Below, one piece after another: positions 1 to 44,800 of a DNA stretch of 44,800 nt; position 1 is the stretch's first letter, and every line of letters begins with the position of its first letter. Under the pieces are notes generated by a model. It was not told the origin of the DNA and did not search any database. It was given only the letters and a program-made list of their open reading frames with translations. Position numbers and translations under genes: made by a program. Source of the stretch: Chloroflexota bacterium (GTDB lineage: Bacteria > Chloroflexota > Dormibacteria > Dormibacterales > Dormibacteraceae); assembly GCA_005881155.1 (NCBI GenBank), contig VBHN01000205.1, forward strand, positions 1-44,800, given 5' to 3'.

Positions 1-333
1 ATCCCGAGCCTGGGCGACGGGGCGGATCGAAAGCGCGTAGGCGGCCGGCAGGCCGAGGACGATCACCAGCAGCGTCGAGCCGATGGTGGCGACCGCGGAG
101 TTGATGAAGAAGGGCGGGAAGTCCCGTGAGAGCACCTCCTGGAACTCCGTCAGCGTCGGTACGAAGAAGATCGTCGGCGGGATGCTGGCAGCCTGGGATT
201 CGGTCTTCAGCGCCTCCAACATCATCCAGAGGACTGGGAAGAAAAAGACGAAGGCGACCAGCCAGGCGAGCGCCGACCAGCCCACCTTGGAACGACCCTG
301 TCCGGCCTTGGCAACCGTCACCGCCCGGCTCAT
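1..333 (-). CDS. Sugar ABC transporter permease, MalG-like (partial, cut by window edge)
   Basis: N-terminal 111 residues of an inner-membrane permease. A cytoplasmic Arg/Lys-rich start is followed by one hydrophobic segment (WSALAWLVAFVFFFPVLWMM), a periplasmic stretch and a second membrane segment, as in the MalG half of carbohydrate ABC importers. The ATG start overlaps the stop of the upstream permease gene (ATGA, 4 nt), so the two are translationally coupled. The EAA loop that contacts the ATPase lies beyond the window. No ATPase gene is visible here; many such operons use a shared MsmK/UgpC-type ATPase encoded elsewhere. Confidence 0.85.
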   Translation of the reverse strand, partial: MSRAVTVAKAGQGRSKVGWSALAWLVAFVFFFPVLWMMLEALKTESQAASIPPTIFFVPTLTEFQEVLSRDFPPFFINSAVATIGSTLLVIVLGLPAAYALSIRPVAQARD

Positions 334-1328
334 CGCCTGGCCTCCACGTGGAAGATCGTGAACAGGGTTCGCAGCGCGAAGGTGGCCACGATCATGGTCA
401 GGATCACGGCGATGACGCCGATCGCCGAGGCCTTCCCGATGTCGAAGCCCTGGAAGGCGACCAGGTAGAGCAGGAAGGGCAGGTTGGTGGTCGCCTCACC
501 AGGCCCGCCCTGGGTGGTCATGAAGATGGAGTCGAAGGTCTGGACGATGAACAGCGAGCCCAGCAAAGCGCCCAGTTCCACGAAGGGCCGGATGAACGGC
601 AGCGTGATGTAGCGGAGGGTCTGGAGCGCATTCGCTCCATCGACGCCCGCAGCCTCCAGCACCTCGAGGTTCTGAGACTGGAGGCCGGCGAGCACGATCA
701 GCATCATGAAAGGCGTCCACCGCCAGACCTCGATGGTGACGATGGTGGCCATCGGGAACTGGCTGACCCAGTCCACCCGGCCCAGCCCGATCGGCGAGAG
801 CAGCCAGCCGACGAGGCCGAAGATGGGGTTCAGGAGGGTGTCCTTCCAGATCAACGCCCCCGCCACGGGCATGACCAGGAAGGGACCGATCATCAAGGTC
901 CGCAGCACGCCCTTGCCGAAGATCTCCTTGTTCAGGAGCAGGGCGATCGCCACCCCCAGCACGACGGAGATGCCGACCGCCAGAACGGTGAGCAGGACGG
1001 TGTTGAAGAGGGCGGTCCGGATGCTCGGATCGGTCGCGACCGTCAGGTAGTTCTGGGCGCCGGCGAACTCGGGGTTGCCGGGCCGGAGCAGGTTCCAGTT
1101 GAAGAGGCTGTAGTAGATGGTCAGCAGGAACGGCACCTGGGTGACCAGGACGACGTAGATCAGTGCCGGCAGCAGCGGCAGCCAGCGGAGCCGGCCGTCC
1201 CAGGCAGAGGCGGAGGCGGCGGACCTGGTCCGCCCGCCCCCGCCGGCCGGCGGTGACGCCCTTACCGTCGTTTCGGTGCTCGTTGCAGGGAGCCTACTTC
1301 CGGTAGTTCTTGCCCACGGCGTCGGCAA
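330..1328 (-). CDS. Sugar ABC transporter permease, MalF-like
   Basis: About 332 residues with six predicted membrane helices. The first hydrophobic segment is PLLPALIYVVLVTQVPFLL, followed by FNWNLLRPGNPEF, typical of the MalF/UgpA class. The EAA-type loop is around 'LEAAGVDGANALQTLRYITLP', which carries the conserved E-A-A-x3-G contact site for the ATPase. It sits between the binding-protein gene and the second permease in one minus-strand operon. The ATG used by the track overlaps the binding-protein gene by 35 nt; no better start was found downstream, and the first 40 residues are low-complexity, so the true start is uncertain. Substrate is probably a mono- or disaccharide, inferred from the LacI and PfkB neighbours. 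Confidence 0.88.
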   Translation of the reverse strand: MPTPWARTTGSRLPATSTETTVRASPPAGGGGRTRSAASASAWDGRLRWLPLLPALIYVVLVTQVPFLLTIYYSLFNWNLLRPGNPEFAGAQNYLTVATDPSIRTALFNTVLLTVLAVGISVVLGVAIALLLNKEIFGKGVLRTLMIGPFLVMPVAGALIWKDTLLNPIFGLVGWLLSPIGLGRVDWVSQFPMATIVTIEVWRWTPFMMLIVLAGLQSQNLEVLEAAGVDGANALQTLRYITLPFIRPFVELGALLGSLFIVQTFDSIFMTTQGGPGEATTNLPFLLYLVAFQGFDIGKASAIGVIAVILTMIVATFALRTLFTIFHVEARR

Positions 1329-2673
1329 GCTGCTGCGCTCTCGCCAGGGCGTCGTCGAGGGTGGCAGTCCCGGCGATCACCGCGGCGAACTGTTGGGAAA
1401 CCTGGTCACCCAGTTGCTGGAACTCGGGGATCCCGACGTACTGGACCCCGATGTAGGGCACCGGGTCCACGGTCGGGTGGTTGACGTCGGCGTTGGCGAT
1501 CGAGTCGAGGGTGATCTGGGCGAAGCCGCCGGCGACCTTCTTATAGTCGGCGATCGAGTAGGTCGAGGTTCGGGTCCCGGGAGGAACGTGGTTCCAACCC
1601 AGCTTGGTGCCGACCAGCTGGATGTAGTCCTTGGAGGTCGCCCAGGAGGCGAAGGTCCAGGCCGCGTCCTTCTTCTTGCTGGTCGAGGGCACGCTCAGCG
1701 ACCAGGCCCACAGCCATCCTGAGTAGGGCTTGATCTTGGTCGGCGCGAAGGCGTAGCCGGAGTTGGCCGCGGCGTCGCCGGTGAAGTTGCTGGCTCCGAC
1801 CGTCGCGTCATACCACATGGCCACCTTGCCGCCGTTGTAGGCGGTCAGGCACTCGGTGAAGCCGGCGCTGGCGGCGCCGGGCTCGCCGGCCGTCTTGATC
1901 AGGTTCACGTAGAAGCTGACGGCCGCCTTGAAGTTCGGGGAGGTCAGCTGGGGCTGCCAGTTCTGGTCGAACCAGCGCCCGCCGAAGGTGTTGACGACGG
2001 TGTCAAGCGGCGCCAGCTGCTCGCCCCAGCCGGGCAGGCCGCGGAGGCAGATGCCGGAGACGCCCTTGGCGGGGTTGTTCACCTTCTGCGCCGCCGCCGC
2101 CACCTCATCCCAGGTCGGCTTCTGGGAGAGCGTGACTCCCGCCGCCTGGAGGAGGTCCTTTCGATACATGAGCATCGATGACTCGCCGTAGAAGGGCACG
2201 GCGTAGAGGTTCGAGTTGTAGGTGAGCGCCTTGGCAACCCCGGGGATCAGGTCGTCGGGCGCGTAGGACGAGGACTTCTGGATGTAGGGAGCGAGATTCT
2301 CGATCCAGCCGTTCTTGGCCCAGATCGGAACTTCGTAGGTGCCGATGGTGAACAGGTCGTAGCGGCCGCTCTTGGTGGCGACATCTTCGGTGACCTGCTG
2401 CCGGAGCTGGTTCTCGGGCAGGATCACGATCTTGACCTGGATGTCGGGATGAGCCTTCTGGAAGTCGGGCACCAGCTTCTGGAGGTCTTCCATCTGCGGG
2501 TTGTCGACCGCGGCGAGGGTGATCGTCTGCGTCGCGCCACCGGTGCCACCTCCCGCGCCCGGCGTACAGGCCACGACTGCTAAGAAGGTCGCAACGAGGC
2601 TCACCAGCCTCAGATGTGGGAGCCGGGAAGCGCCGAGTCCTCGCCTCGGCGACCGATTGCTCTCGTTGGCCAT
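1294..2673 (-). CDS. Extracellular sugar-binding lipoprotein of ABC importer
   Basis: A 459-residue family-1 solute-binding protein. It has an Arg-rich n-region, a hydrophobic core (LRLVSLVATFLAVVAC) and a lipobox ending in VVAC, so it should be lipid-anchored outside the membrane. The mature part shows features of the family: 'ITLAAVDNPQMEDLQKLVPDFQKAHP' at the start, a GVSGICLRG segment and a C-terminal 'KDAAWTFASWATSKD' helix. It captures the sugar and delivers it to the two downstream permeases. The ATG start is preceded by AGGGGG at a suitable distance. It is the first gene of the minus-strand operon and is read from the promoter and LacI operator in the divergent gap. Confidence 0.92.
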   Translation of the reverse strand: MANESNRSPRRGLGASRLPHLRLVSLVATFLAVVACTPGAGGGTGGATQTITLAAVDNPQMEDLQKLVPDFQKAHPDIQVKIVILPENQLRQQVTEDVATKSGRYDLFTIGTYEVPIWAKNGWIENLAPYIQKSSSYAPDDLIPGVAKALTYNSNLYAVPFYGESSMLMYRKDLLQAAGVTLSQKPTWDEVAAAAQKVNNPAKGVSGICLRGLPGWGEQLAPLDTVVNTFGGRWFDQNWQPQLTSPNFKAAVSFYVNLIKTAGEPGAASAGFTECLTAYNGGKVAMWYDATVGASNFTGDAAANSGYAFAPTKIKPYSGWLWAWSLSVPSTSKKKDAAWTFASWATSKDYIQLVGTKLGWNHVPPGTRTSTYSIADYKKVAGGFAQITLDSIANADVNHPTVDPVPYIGVQYVGIPEFQQLGDQVSQQFAAVIAGTATLDDALARAQQLADAVGKNYRK

Positions 2674-2740
2674 GCGAACTACCCCCTGTGTGAAGGAACG
2701 CTTCCACGCTCCCGATGTGCCATGGGTCGAGCACGATTAA

Positions 2741-2752
2741 GACAACGTTGTC
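2741..2752. promoter_or_regulatory. Perfect 12-bp palindromic LacI-family operator
   Basis: GACAACGTTGTC is a perfect inverted repeat with the central CG typical of LacI-family operators. It lies between the divergent binding-protein and lacI-type genes, a few bases downstream of the -10 box of the minus-strand promoter, over the predicted transcription start. Bound repressor would block the transporter operon. Confidence 0.8.
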
Positions 2753-2755
2753 ATT

Positions 2756-2784
2756 CTTATAGCACAAGGACTTGGCGGAGGCAA
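2756..2784 (-). promoter_or_regulatory. Sigma70-type promoter of the sugar ABC operon
   Basis: On the minus strand TTGCCT and TATAAG are separated by exactly 17 nt. The predicted start falls inside the adjacent palindromic operator, and the binding-protein ATG is about 80 nt downstream. Confidence 0.75.
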
Positions 2785-2840
2785 GTTGAACTTGTTACCA
2801 TGCGCACCGTCTCGGAAAGCCCGGCAGCGGAGGTCCAACG

Positions 2841-3872
2841 TTGGCAAGGGTCGATGAGGACGCCAGGAGCAGACCCACCATGCGCGAGGTCGCGGCACTC
2901 GCCGGGGTGAGCCTGAAGACGGTGTCGCGGGTGATCAACGCCGAGCCGGCCGTCTCCTCCGAGCTGGCCTCGCGCGTTCACGCCGCGATCGAGCGTCTCG
3001 ACTACCGCCACAACCGGGCGGCCAGCAGCCTCCGGCGCTCCGACGGCCGGAGCGCTGCCATCGGCGTTCTTCTCGAAGACGTGGCCAACCCGTTCTCCTC
3101 GACGCTGCACCGCGAGATCGAGAACGTCGCGCTGCAGCGAGGAGTGCTGGTCTTCGCGGGCAGCTCGGACGAGGATGCCGAGCGGGAGCGCTCTCTGATC
3201 GCCGAGTTCACCTCCCGGCGGGTGGACGGCCTGATCATCGTGCCCGCCAGCCACGACCACAGCTATCTCCTGAGCGAGCGCCGGGCGGGGACCGCCATGG
3301 TTTTCGTCGACCGGCCGGCGGCGTACCTGGATGCCGACACGGTCCTCACCGACAACCAGGGAGGTACCCGCGCGGGCATCGCCCATCTTCTCGACCGCGG
3401 CCACCGGCGAATCGGGTATCTAGGCGACCTGGAGACCATCGCCACCGCCGCCTGGCGCTTTCAGGGCTACTCGAGCGAGCTGGCCGCGCAGGGGATCGAG
3501 CTCGACCCCGGGCTGGTGCGCCTGGACCTCCGCGGCATCGAGAGCGCTGCGACTGCCGCCGCCGAGCTGCTCTCGGTGGCGGCGCCGCCGACGGCGATCT
3601 TCGCCGGCCAGAACCTGCTCACCATCGGCGCTTATCGTGCCCTGCGCAAGCTGGACCTGCACCACAGGGTCGCGCTGGTCGGCTTCGACGACTTCCTGCT
3701 CGCGGACCTCCTCGAGCCGGGGATAACCGTCGTCGCCCAGGACCCGGCAGCGCTGGGGCGGACCGCGGTCGAGCTTCTCTTCCGGCGCCTCGACGGTGAT
3801 CGCTCGCCGTCGATTCACGCGGTGATCCCGACGCGCTTGATCCCGCGCGGCTCAGGTGAGATTCAGCCTTGA
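2841..3872 (+). CDS. LacI-family transcriptional repressor
   Basis: A 343-residue regulator. The N-terminal helix-turn-helix reads 'MREVAALAGVSLKTVSRVIN', the classical LacI DNA-binding segment, followed by the hinge and a periplasmic-binding-protein-like sensor domain (GVLLEDVANPFSS through the VGFDDF motif near the C-terminus). It probably represses the divergent sugar ABC operon through the palindrome at 2741 and is released by the imported sugar or its derivative. The track start is TTG; the internal ATG at 2880 would cut into the conserved helix 1, so the TTG is preferred. Its stop overlaps the PfkB kinase start (TTGA), so regulator and kinase are co-translated. Confidence 0.92.
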   Translation: MARVDEDARSRPTMREVAALAGVSLKTVSRVINAEPAVSSELASRVHAAIERLDYRHNRAASSLRRSDGRSAAIGVLLEDVANPFSSTLHREIENVALQRGVLVFAGSSDEDAERERSLIAEFTSRRVDGLIIVPASHDHSYLLSERRAGTAMVFVDRPAAYLDADTVLTDNQGGTRAGIAHLLDRGHRRIGYLGDLETIATAAWRFQGYSSELAAQGIELDPGLVRLDLRGIESAATAAAELLSVAAPPTAIFAGQNLLTIGAYRALRKLDLHHRVALVGFDDFLLADLLEPGITVVAQDPAALGRTAVELLFRRLDGDRSPSIHAVIPTRLIPRGSGEIQP

Positions 3873-4789
3873 TCGTCGTCTGCGGGGAAGCGCTGATCGA
3901 CCTGATCGACAACGGCGACGGCACCCAGCGGCCGACGCCAGGCGGAGGACCCTTCAACACCGCCCGCGCTCTGGCCCGGCTCGGCGTGCCGACCGCCTTC
4001 CTGGGTCGGCTGTCAACCGATGCTCTCGGGCGGGAGCTCGCCGACCTCCTGGTGGCCGACGGCGCCAGCATCTCGCTGGCGAGCTGCGGGCCGGAGCCGA
4101 CGACGATCGCCGTGGCCGCGGTCGACGGCGACGGCCTCGCCGAGTATCAGTTCGTCGTCGAGGGGACTTCGGCGCCCAACCTCACCAGCTCGATGCTGCC
4201 CGAGTCGCTCCCCGAGGAGGTGGACTCGATCCATCTCGGCAGCTTGGGCCTGGCCTTGGAGCCGATGGCGTCCACCCTCGTCGAGCTCGTCGGCCGTGAG
4301 AGCGGCCGGCGCCTCGTCATGCTCGACCCCAACGTGCGGCCAGGGCTGATCTCGGACCACGAATACCGGGACCGGTTGGAGGCGGTGATCCCGCTGAGCA
4401 CCATCGTCAAAGCGAGCGTCGCCGACCTGGACTGGCTGTACGGCGGGCTTGGCTACGAAGTCGCGGCCGAGCGGATGCTGGACGGCGGCGTCCGGCTGGT
4501 GCTGGTGACGCTGGGCGCGGAGGGAGCTTTCGGCGCCACGGCCGATCTGCGAATCCGCGTCCAAGCCCCCCGTGTGGAGGTCGTCGACACCATCGGCGCC
4601 GGTGACGTCTTCGGAGCCGCGGTCCTCGCGCGTCTGTATGAGAGTGACCGGCTCCGGCCGGAGCTGAAGCTCGATGCGGACGAGCTTCGAACCCTCCTTG
4701 GCTTCGCTTGCGAGGCGGCGGCGATCGTCTGCAAGCGGGTGGGCGCCGAGCCCCCCTGGCGGTCGGAGCTCGGCGCCGGCGCTGGCTGA
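3869..4789 (+). CDS. PfkB-family carbohydrate kinase (fructokinase-like)
   Basis: A 306-residue ribokinase-fold sugar kinase. The N-terminal signature 'GGGPFNTARALARLG' binds the sugar. The C-terminal signature 'DTIGAGDVFGAAVLA' holds the catalytic Asp and the anion hole that binds ATP phosphates. It would phosphorylate the sugar taken up by the ABC system in the cytoplasm; fructose or a related ketose is likely but not proved. TTG start, overlapping the LacI stop by 4 nt. It ends 4 nt before the convergent APC permease stop. Confidence 0.9.
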   Translation: MIVVCGEALIDLIDNGDGTQRPTPGGGPFNTARALARLGVPTAFLGRLSTDALGRELADLLVADGASISLASCGPEPTTIAVAAVDGDGLAEYQFVVEGTSAPNLTSSMLPESLPEEVDSIHLGSLGLALEPMASTLVELVGRESGRRLVMLDPNVRPGLISDHEYRDRLEAVIPLSTIVKASVADLDWLYGGLGYEVAAERMLDGGVRLVLVTLGAEGAFGATADLRIRVQAPRVEVVDTIGAGDVFGAAVLARLYESDRLRPELKLDADELRTLLGFACEAAAIVCKRVGAEPPWRSELGAGAG

Positions 4790-4793
4790 CGCG

Positions 4794-6290
4794 TCAGGAG
4801 GCCGGGGCGGGCGCCGGGACCTCCTCGCTCTCGTAGCGGCTGCCGATCCCGCGCGCCATTTGCGGGTCCCGTGCGCGGACGATGAAGTACCAGACGAGGC
4901 CGATCGCCACCCACGCCAGGAAGATGTAGGGAAGCCAGGAGTAGACGCCGGTCAGGGCCGGGAAGAGCCCCCCGGGAATGAGCTGGGGCAGCCAGTTGGC
5001 CCAGAAGACGAAGATCATCGACAGCAGGCCGATGACGCCGACGACCCAGACGAGCGGGGACGGAGTCCCGCGCTGCCGAAGGTAGAAGGGCGCCGCAAGC
5101 GAGACTAGCGCGTAGGCGAGCATGAAACCGAAGGTCGCCACGGTGCCCACCCAGCCGGTGAGGTCCACCGCGCTGGCGCCGAAGAGGACGGGGACGATCG
5201 CGATCAAAACCATCGGGGTAGCCACCACGTAGATCGCGACGTGCGGCGTGCGGTGGGAAGTGTGCGTGCGCGTCAGGGCCGGTACGCCCATGCCGTCGTG
5301 CGCCATCGTCAGCGCCATCCTTGCCGAGGCGTTGATGCAGGCCAGGGTGCACGCGAAGAGGCTGAGGCAGATTGCGATGTCCATCACCGGTGCCAGGAAG
5401 GTGAGGCCGACGATGTTGGCGAGGTCGGGCAGTGGAGCCAGGCTCTTGGCAAAACCGGTCTTGCTGCCCGCGAAGCCGAAGACCTGGGAATAGACCACCA
5501 CGACGTAGAAGAGCCCGACGACCAGGGCGCTGTAGATGATCGCGCGCCCGATCATCCGATAAGGATCACGCGCCTCGATTCCGAGCGCGCCGGCGCTCTC
5601 GAAGCCCACGAAAGCGAAGATGGAGAGGACGACGCCGACCAGGATGCCGCCGATCGTCACGCCCTTGAGCGTGAACTGGTCGCTGTGGAAGAGGCTGCCC
5701 GCATGGAGCCAGATGGCGACGCAGAGGATCAGGATCAGCGAGACCGAGATCACCTCCAGCGTGAGGCTGGTCCGAGCCGAGAGGCGCATGTCCATCACCG
5801 CGACCGCCACCGGGACCGCGATGTCGATCAGGAAAAGGACGGTCAGCAGCCAGCGGTTGTCGGCTGGGATCGCCCCGCCGCTGACCCGGTTCAGGAAGTC
5901 GGCGCCGAAGATTCCGAAGCCGGTGATCGTCGCCACGCCGGTGATGATGTAGCCGAGCTGCAGCGCCCAGCCCGCGGTGTGCCCGGAGCCGGAGCCAAGG
6001 CCCCGGGTCACCCAGACGTAGAAGGATCCGGCCGAGTTGGTGTTGCGGGAGAACTGGGCGCAGCAGTAGCCGATGCAGACCATCAGCACGACGGCGATCA
6101 CGAAGGAGATCCAGGAACCGTTGCCGGCATTTACGAAGACCAGCAGCGGCAGGAGCGCCATGGCTCCCGTCGGCGACATGTTCGCCACCGACTGGGCGAA
6201 GACCTCGGGAAAGCTGAGGGTGTTTCGACGCAGGGTGCTGGCGCCGGCCGCGCCAGATTGGTCGCCGGCGCTCTCTTTGTGTTCGACCAC
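4794..6290 (-). CDS. APC-superfamily amino acid/amine permease
   Basis: A 498-residue membrane protein with about 12 helices. The first helix pair carries the unwound substrate-binding signature 'SPTGAMALLPLLVF', typical of APC transporters, and helix 6 region reads 'SIFAFVGFESAGALGIEARDP', the second conserved APC motif. GTG start with a G-rich Shine-Dalgarno (GGGGGG) upstream. It begins 15 nt after the copper amine oxidase stop, so the two form one operon. The pairing suggests import of a primary amine or its precursor amino acid for oxidation by the neighbour. Confidence 0.9.
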   Translation of the reverse strand: MVEHKESAGDQSGAAGASTLRRNTLSFPEVFAQSVANMSPTGAMALLPLLVFVNAGNGSWISFVIAVVLMVCIGYCCAQFSRNTNSAGSFYVWVTRGLGSGSGHTAGWALQLGYIITGVATITGFGIFGADFLNRVSGGAIPADNRWLLTVLFLIDIAVPVAVAVMDMRLSARTSLTLEVISVSLILILCVAIWLHAGSLFHSDQFTLKGVTIGGILVGVVLSIFAFVGFESAGALGIEARDPYRMIGRAIIYSALVVGLFYVVVVYSQVFGFAGSKTGFAKSLAPLPDLANIVGLTFLAPVMDIAICLSLFACTLACINASARMALTMAHDGMGVPALTRTHTSHRTPHVAIYVVATPMVLIAIVPVLFGASAVDLTGWVGTVATFGFMLAYALVSLAAPFYLRQRGTPSPLVWVVGVIGLLSMIFVFWANWLPQLIPGGLFPALTGVYSWLPYIFLAWVAIGLVWYFIVRARDPQMARGIGSRYESEEVPAPAPAS

Positions 6291-6305
6291 TTTCTATTCC
6301 CCCCG

Positions 6306-8270
6306 CTACTGGCCGTTGTGGTGCGCGTGATGCGCGCTGTGCGTCGACGGGACGTCGAGGCCCGGGTTGCCGTCGAAGAATCCGTTGGGCCTGAGCTGGA
6401 ATCCAAGCTGGATCACGGGCATCACCGGCCAGTCCTCGGGCCGGACCGGGTGATGGGCTCCGAACGAGTACCAGACCACGACATCGGTGTTCTCGAGCGG
6501 TCGGTCGGCTGCCTGGTAGGCGGGGAGACCGGCTCCGCCCGGGTTCTGGTTCGGGTAGTCGCCGGCCGCATAGAGCTCGCTTCGGTCGTAGGCGGTGACC
6601 CACAGGTGATTGGTCGTGAACTGGGCCCGCTTACTCGCCGATGAGTCCGGCTTGAAGAAAGGAAGCACGTTGTCGCCCGGCATCAGCTTGTAGGCGACCG
6701 GTTCACCGACCAGGTTCTTCTTGTTCGGGTTGGCGATCTTCCAGGTCCGGCCGAGGTGCTGGTTGGTGCGGCTCTTTGCCTCGGACTCCTTCTGGAAGGG
6801 CGTCTGCTTCACGACCCAGGCGTTGCCGTGTGGATTCTCCGCTTCCGGGGCCTGGGCGCCGTCCACCTCGTAAACCGTGTTCTCGAGGCCGTCCACCATC
6901 ATGTCCAGCCGCATGTTGAACCAGTGCTGGTGATTGGGGCCGTAGACGCCGGGCGCCACCAGGCTGCCGAATTTGGGCGTATCGCCCTCGGTCACCGCGC
7001 CGTTCGAGATGACGCCCGTCATCTTGACCTCGTAGCCGATGGTGCCGTCCTGGTAGAAGTACCAGAAGTACCCGTACTCGTAGTTGCCGACGGTGGCGAT
7101 CGTGGACAGCACCAACCGCCGCGACCTCCGGACCTCCGTCTCGCCGGTCCGGAAGTCCATGTGCTTCCAGAGGATGCCGGCGTCCTCCTCGTGCAGGCAG
7201 ACCGCGTTCGTGATCGTGTAGGGGTTGCCGTCGTTGTCGTTGACGACCCCGTTGAAGTAGTGGATCTCGCCCAGGCAGTCGCAGCCCAGCTCGAGGCTGT
7301 TGCAGAGCATCCCGACGCCGTACTCACCCATGTCGAAGACCTGCTTGCGGTAGTGGGTCGGGTTCGGGTCGCCGTAAGGAACGAACATCTCGTTCATCGA
7401 CGCGCGATAGATGATCGGCCGAAGCCTGTCGCCCTCCCGGTATTGGAGCAGGTGGAGGACCATGCCTTCGCGGGGCGTGAAACCCACCCGGAAGCTCCAC
7501 TTCTGCCACTGGACCAGGTTGCCTTCCACCGTGAAGCTGGTTCCCTCGGGTTGGCTGATCTGGAGGTCCTTCAAGTCCTTGCGCGGCCCGTCGGGAAAGG
7601 ACGGCACGTTCTGGGGGTCGGAGATCTGGTCCGCCTCGTAGTTCGCCTTCCGGGTCGCCAGCGGCACGACGCCGAAGTCCTTGACCTCGACCACTTCCAT
7701 CCGATCGAGGTCGAACCGAGTCAGCAGACCTTCGACCGGTCTTGCGTAGCTGTGCTCGCCGGGGCCGCTCCGAACCCAGGTCAGCGGCTGGACGAAACGG
7801 CCCTTGTCCGCGTCATCCTCGGGACCGTTGTGACCAACCGACCACGGGTCGAGGATCACCAGGTCGAAGTCGGTGACGCCGCGCTTGCGCATCGCCTCCT
7901 GCCAGCGAACGTCCTGCTTCATCTTCTCCTCCGCGATCAGGAATTCCTCCTGCATCACCGAGGGCTGGACGCCAGGCACCTTCTTCCAGCTGACGACCCG
8001 CTGGTTGGTCACCGACACGATGGCCTCGTAAGTCGCTCGCTCGGTCCGATGGCGGATGACGATCTTCGCCTGGCGATCGATCTGGCCGCCCGCTTTGAAG
8101 GCGAGCACCTCGCTCTTGTCAGGCTCATGAAGTGCGACGCTGACGAATCGGGCGTCGGAATCCAGGCCTTGCCCCGCCTTGAGAATCGTGGAGGCCGCCT
8201 CGACTTCGTCGGCCGAGAGCGGGTCCAGCGGATGCCGCCTGGTCGCAACCGAAGGCTGGATTGTCTGCAT
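6306..8270 (-). CDS. Copper-containing primary amine oxidase
   Basis: A 654-residue quinoprotein that oxidises primary amines to aldehydes with release of ammonia and hydrogen peroxide. The topaquinone precursor is Tyr397 in the N-Y-E-Y motif. The likely catalytic base is Asp313 in 'VFDMGEYGVG'. Copper ligands are His447 and His449 in NHQHW, with the third in 'AHHPVRPEDWP' near the C-terminus. Length matches Arthrobacter-type phenylethylamine/histamine oxidases. No signal peptide is visible, so it is cytoplasmic or exported another way. The C-terminus has a short His-rich tail (HSAHHAHHNGQ). First gene of an operon with the APC permease; the promoter lies at 8375-8404. Substrate is not decidable from sequence. 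Confidence 0.95.
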   Translation of the reverse strand: MQTIQPSVATRRHPLDPLSADEVEAASTILKAGQGLDSDARFVSVALHEPDKSEVLAFKAGGQIDRQAKIVIRHRTERATYEAIVSVTNQRVVSWKKVPGVQPSVMQEEFLIAEEKMKQDVRWQEAMRKRGVTDFDLVILDPWSVGHNGPEDDADKGRFVQPLTWVRSGPGEHSYARPVEGLLTRFDLDRMEVVEVKDFGVVPLATRKANYEADQISDPQNVPSFPDGPRKDLKDLQISQPEGTSFTVEGNLVQWQKWSFRVGFTPREGMVLHLLQYREGDRLRPIIYRASMNEMFVPYGDPNPTHYRKQVFDMGEYGVGMLCNSLELGCDCLGEIHYFNGVVNDNDGNPYTITNAVCLHEEDAGILWKHMDFRTGETEVRRSRRLVLSTIATVGNYEYGYFWYFYQDGTIGYEVKMTGVISNGAVTEGDTPKFGSLVAPGVYGPNHQHWFNMRLDMMVDGLENTVYEVDGAQAPEAENPHGNAWVVKQTPFQKESEAKSRTNQHLGRTWKIANPNKKNLVGEPVAYKLMPGDNVLPFFKPDSSASKRAQFTTNHLWVTAYDRSELYAAGDYPNQNPGGAGLPAYQAADRPLENTDVVVWYSFGAHHPVRPEDWPVMPVIQLGFQLRPNGFFDGNPGLDVPSTHSAHHAHHNGQ

Positions 8271-8374
8271 CGCGGACCCCCTTTTTGAACGCTTGGTGTG
8301 GCTCCGCTTGGTCCCAGGGGAGGCGACTCCAAGGCGCCCCTTTTCTTTCCCCTCAGGGAGCGCAGTCTGGCGCT

Positions 8375-8404
8375 AAGTTAGGCCTGCGGTCGAGCCGAAG
8401 TCAA
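8375..8404 (-). promoter_or_regulatory. Predicted promoter of the amine oxidase-permease operon
   Basis: On the minus strand TTGACT and TAACTT are separated by 18 nt, leaving a leader of roughly 100 nt before the amine oxidase ATG. The leader is rich in short G and A runs (GAGGGGAAAGAAAAGGGG); no riboswitch was recognised. Confidence 0.6.
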
Positions 8405-8434
8405 ATCGCCTGCCAGCTGCCGCCGGCTGCTGGG

Positions 8435-8620
8435 CTAGGCGGCGCGCTCCTCGGTGGTCGGCTGCGGGTGCGGCTGCCACGTGCGACTGGCGGCGTCCCA
8501 GTGCGCGTGCTCAACCTCAGCGTGCTCAGACCGAGGCGGCTCCGGGGTGACCAGGCTCTTCAGGGCCAGCAGTTTTCCGAACATTGGCTGCACCTCAACT
8601 TGCTTCTCGACTTCGTTCAA
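8435..8620 (-). CDS. Small hypothetical protein (61 aa)
   Basis: Not recognised. A short ORF opening with TTG 48 nt after the histidine kinase stop on the same strand. The protein begins 'MNEVEKQVEVQPMFGKLLALK' and ends in a Pro/His/Glu-rich tail with a 'HWDAASRTWQPHP' segment. Codon third positions are mostly G or C, as in neighbouring real genes, and no competing ORF is better. No convincing Shine-Dalgarno was found. It may be the last gene of the kinase transcript, or spurious. Confidence 0.45.
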   Translation of the reverse strand: MNEVEKQVEVQPMFGKLLALKSLVTPEPPRSEHAEVEHAHWDAASRTWQPHPQPTTEERAA

Positions 8621-8668
8621 CCGGCCGGGCCCGGAATTGCTTCCTCGGCAGCCGAATCAAGCTGCTGG

Positions 8669-10339
8669 TCACGAGGCTCCTCCCCTCTTTCCGAGCGGAA
8701 GGCTGAGCACGAAGGTGCTGCCGCGCCCGAGCGCCGATTCAGCCGTGACATCCCCACCGTGCAGCCTCGCGAGCTCGCGAGCCAGGTAAAGCCCGAGCCC
8801 GGCGCCGCCGATCGACGCCGTGTCACTGGTCACCACCCGGCCGAACTGGCTGAACAGCTGGTCGAGATGGTCGGGATCGATACCGAGGCCCTGGTCGGTC
8901 ACCTTGACCTGTGCCCACCCGGAATCGGCGAGCACCTCGCAGCCGATCTGGCCGCCCTCGGGCGAGTACTTGACCGCGTTGTCCAGGAGCGCAAGGAGGA
9001 TTGTCGACAGCCGGTCGGCATCGGCGATCACGTAGACGGGATCGGCCGGCAGCGAGAGGTCCAGAACGTGATCGGCCGCGGCCACCTCTCGAACCCGCTC
9101 GACCGCCTCGGCCGCGGCCACGCGGAGGTCGAAATCCTCTTGCCGCAGGGCGAGCATGCCGGCGTGCAGCCGCGCCGCCTCCAGCATCTGCCCGATCAGG
9201 AAGTTCAGGTCCTGGACCTGCCGTCTCAGCACCAAGAGAGCGCCCCTGCCACTGTCGTTGAGCTGGCCGAGGGTGCCCTCCTCGAAGAGCGAGAGGTAGC
9301 CTCGGATCAAGGCGACCGGGGTGCGAAGCTCGTGAGAGGCAAGGTTGAGGAAGCGCGACTTGGTCTGTTCCAGGACCGCCAGCTGGTCGGCCAGCTCGTG
9401 GAACCTCGCCGCCTCCCGCCGTTCGGTTTCGAGAAGCTTGTCCTGGACCCGCTGCTGCTCGGTGATGTCGCGCGTGACCTTCGCGAATCCGCGCAGCCGG
9501 CCCGCCTCGTCGTGAAGCGCCGTGATGGTGACGTTGGCCAAAAAGAGCGTGCCGTCCTTGCGCACGCGCCAGCCCTCTTCGCGGTAGGCACCCTCCCGCT
9601 CAGCGACGGCCAGCGCGTTGGCCGGTTTGCCCGAGGCGATGTCTTCGGCTCTGTAGAAGGTCGAGAAGTGACGTCCGAGGATCTCGTCAGCGCGGTACCC
9701 CTTGATCCGTTCCGCGCCTGCATTCCAGCTCGTCACCTGGCCGAGCGGATCGAGCATGAAGATGGCGTAGTCCTTGACGCCTTCGACCAGGAGCTGGAAG
9801 CGCTCATCGCTGTTCCGGAGCTCAGCCGTGACCGCCTCGGCCTGGGCGAGCACGCCAAGCTGGCGCAGCGCCAGTACCGCAACCCCTCCCAATGCCTGCA
9901 GCGTCGCGAGCTCGCTGCCCGTGAAGGGGCGATCTTGTCGCCGGCTCACCGCGACGGTGCCGAAGACGCCGCCGTCGATGACCAGCGGCAAGGTGACCAT
10001 GCATCGCACGCCGGCCAGCTGCTCACGGAAGGGACTCGGGAGCCGCTTCGGGTCCCAGGTCTGGATCATGGGTCGCTGCTCGGCGATCAGGCGTCGGATC
10101 TCGGGAGCGCTGATGCGCCAGCGCCGGCCTGGCTCGGCCGCCGTCCCACCGACGTCGTAGCTGCCCTCGATCACGATCGAGGACTCGCTCTCGATCCTGG
10201 TCAGCGTCGCTCTGTCTGCCCTGACGGCGGTTGCGATGGCTTCGAGGAGCTGGTCGATGAACCGACGGGTGCCCGGCAGGGCGCCACCGTCAGACGAAGC
10301 CGAGCCGGTTGTTTTCAGCCCCGCGGAGTAGACAGACAA
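8669..10339 (-). CDS. GAF-PAS sensor histidine kinase
   Basis: A 556-residue cytosolic sensor kinase with no membrane segment. A GAF domain covers roughly residues 20-165, a PAS domain with PAC motif roughly 180-300 ('DPLGQVTSWNAGAERIKGYRADEI' through 'GFAKVTRDITEQ'). The HisKA box 'NLASHELRTPVALIRGYLS' has phospho-accepting His336. The HATPase domain shows the N box (ALLDNAVKYSPEG), DQGLGID and 'GGAGLGLYLAREL'. The PAS resembles phytochrome-type/BphP-associated PAS sensors, but the GAF lacks an obvious bilin-binding signature. TTG start. It is divergent from a TetR gene; its partner response regulator is not adjacent, so the cognate is unknown (42515 is one candidate only by being orphan). 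Confidence 0.93.
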   Translation of the reverse strand: MSVYSAGLKTTGSASSDGGALPGTRRFIDQLLEAIATAVRADRATLTRIESESSIVIEGSYDVGGTAAEPGRRWRISAPEIRRLIAEQRPMIQTWDPKRLPSPFREQLAGVRCMVTLPLVIDGGVFGTVAVSRRQDRPFTGSELATLQALGGVAVLALRQLGVLAQAEAVTAELRNSDERFQLLVEGVKDYAIFMLDPLGQVTSWNAGAERIKGYRADEILGRHFSTFYRAEDIASGKPANALAVAEREGAYREEGWRVRKDGTLFLANVTITALHDEAGRLRGFAKVTRDITEQQRVQDKLLETERREAARFHELADQLAVLEQTKSRFLNLASHELRTPVALIRGYLSLFEEGTLGQLNDSGRGALLVLRRQVQDLNFLIGQMLEAARLHAGMLALRQEDFDLRVAAAEAVERVREVAAADHVLDLSLPADPVYVIADADRLSTILLALLDNAVKYSPEGGQIGCEVLADSGWAQVKVTDQGLGIDPDHLDQLFSQFGRVVTSDTASIGGAGLGLYLARELARLHGGDVTAESALGRGSTFVLSLPLGKRGGAS

Positions 10340-10348
10340 GTCTCATCC

Positions 10349-10378
10349 AGTATTCGCGGGATCGATTGGCATTGTCAA
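10349..10378 (-). promoter_or_regulatory. Predicted promoter of the GAF-PAS histidine kinase
   Basis: On the minus strand a perfect TTGACA is followed after 18 nt by AATACT. Only 9 nt separate the -10 box from the TTG start, which implies a leaderless or almost leaderless mRNA. Confidence 0.55.
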
Positions 10379-10412
10379 ATTAGGTTGGCGATATCTTGTG
10401 CAAGGGCAAAGA

Positions 10413-10442
10413 GAGACAGGTCAGTCTTGCCCCGGCTAAAAT
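10413..10442 (+). promoter_or_regulatory. Predicted tetR promoter with overlapping inverted repeat
   Basis: GAGACA and TAAAAT are 18 nt apart; the ATG of the TetR gene follows the -10 box after 6 nt, so the transcript would be leaderless. AGACAGGTCAGTCT (10414-10427) has perfect 4-nt inverted arms over the -35 region and could be an autoregulatory TetR operator; that is inference. Confidence 0.45.
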
Positions 10443-10448
10443 AGCGGG

Positions 10449-11051
10449 ATGGCCGAGCAAGTCGCCGGCGAGGGACGGGAGAGGGTGCTCTCGGCAGCCT
10501 ATGAGCTGTTCAGCCAGCAGGGAGTGCGAGCGGTCGGAGTCGACACCATCGTCGCGCGAGCGGGCGTCGCAAAGATGACCTTCTACCGTCACTTCCCCTC
10601 CAAGGATGACCTGGTCCTGGCCTTTTTGGAGCGACGCGAGCAGCTCTGGACCCAGCAGTGGCTCGAGACCGAGGTCAAGAAGCACGCCACCGACCCAGGC
10701 GAACGCCTGCTGGCGATCTTCACCGTCTTCGACGAGTGGTTTCAGCGCCAGGATTTCGAGGGCTGCTCGTTCATCAACCTGCTGTTGGAGACCATCGAGC
10801 GAGACCGCCCGACGCGGCTGGCGACCGTTGGTCATCTGAGCAACATCAGGATCTTCCTGCGCGTTCTCGCCGAGGGCGCCGGGGTCACCGACTCGGATGA
10901 CTTCGCGCGGAAGTGGCACATCCTGATGAAGGGATCGATCGTTGCCGCCGGGGAGGGCGATCGGCTGGCGGCGCGGAGAGCGGCGCAGGTGGGAGAGCTG
11001 CTCCTGAGGTCCGAGCTCGACGGAAGGCGCCAGGCGGTACCTTCACGCTGA
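10449..11051 (+). CDS. TetR/AcrR-family transcriptional regulator
   Basis: A 200-residue repressor. The N-terminal TetR helix-turn-helix runs from 'RERVLSAAYELFSQQGVRAVGVDTI' through 'AKMTFYRHFPSKDDLVLAFL'. The C-terminal ligand-binding part contains 'FDEWFQRQDFEGCSFINLLLE', a pattern common in a subgroup of TetR proteins with a conserved GC[SP]F-type core. Target genes are not clear: candidates are itself, the divergent histidine kinase and the downstream LuxR gene that begins at its stop codon. Confidence 0.92.
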   Translation: MAEQVAGEGRERVLSAAYELFSQQGVRAVGVDTIVARAGVAKMTFYRHFPSKDDLVLAFLERREQLWTQQWLETEVKKHATDPGERLLAIFTVFDEWFQRQDFEGCSFINLLLETIERDRPTRLATVGHLSNIRIFLRVLAEGAGVTDSDDFARKWHILMKGSIVAAGEGDRLAARRAAQVGELLLRSELDGRRQAVPSR

Positions 11052-12373
11052 CCGAAACCACCGCGGCGGACCGCGATCGCAACCTTGCCGAGGTCACCCG
11101 GCAGCTCGCGACGACGCGGCTCGACAGCCAGGCGATCCTCACCACCGTGGTCACGACCCTGAGCCGGCTGCGGGCCGGCATGTGGGTCGGCGTGATCATG
11201 AACACGGACCCGAGCACCTCGCGCGTGGTGGTCGCCGACGACGCCGATCCGAAAGCGGCCGCCTACGTGAACCGGTATGTCGCCACGCTGGACCCGCACC
11301 CGGGCCAGGCGCCGACGTCGGGTCTGTCGCAGCGGGTCATCGAATCAGGTCGCCCGCTGCTCGTGCCGCAGATGCCTTTCGAGGAGTACTTGTCGAACGT
11401 CACCTCAGCCGGCCGGGAATGGTTCGCCTCCCAGCCGCCACCGCCGAACTTCGAGGTACCGATGGTTGGCGTGCTGATGGTCCCGATGCGGGCAGGTGGC
11501 GCGGTCATCGGCACGCTTGCCGTCTTCGACCGGAGCCCCACGCAGCTGCTGACCGAGAAGGACGTCGAGTGGGTCCAGGCGGTCGCGGACCGTACCGCGC
11601 TGGCCCTCGAGAATGCGCAGCTCCACAGCGCCGCCATTGATCGCCTGGAGCGCTTGACCGCGCTCCAGGGCGCGGTCTATGCCATCACCGCCAGCCAGGA
11701 CCTGCGACTGACCCTCGACGTGCTCCTGGAACAACTTCTGGCCAGGCTGCGAATCGATGCCGCCGACGTGCTCTTGTTGGACGGGGACGGAAACCTCTTC
11801 ATAGCGGCGAGCACGGGCTTCCAGTCGACGTCGATGCCGGACCATCGCTTCCCGGTGGTCCCGGAGCTTCTGCAGCGCAGCTTTCCGTCGCAGCGTGTCG
11901 ACACCATGGCCGAGCTCGGCCGGCGCGGACAATCGAGCCGCCGTCCGCTCTTCGCGCGGGAAGGCTTCGAGGCCTATCGATCGGTGCCTTTGCTGGCGCG
12001 AAACAACCTCTTGGGCGTCCTGGAGGTGTTTCATCGGTCGGCGCTGGAGCCCGACCAGGAGTGGATCGGATTCCTAGATGCGATGGCAGCCACCGCGGCG
12101 GTGGCGATCGACCACGCGGCGATGTCGGCATCCGCGGTGAGAGACGGCGGGGAACACGAGCGCCAGGCGCGCCGCCCGGCCCCGGACTTCAGCCGCGGCG
12201 AAAGGGAGGTGCTCAAGCTGCTCGTGGAGGGCCATACCAACAAACAGATCGCTGCGACCGTGCACCGGACCGAGAACACGATCAAGTTCCACGTGCGTCA
12301 GATCCGCCAAAAGATCGGCGCTGGAAATCGCACCGAGGTGGCGCGAAAGGCAACCCAGGAGGGCTGGGTCTAA
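11048..12373 (+). CDS. GAF-domain LuxR-type transcriptional regulator
   Basis: Two GAF sensor domains (roughly 20-180 and 185-345) followed by a LuxR helix-turn-helix at the C-terminus ('FSRGEREVLKLLVEGHTNK' through 'TIKFHVRQIRQKIGAG'). It should bind DNA in response to a small molecule or redox signal. The start is a problem: the track's GTG at 10913 gives 45 Arg/Gly-rich residues that are just the TetR gene in another frame, and no ATG, GTG or TTG occurs in frame near the first GAF. A CTG at 11048 overlaps the TetR stop as CTGA, matching the 4-nt overlaps used elsewhere in this window, and is chosen here. About 441 residues with that start. Confidence 0.85.
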   Translation: MTETTAADRDRNLAEVTRQLATTRLDSQAILTTVVTTLSRLRAGMWVGVIMNTDPSTSRVVVADDADPKAAAYVNRYVATLDPHPGQAPTSGLSQRVIESGRPLLVPQMPFEEYLSNVTSAGREWFASQPPPPNFEVPMVGVLMVPMRAGGAVIGTLAVFDRSPTQLLTEKDVEWVQAVADRTALALENAQLHSAAIDRLERLTALQGAVYAITASQDLRLTLDVLLEQLLARLRIDAADVLLLDGDGNLFIAASTGFQSTSMPDHRFPVVPELLQRSFPSQRVDTMAELGRRGQSSRRPLFAREGFEAYRSVPLLARNNLLGVLEVFHRSALEPDQEWIGFLDAMAATAAVAIDHAAMSASAVRDGGEHERQARRPAPDFSRGEREVLKLLVEGHTNKQIAATVHRTENTIKFHVRQIRQKIGAGNRTEVARKATQEGWV

Positions 12374-12380
12374 GCGACCC

Positions 12381-12410
12381 AAACGGGTAGGCGCAGCTAC
12401 CCATTTGGAC
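12381..12410. terminator. Hairpin terminator after the LuxR gene
   Basis: CCAAACGGGTAG and CTACCCATTTGG form a 12-bp stem with one mismatch around a 6-nt loop, 8 nt after the LuxR stop. No long U tract follows, so termination efficiency is uncertain. Confidence 0.65.
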
Positions 12411-12603
12411 ACCACTTTCGCCAACTCGATGCGCATTGGCGGCGAACACGAGGTGATCTAATTTCCGGCGGGGCCCTGGAACCGTGACCTCAGTCGTATT
12501 CCTGACGCAGTTTGTGTGGCATAGTTCCGCGGCCGTCAAGTGAAGCACTTCCCTTCCTCCTACCGGCGGCCTTGATGCCCGCGATCCTCGACACCGGCCC
12601 GCA
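12411..12603. other. Intergenic region upstream of the REC-kinase hybrid
   Basis: About 190 bases with no credible ORF. It must hold the promoter of the hybrid kinase but no clear -35/-10 pair was found; a purine-rich segment is absent close to the ATG. Confidence 0.5.
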
Positions 12604-13803
12604 ATGAGCGCCAGGCCCGCCATAGTCCTGGTCGATGACGAGCGTGCAAACTTGCTGCTCCTCAGGACCTATCTCAAAGACATCGACTGTTCGGTCAGTG
12701 CCTATCAGGATCCAGTCCGAGCATTGGAGGTTGCAGAGCAGGCTCCGCCGGATCTGATGGTCATCGACCTTCAAATGCCGGAGATGGACGGCATCGAGCT
12801 CTGCCGCCGCCTCAAGGCGGCCTCGTCGACTCGACTCGTGCCCGTGCTCGTGGTCACGGCCCTGGATTCCAGGGAGCGCCGGCTGGCCGCCCTGGAGGGC
12901 GGCGCCGACGACTTTCTCAGCAAGCCGATCGACCGCGTCGAGCTCCTGGCCCGAGTCCGGTCTCTGCTCCGCTTGAAGGGCGTCATGGACCAATTGCAGG
13001 ATGCGAACCTGGCCAAGAACGAGTTCCTCGCCAACATGAGCCACGAGATGCGGCAGCCTCTGAACTCCATCCTCGGCTTCACCGAGCTTCTGCTGACCAA
13101 TCCCCAGGCTCTTGCCGATCAGCCGCGCGCGCATCGCTACATCGACAACGTGCAGACCGCCGGCCGCCACCTGTTGGCGCTGATCACCGACGTGCTCGAC
13201 CTGGCGAAGATCGAGTCACGCCGGCTGGAGCTGACACTCATCGAGGTCGAGGTCAAAGAGCTGCTGACGTCGCTCCACGAGATGATGCTCCCCATCGCGC
13301 GGTCCAAGGGTGTCCGGCTGCGAGTCCGCGCGCAGCCGCGACTGGCCGTCGTCGCCGACGACATGCGCCTCAGGCAGATCGTGCTGAACCTGGTCACCAA
13401 CGCTGTCAAGTTCACGCCCAGCGGTGGCTTGGTCTCGATCGGCGCGTCCAGCGGCGCCGGTTGGATGGAGATCACCGTCGCCGACACCGGGGTGGGAATT
13501 GCGGCCGAGGACCAGGGTCGGGTCTTCGAGGCCTTCACCCAGCTCGACGTGGCAACCAATCGGGAGCCTGGCGCCGGCCTCGGCCTGGCGATGGTCAAGC
13601 AATTGACCGAATTGCACGGTGGCCGCGTGAGCCTGGAGAGCGAGCTGGGCCGAGGGACCACGGTCAAGGTTCGCCTACCGCGTGCCGAACCATCAGCACC
13701 GAAGGCCCACGGGAAAAGGGTTGTCACGCGCGCGATCCCTTTAGATACATTGCTCGAAGATGGCGGCCAACAAGCGCTCGAGGGACAAGCGGGCGGCGCC
13801 TGA
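12604..13803 (+). CDS. Response regulator-histidine kinase hybrid
   Basis: A 399-residue soluble hybrid. An N-terminal receiver domain (about 5-120) has phospho-acceptor Asp55 in 'MVIDLQMPEMDG' and the Thr/Lys switch positions (VVTALD, SKPID). A short linker leads to HisKA with His147 in 'NMSHEMRQPLNSILGFTELLL' and a HATPase domain with N box 'NLVTNAVKFTPSGG', DTGVGIA and 'GAGLGLAMVKQL'. The REC-first order is that of kinases driven by an upstream phosphodonor rather than by a ligand sensor. The C-terminal 40 residues overlap the PPK2 gene by 44 nt, so the two are co-transcribed. Confidence 0.93.
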   Translation: MSARPAIVLVDDERANLLLLRTYLKDIDCSVSAYQDPVRALEVAEQAPPDLMVIDLQMPEMDGIELCRRLKAASSTRLVPVLVVTALDSRERRLAALEGGADDFLSKPIDRVELLARVRSLLRLKGVMDQLQDANLAKNEFLANMSHEMRQPLNSILGFTELLLTNPQALADQPRAHRYIDNVQTAGRHLLALITDVLDLAKIESRRLELTLIEVEVKELLTSLHEMMLPIARSKGVRLRVRAQPRLAVVADDMRLRQIVLNLVTNAVKFTPSGGLVSIGASSGAGWMEITVADTGVGIAAEDQGRVFEAFTQLDVATNREPGAGLGLAMVKQLTELHGGRVSLESELGRGTTVKVRLPRAEPSAPKAHGKRVVTRAIPLDTLLEDGGQQALEGQAGGA

Positions 13804-14584
13804 CAGCCTGGGGAAGAAGGGCTACCAGAAGGAGCTCCGGCGGCTCCAGGTGGAGCTCGTGCAGCTGGAGGAATGGATTCAACACGACGGCTTGCGGGTG
13901 GTGGTCGTCTTCGAAGGCCGGGACACGGCCGGTAAGGGCGGCGTCATCAAGCGGATCATGGCTCTGCTCAATCCGCGCTTTGTCAGGGTGGTCGCCCTGC
14001 CCGCGCCGACCGAGCGCGAGCGGACGCAGTGGTATTTCCAGCGCTACATCGCGCACCTGCCCTCGGCCGGCGAGATGGTTCTCTTCGATCGAAGCTGGTA
14101 CAACCGCGCCGGCGTCGAGCGCGTCATGGGCTTCTGCAGCGACGAGGAGTACGAGGACTTCATGCGGACCTGTCCCCAGTTCGAGCGCATGCTCGTCCGC
14201 TCCGGGATCATCCTGATCAAGTACTGGCTCTCGGTCAGTGACGAGGAGCAGGAGCGGCGCTTCCTGGCCCGTATGAACGACACCAGCAAGCGCTGGAAGC
14301 TGAGCCCGATGGATCTCCAAGCTCGCGCTCGGTGGGTCGACTACTCGGAGGCGAAGGACCGGATGTTCGCCCGCTGCGACATCCGGGAGGCGCCCTGGTA
14401 CGTCGTCGAGACCGACAACAAGCAGTCGGCGCATTTGAACCTCATCAGCCACCTCCTGAGCCTCGTCCCCTACCAGGAGGTGCCGCGAGACAACATCGAG
14501 CTTCCCCCGCGGCAGCGACGGAAGTACAACCGGCCCTCGAGGAGCCTGCAGCGGATGGTTCCGCTCCGCTACGAGGTCGTGTAA
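13760..14584 (+). CDS. ppk2: Polyphosphate kinase 2 family protein
   Basis: A 274-residue PPK2, which moves phosphate between polyphosphate and nucleoside di- or monophosphates. Walker A is 'FEGRDTAGKGG' with Lys59; Walker B/lid segment is 'MVLFDRSWYNRAGVERVMGF'; the C-terminal 'WYVVETDNKQSAHLNLISHLL' is characteristic of the family. The single-domain length fits class I enzymes (ADP/GDP users) better than the two-domain class II. ATG start inside the end of the hybrid kinase gene. Linkage with stress-type signalling genes suggests a role in energy or stringent adaptation. Confidence 0.95.
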   Translation: MAANKRSRDKRAAPDSLGKKGYQKELRRLQVELVQLEEWIQHDGLRVVVVFEGRDTAGKGGVIKRIMALLNPRFVRVVALPAPTERERTQWYFQRYIAHLPSAGEMVLFDRSWYNRAGVERVMGFCSDEEYEDFMRTCPQFERMLVRSGIILIKYWLSVSDEEQERRFLARMNDTSKRWKLSPMDLQARARWVDYSEAKDRMFARCDIREAPWYVVETDNKQSAHLNLISHLLSLVPYQEVPRDNIELPPRQRRKYNRPSRSLQRMVPLRYEVV

Positions 14585-14684
14585 CCGCCCGCACGACTTG
14601 CTCCGGCTCCTCCGCCCCTGCTACGGTGACTGCAGCGCTCCCAACTTTCAGGGGGAGGCGGTTGTTGCGTTATAGGGGTGCGTA

Positions 14685-16181
14685 ATGAGGCGTTGGCGCG
14701 CAGTCGTACTGGCCGTGGCGGGATCGGTTGCCCTTCTCACCTCCTTGAGTGGAGGCTTGGCGGCGAGTCCGCCGGGCTACTCCCTGGCCAACGTCGGCGC
14801 CTACGGCGGCGAGCCGTCGATCGCCTCCGACCAGCTGGGGCAGCTCTACGACACCACGCCCAGCGGCGGCACCATCACCTACACCTCCAGTAGCCAGGGG
14901 TCGAACTGGCGACAGGTCGCAACGGCCGACCCAAGCAGCGGCGACGACTGCCTCGCGACCGACCAGGCGAATTCCGTCTACCTCTGCAACCTGGCCGGCA
15001 GTCAGGGGGCTGCGCCGCTCCAGGCCGACGTGTGGAAGTCGGTGAACCAGGGCGCGACCTGGTCTCACGGCGCGGGGGCAATCCCGCAGTGCGGCACCAG
15101 CTGCTCGCCGTTCGGCGTCGATCGCGACTGGGTCGCCGCCTCGATCCTGCCGCCGGCCACGACGACCGACAAGGCCGAGGTCGTCCTCATGTACCACGAC
15201 TTCTACGGGCCGAGCCAGATCTGGGTGAACATCTCCCACGACGGCGGCGCGAGCTTCGGAGCACCCCAGGAGGTCCTGGCCAGCCCGGCGGTGACCCCGG
15301 GGGCGATCACCGGCACCCTGGTGGCCCAGGGCTACACCTTTTGCAGCACGGTGCCGGCCGGGGTGGGGATCGTCCCGCCCGGCAAGCCGCATGCGGGACG
15401 GATCTTCGTGGCCTGGATCGCAGCCGACCTGGCCCAGAACGCAACCGGCTGCAACGTGAGCATGCTGCAGTCCTTCCACACCCTCTGGGTGTCCTACTCG
15501 GACGACAGCGGGCTGACCTGGACGCCCCAACAGGCCTTCGACGCCGGCTTCGGCCACGACTCCTCGACGCCCTTCGTCGGCTTCACCCTCGACAGGCAGG
15601 GCGACCCCTACTTCGGCTTCACGATCAACCTCAACTCCGATCCCGCCAAATGCTCGGCCGAGTCGACCGCCGGGACGGTGCAGTCCGACCCTTCCTGCGA
15701 GTACGACATGTACGTGGTCTGGTCACACGACGGTGGTTCGACATGGGACGGCGGAGGGGGATTGATCCCGGGCAGCGCGTCCCGGCCCTACCGTGTCAAC
15801 GCGCCCGCCGACACCGGCACGCACTTCTTCCCCGCCATCACCGCGGGCGATCCCGGCCAGGTGGACGTCGCCTACCTGCGCACCTCGGAGATCCTTCCCA
15901 CCGATCCCTTCGGCAAGGCGGACCCGGGCGGCTGCGCGGGTCCGGGACCGGCCAACGGCAACCCGACCACCTACTCGCCCGTCTGCAGCTGGAACCTCTA
16001 CGCCGCCATCTGCAACCTGGGTATCGCCTGCCTGGCGCCGAGCTCCAACCGAAGCCTGCTCGACTTCATCACCGAGACCTTGGACCCGCAGGGCTGCGCT
16101 CACATCGCCTATGCAGACGACAACAAGGTCAACCTGCTGCGGGCGGCCAACCAGACGTCGAAGTGCTTCAAGCTGCGCTGA
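14685..16181 (+). CDS. Secreted sialidase-like BNR-repeat beta-propeller protein
   Basis: A 498-residue exported protein. A signal peptide (MRRWRAVVLAVAGSVALLTSL, cleavage after about residue 27) precedes at least five Asp-box/BNR-like repeats: SQGSNWRQV, NQGATWSH, HDGGASFG, DDSGLTWTP and HDGGSTWDG. These build a sialidase-fold propeller. The usual sialidase Arg triad and FRIP motif are not evident, so glycosidase activity should not be assumed. Several Cys pairs (CGTSC, CNLGIAC) point to disulfides outside the cell. A TATAGG box lies 8 nt before the ATG. It stands alone, before the CHRD gene. Confidence 0.8.
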   Translation: MRRWRAVVLAVAGSVALLTSLSGGLAASPPGYSLANVGAYGGEPSIASDQLGQLYDTTPSGGTITYTSSSQGSNWRQVATADPSSGDDCLATDQANSVYLCNLAGSQGAAPLQADVWKSVNQGATWSHGAGAIPQCGTSCSPFGVDRDWVAASILPPATTTDKAEVVLMYHDFYGPSQIWVNISHDGGASFGAPQEVLASPAVTPGAITGTLVAQGYTFCSTVPAGVGIVPPGKPHAGRIFVAWIAADLAQNATGCNVSMLQSFHTLWVSYSDDSGLTWTPQQAFDAGFGHDSSTPFVGFTLDRQGDPYFGFTINLNSDPAKCSAESTAGTVQSDPSCEYDMYVVWSHDGGSTWDGGGGLIPGSASRPYRVNAPADTGTHFFPAITAGDPGQVDVAYLRTSEILPTDPFGKADPGGCAGPGPANGNPTTYSPVCSWNLYAAICNLGIACLAPSSNRSLLDFITETLDPQGCAHIAYADDNKVNLLRAANQTSKCFKLR

Positions 16182-16213
16182 GGAGATAGACAAGGCCCTC
16201 GCTGTATTCGAAA

Positions 16214-16243
16214 TTGGCCAGTCCCGCGACCAGCTTCTAGAGT
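16214..16243 (+). promoter_or_regulatory. Predicted promoter of the CHRD gene
   Basis: TTGGCC and TAGAGT are 18 nt apart, giving a leader of about 40 nt that contains the GGGGGA ribosome site before the ATG at 16291. Confidence 0.55.
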
Positions 16244-16290
16244 TTCCGCGGGGAGGGTGTCGCCGGCCGTTGGCTTGGGGGATTTGAAGC

Positions 16291-16761
16291 ATGAGACGCC
16301 TGCTTTTCCTGGCTATCTTCATCGTGCCTGCGCTCGTCCTGGGCCTGGTGAGCGACGCCGCCGCGGGACAGGTCGACGGCGTCAAGGGCGAAGGGGGGCG
16401 GCCCTTCACCACGACCCTGCTCGGGGCCAACGAGGTGCCCGCCGCACCCGGGTCGGACCTGATGGGGACGGCCCGGATCACGATCAACCTGGGGCAGTCC
16501 GAGCTCTGCTGGGACCTCGACTACAGCACTACCCAGAAGGTGGTCGCGGCCCACATCCACAAGGGCGACCCGGGCCATGCCGGCCCGATCGTCTTCGGCT
16601 TCTTCAACCCGCCGCCCTCCGCCACCGTCGTCAACAGCGGCTGCCGGGAAGGCGATCCCGCGCTTCTCGCCGATATCGCCGCGAATCCAGCCGCCTACTA
16701 CGTCAACGTCCACACCACCGCTCACCCGGCGGGCGCGGGGCGCGGCCAGCTGACTAAATAG
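16291..16761 (+). CDS. Secreted CHRD-domain protein
   Basis: A 156-residue exported protein. The signal peptide is MRRLLFLAIFIVPALVLGLV...AAA. The remainder is one CHRD domain: 'FTTTLLGANEVPAAP' at the start, the 'AAHIHKGDPGHAGPIVFGFF' core and the closing 'YYVNVHTTAHPAGAGRGQL'. CHRD domains occur in chordin and in many bacterial secreted proteins; their biochemical role in bacteria is unclear. ATG start supported by GGGGGA. Its end overlaps the convergent nucleotidyltransferase stop by 8 nt. Confidence 0.9.
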   Translation: MRRLLFLAIFIVPALVLGLVSDAAAGQVDGVKGEGGRPFTTTLLGANEVPAAPGSDLMGTARITINLGQSELCWDLDYSTTQKVVAAHIHKGDPGHAGPIVFGFFNPPPSATVVNSGCREGDPALLADIAANPAAYYVNVHTTAHPAGAGRGQLTK

Positions 16762-17602
16762 GGGGCCCCGCTCGGGCGGCGATCACGACGGCGGAGTTGA
16801 TCGCCGCCAGGACGAAGTCACTGGTCACGCGCGGGCGGGACAGCCGGGGCGTGGCGTGCTGGGGCCGCGAGGCACCTGTCCAATACGCGCGCGTCTCTTC
16901 CAGAAGTGGCTGCCAGCCAGAACCCAAAGCGCCCAGCGCGTAAGTGCAGGCTTGCGTCTTGGTGGCAATGTCGCCGGTCGTGATCGTGTAGTGCATCCGT
17001 GACGTACCGAGCACGCCCCACGCAACGTAGCGGAGCAGCAGCGCCTTCGCGGCGATCTGCCCGGGACGCCGCAGGTCTCCCGCCCAGCGGCGCCAGTATC
17101 CGTTCAGGTTGCCGAGGGTCCAACGCCGCAGCTCCGCGTCATCTCGCCAGATGCGGAGCTTCGCCGGCGCCAGGCCGCGAACGGCGATACCGGACTCGGC
17201 GAGGATTCGCCAGGTCACCGGATTGACGTCGAAGCCCGCGTCGGCGGTGAGCCTGCCGCCGACGTGTGACGCCAGCGGAACCACGTCCAATGGCGACCTG
17301 GCGACGTCTTCCTTCAATACATACACGCCGTTGCAGACCAGGGGCCAGCGCCAAGGGAGGGATGAGACCGACTCAACCAAAGCTGCGCGGTAGAGGTGCC
17401 GTTGGGCACGGTTGAGCGACGCCAGCTCGGCCGGCGAGAGGCGATGGTCCACCAGGGCGACGAAGTCGATGTCACTGCGCCCGGCCTGGAAGGCTCCGAG
17501 TGCGGCCGACCCCACAAGATAGAAGCCCGAAACGCGACCAGGCAAGGCACGGTCGACGGACGCGAGGTAGCGGTCAACCGCTTCGTCGACTGTCGCTTGC
17601 AC
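16754..17602 (-). CDS. AadA-like nucleotidyltransferase (DUF4111-type C-terminus)
   Basis: A 282-residue protein with the polymerase-beta-type nucleotidyltransferase motif 'GSAALGAFQAGRSDIDFVAL' (G-S-x9-10-D-x-D) near residue 32 and a helical C-terminal domain of the DUF4111 class ('ADAGFDVNPVTWRILAESGIAVRG', 'KALLLRYVAWGVLGTSR'). This arrangement is that of streptomycin 3''-adenylyltransferases, but chromosomal relatives without resistance activity are common. GTG start, 4 nt after the stop of another nucleotidyltransferase gene, so both form an operon. Aminoglycoside modification is possible, not shown. Confidence 0.82.
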   Translation of the reverse strand: MQATVDEAVDRYLASVDRALPGRVSGFYLVGSAALGAFQAGRSDIDFVALVDHRLSPAELASLNRAQRHLYRAALVESVSSLPWRWPLVCNGVYVLKEDVARSPLDVVPLASHVGGRLTADAGFDVNPVTWRILAESGIAVRGLAPAKLRIWRDDAELRRWTLGNLNGYWRRWAGDLRRPGQIAAKALLLRYVAWGVLGTSRMHYTITTGDIATKTQACTYALGALGSGWQPLLEETRAYWTGASRPQHATPRLSRPRVTSDFVLAAINSAVVIAARAGPPI

Positions 17603-17606
17603 CGGC

Positions 17607-18344
17607 TCAGGTGAGCTCCCGCACCGCTCGCTCGAGGCGGGCGGCCAGGTTGGCGTCTACTTCGCTGATTTCGCTCAGGAGGCAGTCGATCGCCACTCGG
17701 AACGCCCGCCTCAGCTCATCGGCGGCGATCGCCCGGACCAAGGCCTCGGCCGCGGCGGCGGTCACCTCGGCGGGCAGCAGATCCAGGCCCCGGCCCTGGG
17801 AGGTGGGAAGGCCGAGGCGCAGACAGGCGAGCGCGAGTGCCTGGTCGCGCACTCCGCTGACCATGTACTCGGCCTGCCAGAGCTTTCCGCGCTCGAGGCA
17901 GGAGCGGGCGTGCAGGGCGTGGAGCCAGCCCAGCCCGATCAGGTTCGAGGCGGTCGGTGCCGGCGGACGAGCCAGCTCGGCGGCGGAACCGAACAGCAGC
18001 CGGAAGGTCGGGGCGCGGGCGCCGAACTCGGCAGCTGGTGAGAAGGCGAGGTCGACCTGGAGCGTGCTGGGGAGCAGGAAGACCCGGTAGATCGAGGCTC
18101 CGACGGGGACGTCGAGGTGGTGGAGCACGCCATGATCGCGATACATCCGGTCGGTCCAGTCCGCCAGCACCTCCTGGAAGAGGGCGCCGTCCCCGATGCC
18201 GAAAGCAAGGTCGATGTCGGACCATTGGTCCTCGCTCCCAGCCGCGGCCGACCCGGTCAGCGCCCCGCCGGTTATCCGCGGGTCGGCGCGCGCGGCCGCC
18301 AGGAGGGCGGCCCGCAGGCGCTCCCGCTCGGCGGGCGTGTACAC
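17607..18344 (-). CDS. Nucleotidyltransferase domain protein
   Basis: A 245-residue protein with 'GGALTGSAAAGSEDQWSDIDLAF', the G-S plus D-x-D motif of the polymerase-beta superfamily, and a third acidic position near 'TLQVDLAFSP'. The C-terminal part is helical and Ala/Leu-rich and was not assigned to a family. GTG start. It is the first gene of a two-gene operon with the AadA-like protein; the two share fold but have different C-terminal domains, so they are not a simple duplication. Substrate unknown (antibiotic, nucleotide or protein). Confidence 0.8.
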   Translation of the reverse strand: MYTPAERERLRAALLAAARADPRITGGALTGSAAAGSEDQWSDIDLAFGIGDGALFQEVLADWTDRMYRDHGVLHHLDVPVGASIYRVFLLPSTLQVDLAFSPAAEFGARAPTFRLLFGSAAELARPPAPTASNLIGLGWLHALHARSCLERGKLWQAEYMVSGVRDQALALACLRLGLPTSQGRGLDLLPAEVTAAAAEALVRAIAADELRRAFRVAIDCLLSEISEVDANLAARLERAVRELT

Positions 18345-18492
18345 GGAACTCGGATTCTAGTCCCGCGCCAAAGAGAGTCCAGGGCCTGAAATCTGAAAGT
18401 CCGCTGACAGTGCGCACCTGCCCTCCGGCACCGAGCATTCGGCATCGAACTGCCTCTCGCTGAGGCGCCTGAAAACTAGGAGCGTGGATGAA
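18345..18492. other. Divergent intergenic region
   Basis: About 150 bases between the nucleotidyltransferase start and the next secreted protein. No ORF. It must carry promoters in both directions; no clear box pair was seen. Confidence 0.4.
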
Positions 18493-18963
18493 ATGCATCG
18501 CGGATTCCTATTCCTGAGCGCGGCTCTCGCCTTCGGCACTGCGGCACTGCTGCCGGTGGGCGCGGCTGCCAGCGGGGTGACCGCCCAGATCGGGCAGGCC
18601 AACCTGCAGTCGCGCGTGCTGGTCGTCGTCACCGTGAACGCCACCTGTCCAGCGCCTTTCTGGGATCCCAGCACCCAGACCATCGCCTATGAGGTGGTCA
18701 ACGCCAGCGTCGAGGAAGCGTCCGGCAAGGAGATCTCCCACGGTTTCGGCGGGGCGTCCGGCCAGTTCTTCAGCTGCGACAACAGCACGGTGGCGATCCC
18801 GGTTTCGGTGCTGGCCGACACCAATGGGCCTCCCTTCCACGGCGGCAGCGCCATCGTCACCGCTTCGGTCAGCGTCGTGGCCGGAACCTCTTGCGGGCCG
18901 GGCTGCTTCTACAACCTGGTCAGCCAGTCCGCGACCGACGGACCCCGGCCGGTCCATATCTGA
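18493..18963 (+). CDS. Small secreted protein, function unknown
   Basis: A 156-residue exported protein: signal peptide MHRGFLFLSAALAFGTAALLPVGAAA, then a beta-rich domain beginning 'SGVTAQIGQANLQSRVLVVVTV'. Four Cys (NATCPAP, FSCDN, CGPGC) suggest two disulfides. Family not recognised. The track begins at GTG 18484, but AGGAG at 18478-18482 is only 1 nt before that GTG and 10 nt before ATG 18493, so ATG 18493 is preferred. It ends before a strong hairpin shared with the convergent gene. Confidence 0.75.
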   Translation: MHRGFLFLSAALAFGTAALLPVGAAASGVTAQIGQANLQSRVLVVVTVNATCPAPFWDPSTQTIAYEVVNASVEEASGKEISHGFGGASGQFFSCDNSTVAIPVSVLADTNGPPFHGGSAIVTASVSVVAGTSCGPGCFYNLVSQSATDGPRPVHI

Positions 18964-18985
18964 CGGCGACCACTCGACTCGGCGG

Positions 18986-19017
18986 TCGGGGTTCGGGGCC
19001 GGCGCCCCGGACCTCGA
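18986..19017. terminator. Bidirectional hairpin terminator
   Basis: TCGGGGTTCGGGGC and GCCCCGGACCTCGA pair over 14 bp with only two G-U wobbles around a CGGC tetraloop. It lies between the stops of two convergent genes, 22 nt after one and 9 nt before the other. A pyrimidine-rich stretch (CCTCTTGTCTT) follows on the plus strand. Confidence 0.75.
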
Positions 19018-19026
19018 CCTCTTGTC

Positions 19027-19473
19027 TTACTCGCGTTCCCGCCTTCGATACCCGAGGCGTGGGTTCCAGGACTCGATCACGAGGTGGTCGTGGGCGTCGT
19101 TCAACCTCGTGATCACCGCCTCTTGAAGGTCGACCAGGAAGCGGTGCGCAGTGCCGTCGGATTCGACCTGGATCGCCCTGCCCGCAACCTTAGCCTCGCC
19201 CTTCCAGCCGCCCGGGTCGTCCGAGGGCGGATCGTCGGTCGGACCGTGGATGGCCAAGCGGGGGTCGCGGCGCAGGTCTTGCGCCTTGACCGCTCCGGGC
19301 ATCGACCCGATCCGCAGCTGTCCCTCAGCGAACTCCACCTCGGTCCCGCTGATGCGGGGGGAGCCGTCCCGGCGCAGGGTGGCCAGGGTCAGGTGCTTGC
19401 GGGAGGTCAGCAGCGCCCGCACCCGCGCGGCGAAATCGGACTCCACCGCCTCGAACTCGGCCCAGGACGCCAC
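19027..19473 (-). CDS. Pyridoxamine 5'-phosphate oxidase-like FMN/F420-binding protein
   Basis: About 148 residues of the split-barrel flavin-binding fold. Landmarks are 'FAARVRALLTSRKHLTLATLRRDGSPRISG', the family's opening helix and strands, then 'GSMPGAVKAQDLRRDPRLAI', which contacts the cofactor phosphate. It is probably a flavin- or F420-dependent reductase of unknown substrate. The track start (19515) adds 14 residues without family similarity; GTG 19473 is preceded by TATTCT after 8 nt, which would make it leaderless, and is chosen. The gene is divergent from a desaturase. Confidence 0.82.
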   Translation of the reverse strand: MASWAEFEAVESDFAARVRALLTSRKHLTLATLRRDGSPRISGTEVEFAEGQLRIGSMPGAVKAQDLRRDPRLAIHGPTDDPPSDDPGGWKGEAKVAGRAIQVESDGTAHRFLVDLQEAVITRLNDAHDHLVIESWNPRLGYRRRERE

Positions 19474-19481
19474 GGCGGGCA

Positions 19482-19530
19482 AGAATAGGCGTCCTAAACG
19501 CAACGGCTCCAGCAAAAAACCGCGTAGAGT
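19482..19530. promoter_or_regulatory. Divergent promoter region, PNPOx-like protein and desaturase
   Basis: Minus strand TATTCT (19482-19487) lies 8 nt before GTG 19473; plus strand TAGAGT (19525-19530) lies 8 nt before GTG 19539. Both fit -10 boxes of leaderless transcripts. No good -35 boxes were seen. Confidence 0.4.
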
Positions 19531-19538
19531 GCCATGTA

Positions 19539-20585
19539 GTGCAGCGGACCGGCGTCGAACCTGGAGCCGGGACTGAAGCAGCGGTCGCTCCTTCCGACTA
19601 CGCCCTGCTGAAGCGACGCGTCCGGGACGCCGGCCTGCTTCGCAAGCAGCCCTGGTACTACGCGCTCTGCATCTCCGCCAACCTCTCCATGCTGGCTGTC
19701 TGCCTGCTCCTGCTTGTCCTGCTCCACAATCCCTGGCTGCTGGCGCTCGACGCGGTCGCGCTGGGCCTGGTCTCCGGGCAGCTCGGGTTCCAGCTGCACG
19801 ACGCCGGGCACAAGCAGATGTTCGAGCGCATCTTCCTCAACGACCTGGTCGGCCTTTTCACGGCAAACGTGCTGCTCGGCATGAGCTACGGCTGGTGGGT
19901 CGACAAGCACAACCGCCACCACGCCAACCCCAACCACGTCGATGACGATCCGGACATCAACAACCTGGCGATCGCCTACAACCGCGCTCAGGCCCTGGAA
20001 CGAAAAGGCCCGATGCGCTGGCTGGCCGCCTACCAGGCCTTCGTCTTCTTCCCGATGCTCTTCCTGCTCGGGGTGAGCATGCACGCGTCCGGCATCGCCC
20101 ACCTGGTTTCGGCGAGGGCGCGCCGGCGCTGGCTGGAGACCGCGCTGCTGTCAGCCCACGCTGCGCTCTACTTCGGCCTCCTGCTCTTCTTCCTCGGTCC
20201 GTGGCTGGCCCTGCTCGTGATCGCCATCCACAAGGCGACCGCGGGCTTCTACCTGGCGTCGGTCTTCGCGCCCAACCACAAGGGCATGCCACAGGTTGAC
20301 GACAGCACCGAGCTCGACTTTCTCCGCTCCCAGGTGCTCACGGCCCGCAACGTGCGCGCCGGGGCGGCCACGGACCTTTGGTATGGATCGCTCAACTACC
20401 AGATCGAGCACCACCTCTTCCCGGCCATGCCGCGCAACCGGGTTCGCGCCGCCCACCGGCTGGTCAGGGAGTTCTGCGGCGAGGTCGGGGTGCCCTACTA
20501 CGAGACCTCGATGCTGCAGTCGTACCGGGAGCTGCTCGCCTTCCTGCACGACGTGGGCCGCCCACTCCGAACCGCCCAGGCGTAG
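19539..20585 (+). CDS. Acyl-lipid / front-end type fatty acid desaturase
   Basis: A 348-residue membrane di-iron enzyme that inserts double bonds into fatty acyl chains. All three His boxes are present: HDAGH (about residue 87), HNRHH (about 126) and QIEHH near residue 288. The Q in the third box is typical of front-end desaturases of the DesA3/linoleoyl-CoA class. Four or more hydrophobic segments flank the boxes (ISANLSMLAVCLLLLVLL, LFFLGPWLALLVIAI). GTG start. No electron-donor gene (ferredoxin, rubredoxin) is adjacent. The divergent flavin-fold protein could be unrelated. Confidence 0.92.
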   Translation: MQRTGVEPGAGTEAAVAPSDYALLKRRVRDAGLLRKQPWYYALCISANLSMLAVCLLLLVLLHNPWLLALDAVALGLVSGQLGFQLHDAGHKQMFERIFLNDLVGLFTANVLLGMSYGWWVDKHNRHHANPNHVDDDPDINNLAIAYNRAQALERKGPMRWLAAYQAFVFFPMLFLLGVSMHASGIAHLVSARARRRWLETALLSAHAALYFGLLLFFLGPWLALLVIAIHKATAGFYLASVFAPNHKGMPQVDDSTELDFLRSQVLTARNVRAGAATDLWYGSLNYQIEHHLFPAMPRNRVRAAHRLVREFCGEVGVPYYETSMLQSYRELLAFLHDVGRPLRTAQA

Positions 20586-20591
20586 TAGAAA

Positions 20592-20614
20592 CGGCGAGGC
20601 TTTCCGCCCCGCCG
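20592..20614. terminator. Hairpin terminator between convergent genes
   Basis: CGGCGAGGC and GCCCCGCCG form a 9-bp stem with one A-C mismatch and a TTTCC loop, just after the desaturase stop and before the convergent small gene. Confidence 0.55.
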
Positions 20615-20649
20615 CTCCAATCGGGTGTGATAGTCGGAGTCGAGGCCGG

Positions 20650-20799
20650 CTAGCGGCCCGCGGGCACGCTGCGCTTGACCATCTCCTGGATGAACTCGTG
20701 GCCCGCGTCGCGCAGGTCGGAGTCCGTGTAGCGATCGATCCAGGTCTGGCGCTCGCCGGGGACCGACAGGTTTCGCTTCTTGCCGTAGACCGGTTTCAT
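20650..20799 (-). CDS. Small hypothetical protein (49 aa)
   Basis: Not recognised. The track gives 83 residues from 20901, but a good ribosome site (GGAGGAAGAG) stands just before ATG 20799, giving a 49-residue charged, soluble protein: 'MKPVYGKKRNLSVPGERQTWIDRYTD', then 'DLRDAGHEFIQEMVKRSVPAGR'. The strong Shine-Dalgarno and clean reading frame argue that it is expressed. It follows the pseudokinase gene on the same strand. Confidence 0.6.
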   Translation of the reverse strand: MKPVYGKKRNLSVPGERQTWIDRYTDSDLRDAGHEFIQEMVKRSVPAGR

Positions 20800-20916
20800 T
20801 GGTTTCTCTTCCTCCGTTGGCGAAAGTTCGGGATTCCAGGCGAAGGTAAGGTCGAGGGCGACCGGCCGCCTATGACCGGCGGCACAGGCGGTGTGTGACA
20901 TTCGTCACCACCCGCG

Positions 20917-22071
20917 CTAACAGGTCCCGGGCGCGCTCCCCAGGACCACCGGCGTCGAGGCGGCCCGATCCGGAGTGCTGGAAACCGCGAGCAGCGCCTG
21001 GGCGCCGACCGCCGGCACCGCCACCGCACTCTGACTTTCGACGTGCGTCCAGCCCGGCTGGGCGGTGAAGGAGCCGGCGCCAACCTGCACCACCGATCCT
21101 CCGCAGAACTGGACCGACTCCACAGTCCAGGCGACCGAGCGCGGCCGTGGCGAAGGCGTGATCCAGACCTCGACCTGGACCAGGCACGAGGAACCGCCCT
21201 GGCAGGCGGGATCCAGCAGGCGCAGCCCGACGCTGCTGACCTGGCCCGCCGCGGCCGGCGCCAACAGCGGAATGGCCGGCTTCGAAACGGGCGTGCTCGG
21301 CGCCGGCTCCGGAGGCGCCACGTCCCGGACAGTGGCGGCAGCCGGCGCGGCCAGGGCGACCGTGGAGGAGGTCGCGCCGACGCGGCCGTGGTACCCGAGG
21401 GCCGCGCGCAGGCCGGACGGCGGAGAGAGCGCCACCAGGCCGGCGACCAGGGCTGCGGCGGCGCCCGCCCCGACCCAGCGTCCAAGCCGGCGCGGCGCGC
21501 GGCTTTCGGTTCGGCCGGCCGCCGGCGGCTGTGGGTCGGGAGCCGGGCTCTCGGTCGGACCCACGACCAGGTCCGCCAGCCGCTGACGGGCCTGCGCCTG
21601 CACGCGGCGGGTGGCCAGCCGGCCGGCGGCCTCCCAGAGCGCGAGGCGCGCATCGACGGCCGCGTAGATGGTCAGCCGCTTGCTGCGCGTGCCTCTGGCC
21701 ATCCGCCGCGCCAGCGCCTGGAGCGGCTTCTCGGTTCGGCCGGTGGTCCGCGAGTTCCGCCCCGCCGGCTCCTGGTCGAGCCTCAACCGCAGCATCGAGC
21801 AGAGGAGGACGCCGACCGCCTGGAGGTCGGAGGCCCGCAGCTGCGAGTCGGATTGCCCGGCCGGGGCCGGCCGGTTCGCGCCCAGGCGAACCGTGCCGTC
21901 GGCGTGGACGTGGACGTTTTCGGCCTCGAGGGAGCCGTGCCAAAGGCCGACCTGGTGGAGGGCCGCGACCGCGTCGAGGACGCTCATCGCGACCGCGACC
22001 GCGCACATCGGCGGCAGCTTGGCGCGCTCCAAGAGCGCAGCCAACAGCACACCCGGTTCCTCTGCCCCCAT
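20917..22071 (-). CDS. Membrane-anchored pseudokinase-like protein
   Basis: About 384 residues. The N-terminal half resembles the C-lobe of a Ser/Thr protein kinase: 'VLDAVAALHQVGLWHGSLEAENVHVHADGTVRLG' aligns with the catalytic-loop segment, but HRDLKPEN is replaced by HGSLEAEN and the DFG position reads GAN. There is no recognisable N-lobe, glycine loop or VAIK lysine. A single membrane helix (GAGAAAALVAGLVAL) near residues 200-220 leads to an Ala/Pro-rich extracellular linker and a C-terminal beta domain with Cys residues. Phosphotransfer is therefore unlikely; a binding or scaffold role is inferred. The track start is TTG 22083, but the predicted promoter places that codon upstream of the transcription start, so ATG 22071 is used. 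Confidence 0.75.
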   Translation of the reverse strand: MGAEEPGVLLAALLERAKLPPMCAVAVAMSVLDAVAALHQVGLWHGSLEAENVHVHADGTVRLGANRPAPAGQSDSQLRASDLQAVGVLLCSMLRLRLDQEPAGRNSRTTGRTEKPLQALARRMARGTRSKRLTIYAAVDARLALWEAAGRLATRRVQAQARQRLADLVVGPTESPAPDPQPPAAGRTESRAPRRLGRWVGAGAAAALVAGLVALSPPSGLRAALGYHGRVGATSSTVALAAPAAATVRDVAPPEPAPSTPVSKPAIPLLAPAAAGQVSSVGLRLLDPACQGGSSCLVQVEVWITPSPRPRSVAWTVESVQFCGGSVVQVGAGSFTAQPGWTHVESQSAVAVPAVGAQALLAVSSTPDRAASTPVVLGSAPGTC

Positions 22072-22085
22072 CACAGCCGACAAGT

Positions 22086-22114
22086 ACTCTATGCGGGGCC
22101 GCGCTCGCTTGTAA
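22086..22114 (-). promoter_or_regulatory. Predicted promoter of the pseudokinase gene
   Basis: On the minus strand TTACAA and TAGAGT are separated by exactly 17 nt. The predicted start is about 8 nt before ATG 22071, giving a very short leader. Confidence 0.55.
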
Positions 22115-22136
22115 ACCCCAAGATTCAGGAGGTTAC

Positions 22137-22385
22137 ATGAATAACGCGTCAGTCCTCTTCTCGGGCCTGGTGACAGCGCTCCTGGGCGTCGTCTTCCTGC
22201 TCCTCGCGTTCGAGACCTGGGCGCTCTTCAGCGGCCAGAAGCCGATCAGCGACTACGTCCATGCGACAGTCCATGCCTATCCGGGGCCCGCCTTCGTGGT
22301 CGCGGTCGTGATCGGAATGCTGATCGGCCACGTGCTCTGGGGCCCACCCGGCGCCCTCGGCGTGCGGCAGGGCCGGAGCCTCTGA
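22137..22385 (+). CDS. Small two-helix membrane protein, copy A
   Basis: An 82-residue protein hidden in a longer out-of-context ORF of the track. A perfect AGGAGGT lies 3 nt before its ATG. Two hydrophobic helices ('VTALLGVVFLLLAFETWALF' and 'AFVVAVVIGMLIGHVLW') flank a short loop. It is clearly homologous to the next gene: both have VGV/LGV-x-FLL, a Glu-Thr pair after helix 1, a GxxP loop and a closing G-M-L-x-G-H-x-x-W motif. Function unknown. It is divergent from the pseudokinase. Confidence 0.75.
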   Translation: MNNASVLFSGLVTALLGVVFLLLAFETWALFSGQKPISDYVHATVHAYPGPAFVVAVVIGMLIGHVLWGPPGALGVRQGRSL

Positions 22386-22388
22386 CCC

Positions 22389-22601
22389 GTGCATGTCACG
22401 GCTGAGGCCATCCTCTCCCTGCTGGCCACCGTCTTCGTGGGCGTGCTCTTCCTGCTAATGCTCGAAGAGACGCAGAGCATCGCCAGGGGGACCGACCCGA
22501 TGACCAGCCGGCTGCACGACCTCACCCGGCGCTTTCCTCGTGCGACCTACGCGCTGGCCGTCGTCCTGGGCATGCTGCTGGGCCACCTCTACTGGCCGTG
22601 A
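22389..22601 (+). CDS. Small two-helix membrane protein, copy B
   Basis: A 70-residue protein with GTG start 3 nt after the stop of copy A, so the two are co-translated. Helix 1 is 'LLATVFVGVLFLLMLEETQSI', helix 2 'TYALAVVLGMLLGHLYW'. The loop is more basic (RLHDLTRRFPRATY) than in copy A. The C-terminal G-H-L-x-W end resembles small membrane proteins seen in some actinobacterial phages, but no other phage gene is nearby, so this is only a resemblance. Confidence 0.7.
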   Translation: MHVTAEAILSLLATVFVGVLFLLMLEETQSIARGTDPMTSRLHDLTRRFPRATYALAVVLGMLLGHLYWP

Positions 22602-22611
22602 GCGCCGCCGG

Positions 22612-22809
22612 TCAGGCGGTCAGCTCGACCTTGAAAGCCGGTTCCTGACCCGCGAGCTGCCGGCCGGCCAGGATCAGCATTCCGCCGAGGCGGTAGCGAA
22701 GGCCCGCCGGACGCCGCCTCGCGGCCAGCGCGCGGCGCTCCCGGGCTGCCTGCGCCCGAAGCTCTCGAAGCTTGTTCGCGATGACCTCGCCGTAGGTGTA
22801 TTCGTTCAT
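22612..22809 (-). CDS. Small basic hypothetical protein (65 aa)
   Basis: The track begins at 22929, but GAGGAGGCAGAAGAG directly precedes ATG 22809 and gives a 65-residue protein, 'MNEYTYGEVIANKLRELRAQA' then an Arg-rich stretch and a mildly hydrophobic 'LGGMLILAGRQLAG'. The pattern (amphipathic basic helix, then a short apolar segment) is common in small unnamed actinobacterial proteins. Function unknown. Divergent from the WYL regulator. Confidence 0.6.
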   Translation of the reverse strand: MNEYTYGEVIANKLRELRAQAARERRALAARRRPAGLRYRLGGMLILAGRQLAGQEPAFKVELTA

Positions 22810-22878
22810 CTCTTCTGCCTCCTCTGCCTGCTCTTTGACAATCAAGACTCTACCGACGAATGCGGACAGCATCCGACC

Positions 22879-22884
22879 TATAAT
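22879..22884 (+). promoter_or_regulatory. -10 box of the WYL regulator gene
   Basis: A perfect TATAAT lies 14 nt before the ATG, implying a leader of about 7 nt. No good -35 box at 16-18 nt was found. Confidence 0.45.
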
Positions 22885-22898
22885 GTCGCAAGGCGAAT

Positions 22899-23867
22899 AT
22901 GGATCTTTCCGTCGGACGGCTCCTGACACTGCTCGAGCTGCTGCAGGCGCACCGCCGCCTTTCGGCCACCGAGATCGCCGCCCGGCTGGAGGTCGACAAG
23001 AGGACGGTGAGGCGTTACATCGCCGGTCTGCAGGAGATGGGCATCCCGGTCGAAGGCGAACGCGGGCGCGCCGGCGGCTACCGCCTGCGGCCGGGCTTCA
23101 AGCTGCCGCCGCTGATGTTCACCGACGAAGAGGCGGTCGCCCTGGTGCTAGGGCTGTTGGCCGTCCAGCGGCTGGGCCTGGTCCGCGAGGGCCAGGCGTT
23201 GAACGGCGCCATGGCCAAGCTCGACCGGGTCCTGCCCGACGGCCTGCGAAAGAAGGTCCAGGCGATGCAGGAGATGCTCGGCCTGGGCTTGAGCCCGGTT
23301 GCCCGCGGGTCGGCCGACGCTCAGACCGTGCTCACGATCAGCTCCGCGGCGCGGGACGGCAACCAGGTCAAGCTCGACTACCAGGCCGCGCAGGGCGCGA
23401 AGACGACGCGGGTCGTGGATCCCTACGGGATCGCCTTCCAGAGCGGCAACTGGTACCTCGTCGCGAACGACCACCTGCGCCAGGACCTGCGCACCTTCCG
23501 GCTCGACCGCATCCGGGCCGCCGAGGTCCTTCGGGACACCTTCGACCGGCCGGCCCGGTTCGACGTGGTCGCCCATGTCCAGCGCTCGATGGCGCTGCTC
23601 CCCTACGGGCTGACCGCGGAGGTCGTCCTGCACGTCTCCCTGGCCGAGGCACGGAAGCGGATCCCGCCCGCGCTGGGCACGCTGGAGCCCGCCCCTGAGG
23701 GCACGCTGCTGAGAATCGGGGCGGAGGACCTGGATTGGATCGCCCGCTTCCTGGCCGAGCTGCCCTGGAGCTTCACCGTGGTCAGCCCAACCGAGCTCCG
23801 AGGCGCGCTGCTCGAGGTGGCAGCCAGGCTGACCGCCAACGCGGGCCGCGGCGCGGCTCAGAGGTAG
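22899..23867 (+). CDS. WYL-domain transcriptional regulator (DeoR-type HTH)
   Basis: A 322-residue regulator. The N-terminal HTH is 'RRLSATEIAARLEVDKRTVRRYIAGLQEMGIPVEGERG', followed by 'GGYRLRPGFKLPPLMFTDEEAVAL', the classical junction to the WYL part. The WYL-type ligand domain covers about 130-210 ('VDPYGIAFQSGNWYLVANDH' carries the W-Y-L triplet, then 'LRTFRLDRI'), followed by a WCX-like C-terminal domain. Such proteins sense nucleic acid or nucleotide ligands and control stress, DNA-damage or defence genes. No defence genes lie next to it here. The 3' end overlaps the convergent secreted-protein gene by 10 nt. Confidence 0.93.
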   Translation: MDLSVGRLLTLLELLQAHRRLSATEIAARLEVDKRTVRRYIAGLQEMGIPVEGERGRAGGYRLRPGFKLPPLMFTDEEAVALVLGLLAVQRLGLVREGQALNGAMAKLDRVLPDGLRKKVQAMQEMLGLGLSPVARGSADAQTVLTISSAARDGNQVKLDYQAAQGAKTTRVVDPYGIAFQSGNWYLVANDHLRQDLRTFRLDRIRAAEVLRDTFDRPARFDVVAHVQRSMALLPYGLTAEVVLHVSLAEARKRIPPALGTLEPAPEGTLLRIGAEDLDWIARFLAELPWSFTVVSPTELRGALLEVAARLTANAGRGAAQR

Positions 23868-25732
23868 AGCAGCCCGCCGCGGCGCCACCCGCCCAGGCGG
23901 TCGGCCGGGCCGCGGTGGCCGGCAGTAGGGACGGTCGCGACCGCCCGTCGGGGAGTCGTCGGCGGCTGCGACGCGAGGGCGCGCGGAGCCGCAGCGCGGG
24001 GTGAGGGACTGGCGGGGGGGTTGTGCGCGACGGGAGGGCGTGGGGGCGGGGAGCTGGTCGGCGCGGGGAGGACGGGGAGCCGGCTGCCGATGCTCACCAG
24101 GTTCGAGAGTGCTGACTCCGGGCCGATGCCGACGCCGTTGATGGCGGCGACGCTGAAGCGATAGGCGGAGCCGAAGGCGAGCCCGGTGAACGCCTGGTTG
24201 GTCTGTGCGGAAGCGTAGGTGACCGGCGTCCCGGCGCTGGAGCCGCCCAGGTAGGGCGTCACCCGGTAGGCGGTGATGGGACTGCCGTTGTCGGCCGGCG
24301 CCGTCCAGCTGACGCGTGCGTAGGAGCTGAAGGGAACCGCACTGACCCCGGCCGGCGCGGCAGGCTTGGCCAGCGCGTAGTACTGGCCGACGAAGATCCG
24401 CAGGAACCCTCCGTCGTCGTCCGCGTAGACCGAGGTGTGCGTGTTGCAGGCGGTGCAGTACCCGAGGGCGTCGGTCGTGGGAGCCCCGCCGTTGTTGGTG
24501 ACCCCGTCGGCGCGGAGGTCGGTGTTGGTGGTCTGGCAGCCGTTGCCGCTGCCGAAGAGGACCGCGATCAGGCCCGCCGAGAAGAGGTCGGCAGGGTGGC
24601 CCAGGAAGTACTGGGCGACGTTGTCCTGGTAGTGCCCGCAGGTGTTGTTCATGGTCAGGAAGTACTGGTTGCCGACCGGGACCTGCCACGCGACCTGGGG
24701 CCGCGAGGTCTTCGCCGCAAGCTCCGCGACCCAGGCCAGGTAACGGCTGAAGTTCGGAAAGGCGGTGTTGGTCGGGTCCCACCAATGCGTGTGGCCGGCG
24801 TTGATGCAGCCGCCGCAGCCGGTCTCCCACCAACCGGCGTCGTGGTCGTCGAGGTCGTTGAAGACGAGGTCCCAGGTCGAGCCGACGAAGGGGTTGGAGG
24901 CTAGGCACGCCGAGTTGAGAAAGGTGGCGACCTTGTCAGCCTCGGTGGCGGCGTTGACAGCGGGACTGGTGTCGCTGGCGATGTCGACGCCGCTTCCCCA
25001 GGGCGAGGCATGGATCGCCAGCAGGGCGTTGGGCGCGTAGGCGTCGCGGAGCCTGAGCAGCGAACAGGCGAGGCCCCGGGCGGTGTCCTCCGTGCCCGTC
25101 ACGGCGGGATCGTTGTAGCCGGAACTCTTGACGCTGACGGGGGCGGCATTCGCCGTGGTCTTGCCCAGGGCTGCCGCGCGCTGTTCGAGGAAGCCCCAAA
25201 GATCGGGCTCGACCTGGATCACGACCGTGCCTCCGAAGGCCGAGGCCTTGTCGAGCAGCAGCTTGAAGTTCGCGAAGTAGGCGTTCATGACCGCTGCGGA
25301 GCCGAGGTTGGCCAGGTCCTGGGTCGAGTTGTCCTGGTAGCACTTGGGGTCGCCAGGACCGTTCGGGCCGTTCGATTGGCAGATCTCGTAGTAGCTGAAG
25401 ACCGGGACCGCGCCGAAGGACTGGCTGTCGTTCAGGTAGTAGCTGGCGTACTGGCCGGTCGGCGTGTTCCAGGTCTCCCAGCCCTGGTTGGTGTTGACGC
25501 CGCCGCTCAGGTAGGTGTAGCGGTAGCGAAAGGGCACCCCCGAAGCCTGCAGCCAGCCGAAATCGCCCGGCTCGTTGGACAGGCCGAAATGAAGCCGGTC
25601 GTGCGGCAGCGGGCTCGGGGTCCTGGCGGCGGCCGCCCGGGCGGCGAGCGGGAGGTTGGCCGGCGCGCTCGTGAAGAGGAGCAGGACGGCCAGGAGCAAA
25701 GTCGTTCGTGGGCTGATCGGAAAGGACCTCAG
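23858..25732 (-). CDS. Secreted FnIII protein with probable glycosidase-like barrel and Pro-rich tail
   Basis: About 624 residues. A signal peptide (RSFPISPRTTLLLAVLLLFTSAPA) precedes a large N-terminal domain with segments such as 'VVIQVEPDLWGFLEQRAAAL' and 'STWDLVFNDLDDHDAGWWE' that look like a TIM-barrel carbohydrate-active fold; no GH family was assigned. A fibronectin type III domain follows ('AAPAGVSAVPFSSYARVSW' to 'GVGIGPESALSNLV'), then a Pro/Ser-rich tail starting RLPVLPAPTSSPPPRPP. Numerous Cys (CGGC, CTAC) suggest disulfides. The track's 721-residue version includes antisense of the dehydratase gene. No ATG/GTG/TTG is in frame at the signal peptide; CTG 25732 is the only reasonable start. 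Confidence 0.75.
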   Translation of the reverse strand: MRSFPISPRTTLLLAVLLLFTSAPANLPLAARAAAARTPSPLPHDRLHFGLSNEPGDFGWLQASGVPFRYRYTYLSGGVNTNQGWETWNTPTGQYASYYLNDSQSFGAVPVFSYYEICQSNGPNGPGDPKCYQDNSTQDLANLGSAAVMNAYFANFKLLLDKASAFGGTVVIQVEPDLWGFLEQRAAALGKTTANAAPVSVKSSGYNDPAVTGTEDTARGLACSLLRLRDAYAPNALLAIHASPWGSGVDIASDTSPAVNAATEADKVATFLNSACLASNPFVGSTWDLVFNDLDDHDAGWWETGCGGCINAGHTHWWDPTNTAFPNFSRYLAWVAELAAKTSRPQVAWQVPVGNQYFLTMNNTCGHYQDNVAQYFLGHPADLFSAGLIAVLFGSGNGCQTTNTDLRADGVTNNGGAPTTDALGYCTACNTHTSVYADDDGGFLRIFVGQYYALAKPAAPAGVSAVPFSSYARVSWTAPADNGSPITAYRVTPYLGGSSAGTPVTYASAQTNQAFTGLAFGSAYRFSVAAINGVGIGPESALSNLVSIGSRLPVLPAPTSSPPPRPPVAHNPPASPSPRAAAPRALASQPPTTPRRAVATVPTAGHRGPADRLGGWRRGGLLYL

Positions 25733-25756
25733 GAGCGCGCCGGCTGCGGACGCGCC

Positions 25757-26104
25757 ATGGTAGGACGTATCGTCAACGCCAAGGTGGCCAAGGCTGGTCG
25801 GCGCTACACACCGGTCGCGCCGGAGGCGGCGGCTGCCGCACTGAAGGACCACCCGGCCTGGGTCGTGGAGCGAAGCCGGATCTACCGTGACTTTCGCCTC
25901 CCCGACTTCAAGGCGGCGATCCGCTTCGTCAACGAGGTCGCCGAGCTGGCCGAGGAGGCGGGCCACCACCCGAACATCCATCTCCACGAGTGGTGCTTCG
26001 TGCAGCTCGAGCTCTACTCGCACGCGGCCGGCGGCCTCAGTCGATACGACGTCGACTTCGCTCTCGCGCTGGACCAGCGCCTGGGGTCCGCCTCCCGCAA
26101 ATAA
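25757..26104 (+). CDS. 4a-hydroxytetrahydrobiopterin dehydratase (pterin carbinolamine dehydratase)
   Basis: A 115-residue PCD/PhhB-fold enzyme that dehydrates the pterin carbinolamine made by aromatic amino acid hydroxylases. The signature is complete: 'EEAGHHPNIHLHEWCFVQLEL' with the catalytic His pair, then the 'GLSRYDVDFALALD' ending with D-x-D/A. The start is ATG 25757; the track hides it inside a longer antisense-derived ORF. No phenylalanine hydroxylase is next to it, so it may serve another pterin enzyme or recycle damaged cofactor. It lies 26 nt before the fusion ATPase gene. Confidence 0.9.
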   Translation: MVGRIVNAKVAKAGRRYTPVAPEAAAAALKDHPAWVVERSRIYRDFRLPDFKAAIRFVNEVAELAEEAGHHPNIHLHEWCFVQLELYSHAAGGLSRYDVDFALALDQRLGSASRK

Positions 26105-26130
26105 CCGTCCACGGCGGCGTTAACAGGTCT

Positions 26131-28335
26131 GTGGATCGAGGGGACCCGCCACACCGTTCCAGCACGCGCACGCGGCGTCGCCCCGCGCGCCCGAACGGCT
26201 CGGAGTTCCGCTCGGCCTTCCTGGCGGCCGGCGTCGCAATGGCCCGGCTGACCCAGGACGGGATCCTCATCGATGCCAACCCCTCCTTCGTGAGGCTGCT
26301 CGGCCAGTCCGGGAAGAAGCTGGCCGGGCGATCGCTCCTCGACCTTCTCCACCCCGATGACGCGGCGGGCTTGCGGGCCGGCCACTTGAGCAAGCTGAGC
26401 GCGGGCACGATCCTCGCCGAGCTCCGCTTCCAGGCTCCGGGGCGGACTGTCTGGGGCCGTGCCAGCCTGGCTCTCGCCCGGCAGCCGGGTGACACGCCGG
26501 ACGGCCTGGTGCTCACAGTCGAGGACCTCACCGCCCAGAAGGCCCGCGAGGCGAATCTCGAGCAGGAGCGCCTGAGCGACCCGAGCACCGGGCTCGCCAA
26601 CGCCACCGAGTTCATCCGCCGGCTCTCCCGTTCGCTCAGCGCCGCGCGCCGCCGCAAGCGCAAGCTGGCAGTCCTGGTCATCGAGCTGGAAGGATTGGGC
26701 AAGATCGGCGATGAGCTCGGCCAGGGCTCGGCCGACGACCTGGTCGGCCAGCTGGCGGCCCGGCTCCAGGAGCTGGTCCGACCCTCCGACTGCGCGGCGC
26801 GGACCGGCGGCAACGAGTTCGGGCTGGTCCTCAACGAGGTCAGCGAGGCCGACCTGGCAGCCGGAGTGGGACGGAGGCTGATGGCCCGCCTGGAGCCGGA
26901 GTTCCAGTTCGGCGCCGCCGGCGTCCGGGCCCCGGTCGGCCTGGGCGTCGCCATCTTCCCTGACCACGGCCAGGACGCCCAGTCGCTGCTGCGGATGGCC
27001 CGCCTCGACCTCTACCTGGGAGACCGCTCCGGGGCCGCCGCAACATCGCCCTCAGCCGGGTCGGCCGCGGCCACGACAGGACCATCGACCCCGACCAGAA
27101 CCGGCGAGGAGATCCCTGCCGACCTGGAGGCCGGCGACCGGCTGGCAAGGCGGGTCGAGGTCCTGGAGCCAGTCTCGCTCTTCCAGGCCGTGCCCCAACA
27201 GGTCCTGCGCCGGATCGCCCGCTACCTGAGCGAGCAGACCGCGGGCGCCGGCGAGGTGGTGGACGGCGCCGGCTCGCCGGCCGCGCTGCGAATCATCGAG
27301 GAGGGCGTCTGCGAGGTCCGCAGCGAGTCGGTCTCCCTGCTGACCCTGGGACCTGGCGACTTCATGGGCGCCGACTCGCTGCTGCTCGAGAACCCACTCC
27401 CGACCGAGGTCCACGCCCTCACCGACTGCAAGCTGCTGGTCCTCGACCAGGAGCTGGTCGCGCGCCACGCGCCGGCAGGATCGGCTTTCCGGGAAGCCCT
27501 GCGCGTTGCCGCCGGGCAGCGTGACAAGCACCTGCGCTCGCTGCTGGACCGCCCGCGGCGGGCAACCTCCGGCTCCACCGCCACCCAGGTCGCGGTCTAC
27601 TCGACCAAGGGCGGGTCCGGCCGCACCACGCTCGCCCTCAACCTGGCGGCCGAGCTCGGGCACCGGCACCCCGGCGAGGTGCTGCTGGTCGACCTCGCCC
27701 TTCCCTACAACCACGTCGCGCTGCTGGCGAACCTCTCCCCCTCGACCTCCCTGGCGCGGGTTGCCCAGGCGACCGATCAAGGGACGTTCCGTCAGCTCCT
27801 GCTGAGCTCGGTCCTGCCCCATCCGGCCGGCTTCATGGCCCTTCCCACCGCGCTCCGGCCGGAGGAGGCCGAGCTCGTCAAACCCGAGCTCCTGGTCCGG
27901 GCGCTGGAGATCCTCAGCGCCCAGTACCGCTACCTGGTCTTCGACCTCGGCGTCTCGCTCGACGACTGCGTGCTGGCCGCGCTCGAGGTCAGCGACCACC
28001 TGGTCCTGGTCGCCACCCCGGAGCTGGCCTCGATGCACGACTGCCGGCAGCTGATCGACCTGGCCACACGCGTCCTGCACATCCCCGCCGGGAGGGTGCA
28101 CACGGTGCTCAACCACCGGGCGCCCGACTCCGCGATGAGCCGCAAGGTTGTCGAGGAGGTCCTCGGCCACGGGCTGGCCGCCGAATTCCGCTACTTCGGC
28201 GCCAAGCCCGAGCTGGCCGGCCTGGAGGGCAAGCTGCAGGTGCAAACGGATCCCGGCGGCGCCTTCAGCCGCAGCCTTCGGACGCTCCTCGACCAGCTCG
28301 TCGAACGCGTCCCGAGCCGCGGCGCAGCCAATTGA
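26131..28335 (+). CDS. PAS - degenerate GGDEF - cNMP-binding-like - MinD/TadZ-type ATPase fusion
   Basis: A 734-residue cytosolic multidomain protein. PAS (about 25-140): 'MARLTQDGILIDANPSFVRLLG', with PAC-like 'LVLTVEDLTAQKA'. GGDEF-like (about 145-290): keeps 'LSDPSTGLANATEF' but the metal-binding D-x-D is E-L-E (VIELEGLGK) and the signature is GGNEF at 226-230. Cyclic-nucleotide-binding-like (about 345-470): 'VSLFQAVPQQVLRRIARYL' and 'LGPGDFMGADSLLLENPLPTEV', without the phosphate-binding Arg. C-terminal ParA/MinD/CpaE-type ATPase (about 485-730): deviant Walker A K493-GGSGRTT with Arg498 in place of the P-loop Lys, then 'VLLVDLAL' and 'RYLVFDLGVSLDD'. The track start lies inside the dehydratase gene; GTG 26131 fits. 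Its stop overlaps the next gene (TTGA). TadZ/CpaE proteins place pili or secretion machines; no tad genes are here. Confidence 0.85.
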   Translation: MDRGDPPHRSSTRTRRRPARPNGSEFRSAFLAAGVAMARLTQDGILIDANPSFVRLLGQSGKKLAGRSLLDLLHPDDAAGLRAGHLSKLSAGTILAELRFQAPGRTVWGRASLALARQPGDTPDGLVLTVEDLTAQKAREANLEQERLSDPSTGLANATEFIRRLSRSLSAARRRKRKLAVLVIELEGLGKIGDELGQGSADDLVGQLAARLQELVRPSDCAARTGGNEFGLVLNEVSEADLAAGVGRRLMARLEPEFQFGAAGVRAPVGLGVAIFPDHGQDAQSLLRMARLDLYLGDRSGAAATSPSAGSAAATTGPSTPTRTGEEIPADLEAGDRLARRVEVLEPVSLFQAVPQQVLRRIARYLSEQTAGAGEVVDGAGSPAALRIIEEGVCEVRSESVSLLTLGPGDFMGADSLLLENPLPTEVHALTDCKLLVLDQELVARHAPAGSAFREALRVAAGQRDKHLRSLLDRPRRATSGSTATQVAVYSTKGGSGRTTLALNLAAELGHRHPGEVLLVDLALPYNHVALLANLSPSTSLARVAQATDQGTFRQLLLSSVLPHPAGFMALPTALRPEEAELVKPELLVRALEILSAQYRYLVFDLGVSLDDCVLAALEVSDHLVLVATPELASMHDCRQLIDLATRVLHIPAGRVHTVLNHRAPDSAMSRKVVEEVLGHGLAAEFRYFGAKPELAGLEGKLQVQTDPGGAFSRSLRTLLDQLVERVPSRGAAN

Positions 28336-29771
28336 CCGGGAGGCGCGGTCGCCTCAGCCTCGGCCTGGCGGTCGGGCTGCTCGCACTTTCCGGCGCCCTG
28401 CCGCTGGCCAGGCCGCAGGCGGTCCTGGCCAATGTCCCCGGCACCGGCTGCCCGGTCTTCCCGGCTGACAACATTTGGAACGCGGATGTCTCAGGCCTGC
28501 CCCTGAACTCGCACAGTGCCGCCTGGCTGAGCTCCACCGGCGCGTCTTCGGGCAGGAACCTGCACCCCGACTTCGGTGGCCCGCCCTACGGAATTCCCTT
28601 CAACGTCGTCCACTCCAGCCACGCGACGACCAACTTCACCTTCCAGTACGCGAATGAGAGCGACCCCGGCCCCTACCCGTACGGCGGCGACCTCGCCATC
28701 GAGCAGGGCTCGGACGCACACCTGCTGAGCATCGACCAGGACACCTGCAAGCTCTACGAGACCTTCGCCACCAACTCCAACGGCCCCCGCACGGCCGGGT
28801 CGGGCGCCATCTTCGACCTCAGCACCAACGCGCTCCGCCCGGCCGGCTGGACCTCGGCCGACGCGGCCGGGCTGCCGATCTTCCCGGGCCTGCTCAGGCT
28901 GGACGAGGTCCAGTCCGGGTACGTCGGCCACGCAGTCCGCTTCACCGTCGCGCAGAGCGACAGCAGCTACCTCTGGCCGGCGCGTCACCAGGCCAGCGCG
29001 CTCAGCGATCCAAACCTGCCACCGATGGGTGCCCGCTTCCGGCTCAAGGCCGGCTTTGACATCTCCAGCTTCGGTCCCGAGGCGCAGGTGGTGCTGACCG
29101 CCTTCAAGCACTACGGGCTGATCGTCGCCGACAACGGCTCCAACTGGTTCTTCACGGGCACCAGCGACGCGGGCTGGGACGTCGAGCCCTACGCGACCAT
29201 GGTCAGCCAGCTGAAGAGGGTGCCCGCCAGCGCCTTCGAGGCGATCGACGAATCGGGACTGATGCACGATCCGAACTCGGCCCAGGCCGGGACCATCCCA
29301 GCGGCTCCCGCGGCTCCGCACGCGCTGGCCTTGTGGACTTCGGCCGCGGTCAGCTGGGCCCCGCCCGCCAACGGCGGCGAGCCGATCCTCAGCTACACCG
29401 TCAACGGCAGCCCCGGCGGACAGGTGGTGGTCGGTGGCGAGGCGACCAGCGCGACCGTGACCGGGCTGACCACCGGCATCTCCTACACCTTCAAGGTCAC
29501 CGCGACCAACGTCGTAGGCCCGGGGCCGGCCTCGCCTCCGTCCAACGCGGTCGTCCCCGGCGGGCGGCTGCCGGTCCTGCCGAACCCGACGGCGAGTCCG
29601 CCGGTCCGGACGCCTATCCAGCAATCGACCCCGGCCTCTCAACCGCCGTCGCGGCCGGTCCAGGCGAAGCCGTCGCGCCAGTCCCGGGCAGCGCCACCGC
29701 ACAGCGCCGGCCAGGCGCCGGCGGGCGTCCCGCACCTCTGGCGCCCGGATCCGCGATTCAGGTACGAGTAG
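28332..29771 (+). CDS. Secreted protein with FnIII domain and Pro-rich tail
   Basis: A 479-residue exported protein. Signal peptide: RRGRLSLGLAVGLLALSGALPLA. The main domain opens 'CPVFPADNIWNADVSGLPLNS', a pattern seen in a widespread secreted bacterial family of unknown function, and includes 'LHPDFGGPPYGIPFNVV' and 'FKHYGLIVADNGSNWFFTG'. An FnIII domain follows ('AAPHALALWTSAAVSW' to 'VVGPGPASPPSNAV') and then a tail RLPVLPNPTASPPVRTP that matches the tail of the secreted protein at 23858. The TTG start overlaps the stop of the fusion ATPase (TTGA), so both are translated together. Role unknown; surface or matrix protein is inferred. Confidence 0.82.
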   Translation: MTGRRGRLSLGLAVGLLALSGALPLARPQAVLANVPGTGCPVFPADNIWNADVSGLPLNSHSAAWLSSTGASSGRNLHPDFGGPPYGIPFNVVHSSHATTNFTFQYANESDPGPYPYGGDLAIEQGSDAHLLSIDQDTCKLYETFATNSNGPRTAGSGAIFDLSTNALRPAGWTSADAAGLPIFPGLLRLDEVQSGYVGHAVRFTVAQSDSSYLWPARHQASALSDPNLPPMGARFRLKAGFDISSFGPEAQVVLTAFKHYGLIVADNGSNWFFTGTSDAGWDVEPYATMVSQLKRVPASAFEAIDESGLMHDPNSAQAGTIPAAPAAPHALALWTSAAVSWAPPANGGEPILSYTVNGSPGGQVVVGGEATSATVTGLTTGISYTFKVTATNVVGPGPASPPSNAVVPGGRLPVLPNPTASPPVRTPIQQSTPASQPPSRPVQAKPSRQSRAAPPHSAGQAPAGVPHLWRPDPRFRYE

Positions 29772-29835
29772 CCGCGCCGGGCCGGGACTGCTTCTACAAG
29801 GGCGCCGCGGCTGACACAATTACGGCCCAACTGAG

Positions 29836-30573
29836 ATGCAGGACACCTTCATCGGCCTGCTGACCCTGGTGGTCGGCATCATCCTCTGCTTCGGCGGGCA
29901 CCGCTTCTTCCGCTTCCTGATGGTCCTGGTGGGACTTACGGCCGGCTTCGTGCTCGGCGCCTCCGGTGTCGCCGCGATCACCAAGGGTCAGTTCCTGGAG
30001 AGCATCTGGGGCTGGGTGGTGGCGGTCCTGGTCGCCCTCGCGCTGGGCGGCCTGGCGATCCCCTTCTACGCGGCGGCAGTCGCGGTGCTGGGTGGGGTCG
30101 TCGCCTACCTGGTGGCGAGCGGCGTCCTGGTCTACCTCGGCTACGGGACCGGCACGCTGACCCAGGCGGTGGGAATCGTCGCCGGCGCGGTCGCGATCGT
30201 TCTCATCTACCTCTTCCGGGTTCACCGCCTGCTGGTGATCGCGGTGACGGCCCTGGGCGGAGCCGGCGCCATCCTGGCGGGCGTGCTGGTGCTGCTCGGG
30301 AAGGTGGCGTTCGACGTCCACACCGCGTCGGACCCCACAGAGGCAATCCGAGGGACCCCGGTCTGGCCGCTGCTGCTGATCGTGCTCTTCCTGGCCGGGG
30401 TCGGCGCCCAGTGGAGCATCCGCTCGAAGGCGGCCCCAAAGCCGACCCCGATCGCGACCACCCCGGCGGCGGCTCCCGCGACGCCGGGGCCGGAAGCACC
30501 CGCAGCCGAACCAGTCAGCCCCCCGGAACCGATCGCCGAGCAGCCGCCCGGCGTCGAGCAGCCTCCCGGCTAG
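29836..30573 (+). CDS. DUF4203-like multi-pass membrane protein
   Basis: A 245-residue protein with seven hydrophobic helices in the first 170 residues, Gly-rich as in DUF4203/TMEM198-type proteins ('[28 protein letters not shown]' opening). After the last helix a Pro/Ala-rich cytosolic or extracellular tail of about 45 residues ends '[11 protein letters not shown]'. Function unknown. ATG start, 64 nt after the secreted protein. Its TAG stop shares the palindrome CTAG with the stop of the convergent hutI. Confidence 0.8.
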
Positions 30574-31730
30574 GCTCGGACGCCCGCCAGCCAGGTCGCG
30601 CTGACCAGGGGCACGCCCGGCCGGTAGACCAGGTGCGTGTAGGAGGGCGCGTCCAGGAGGAGCGCGTCCGCCCGCGCGCCGGGCGCCAGCCGCCCGAGCT
30701 CGTCGCGACGCAGCGACCTGGCCCCGCCGGCCGTCGCGGCCAGGAGCGCCTCCTCGATCGTCATCCGCAGGTCGCGAACCGCCAGCGCGATGCAGAAGCT
30801 CATCGACGTCGTGTAGCTCGAACCGGGGTTGCAGTTGGTCGCGATGGCGACCTGCGCGCCCGCGTCGATGACGCGCCGGGCATTCGGGTACGGCTGCCGG
30901 GTCGAGAAATCCGCCGCGGGCAGGAAGGTGGCGACGGTGTCGCCGCCGGCGAGCGCCTCCACGTCCGCGTCGGCGAGGTGGGTGCAGTGGTCCACGGACG
31001 CCGCGCCCATCTCCACCGCCAGGCGGACGCCGGGTCCGGCGTGCAGTTGGTTGCCGTGGACCCGAAGGCCCAGCCCGGCGGCCCGGCCGGCGGCAAGGAC
31101 GGCCCGCGACTGGTCGGCGTCGAAAGCGCCCTCCTCGCAGAAGACGTCGATCCAGCGGGCCAGCGGCGCGCAGGCGGCCAGCATCTCGCCGCAGACCAGG
31201 TCGACGTAGGCGTCGGCGCGCTCCCGGAACTCGGGCGGGACGACGTGCGCGCCCAGGAAGGTGACGTCCTCGGTGTGGGCCCGAGCGACCTCGCAGCAGC
31301 GCCTCTCGGTGTCGACGTCCAGGCCGTAGCCCGACTTGATCTCGACATGGGTGATGCCCGCCCGAAGCGCCTCTTCCCGCCGGCGTCGGGTCAGCGCCGT
31401 CAGCTCCTCGAAGGTGGCCGCCCGGGTCGCCTCGGTGGTGACCCTGATGCCGCCGGCCTCGTACGGCCGGCCGGCCATGCGCGCGGCGAACTCGTCGGCC
31501 CGGTCGCCGGCGAAGACGAGGTGGGTGTGACTGTCGACGAAGCCGGGGATGACACAGCGGCCGCCGGCGTCGAAATGCTGGTCGCCGGCTGCGCCCGCGC
31601 GCTCGACCGCGACGACCTTGCCGTCCTCGATCACCAGGGCGGCGTCACGGACGAGGCCCAGCGCGCCCTCGCCCAGGGAGTGGTCGTTGGTGACCAGAAG
31701 GCCGATCCGATCGATGACCGTGGCGGTCAC
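30570..31730 (-). CDS. hutI: Imidazolonepropionase
   Basis: A 386-residue amidohydrolase that opens 4-imidazolone-5-propionate to N-formimino-L-glutamate, the third step of histidine breakdown. Zn-site elements are '[18 protein letters not shown]' with the H-x-H pair, '[12 protein letters not shown]' and '[10 protein letters not shown]'. The usual metal-ligand Asp in A-T-D-x-N-P-G is Asn299 here (ATNCNPGSS). That may be a lineage variant or may weaken metal binding. GTG start, overlapping the stop of hutF by 4 nt; last gene of the hut operon. Confidence 0.92.
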
Positions 31731-33003
31731 CTCGGGATGGCGGCGGCCAGCAGGCGGGGGACGTCGAGGCTAACGTGCGCGCCATCGCGGACCACCCAGC
31801 GGCCACCGACCATGACCTCGCGCACGTCGCCGGCGCCGGCGGCGAAGACCACCGCTTCGAGAGCGTTGGCAGGGCGCGTCCCAGCCAACCGTACGCCGTC
31901 CAGGCCGAGCACGGTCAGGTCGGCGAAGCTCGCCACCGCCAGCTTCCCCGCCGCCGGCCAGCAGAGCGCCTTGCCGCCGGCCGCGGTGGCGGCGCGGAGC
32001 AGCTCGGGCGCGCGCTGAAGGCCGCGGCGGCCGGTCGCCAGCCGCTCGTCAAGCTCCACCGCGCGGGCCTCCTCGAAGAGGTCGACGACGGCGTTGGAGT
32101 CGGAGCCGAGCGAGATCGAGATCCCGGCCCCACGCATCACGTGGGCCCTCCCGATGCCATCGGCCAGGTCCCGCTCCGTGGTCGGACAGTGCCGTGGATC
32201 GCGACCAGGTTCGACTGAACCGCGCCCGAGTCCGCCAGCAGCTGCGCGGGCGACCTGCCGAAGGCCTCCTGGCAGGCCTGGTTCTCGGCCGGCTGCTCAG
32301 AGAGGTGCGCGTGGAGCGGGCGGCCCCGGTGGGCGGCCCAGGCGACCACCGCCGGTATCTGTTCGGGCGGCACCGCGCGGACCGAGTGCAGCGCGGCTGC
32401 GATTCGCACCAGGGGCCCCTCCGAGAGCCCGTCGACCCGCTCGCACCAGCGCTCCGCATCGCCGTCGCCGAAGCGGAGCTGGGCGCCTTCCAGCGGCTTG
32501 CCGATGCCGCCGGCCAGGTAGCAGGTGTCGACCAGCGTCAGCCGGATGCCGGCTTCCGCCGCGGCCTGGATCAGAGCTTGGCCCATCGCGTTCGGGTCTG
32601 CGTATGGCTTCCCGGCCGGGTCGTGGTGGAGGTAGTGAAACTCGCCGGCCAGGGTGATGCCGGCCAGCAGCATCTCGGCAAAGGTCGCCCGCGCGAGGGC
32701 GAGGTAGGAGTCCGGGTCGAGCGTCCCGGCCAGCTCGTACATCCGCTCCCGCCAGGTCCAGAAGCTGTCCCCGTTAGCGTGGGTTCGGCCGCGGAGCGCG
32801 CGCTGGAAGGCATGGGAGTGGACGTTGACAAGGCCCGGGATGGTCAGCCCGGAAAGCCGCTGGGCGCCGGCGGGCGGGGCCGGCAGGTCCGGCGTCACCC
32901 CGGCGATCCGGTCGCCCACGACCTCCAGCAGCACGCCCTCCTCGGCCAGCTCCCCGCCCAGCCAGGCGAGCTCGCACCAGTAGTTGTTCCAGGGGCCGGT
33001 CAC
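31727..33003 (-). pseudogene. hutF: Formimidoylglutamate deiminase, frame-broken by an internal deletion
   Basis: HutF turns formiminoglutamate into formylglutamate plus ammonia. The first frame (33003 to about 32190, GTG start overlapping the hutU stop) has 'GLVNVHSHAFQRALRGRTHANGDSFWTWRE', 'GEFHYLHHDPAGKPY' and 'LHAHLSEQPAENQACQEAFG'. It reads 'NLVAIHGT' and then shifts; the second frame resumes with 'CPTTERDLADGIGRAHVMRGAGISISLGSDSNAV' as fragments of the same family and continues to the stop at 31727. About 20-25 residues that normally join these parts are missing, including the His after HGT that is expected to be catalytic. The joined length (about 424) is short of the usual 450. Either a true pseudogene or an assembly deletion near 32188. 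Confidence 0.85.
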
Positions 33004-34664
33004 GACTCTGCCATGGGCAGCCGGACCCCTCGCTCGCGAGCCACCTGCAGCGCGCGCGGGTAGCCGGCGTCCGCGTGGCGCATGACACCGGTACCAGGGT
33101 CGCTGGTCAGCACCCGGGCCAGCTTCTGGGCGGCCAGCTCGGAACCGTCGGCCACGCAGACCATGCCGGCGTGGATCGAGCGGCCGATGCCGACGCCGCC
33201 ACCGTGGTGGATGCTGACCCAGGTGGCGCCGGCGGCCGTGTTCACCAGCGCGTTCAGCAGCGGCCAGTCGGCGATGGCGTCGGAGCCGTCCTCCATGGCC
33301 TCCGTCTCGCGGTAAGGCGAGGCGACCGAGCCGGCGTCGAGGTGATCGCGGCCGATCACGATCGGGCCCTTCAGCTCCCCCGACCTGACCATCTCGTTGA
33401 AGCGCAGCCCGAGGCGGTCCCGCTGCCCGTAGCCGAGCCAGCAGATCCTTGCCGGCAAGCCCTGGAAGGCGATTCTCTCGCTCGCCTGCCGGATCCCGCG
33501 CGCCAGACCTCCGTACTCGGGGAACTCTTCCAGGACCGCGCGGTCGGTCGCGGCGATGTCGGCTGGATCGCCGGAGAGCGCGACCCAGCGGAACGGCCCT
33601 TTGCCCTCGCAGAAGAGCGGCCGGATGTAGGCGGGCACGAAGCCGGGGTAGTCGAAGGCGCGCGCGAAGCCGCCCAGGCGAGCCTCGGCGCGGAGGCTGT
33701 TGCCATAGTCGAAGACCTCGGCGCCGCGGTCCTTGAAGCCGACCATCGCCTCGCAATGAACGGCCATCGCGGCCCGCGCGCTGGAGATGTACTCGGACGG
33801 CTCCTGCCGGCGCAGCCGCTCCGCCTCGGCCTGCGTCATCTGGTTCGGCAGATAACCGGACAGCGCGTCATGGGCGCTGGTCTGGTCGGTGACGATGTCG
33901 GCCTCGAAGCCCATGGCCAGCAGCGCGGGCAGCGCGTCCGCGGCGTTCGCGACCAGGCCTACGCTGAGCGGTCGACGCTCGGCCTTCGCCCGGCGGCAGC
34001 GCGCCACCGCATCGCCGAGGTCGGAGGCCACCTCGTCCAGGTAGCGGGTCTCGAGCCGGCGCCGGGCCCGCTGCTCGTCGACCTCCACGCAGAGGGCCAC
34101 GCCGCCGTTGAGGGTGATCGCCAGAGGCTGCGCCCCGCCCATCCCGCCCAGGCCGGCGGTCAGCGTGATGGTCCCGGCCAGGGAACCGCCGAAGCGGCGC
34201 CGGGCGATCTCGGCGAAGCACTCGTAGGTGCCCTGGACGATGCCCTGGCTGCCGATGTAGATCCAGGAGCCGGCCGTCATCTGGCCGTACATGGTCAGCC
34301 CCAGCTGCTCGAGGCGGCGGAACTCGTCCCAGGTCGCCCACTCCGGCACCAGGTTGGAGTTCGCGATCAGCACCCGCGGCGCCCACTCGTGGGTCCGGAA
34401 GACGCCGACCGGCTTGCCGCTCTGCACCAGCAGGGTCTCGTCGTCCGCCAGCGAGCGGAGGGAGCGGACGATGGCGTCGAAGGACTCCCAGGAGCGCGCC
34501 GCGCGTCCCGTGCCGCCATAGACGATCAGGTCGTCGGGGCGCTCGGCCACATCGGGGTCGAGGTTGTTCATCAGCATCCGCAGGGCGGCCTCCTGCGGCC
34601 AGCCGCGGCAGGAGAGCTCGGGTCCCCGTGGGGCTCGGACGGGCCTCGCACCGGGCAGCGTCAA
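33000..34664 (-). CDS. hutU: Urocanate hydratase
   Basis: A 554-residue enzyme that converts urocanate to imidazolonepropionate using tightly bound NAD+. The NAD-binding glycine loop is '[20 protein letters not shown]'. The catalytic-region Cys lies in '[19 protein letters not shown]'. Additional family segments: '[16 protein letters not shown]' and '[20 protein letters not shown]'. Length is normal. TTG start overlaps the hutH stop (TTGA); its own stop overlaps the hutF GTG (GTGA). Cytoplasmic, second step of histidine utilisation. Confidence 0.97.
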
Positions 34665-36190
34665 CTCAGCTCGCCCACCGCCGACTGCACGGCCGCGAGC
34701 AGCTCACCGCCAGCGACCAGCCGCTCAGCCGCGGCCAGCTCCGGGCTCTGCCAGCGGTCGGCGCCCGGCCCGGGCACGGCGGCCCGCAAGACCGACCGCG
34801 CTGCCGCGGTGCCCAGGGCGGGGGCAAGCGGTGCGCGGAGGTCGATCCCGCGAGCCGCGCAGACCAGCTCCACGGCCAGGATCCGGCCCAGGTTGGCGAC
34901 CACCGCCCGCAGCTTGCGCGCGGCACCCCAGCCCATCGAGACGTGGTCCTCCTGCATGGCGCTGGTCGGCAGCGAGTCCACGCTCGCGGGCGCCGCCAGG
35001 CGCCGGTTCTCGGCCACCATCGCGGCCTGGGTGTATTGGGCGATCATCACGCCCGAGTTCACGCCCGCTCCCTCAGCCAGGAAGGGCGGCAGGCCCTGGG
35101 AGCGGCCGGCGTCGAGCAGGCGGTCGGTCCGGCGCTCGGAGATGGCGCCGACCTCGGCGGCGGCGATGGCCAGGAAGTCGCAGGCGAAGCCGAGTGGCGC
35201 CCCGTGGAAGTTGCCGCAGGATTCGACGCGTCCGTCAGGCAGGATCATCGGGTTGTCGATCGCGGAGTCCAGCTCCACGGCGGCCACCCGGGCGCTGTGC
35301 GCGACGGTGTCGCGGGCCGCGCCGTTGACCTGGGGAGCGCAGCGGACGGAGTACGCGTCCTGGACCCGGCTGTCCCCGTGGCGGTGGCTGGCCACGATGG
35401 CCGATCCCTCCAGCAGCCGGCGCAGGTTGCTCGCGCTGGCCACCTGGCCCGGGTGCGGGCGCAGCTGCTGCAGGTCGTCAGCAAAGGCCCGGTCCGTGCC
35501 CAGCAAGGCCTCGGTGGTGAGGGCGGCGGTGACATCGGCGATCTTGAGCAGGCGCCCGAGGTCGTCGAGGGCGAGCAGCAGCATCCCGAGCATGCCGTCG
35601 GTCCCGTTGATCAGCGCCAGCCCCTCTTTCGCAGCCAGCGTTAGGGGATGGATGCCGGCGTCCAGCAAGGCGGATACCGCCGGCCGCCGCCGGCCCACTC
35701 GGTCCTGGAGCTCGCCCTCGCCGATCAGCACCAGCGCGCAGTGGGCAAGAGGTGCGAGGTCGCCGCTGGCGCCCAGCGAGCCATGTTCGGGCACGATCGG
35801 GGTCAGGCCGGCATTGAGCAGCGCCAGCATCGTCTCCGCCAGCTCGGGGCGCGCTCCCGAAAAGCCCATCGCGAGCGTCCGCGCCCTCAACAGGAGCATC
35901 GCCCGCACCACCTCCGGCTCGACGGGCGGACCCATACCGGCAGCGTGCGAGCGAACCAACGCCCGCTGCAGCTCCTCACGCCTCTCGGCCGGGATGTAGG
36001 TGTTGGCGAGGGAGCCGAACCCGGTCGAGACGCCGTAGACCGGCTCTTCCGAGGCGCTCAGCCGCGCCACCACCGCCGCGCCGGCCTCCATGCGCCGCCT
36101 CGCCTCGGCGCCCAGCGCGGCGGGCTCACCCTGGCGGGCGACGGCAACGACCTGCGCGGGCGTCAGCCCGGTTCCGTTCACCTCCACCAC
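34661..36190 (-). CDS. hutH: Histidine ammonia-lyase
   Basis: A 509-residue lyase that removes ammonia from histidine to give urocanate. The MIO prosthetic group forms from A141-S142-G143 in '[14 protein letters not shown]'. Other family marks are the N-terminal '[12 protein letters not shown]' Tyr loop and '[17 protein letters not shown]'. Length is standard. GTG start; the gene is first in the hut operon and divergent from gpmA with a 29-nt gap that must hold its promoter. No hut repressor gene is present in the window. Confidence 0.97.
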
Positions 36191-36219
36191 GACGACGCCA
36201 ACAGTATCCTCGGGAGGCG

Positions 36220-36970
36220 ATGGGCTACACGCTGGTGCTGCTCCGGCACGGGCAGAGCACCTGGAACCTCGAGAATCGCTTCACGGGCTGGATCGACGTG
36301 CCGCTCTCGGACCTCGGCAGGGAGGAGGCGGTGACGGCCGGGCGGCAGCTGAAACAGGCGGGGATCAAGCCCGACGTCGTCCACACCTCGCTCTTGCTTC
36401 GAGCCATCGACACCGCCCAGATCGCGCTCGCCGAGATGGGGCTCACCTGGCTGCCGGTGAAGCGTTCCTGGCGGCTCAACGAGCGCCATTACGGCGCTCT
36501 CCAGGGCCTGGACAAGGCGGAGACGGCGGCCCGCCACGGCGAGGAGCAGGTGCAGGCCTGGCGGCGCAGCTACGACATCCGGCCGCCCGGCCTCCGACCG
36601 GGAGATCCGGACAACCCCGCTTCCGACGCGCGCTATCGAGACCTCGCGCCCGACCTGAAGCCGGCCACCGAGTGCCTGAAGGACGTGGTCGAGCGGATGC
36701 TCCCCTACTGGTAACGACGCGATCGTGCCGGACCTGCATCGCTTCGAGTGCGTGCTGGTTTCGGCGCACGGCAACAGCCTCCGGGCGCTGGTCAAGCACC
36801 TGGACGGGATCTCGGACGACGAGATCGTCAAGCTCAACATCCCCACCGGGGTCCCGCGCGTCTACGAGCTGGGCCCGGACCTCGAGGTGCTCAGTGCGGA
36901 CTACCTCGGGGACGCCGCCGAGATCGCGGCGAAGGCCAGGGCGGTCGCCGAGCAAGCGAGCAGAAAGTAA
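36220..36970 (+). pseudogene. gpmA: 2,3-bisphosphoglycerate-dependent phosphoglycerate mutase, split by +1 frameshift
   Basis: The first frame has the catalytic '[20 protein letters not shown]' (His10), '[16 protein letters not shown]' and reaches 'VVERMLPYW' where a TAA stops it. Skipping one T at 36712 gives '[12 protein letters not shown]', then the second catalytic His in '[21 protein letters not shown]' and the end at 36970. The repaired protein is 249 residues, the normal GpmA length, with no residue missing. So a single extra base (real mutation, sequencing error, or recoding) breaks the gene. A GGGAGG ribosome site precedes the ATG. Confidence 0.9.
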
Positions 36971-36989
36971 AAACCGGGAGGACTTCGAG

Positions 36990-37463
36990 ATGATCCGAAT
37001 CCCACACCGTGCAGCCGATCCCAAGATCGCGGAGCTCAAACAGCTCCGGATCTTTGCCGGCCTGAGCCCGCGGCTCCTGCGGCGGATGGCGGTCAACCTG
37101 GACGAGGTCACCGTTCCCAGGGGTGAGAAGCTGATGACCGCCGGGCGCGCCAACGACGCGGCCTGGATCCTCCTCGACGGCCAGGCCGAGCTGACCGTCG
37201 GCCGCAAGGTGCGAGAGGTCCTCAAGCGTGGGGACGTGTTCGGACTCCCGAGCATGTTCACGCGCCGCGACTCGGTGGCCGACGTGGTCGCCAGGACGCC
37301 CCTGCGGGCGCTGGTCGCGAGCCACAAGCAGTTCAACTCGCTGGTCGCCGAGCCAGAGGTGGAAATCCGCTTCAAGGCGGCGGTCTTCGACCGGTTTCGC
37401 GACGAGATCGACAAGCTGACCGAGGTAAGCCGGCGCCCGAGGGCTGCGAAAAAGAAGGCTTAG
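36990..37463 (+). CDS. Cyclic-nucleotide-binding-domain protein
   Basis: A 157-residue single-domain protein; ATG 36990 with GGGAGGA upstream, hidden in a longer track ORF. The domain reads 'LKQLRIFAGLSPRLLRRMAVNLDEVTV', then 'GEKLMTAGRANDAAWILLDGQAEL' and 'LKRGDVFGLPSMFTRRDSVADVVA'. The Gly and Arg positions of the phosphate cassette are only partly kept (FGLPSMF...RRDSVAD), so nucleotide binding is uncertain. No HTH follows, unlike Crp. The C-terminus is basic (RRPRAAKKKA). It follows gpmA closely and resembles the cNMP-like module of the fusion protein. Confidence 0.8.
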   Translation: MIRIPHRAADPKIAELKQLRIFAGLSPRLLRRMAVNLDEVTVPRGEKLMTAGRANDAAWILLDGQAELTVGRKVREVLKRGDVFGLPSMFTRRDSVADVVARTPLRALVASHKQFNSLVAEPEVEIRFKAAVFDRFRDEIDKLTEVSRRPRAAKKKA

Positions 37464-37476
37464 CCGAGCTGCTAAG
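37459..37476. terminator. Small hairpin at convergent stops
   Basis: CTTAGC-CGAGCT-GCTAAG is a perfect 6-bp stem that includes both TAG stop codons of the convergent genes. Weak as a terminator. Confidence 0.4.
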
Positions 37477-37780
37477 TGTCCTTCGGGGCCTTGCGGCGAG
37501 GCCGCGGCGGTCGCTTGCGGGGCGCTTCGGGTTCCGCCGGCGACCCCTGCGCGTACTTGCGCTGCAGCTCGTCCACCACTCGCTGGTTGGCGTCCAGGTA
37601 GGCGGCTATCTCATTGCGCTCCGGTTCGACCGGCTGCTCGGCCGGCGCCGGGCGGGTAGGCTTGGCCACCGGTTCCAGCTCGGGTTCGGCCGCCGACGCG
37701 GGGAGCCAGCGCCAGACGGCAAGGCCACCCAGGGCGAGGCCGGCCAGGAAGGCGATGAAGACCCAGACCGTCGGGAGCAT
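37472..37780 (-). CDS. Small membrane-anchored hypothetical protein (102 aa)
   Basis: One N-terminal helix (TVWVFIAFLAGLALGGLAVW) followed by a Pro/Glu-rich linker, a short helical segment 'NEIAAYLDANQRVVDELQRKYAQ' and a very basic C-terminus (RKRPPRPRRKAPKD). ATG start. The layout suggests a membrane-tethered protein with a basic cytosolic tail that might touch nucleic acid or acidic lipids; that is inference. Divergent from the DUF3048 lipoprotein. Confidence 0.65.
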   Translation of the reverse strand: MLPTVWVFIAFLAGLALGGLAVWRWLPASAAEPELEPVAKPTRPAPAEQPVEPERNEIAAYLDANQRVVDELQRKYAQGSPAEPEAPRKRPPRPRRKAPKDT

Positions 37781-37856
37781 GCGGCCCTAAAGGTAAGCCG
37801 ACGGACGCGGCCGCGGCAGGGACCTATGCCCCACTGACGCTATCATCTTATTTGTC

Positions 37857-38813
37857 ATCGTATTTACCAAAACGCTGCTGCTGGTAGCTCTGGCGGCGGT
37901 CCTCACCGCTTGCAGCTCCGGTTCTCTGCCGATCGTTCCAGCCGGGCCGCCCAAGCGGCCTCCGCCGGCCATGGTCCAGGTCGAGAACGCGCCCCAGTCG
38001 CGGCCCCACTCCGGGCTCCAAAGGGCCGACCTGGTCTACGAGTACCTTACCGAGGGCGGCATCACGCGCTTCACCGTCATCTACTTCAGCCCCAATGGAA
38101 GCGACAAGATCGGGCCGGTTCGAAGCGCCCGCCTGGCAGCGCTCCGGCTGCAGAAGTCTTACGGAGGCGTCCTCTTCTACTCGGGGGCCAGCGATCACGT
38201 GCTGGGCCTGATCGAGGACGGCCGCGTCCCGGCCGTGGACGAGAACACCCAGGGCGGTCACTACTTCGTCCGCGACCCCGGCCGCCCGCCGCCCCACAAC
38301 CTCTACACCTCCCAGGACCGGCTGCTGGCGGGCGTTCAGCAGTCCACTCAGAAGGTCGACTACCAGCTTCCGGCCCACGCCGAACCGCCCAAGGGCGGGG
38401 ACGCGGTGACCAAGCTCAGCTTCCAGCAGACCAACGCGCATTCGGTCGCCTACATCTACTCCGCCGACAGCAAGACCTACCTCTACGCGTCGGAGACCGG
38501 GCCCGAGGTGGACACCGAGAACGGCAAGCAGCCCCTGCAGATCACCAACGTGATCCTGGTCCGGGTCGCGCACCACGGCGCCGGCTACACCGAGGACGTG
38601 CTCGGCGAGCAGGGCATCGACTTCGACCTGGCCGGCCAGGGCCCGGCCGAGTTCTACAGCCGAGGCACCCACCTGACGGGCAGCTGGGATCTCTCCGACC
38701 CGGCCAAGCCGCTTCGCTTCCTGGACGCCAAGGGGAAAGACCTGCCCCTGCCGGCCGGCCTGACCTGGATCCACCTGGTCGATCCGGACCTGGCCGTTAC
38801 CGCGAGCGCCTAG
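37857..38813 (+). CDS. DUF3048-family lipoprotein (start codon unusual)
   Basis: The track starts at ATG 37971, but the frame continues upstream into a classic lipoprotein signal: KTLLLVALAAVLTAC with lipobox LTAC. No ATG, GTG or TTG is in frame before it; an ATC at 37857 would put Cys at residue 19 with a Lys in the n-region. The mature part is one DUF3048 domain: 'ADLVYEYLTEGGITRFTVIYF', 'KIGPVRSARLAAL', 'PPPHNLYTSQDRLL' and the closing 'LPAGLTWIHLVDPD'. It corresponds to YerB-like secreted proteins of unknown function. TATCAT at 37841-37846 may be its -10 box. The stop shares CTAG with the convergent paralogue. Confidence 0.8.
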   Translation: MVFTKTLLLVALAAVLTACSSGSLPIVPAGPPKRPPPAMVQVENAPQSRPHSGLQRADLVYEYLTEGGITRFTVIYFSPNGSDKIGPVRSARLAALRLQKSYGGVLFYSGASDHVLGLIEDGRVPAVDENTQGGHYFVRDPGRPPPHNLYTSQDRLLAGVQQSTQKVDYQLPAHAEPPKGGDAVTKLSFQQTNAHSVAYIYSADSKTYLYASETGPEVDTENGKQPLQITNVILVRVAHHGAGYTEDVLGEQGIDFDLAGQGPAEFYSRGTHLTGSWDLSDPAKPLRFLDAKGKDLPLPAGLTWIHLVDPDLAVTASA

Positions 38814-40273
38814 CTGCCGACCACGTCCACCCAGACCAGGCCGCGGGGCAGCAGTAGATCTGCACCGGAAGCGGTCTTGAACACCAACGGGCTGGAGCGA
38901 TCCGCCGCCGACCAGGTCCCGGTCACGTGCTTGCCCCGGTAGTAGACGTCGGTCGCCCCGCCCGAGTCCAGGTCGAAGTCCCGGCCGTGCGTGCAGCAGC
39001 CGCTCTCGATGTCCGCGACCAGGAACTCGCGGGCGTGCAGCACGATGACCATGAAGATCTGGTCCGGCTTGCCCAGCGAGGCGTCCGACATGGTGTCGCC
39101 GTCCTCGATCTTGGCGTAGGTGCCCGTGACCGGGTCGTAGGTGTAGGAGGAGCGATGCTCGGCCACGCCGAAGCTGGCCTGGTCGTCCGTGCCCGCGCCC
39201 AGGTCGACCTTGCCGGTCTTGACCGGGGCGAACTCGGGCACCCCTGAGGCTTGCTCCAGGCTGAGCATGTAGTCGCCGAGCAGCATCAGGTTGTTCGGCG
39301 CCGCGCGAGTGTAGTCGCGGAAGACGGGGTCGGCGTTCAAGTGCGCCCGGGCATCGTTGCTGAGCCCGCTCAAGAAGAGGTTGCCGTGGTAATGGCGCAC
39401 CAGCCGGAAGGAGATCTCGCGGCCGCTGCGGGTCGGGCCGACGACGTTCGGCGCATCTGTGTAGAGCGCGGTCAGGCGCTGGATCGAGCCCTCGGTCTGG
39501 TACTCGAAGACCATCGCCGCGGCCTGGATTCCGACCTGGGGCCGGGCGCCGTAGCCGTCGTTGGGGATCTGGACCAGGGCCGGGAAGGGCAGGTGGCGGG
39601 TGGCGATCTGCACCGTGTAGCTGAGGAAGAGATGCCGCTGCCAGCCGCCGACGGCATGGTGGCCGAGCTGGTCTTTGCCGCCGGTGAGGGCCAGGACCAG
39701 GTCCCCGACCGGTAGGCCGGTGGTGAGGAGGGTCGCCGAGAGGCGATCGTCCGACCAGCTCAGCTGGGCGGGCTGGCCGTTGGCGGTGACGGTGGTCTCC
39801 GCCGGGGACATCCGCGTGTTGAAGGTGAGCGTCAACGGCCTGCCCTGGCCGGCGTCGTCGCCCTCGGCCAGCCCCTGTCCGGAATCGTCCTTCACGGCCA
39901 GGACCCGGGGCGTGATCGTGGTCAGGAAGGTCCAGTTCCGGCCCGCGACAGAGTTGCCCTTGGTGTCGGTGAAGGGAAAGACGAAGAAGTGGTAGAGCGT
40001 CGCCTCCAGCCAGCCCTTGGCCGGCGTCCAGGTGAAGTGGCGGCCATCGCCGGCGCTGACCAGCTCCCCGTCGGTGGCGGGCAGGACCTCGATCTTCTGC
40101 GCCAGCTTCTCCGGGTCGACGGGGTTGGTGAACTGGAGGTTCAGGGCCTGGTCGGTGGCGACCTCGACCTGGTTGTTCTTGAGGTTCAGGTCCGCGGCCG
40201 TCGGGGAGACGGGCAGCAACGAGCAGGAGGCGGCGAGGACGGCGATGGTGAGAAGGGCGAGCCGCGACCGCAT
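38810..40273 (-). CDS. DUF3048-family lipoprotein with N-terminal Ig-like domains
   Basis: A 487-residue lipoprotein; ATG 40273 gives the signal MRSRLALLTIAVLAASC with lipobox LAASC (the track start lies upstream, inside the VOC gene). Two beta-rich Ig-like modules ('ADLNLKNNQVEVATDQALNLQF', then 'PRVLAVKDDSGQGLAEG') precede a DUF3048 domain: 'AAMVFEYQTEGSIQRLTALYT', 'VGPTRSGREISFRLVRHY' and 'LPRGLVWVDVVG'. It is a paralogue of the convergent lipoprotein, with extra N-terminal domains. Extracellular; function unknown, possibly cell-wall associated. Confidence 0.85.
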   Translation of the reverse strand: MRSRLALLTIAVLAASCSLLPVSPTAADLNLKNNQVEVATDQALNLQFTNPVDPEKLAQKIEVLPATDGELVSAGDGRHFTWTPAKGWLEATLYHFFVFPFTDTKGNSVAGRNWTFLTTITPRVLAVKDDSGQGLAEGDDAGQGRPLTLTFNTRMSPAETTVTANGQPAQLSWSDDRLSATLLTTGLPVGDLVLALTGGKDQLGHHAVGGWQRHLFLSYTVQIATRHLPFPALVQIPNDGYGARPQVGIQAAAMVFEYQTEGSIQRLTALYTDAPNVVGPTRSGREISFRLVRHYHGNLFLSGLSNDARAHLNADPVFRDYTRAAPNNLMLLGDYMLSLEQASGVPEFAPVKTGKVDLGAGTDDQASFGVAEHRSSYTYDPVTGTYAKIEDGDTMSDASLGKPDQIFMVIVLHAREFLVADIESGCCTHGRDFDLDSGGATDVYYRGKHVTGTWSAADRSSPLVFKTASGADLLLPRGLVWVDVVGS

Positions 40274-40301
40274 GGGCGGCAACAGGTTAAGGGCAGCAAG
40301 G

Positions 40302-40643
40302 CTATTGCATCTCGAGGACATTGCCGTCCGGGTCGACCAGGTTGAAGGTCCGCTCCCCCCAGGGGCGCTCGCGCGGCTCACCGTCCGGAGCCAGCCCGGC
40401 GGCGAGGAGACGGCGGTGGAGCAGGTCGAGGTCGGACACGCCGACCTCGATGTGGAAGCCCGGCTTGGGCAGCTGGAGCAGACCCAGCAGACCGTCTCCG
40501 ACCTGGAAGAGGGCGAACTGCCCCGGCCGGTGCACCGCCTCCTTGAAGCCCGGGATCCGTCCGTAGAACTCCCGCGAGCGCTCGACGTCCCGCACGTGGA
40601 GGGTCAGACCGTCGAGGTTGGCGCTGAGGGGCTTAGTTGGCAT
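40302..40643 (-). CDS. VOC-superfamily (glyoxalase-like) protein
   Basis: A 113-residue protein with the paired beta-alpha-beta-beta-beta fold. It begins 'LDGLTLHVRDVERSREFYGRIPGF' and ends 'GERTFNLVDPDGNVLEMQ', the typical glyoxalase/dioxygenase VOC start and end. The likely metal ligands are His in 'LTLHV', His in 'FHIEVGV' and the terminal Glu. Substrate unknown. ATG start, divergent from a MarR regulator with only 37 nt between, so MarR probably controls it. Confidence 0.88.
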   Translation of the reverse strand: MPTKPLSANLDGLTLHVRDVERSREFYGRIPGFKEAVHRPGQFALFQVGDGLLGLLQLPKPGFHIEVGVSDLDLLHRRLLAAGLAPDGEPRERPWGERTFNLVDPDGNVLEMQ

Positions 40644-40680
40644 TGGACAGGATGATCATGTTTTATGACGATGGTACCTT
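40644..40680. promoter_or_regulatory. Compact divergent control region, VOC / MarR
   Basis: Only 37 nt separate the two start codons. The gap includes the palindrome ATGATCAT (40652-40659), unusually AT-rich for this window, and is a likely MarR operator. Confidence 0.4.
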
Positions 40681-41142
40681 ATGCCCGAGATGTCAAGCCT
40701 CGACCTCGGCCTCGAGGCCAGCCCGGGCTATCTGCTGGCCCGCCTCGGCGCCGAGTCGCGCCGCCGTTGGAGCCAGGGCCTGGCCACGCTTGGCCTCCGC
40801 ACCGCCCACTTCGGAATGCTGATGACGTTGGCCGCCGTCGGCTCGGCCTCCCAGCGCCAGCTGGGCCGGGCCATCGGCGTCGACCCGCGCAACCTGGTGC
40901 TGCTGATCGACCAGCTCGAGGAGCGGGGACTGGTCGAAAGGGCCGCCGACCTGGGCGACCGGCGCCGCCATGCGGTGCGCCTGACGCCGGCCGGCGAGGC
41001 GGCGCTGGGAGAGCTGCGGCGCGTCGGTGCGGAGGCGGAGGACGAGCTGCTGGCGCCGCTCGACGAACGCGAGCGAAAGCGCCTGCAGGGGCTGCTGTTC
41101 AAGCTGCTGCCGGCTGCCGGCGGCCCTGGGAAACCCGTTTGA
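40681..41142 (+). CDS. MarR-family transcriptional regulator
   Basis: A 153-residue winged-helix repressor. 'HFGMLMTLAAVGSASQRQLGRAIGVDPRNLVLLIDQLEERGLV' is the MarR helix-turn-helix and recognition helix; the wing is 'DRRRHAVRLTPAGEAAL'. Flanking helices form the dimer. It probably represses itself and the divergent VOC gene and responds to a phenolic or oxidative signal. ATG start. Confidence 0.92.
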   Translation: MPEMSSLDLGLEASPGYLLARLGAESRRRWSQGLATLGLRTAHFGMLMTLAAVGSASQRQLGRAIGVDPRNLVLLIDQLEERGLVERAADLGDRRRHAVRLTPAGEAALGELRRVGAEAEDELLAPLDERERKRLQGLLFKLLPAAGGPGKPV

Positions 41143-41216
41143 GGCCGTTGCGCCCGGCCGCCTGATCTCGGATACTGGCGCCGGATCCTGAATCGGGCGC
41201 CGTTTTAGAAGAGCGA

Positions 41217-42506
41217 ATGAGACATCGACTCCTCCGGTCCATCTCCCTGGCCGTGGTCTTCGGCCTCCTGGTCGCACTCCTTCCGAGCGGAGCTCACGCG
41301 GACGCCCTCGACGACCTCGAGGCCCAGATTCAGCGCTATGAGACGCAGCTGGCGCAGATCAACGCCCAGCAGACCAGCGTCAGGGACCAGATCGCCGTCA
41401 CGCAGGACAAGATCGCCAGGCTCCAGGCCGTCCTGGTTCAGCTCAACTCCCAACTGCTGGAGAACAACGCCCGCCTCAGCCAGAACCAGGCCCGGCTCGA
41501 CGACCTGGTCCGGCGCGAGGATGTCCTGACGGCGCAGCTCCAGGAGACCCAGCGCCGGATGGAGGAGCGGCAGTCGGCCTTCGCCTCCCAGGTTCGGGTC
41601 CTGGACAAGGTCGAGAACCGGAGCCCGGTCAGCCTCCTGCTGACCAGCCACAACTTCGTCCAGTTCGTGCAGCGGCTGACCGGCATCAAGCAGGTGGCCG
41701 ACGGGACCAAGCAGCTGGCCGTCCAGCTCCGGGCCGACCGCGATCTGCTCGCCGCCCAGCGCGCCGAGCTGGACCGGGCCCGGACCGAGCAGGCGAAGGC
41801 CGTCGCCACCGTCGAGCAGGCGCGGCTTGTACTGCAGCAGGAGTACGGCATCCAGAGCACGGCCACCTTCCAGCTCCAGGCGCTGCAAGCCCGGCTCGGC
41901 TTGCAGCAGGCGCAGCTGACCAGCCAGGCCAACGGGGTCGAGGCCCAGATCGTGAGCGACGAGCAGCAGGTCCAATCCCTGCTCGCTTTCAGCCACGGGG
42001 CCGGCGGCGACATCGTGGCGCCCGAGTTCCTCTCCGACGGCTGGGGCAAGTACTACAACCAGCGCGACGCCCGCTGGGGGAACGTCTACCTCGGCCGCAG
42101 CCCCTACCAGGTCTGGGAGATCGGCTGCCTGCTCACCAGCGTGGCGATGGTCTACTCGCACTTCGGCTTCCCGAACGTGACCCCGGGGGTGATCGCCGCC
42201 AACCCCGCCAACTTCACCTCGGGCGGGCTGCTCTACAACTCGGCGCTGAACGTCCCCGGGCACCCGGCGGCGATCAACAACAACCCGACCCGGGCCTGGA
42301 TCAACCAGTATCTGCAGGCGGGCGGGACGGTGATCGTGGGCATGTACATCCGGACCGGCGGCACCCACTTCGTGGTCCTGGTCGCGCAGAACGGGCCCTC
42401 GGACTACTGGATCAACGATCCGTGGGAAGAGAACGCGATGCACGTCTCGTACCTGGGGTCGCCCGTGACGGGACCGATCTACGACGCGATCGGCTACTCG
42501 CCCTAG
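41217..42506 (+). CDS. Secreted coiled-coil protein with C39-like cysteine peptidase domain
   Basis: A 429-residue exported protein. Signal peptide MRHRLLRSISLAVVFGLLVALLPSGAHA. Residues about 30-255 form a long Gln/Leu-rich coiled coil of the PcsB/CwlO N-terminal type. The C-terminal domain (about 275-429) is a C39-like papain fold: Cys304 in 'WEIGCLLTSVAM', His384 in 'GGTHFVVLV' and Asp401 in 'YWINDPW'. The layout fits a regulated cell-wall or surface peptidase. It replaces the NlpC/P60 or CHAP module usual after such coiled coils. ATG start just after a TTTTAGAAGAG stretch. Confidence 0.88.
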   Translation: MRHRLLRSISLAVVFGLLVALLPSGAHADALDDLEAQIQRYETQLAQINAQQTSVRDQIAVTQDKIARLQAVLVQLNSQLLENNARLSQNQARLDDLVRREDVLTAQLQETQRRMEERQSAFASQVRVLDKVENRSPVSLLLTSHNFVQFVQRLTGIKQVADGTKQLAVQLRADRDLLAAQRAELDRARTEQAKAVATVEQARLVLQQEYGIQSTATFQLQALQARLGLQQAQLTSQANGVEAQIVSDEQQVQSLLAFSHGAGGDIVAPEFLSDGWGKYYNQRDARWGNVYLGRSPYQVWEIGCLLTSVAMVYSHFGFPNVTPGVIAANPANFTSGGLLYNSALNVPGHPAAINNNPTRAWINQYLQAGGTVIVGMYIRTGGTHFVVLVAQNGPSDYWINDPWEENAMHVSYLGSPVTGPIYDAIGYSP

Positions 42507-42514
42507 ACGGCGCC

Positions 42515-42928
42515 CTAGCGGCCGCGGGTTTCGGTCGTTTCGGAGCGCCAGCCCTCGACGCCCTTGGAGAGCTTGGCGGGCGTCGTCTCGGACTTGATCA
42601 GGTAATCGAGCGCGCCGAGCTTTAATCCGCGATCGACCAACTCCTTCTCGCCGTAGTTCGAAAGGATGATGACGGGAATGTTCTTCGTCACGCCGTCGGA
42701 GCGGAGGTTCTCGAGGACGGCGAAGCCGTCCATCTTGGGGAGGCGGATGTCCAGGAAGACGATGTCAGGTCGCGACTCTCGCGCCATTCGCAGGCCGGTC
42801 TCGCCGTCGGGAGCGACCGTGACCGAATAGCCGTCGAGCTCGAGCTTCAACTTGTACATCTGGGCGACCGCAGGGTCGTCCTCGACGAACAGAACGCGCA
42901 CCTCTTCGTCTCTAACCTGATAATCCAC
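42515..42928 (-). CDS. Single-domain response regulator
   Basis: A 137-residue stand-alone receiver. The acidic pair is in 'RVLFVEDDPAVAQMYKL', the phospho-acceptor is Asp60 in 'IVFLDIRLPKMDG', and the switch residues are in 'PVIILSNYG' and 'YLIKSE'. No output domain. It may act like a CheY/Spo0F relay for an orphan kinase such as the one at 8669. GTG start with an ideal ribosome site (see 42931). Confidence 0.93.
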   Translation of the reverse strand: MDYQVRDEEVRVLFVEDDPAVAQMYKLKLELDGYSVTVAPDGETGLRMARESRPDIVFLDIRLPKMDGFAVLENLRSDGVTKNIPVIILSNYGEKELVDRGLKLGALDYLIKSETTPAKLSKGVEGWRSETTETRGR

Positions 42929-42930
42929 CC

Positions 42931-42940
42931 GATCACCTCC
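42931..42940 (-). promoter_or_regulatory. Ideal Shine-Dalgarno of the response regulator
   Basis: GGAGGTGATC on the minus strand is fully complementary to the 16S rRNA 3' end (GATCACCTCC) and sits at optimal spacing before GTG 42928. It is the strongest ribosome site in the window and settles the start. Confidence 0.8.
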
Positions 42941-43156
42941 AGGGCACGGCCGACTAGAGGAAAACGTACACCAAACCGGCCCAGAGTGAGTCCGGAAACA
43001 GCCTTTTCGAGCGGCGATTTGATAGTGGCGCTTACACCTTTTCCCGACCGAAATCCCAGCCCGGCCGGGGCTTTACAAGGCGCTCCGAACCTGTATATTT
43101 GCCGGCCATGCCCAGCCTCCAAAAAGCTCTCGCTTGCGCGCTGGTGAACGCCTAGA
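42941..43156. other. Intergenic region between response regulator and broken hxlR
   Basis: About 215 bases without a credible gene (the track ORF at 42847 is a shadow). It is less GC-rich than its surroundings, with AT-rich pieces (CTGTATATTTGCC, GCGGCGATTTGATAG-like), and must hold promoters for both neighbours. Confidence 0.45.
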
Positions 43157-43466
43157 ATGGCCGTCGTGGCTGGCGGGGTAGTGGATCATGACGCTCGTTT
43201 CCAGCGGGCAATCGAGCTGATCGGAAAGCGCTGGACGGGGGCGGTCGTGAAAGCCCTGATGAGCAAGCCGGCCCGCTTCAACCAGCTCCTCGCCGGCATC
43301 CCCGGCATCAGCGAGCCTGGTCGAGCGGCTGGTCGATCCCGGGCCGCCGGTCCGCGTCAGCTATCGCCTCACCGCCAGGGGCCGCGCCGTGCAGCCGATC
43401 CTGGGCGCGATCAGCGAATGGGCTGACACCTGGCTTCCCGGCGGAGCGGTCTCGGTCGCCAGCTGA
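43157..43466 (+). pseudogene. HxlR-type regulator, frame-broken by an internal deletion
   Basis: The first frame has the HxlR opening 'FQRAIELIGKRWTGAVVKALM', then 'PARFNQLLAGIPGIS', and should go on with a recognition helix of about 15 residues (usually D-R-x-L-S-E-R-L). Instead the frame shifts; another frame gives 'SLVERLVDPGPPVRVSYRLTARGRAV' and 'ILGAISEWADTWL' to a TGA at 43464-43466. So the recognition helix is deleted and the frame broken near 43315. Such a protein cannot bind DNA normally. True loss or assembly artefact. Confidence 0.78.
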
Positions 43467-43527
43467 GGGAGCGGCCCAGCCGGGCCCTGCCGGACCCTCT
43501 CAGGCCCGCTGCTAACCTAACTAGGCC

Positions 43528-44121
43528 ATGCCCATTGGCGACCTTTTGCGCCGCCGGCCGGGCGACTCCCCACCCTGTCCCGCCTGCGGCGCCGGGGTGC
43601 CCTCGGGGTCGACCTTCTGCCCAAACTGCGGCATCCGCCTGGACGACCCGGACTCGCTGCCCCTGCACGTCGTCGACCGGACCACCAAGCTCTTCAACGA
43701 GCGTTTCATCCGGCCGATCCTGGAGGACGAGCTCGCCCGCGGTCATCGCTACGGGCGCTGGCTGGGCATCCTGCTGGTCGAGCTCCGGACCCAGAACGAC
43801 TACGGCTCCGGCAACCCGGACGGCCTCAAGACCATGGCAGCCTCGCTGATCGGCTCTCTCCGTGACGTCGACACGCCGGGCCTCTTGAAGCGGATGCCGG
43901 CACAGTTCGTGGTCCTGCTCCCGGAGGCCGAGATGTCCGGGACCGCGTACACGGCCAACCGGCTCCTGGAGGCCATCAACACCTCGCTCAAGACGGTCGA
44001 CCTGAAGGTCGCGGTGGGCCTCGTCTGCGTCAACCCGGCCAAGCGCTTCCGGGCCGGCGGGGTGATCGAGGCGGCCGGCCGCAGCCTGCGCACGGGACGT
44101 CCAGAGGTACTCGGCCGATAG
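43528..44121 (+). CDS. Zinc-ribbon protein with degenerate GGDEF-like domain
   Basis: A 197-residue protein. Two CxxC knuckles (C17PAC20 and C31PNC34) form a zinc ribbon. The rest resembles a worn-down diguanylate cyclase domain: 'VVDRTTKLFNERFIRPILEDEL' corresponds to D-x-L-T-x-L-x-N-R, 'RYGRWLGILLVELRT' to the metal-site strand, and 'LKRMPAQFVVLLPEAE' sits where R-x-G-G-D-E-F-x-x-L-L-P should be. With the GGDEF signature gone, c-di-GMP synthesis is excluded. Probably a sensory or adaptor protein. ATG start; the stop overlaps the next gene. Confidence 0.8.
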   Translation: MPIGDLLRRRPGDSPPCPACGAGVPSGSTFCPNCGIRLDDPDSLPLHVVDRTTKLFNERFIRPILEDELARGHRYGRWLGILLVELRTQNDYGSGNPDGLKTMAASLIGSLRDVDTPGLLKRMPAQFVVLLPEAEMSGTAYTANRLLEAINTSLKTVDLKVAVGLVCVNPAKRFRAGGVIEAAGRSLRTGRPEVLGR

Positions 44122-44702
44122 ACATCTTCCTGGCCCGGCACGGCGAGACCGAGTGGAGCAAGTCTGGGCGCCACACCGGCCTGACCGACCTTCCCCTCTT
44201 GCCCGAAGGCGAGGAACGGGCCCGGTCCCTGCAGCCGCGGCTGGCCGGCGAGAGGTTCGACGCCGTCCTCAGCAGCCCGCTCCAGCGGGCGCGCCGCACC
44301 GCCGTCCTCGCCGGCTTCGCGGACCCGACCCCGGAACCGCTGCTGGTGGAGTGGAACTACGGCGACTACGAGGGCATCACCAGCCGCGAGATCCACTCCC
44401 AGCGCCCGGACTGGGACCTCTGGCGCGACGGCTGCCCTGGCGGCGAGTCGCCGGAGGACGTCCGCGGCCGCGCGACCCGCCTTCTCCAGTCCCTGGAAGC
44501 GCGCGGCACCGCCTCGGTCATAGTCTTCAGCCACGGGCACTTCCTGCGCATGCTGTGCATCGTCTTCCTCGAGCTGCCGCTGGAGTCTGGCGCCAGGCTG
44601 AACCTGGATACGGCCGCCCTCAGCGTCCTGCGGAAGAGCGACCGCGGCCACCTGCTCCAGCTCTGGAACGACACCGGCCACTTGCCCGGATCTTCGGCCT
44701 AG
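44118..44702 (+). CDS. Histidine phosphatase family protein (unusual start)
   Basis: About 194 residues of the phosphoglycerate-mutase-like/CobC superfamily. The catalytic motif is 'IFLARHGETEWSKSGRH' with His8; the second His is in 'IVFSHGHFLRMLCI'; Glu in 'EWNYGDYEG' is the acid. The track begins at TTG 44199 and so loses the catalytic motif. No standard start is in frame upstream; ATA 44118 stands exactly where Met is expected and overlaps the preceding stop (ATAG). Likely a sugar-phosphate or nucleotide phosphatase. Confidence 0.85.
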   Translation: MDIFLARHGETEWSKSGRHTGLTDLPLLPEGEERARSLQPRLAGERFDAVLSSPLQRARRTAVLAGFADPTPEPLLVEWNYGDYEGITSREIHSQRPDWDLWRDGCPGGESPEDVRGRATRLLQSLEARGTASVIVFSHGHFLRMLCIVFLELPLESGARLNLDTAALSVLRKSDRGHLLQLWNDTGHLPGSSA

Positions 44703-44718
44703 GGCAAACTTTCGCGCA

Positions 44719-44800
44719 ATGCCCGCCATCACCCACGCCTTCTTGCTCGGCCTCGGGCTCCTGGCCATCTTCGTCGGGCTCGGGCTGGCCATCGTCCCCC
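44719..44800 (+). CDS. Start of a membrane protein (partial)
   Basis: An ATG opens a frame that reads 'MPAITHAFLLGLGLLAIFVGL' and continues to the window edge. It is strongly hydrophobic, consistent with a first membrane helix. Too short to name. Confidence 0.45.
   Translation, partial: MPAITHAFLLGLGLLAIFVGLGLAIVP

Follow-up and report, generated by a model that had tools for sequence, protein, structure and literature searches.

A predicted receptor-like pseudokinase lacking the kinase N-lobe in a Chloroflexota bacterium

The locus and the encoded protein

The window analyzed here is the whole 44,800-nucleotide stretch of DNA, and it carries on its minus strand a complete ORF with an ATG at 22071 and a stop codon at 20917-20919, alternative starts being available at 22074 (GTG) and 22083 (TTG). 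We take this ORF to be a real gene because its composition at third codon positions is coding-like (GC3 of 0.89) and because it is conserved over nearly its full length in another genus, where the copy in genome G019 shares 49% identity over residues 10-384. From the N to the C terminus, the encoded 384-aa protein consists of a kinase C-lobe (residues 8-170), a Pro-rich basic linker, a membrane segment, a second linker, and an outer domain; the coordinates of these features are collected in Table 1.

Table 1. Features of the pseudokinase gene (positions in the window)
Feature	Position	Strand	Basis or remark
Complete ORF, N-lobe-less receptor-like pseudokinase	20917..22071	-	384 aa, ATG start; 49% identical over 375 aa in a second genus
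C-lobe, first half: alphaD, alphaE, catalytic loop, beta7, beta8 (residues 8-68)	21868..22050	-	Alignment to relatives and canonical kinases
HGS at the HRD position, Ser for the catalytic Asp	21931..21939	-	Alignment to canonical kinases
Catalytic-loop Asn kept (N52, the N of HRDxKxxN)	21916..21918	-	Alignment
ANR at the DFG position; DRD in close relatives	21871..21879	-	Alignment
C-lobe, second half: alphaF-alphaI (residues 75-170), very short activation segment, alphaF Asp D82 kept	21562..21849	-	Alignment
Pro-rich juxtamembrane linker, basic residues before the membrane	21478..21561	-	Sequence; poorly conserved
Predicted single membrane-spanning segment (residues 199-217)	21421..21477	-	Hydropathy; position shared by relatives
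Extracytoplasmic domain of about 120 aa with four conserved Cys, predicted mainly beta-strand	20920..21285	-	Alignment of 13 relatives; strands from a low-confidence model

The initial annotation had proposed a single membrane helix followed by a Cys-containing extracellular domain, and both elements are borne out. The predicted helix lies at about residues 199-217; its hydropathy is modest in the 384-aa protein (1.69) and reaches 2.28 at the corresponding position of both close relatives. The outer domain contains four Cys conserved among the relatives, at residues 290, 296, 323, and 384, the last being the final residue of the protein; in the alignment of 13 relatives, the Cys at segment positions 41, 68, and 129 is invariant, and another near position 35 is usually conserved.

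Kinase homology, motif loss, and the pseudokinase family

When the 384-aa protein was searched alone against Pfam and NCBIfam, all the kinase matches were subthreshold (12 to 15 bits for PF00069 [Pkinase], with a cutoff of 31.7), and it would therefore go unnamed in a single-sequence search. A leave-out HMM, built from six full-length relatives with the 384-aa protein and its two closest kin excluded, scored the protein at 116 bits, the best of 2,000 shuffles reaching 10. A profile of the three N-lobe-less proteins alone matched the C-lobes of kinases in the PDB at the correct position, the best match being PAK4 (E value, 2.3e-4) and further ones GCN2, Bradyzoite pseudokinase 1, and SSN3, while a family profile that also included the full-length relatives matched PDB kinases across both lobes (E value, 1.6e-19). 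By homology, the 384-aa protein is thus assigned to the protein kinase superfamily. The initial annotation had staked its reading on similarity to the kinase fold, and this similarity was indeed found, by sequence profiles and not by structure. A single-sequence AlphaFold model was of low confidence (pLDDT, 42.5), its secondary-structure elements coming in an order that fits a C-lobe with a beta domain after it; its Foldseek matches were not meaningful and were set aside.

The catalytic motifs were aligned with those of five canonical kinases encoded in the genome itself, all of which have HRD and DFG. The string HGSLEAEN, proposed earlier as the counterpart of HRDLKPEN, is present at 21916-21939 with HGS under HRD, and the catalytic-loop Lys is replaced by Glu. 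Among the catalytic-loop residues proposed as lost, the loop Asn is still present, and the GAN assigned to the DFG position was one residue off, since L-G-A-N-R-P aligns with L-A-D-F-G-L and so brings ANR under D-F-G. Only some 13 to 15 residues separate the DFG position from the alphaF Asp. A kinase is counted as a pseudokinase when at least one of the beta3 Lys, HRD Asp, and DFG Asp is lost, and here all three are absent; of what defines an active Ser/Thr kinase, the protein has neither an N-lobe with a Gly-rich loop and beta3 Lys nor, with HGS and ANR, the two acidic motifs. A bilobal fold is usual for pseudokinases, if not always stated as defining, and because the C-lobe alone is encoded, we file the protein as a C-lobe-only pseudokinase variant and not as a typical member. 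Judged from its sequence, it cannot bind ATP or phosphorylate a substrate in the canonical way, because the N-lobe, the beta3 Lys, the HRD Asp, and the DFG Asp are missing and hardly any activation segment is left.

Searches among the relatives, together with an outer-domain search of 400 genomes of the phylum, revealed a paralogous pseudokinase family that is largely confined to the host's class. The HRD Asp is kept in only one family copy. In a conserved lineage spanning about 25 genomes, the catalytic loop reads MGG or LGG and GHP takes the place of DFG; elsewhere in the family the HRD position is occupied by HGA, HGS, HGG, HGR, or QER. At the DFG position, the close relatives have DRD and the 384-aa protein ANR. 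The class-wide pseudokinases of the HG and MGG types (such as G013 C142 and G020 C4) share the outer domain, the C-lobe, and the loss of the HRD Asp with the 384-aa protein but keep a degenerate N-lobe, which is lost in the 384-aa protein and in the G019 and G009 copies. The MGG/GHP lineage with the same outer domain recurs in G026, G020, G001, and others (L011, L015, L069, and L083-L106), and in several of its genomes the pseudokinase lies beside a ferredoxin gene and an isocitrate/isopropylmalate dehydrogenase-like gene.

In the tree, the 384-aa protein and the G019 and G009 copies form one clade (support, 99/91), with the full-length G013 C142 pseudokinase as its sister (99/97), and the canonical kinases are set apart from the pseudokinase family (100/97). 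Because the N-lobe-less clade is nested beside a full-length pseudokinase, catalysis was lost before the N-lobe; most simply, the N-lobe was lost a single time.

The outer-domain profile had no match in Pfam or the PDB. The domain was detected in 30 of the 400 genomes, 29 of them in the host's class and the remaining one a 680-contig assembly with 8% contamination, and where the sequence suffices to tell, it is nearly always fused to a pseudokinase. On these profile searches, we regard it as a previously unnamed domain, almost confined to one class. In G059 C32 (L018/L046), the four-Cys domain follows an N-terminal part with multiple membrane helices and a Pro-rich stretch, no kinase domain being detectable there.

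Constraint on the C-lobe and absence of the N-lobe

Since a dead half-domain could simply be decaying, we asked which parts of the protein are under selection. In rough regional counts from a single genome pair (NG86, G019 versus G009; comparisons with the window copy approach saturation), dN/dS was about 0.19 for alphaD-beta8 and 0.11 for alphaF-alphaI, compared with 0.27 in the outer domain and 0.34 across the linker and membrane segment. The C-lobe, which is 56 to 59% identical between the 384-aa protein and the G019 and G009 copies, is thus under the tightest constraint, and this speaks against a decaying relic. These same values make it unlikely that the selected function resides in the membrane-anchored outer domain while the cytoplasmic C-lobe is an inherited remnant that merely folds or anchors, even though the N-lobe and the catalytic residues are gone, no partner has been identified, and in one case, G059 C32, the outer domain has no recognizable kinase part attached. 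Strong selection on the C-lobe would also suit a noncanonical enzyme, that is, a truncated kinase fold recruited to another chemistry, as happened in pseudokinases such as SidJ that proved to be enzymes; the catalytic-loop Asn is retained, and enzymes among pseudokinases are on record elsewhere (PMC6858067). We nevertheless consider such an enzyme very improbable, as a kinase fold holds its nucleotide between two lobes, one of which is missing here, and neither the DFG nor the HRD acid is left in the window copy. Decay into a pseudogene in the window genome is less credible still: DFG is most degraded in the window copy (ANR, with DRD in both close relatives), yet that copy's 384 codons are intact and coding-like in composition, it is conserved in another genus, and dN/dS over the whole ORF is about 0.5 even at the near-saturating divergence from that genus.

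The absence of the N-lobe was traced at the DNA level. In tblastn searches with the N-lobes of five relatives, no N-lobe remnant stood out from noise in any frame, whether in 4.5 kb at the window locus or in 7 kb surrounding the copies of G019 and G009; the same five queries recovered the N-lobe of G013 (E values, 1e-5 to 1e-51). In the window, a divergent plus-strand gene with a Shine-Dalgarno sequence (AGGAGG) begins at 22137, leaving 66 bp to the ATG at 22071; in G019, the reading frame is closed by a stop codon five codons ahead of the conserved start. The absence is common to three genomes in two genera. The N-lobe, whose lack the initial annotation had noted, is missing from the DNA itself and has not been miscalled. 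A normal N-lobe of an ordinary full-length pseudokinase, concealed by misassembly, a frameshift, or a wrong start, might be imagined from the full-length sister in G013 and from a same-genome paralogue with its lobes in different frames, but the three separate assemblies with differing upstream genes, the lack of any tblastn remnant upstream, the G019 stop, and the nearness of the divergent gene leave this scarcely tenable. That paralogue (L043; G000 C234, 5941-7508, minus strand) has its N-lobe at 7191-7508 and its C-lobe and outer domain at 5941-7245, in different overlapping frames, which may reflect a frameshift, a sequencing error, or a split gene.

Likely role and comparison with known systems

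The explanation that we favor, and hold to be probable, is descent from a kinase that lost its activity, with the C-lobe kept as part of a noncatalytic membrane scaffold or adaptor. The ancestor would have been a transmembrane Hanks-type Ser/Thr kinase with a kinase domain, a Pro-rich linker, one membrane helix, and an outer sensor domain; the catalytic residues would have been lost first, across the class-wide paralogous family, and the entire N-lobe second, in the lineage of the 384-aa protein only. The remaining helical C-lobe (alphaE, alphaF, and alphaH-I), under selection, would most probably serve as a cytoplasmic protein-binding platform, while the four-Cys outer domain might bind a component of the cell envelope or anchor or oligomerize the protein there. 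The scaffold or adaptor role is the most likely one given the lack of catalysis, the selected C-lobe platform, and the envelope-facing outer domain; the adaptor role, the binding platform, and the sensing or anchoring by the outer domain are all inferred, and any partner, ligand, or signaling is putative. The same genome encodes five canonical kinases and two FHA domains, and a pairing with one of these kinases or with an FHA protein is conceivable. The earlier view of a membrane-bound, N-lobe-less pseudokinase that is not an enzyme gains support from the homology, from the conservation of these features in two genera, and from selection on the C-lobe. Its further proposal, a transmembrane adaptor that senses a ligand or partner, is plausible. 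The bolder proposal, that a C-lobe-only half kinase is a stable, selected, partner-binding receptor module with a new class-restricted four-Cys outer domain, the N-lobe being dispensable, stands in our estimate at an even chance.

The layout is that of the Hanks-type transmembrane kinases (PknB/StkP-like), with a cytoplasmic kinase, a linker, a membrane helix, and an outer sensor, and the C-lobe is homologous to theirs; the 384-aa protein differs in having no N-lobe, catalytic residues, or PASTA repeats and in its four-Cys outer domain, which matches no known family. The MviN pseudokinase sits in a multipass flippase-like protein. In Mycobacterium tuberculosis, this pseudokinase (ActPs3 family) has both lobes, dimerizes via the N-lobe, carries a carbohydrate-binding domain, and acts as a scaffold, recruiting FhaA once phosphorylated by PknB (PMC12599244). 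The 384-aa protein resembles it as a membrane-associated bacterial pseudokinase with degraded motifs and a shortened activation loop, and so the MviN/FhaA comparison made in the initial annotation stands as a functional analogy, whereas the architectures differ, MviN being two-lobed with an N-lobe dimer interface (PMC12599244). Membership in MviN/ActPs3 is ruled out by the length of 384 aa, the one predicted membrane segment, and the absence of the N-lobe. EssB/YukC of type VIIb secretion is likewise a single-pass membrane pseudokinase with an attenuated activation loop and a noncatalytic assembly role (PMC12599244, PMC9600267); the 384-aa protein shares this layout, but EssB/YukC is two-lobed and part of a secretion system, and the YukC family (PF10140) had no match in the whole genome, nor did the 384-aa protein match it in Pfam. 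Both MviN and EssB/YukC are thus best regarded as functional analogies and not as relatives by membership. In the GLW pseudokinases, GLW replaces HRD, the beta3 Lys region reads LLLL/W, and a membrane helix follows the pseudokinase (PMC12599244). The 384-aa protein also has its membrane helix after the pseudokinase and, by chance, a GLW string just before HGS; the register rules out membership, as GLW comes ahead of the HRD position, and there is no N-lobe to carry LLLL/W.

To our knowledge, bacterial pseudokinases have received hardly any study. The examples covered in review to date are presented as whole-kinase-fold variants (PMC12599244), and an exact-phrase search of the literature, which is weak evidence, found no N-lobe-less pseudokinase. 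The 384-aa protein is a lineage-specific variant within a class-wide family of dead receptor kinases and probably acts by partner binding. A lineage that first lost catalysis and then its whole N-lobe, while purifying selection on the C-lobe remained strong, offers a natural experiment: setting the full-length G013 sister against the half-domain proteins could reveal which portion of a dead kinase is the functional one. The outer domain, compact and unnamed, is amenable to a family model and to structure determination.

The neighboring genes offer no clue to the partner of the 384-aa protein: none is shared between the window locus and the loci of the relatives, bar the gene's own overlapping frames, the neighbors being a desaturase and small membrane proteins in the window, an amidase and an acetyl-CoA synthetase in the g10 genomes, and an amino acid permease in G013. 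A further exception, a weak match, links the window ORF at 12604-13803 to an ORF of G000 C234. Two small membrane proteins encoded side by side on the plus strand (22137-22385 and 22389-22601) have a similar C-terminal motif (GMLIGHVLWGPP and GMLLGHLYWP) and no Pfam match, and they are likely tandem paralogues. Judged by eye, two adjacent ORFs at 16754-18344 (minus strand) are nucleotidyltransferase-like, with the motifs GSAALGAFQAGRSDIDFVALVD and GSAAAGSEDQWSDIDLAFG, and a large ORF at 25990-28335 (plus strand) combines PAS/GGDEF-like, cyclic-nucleotide-binding-like, and ParA/MinD-like ATPase parts.
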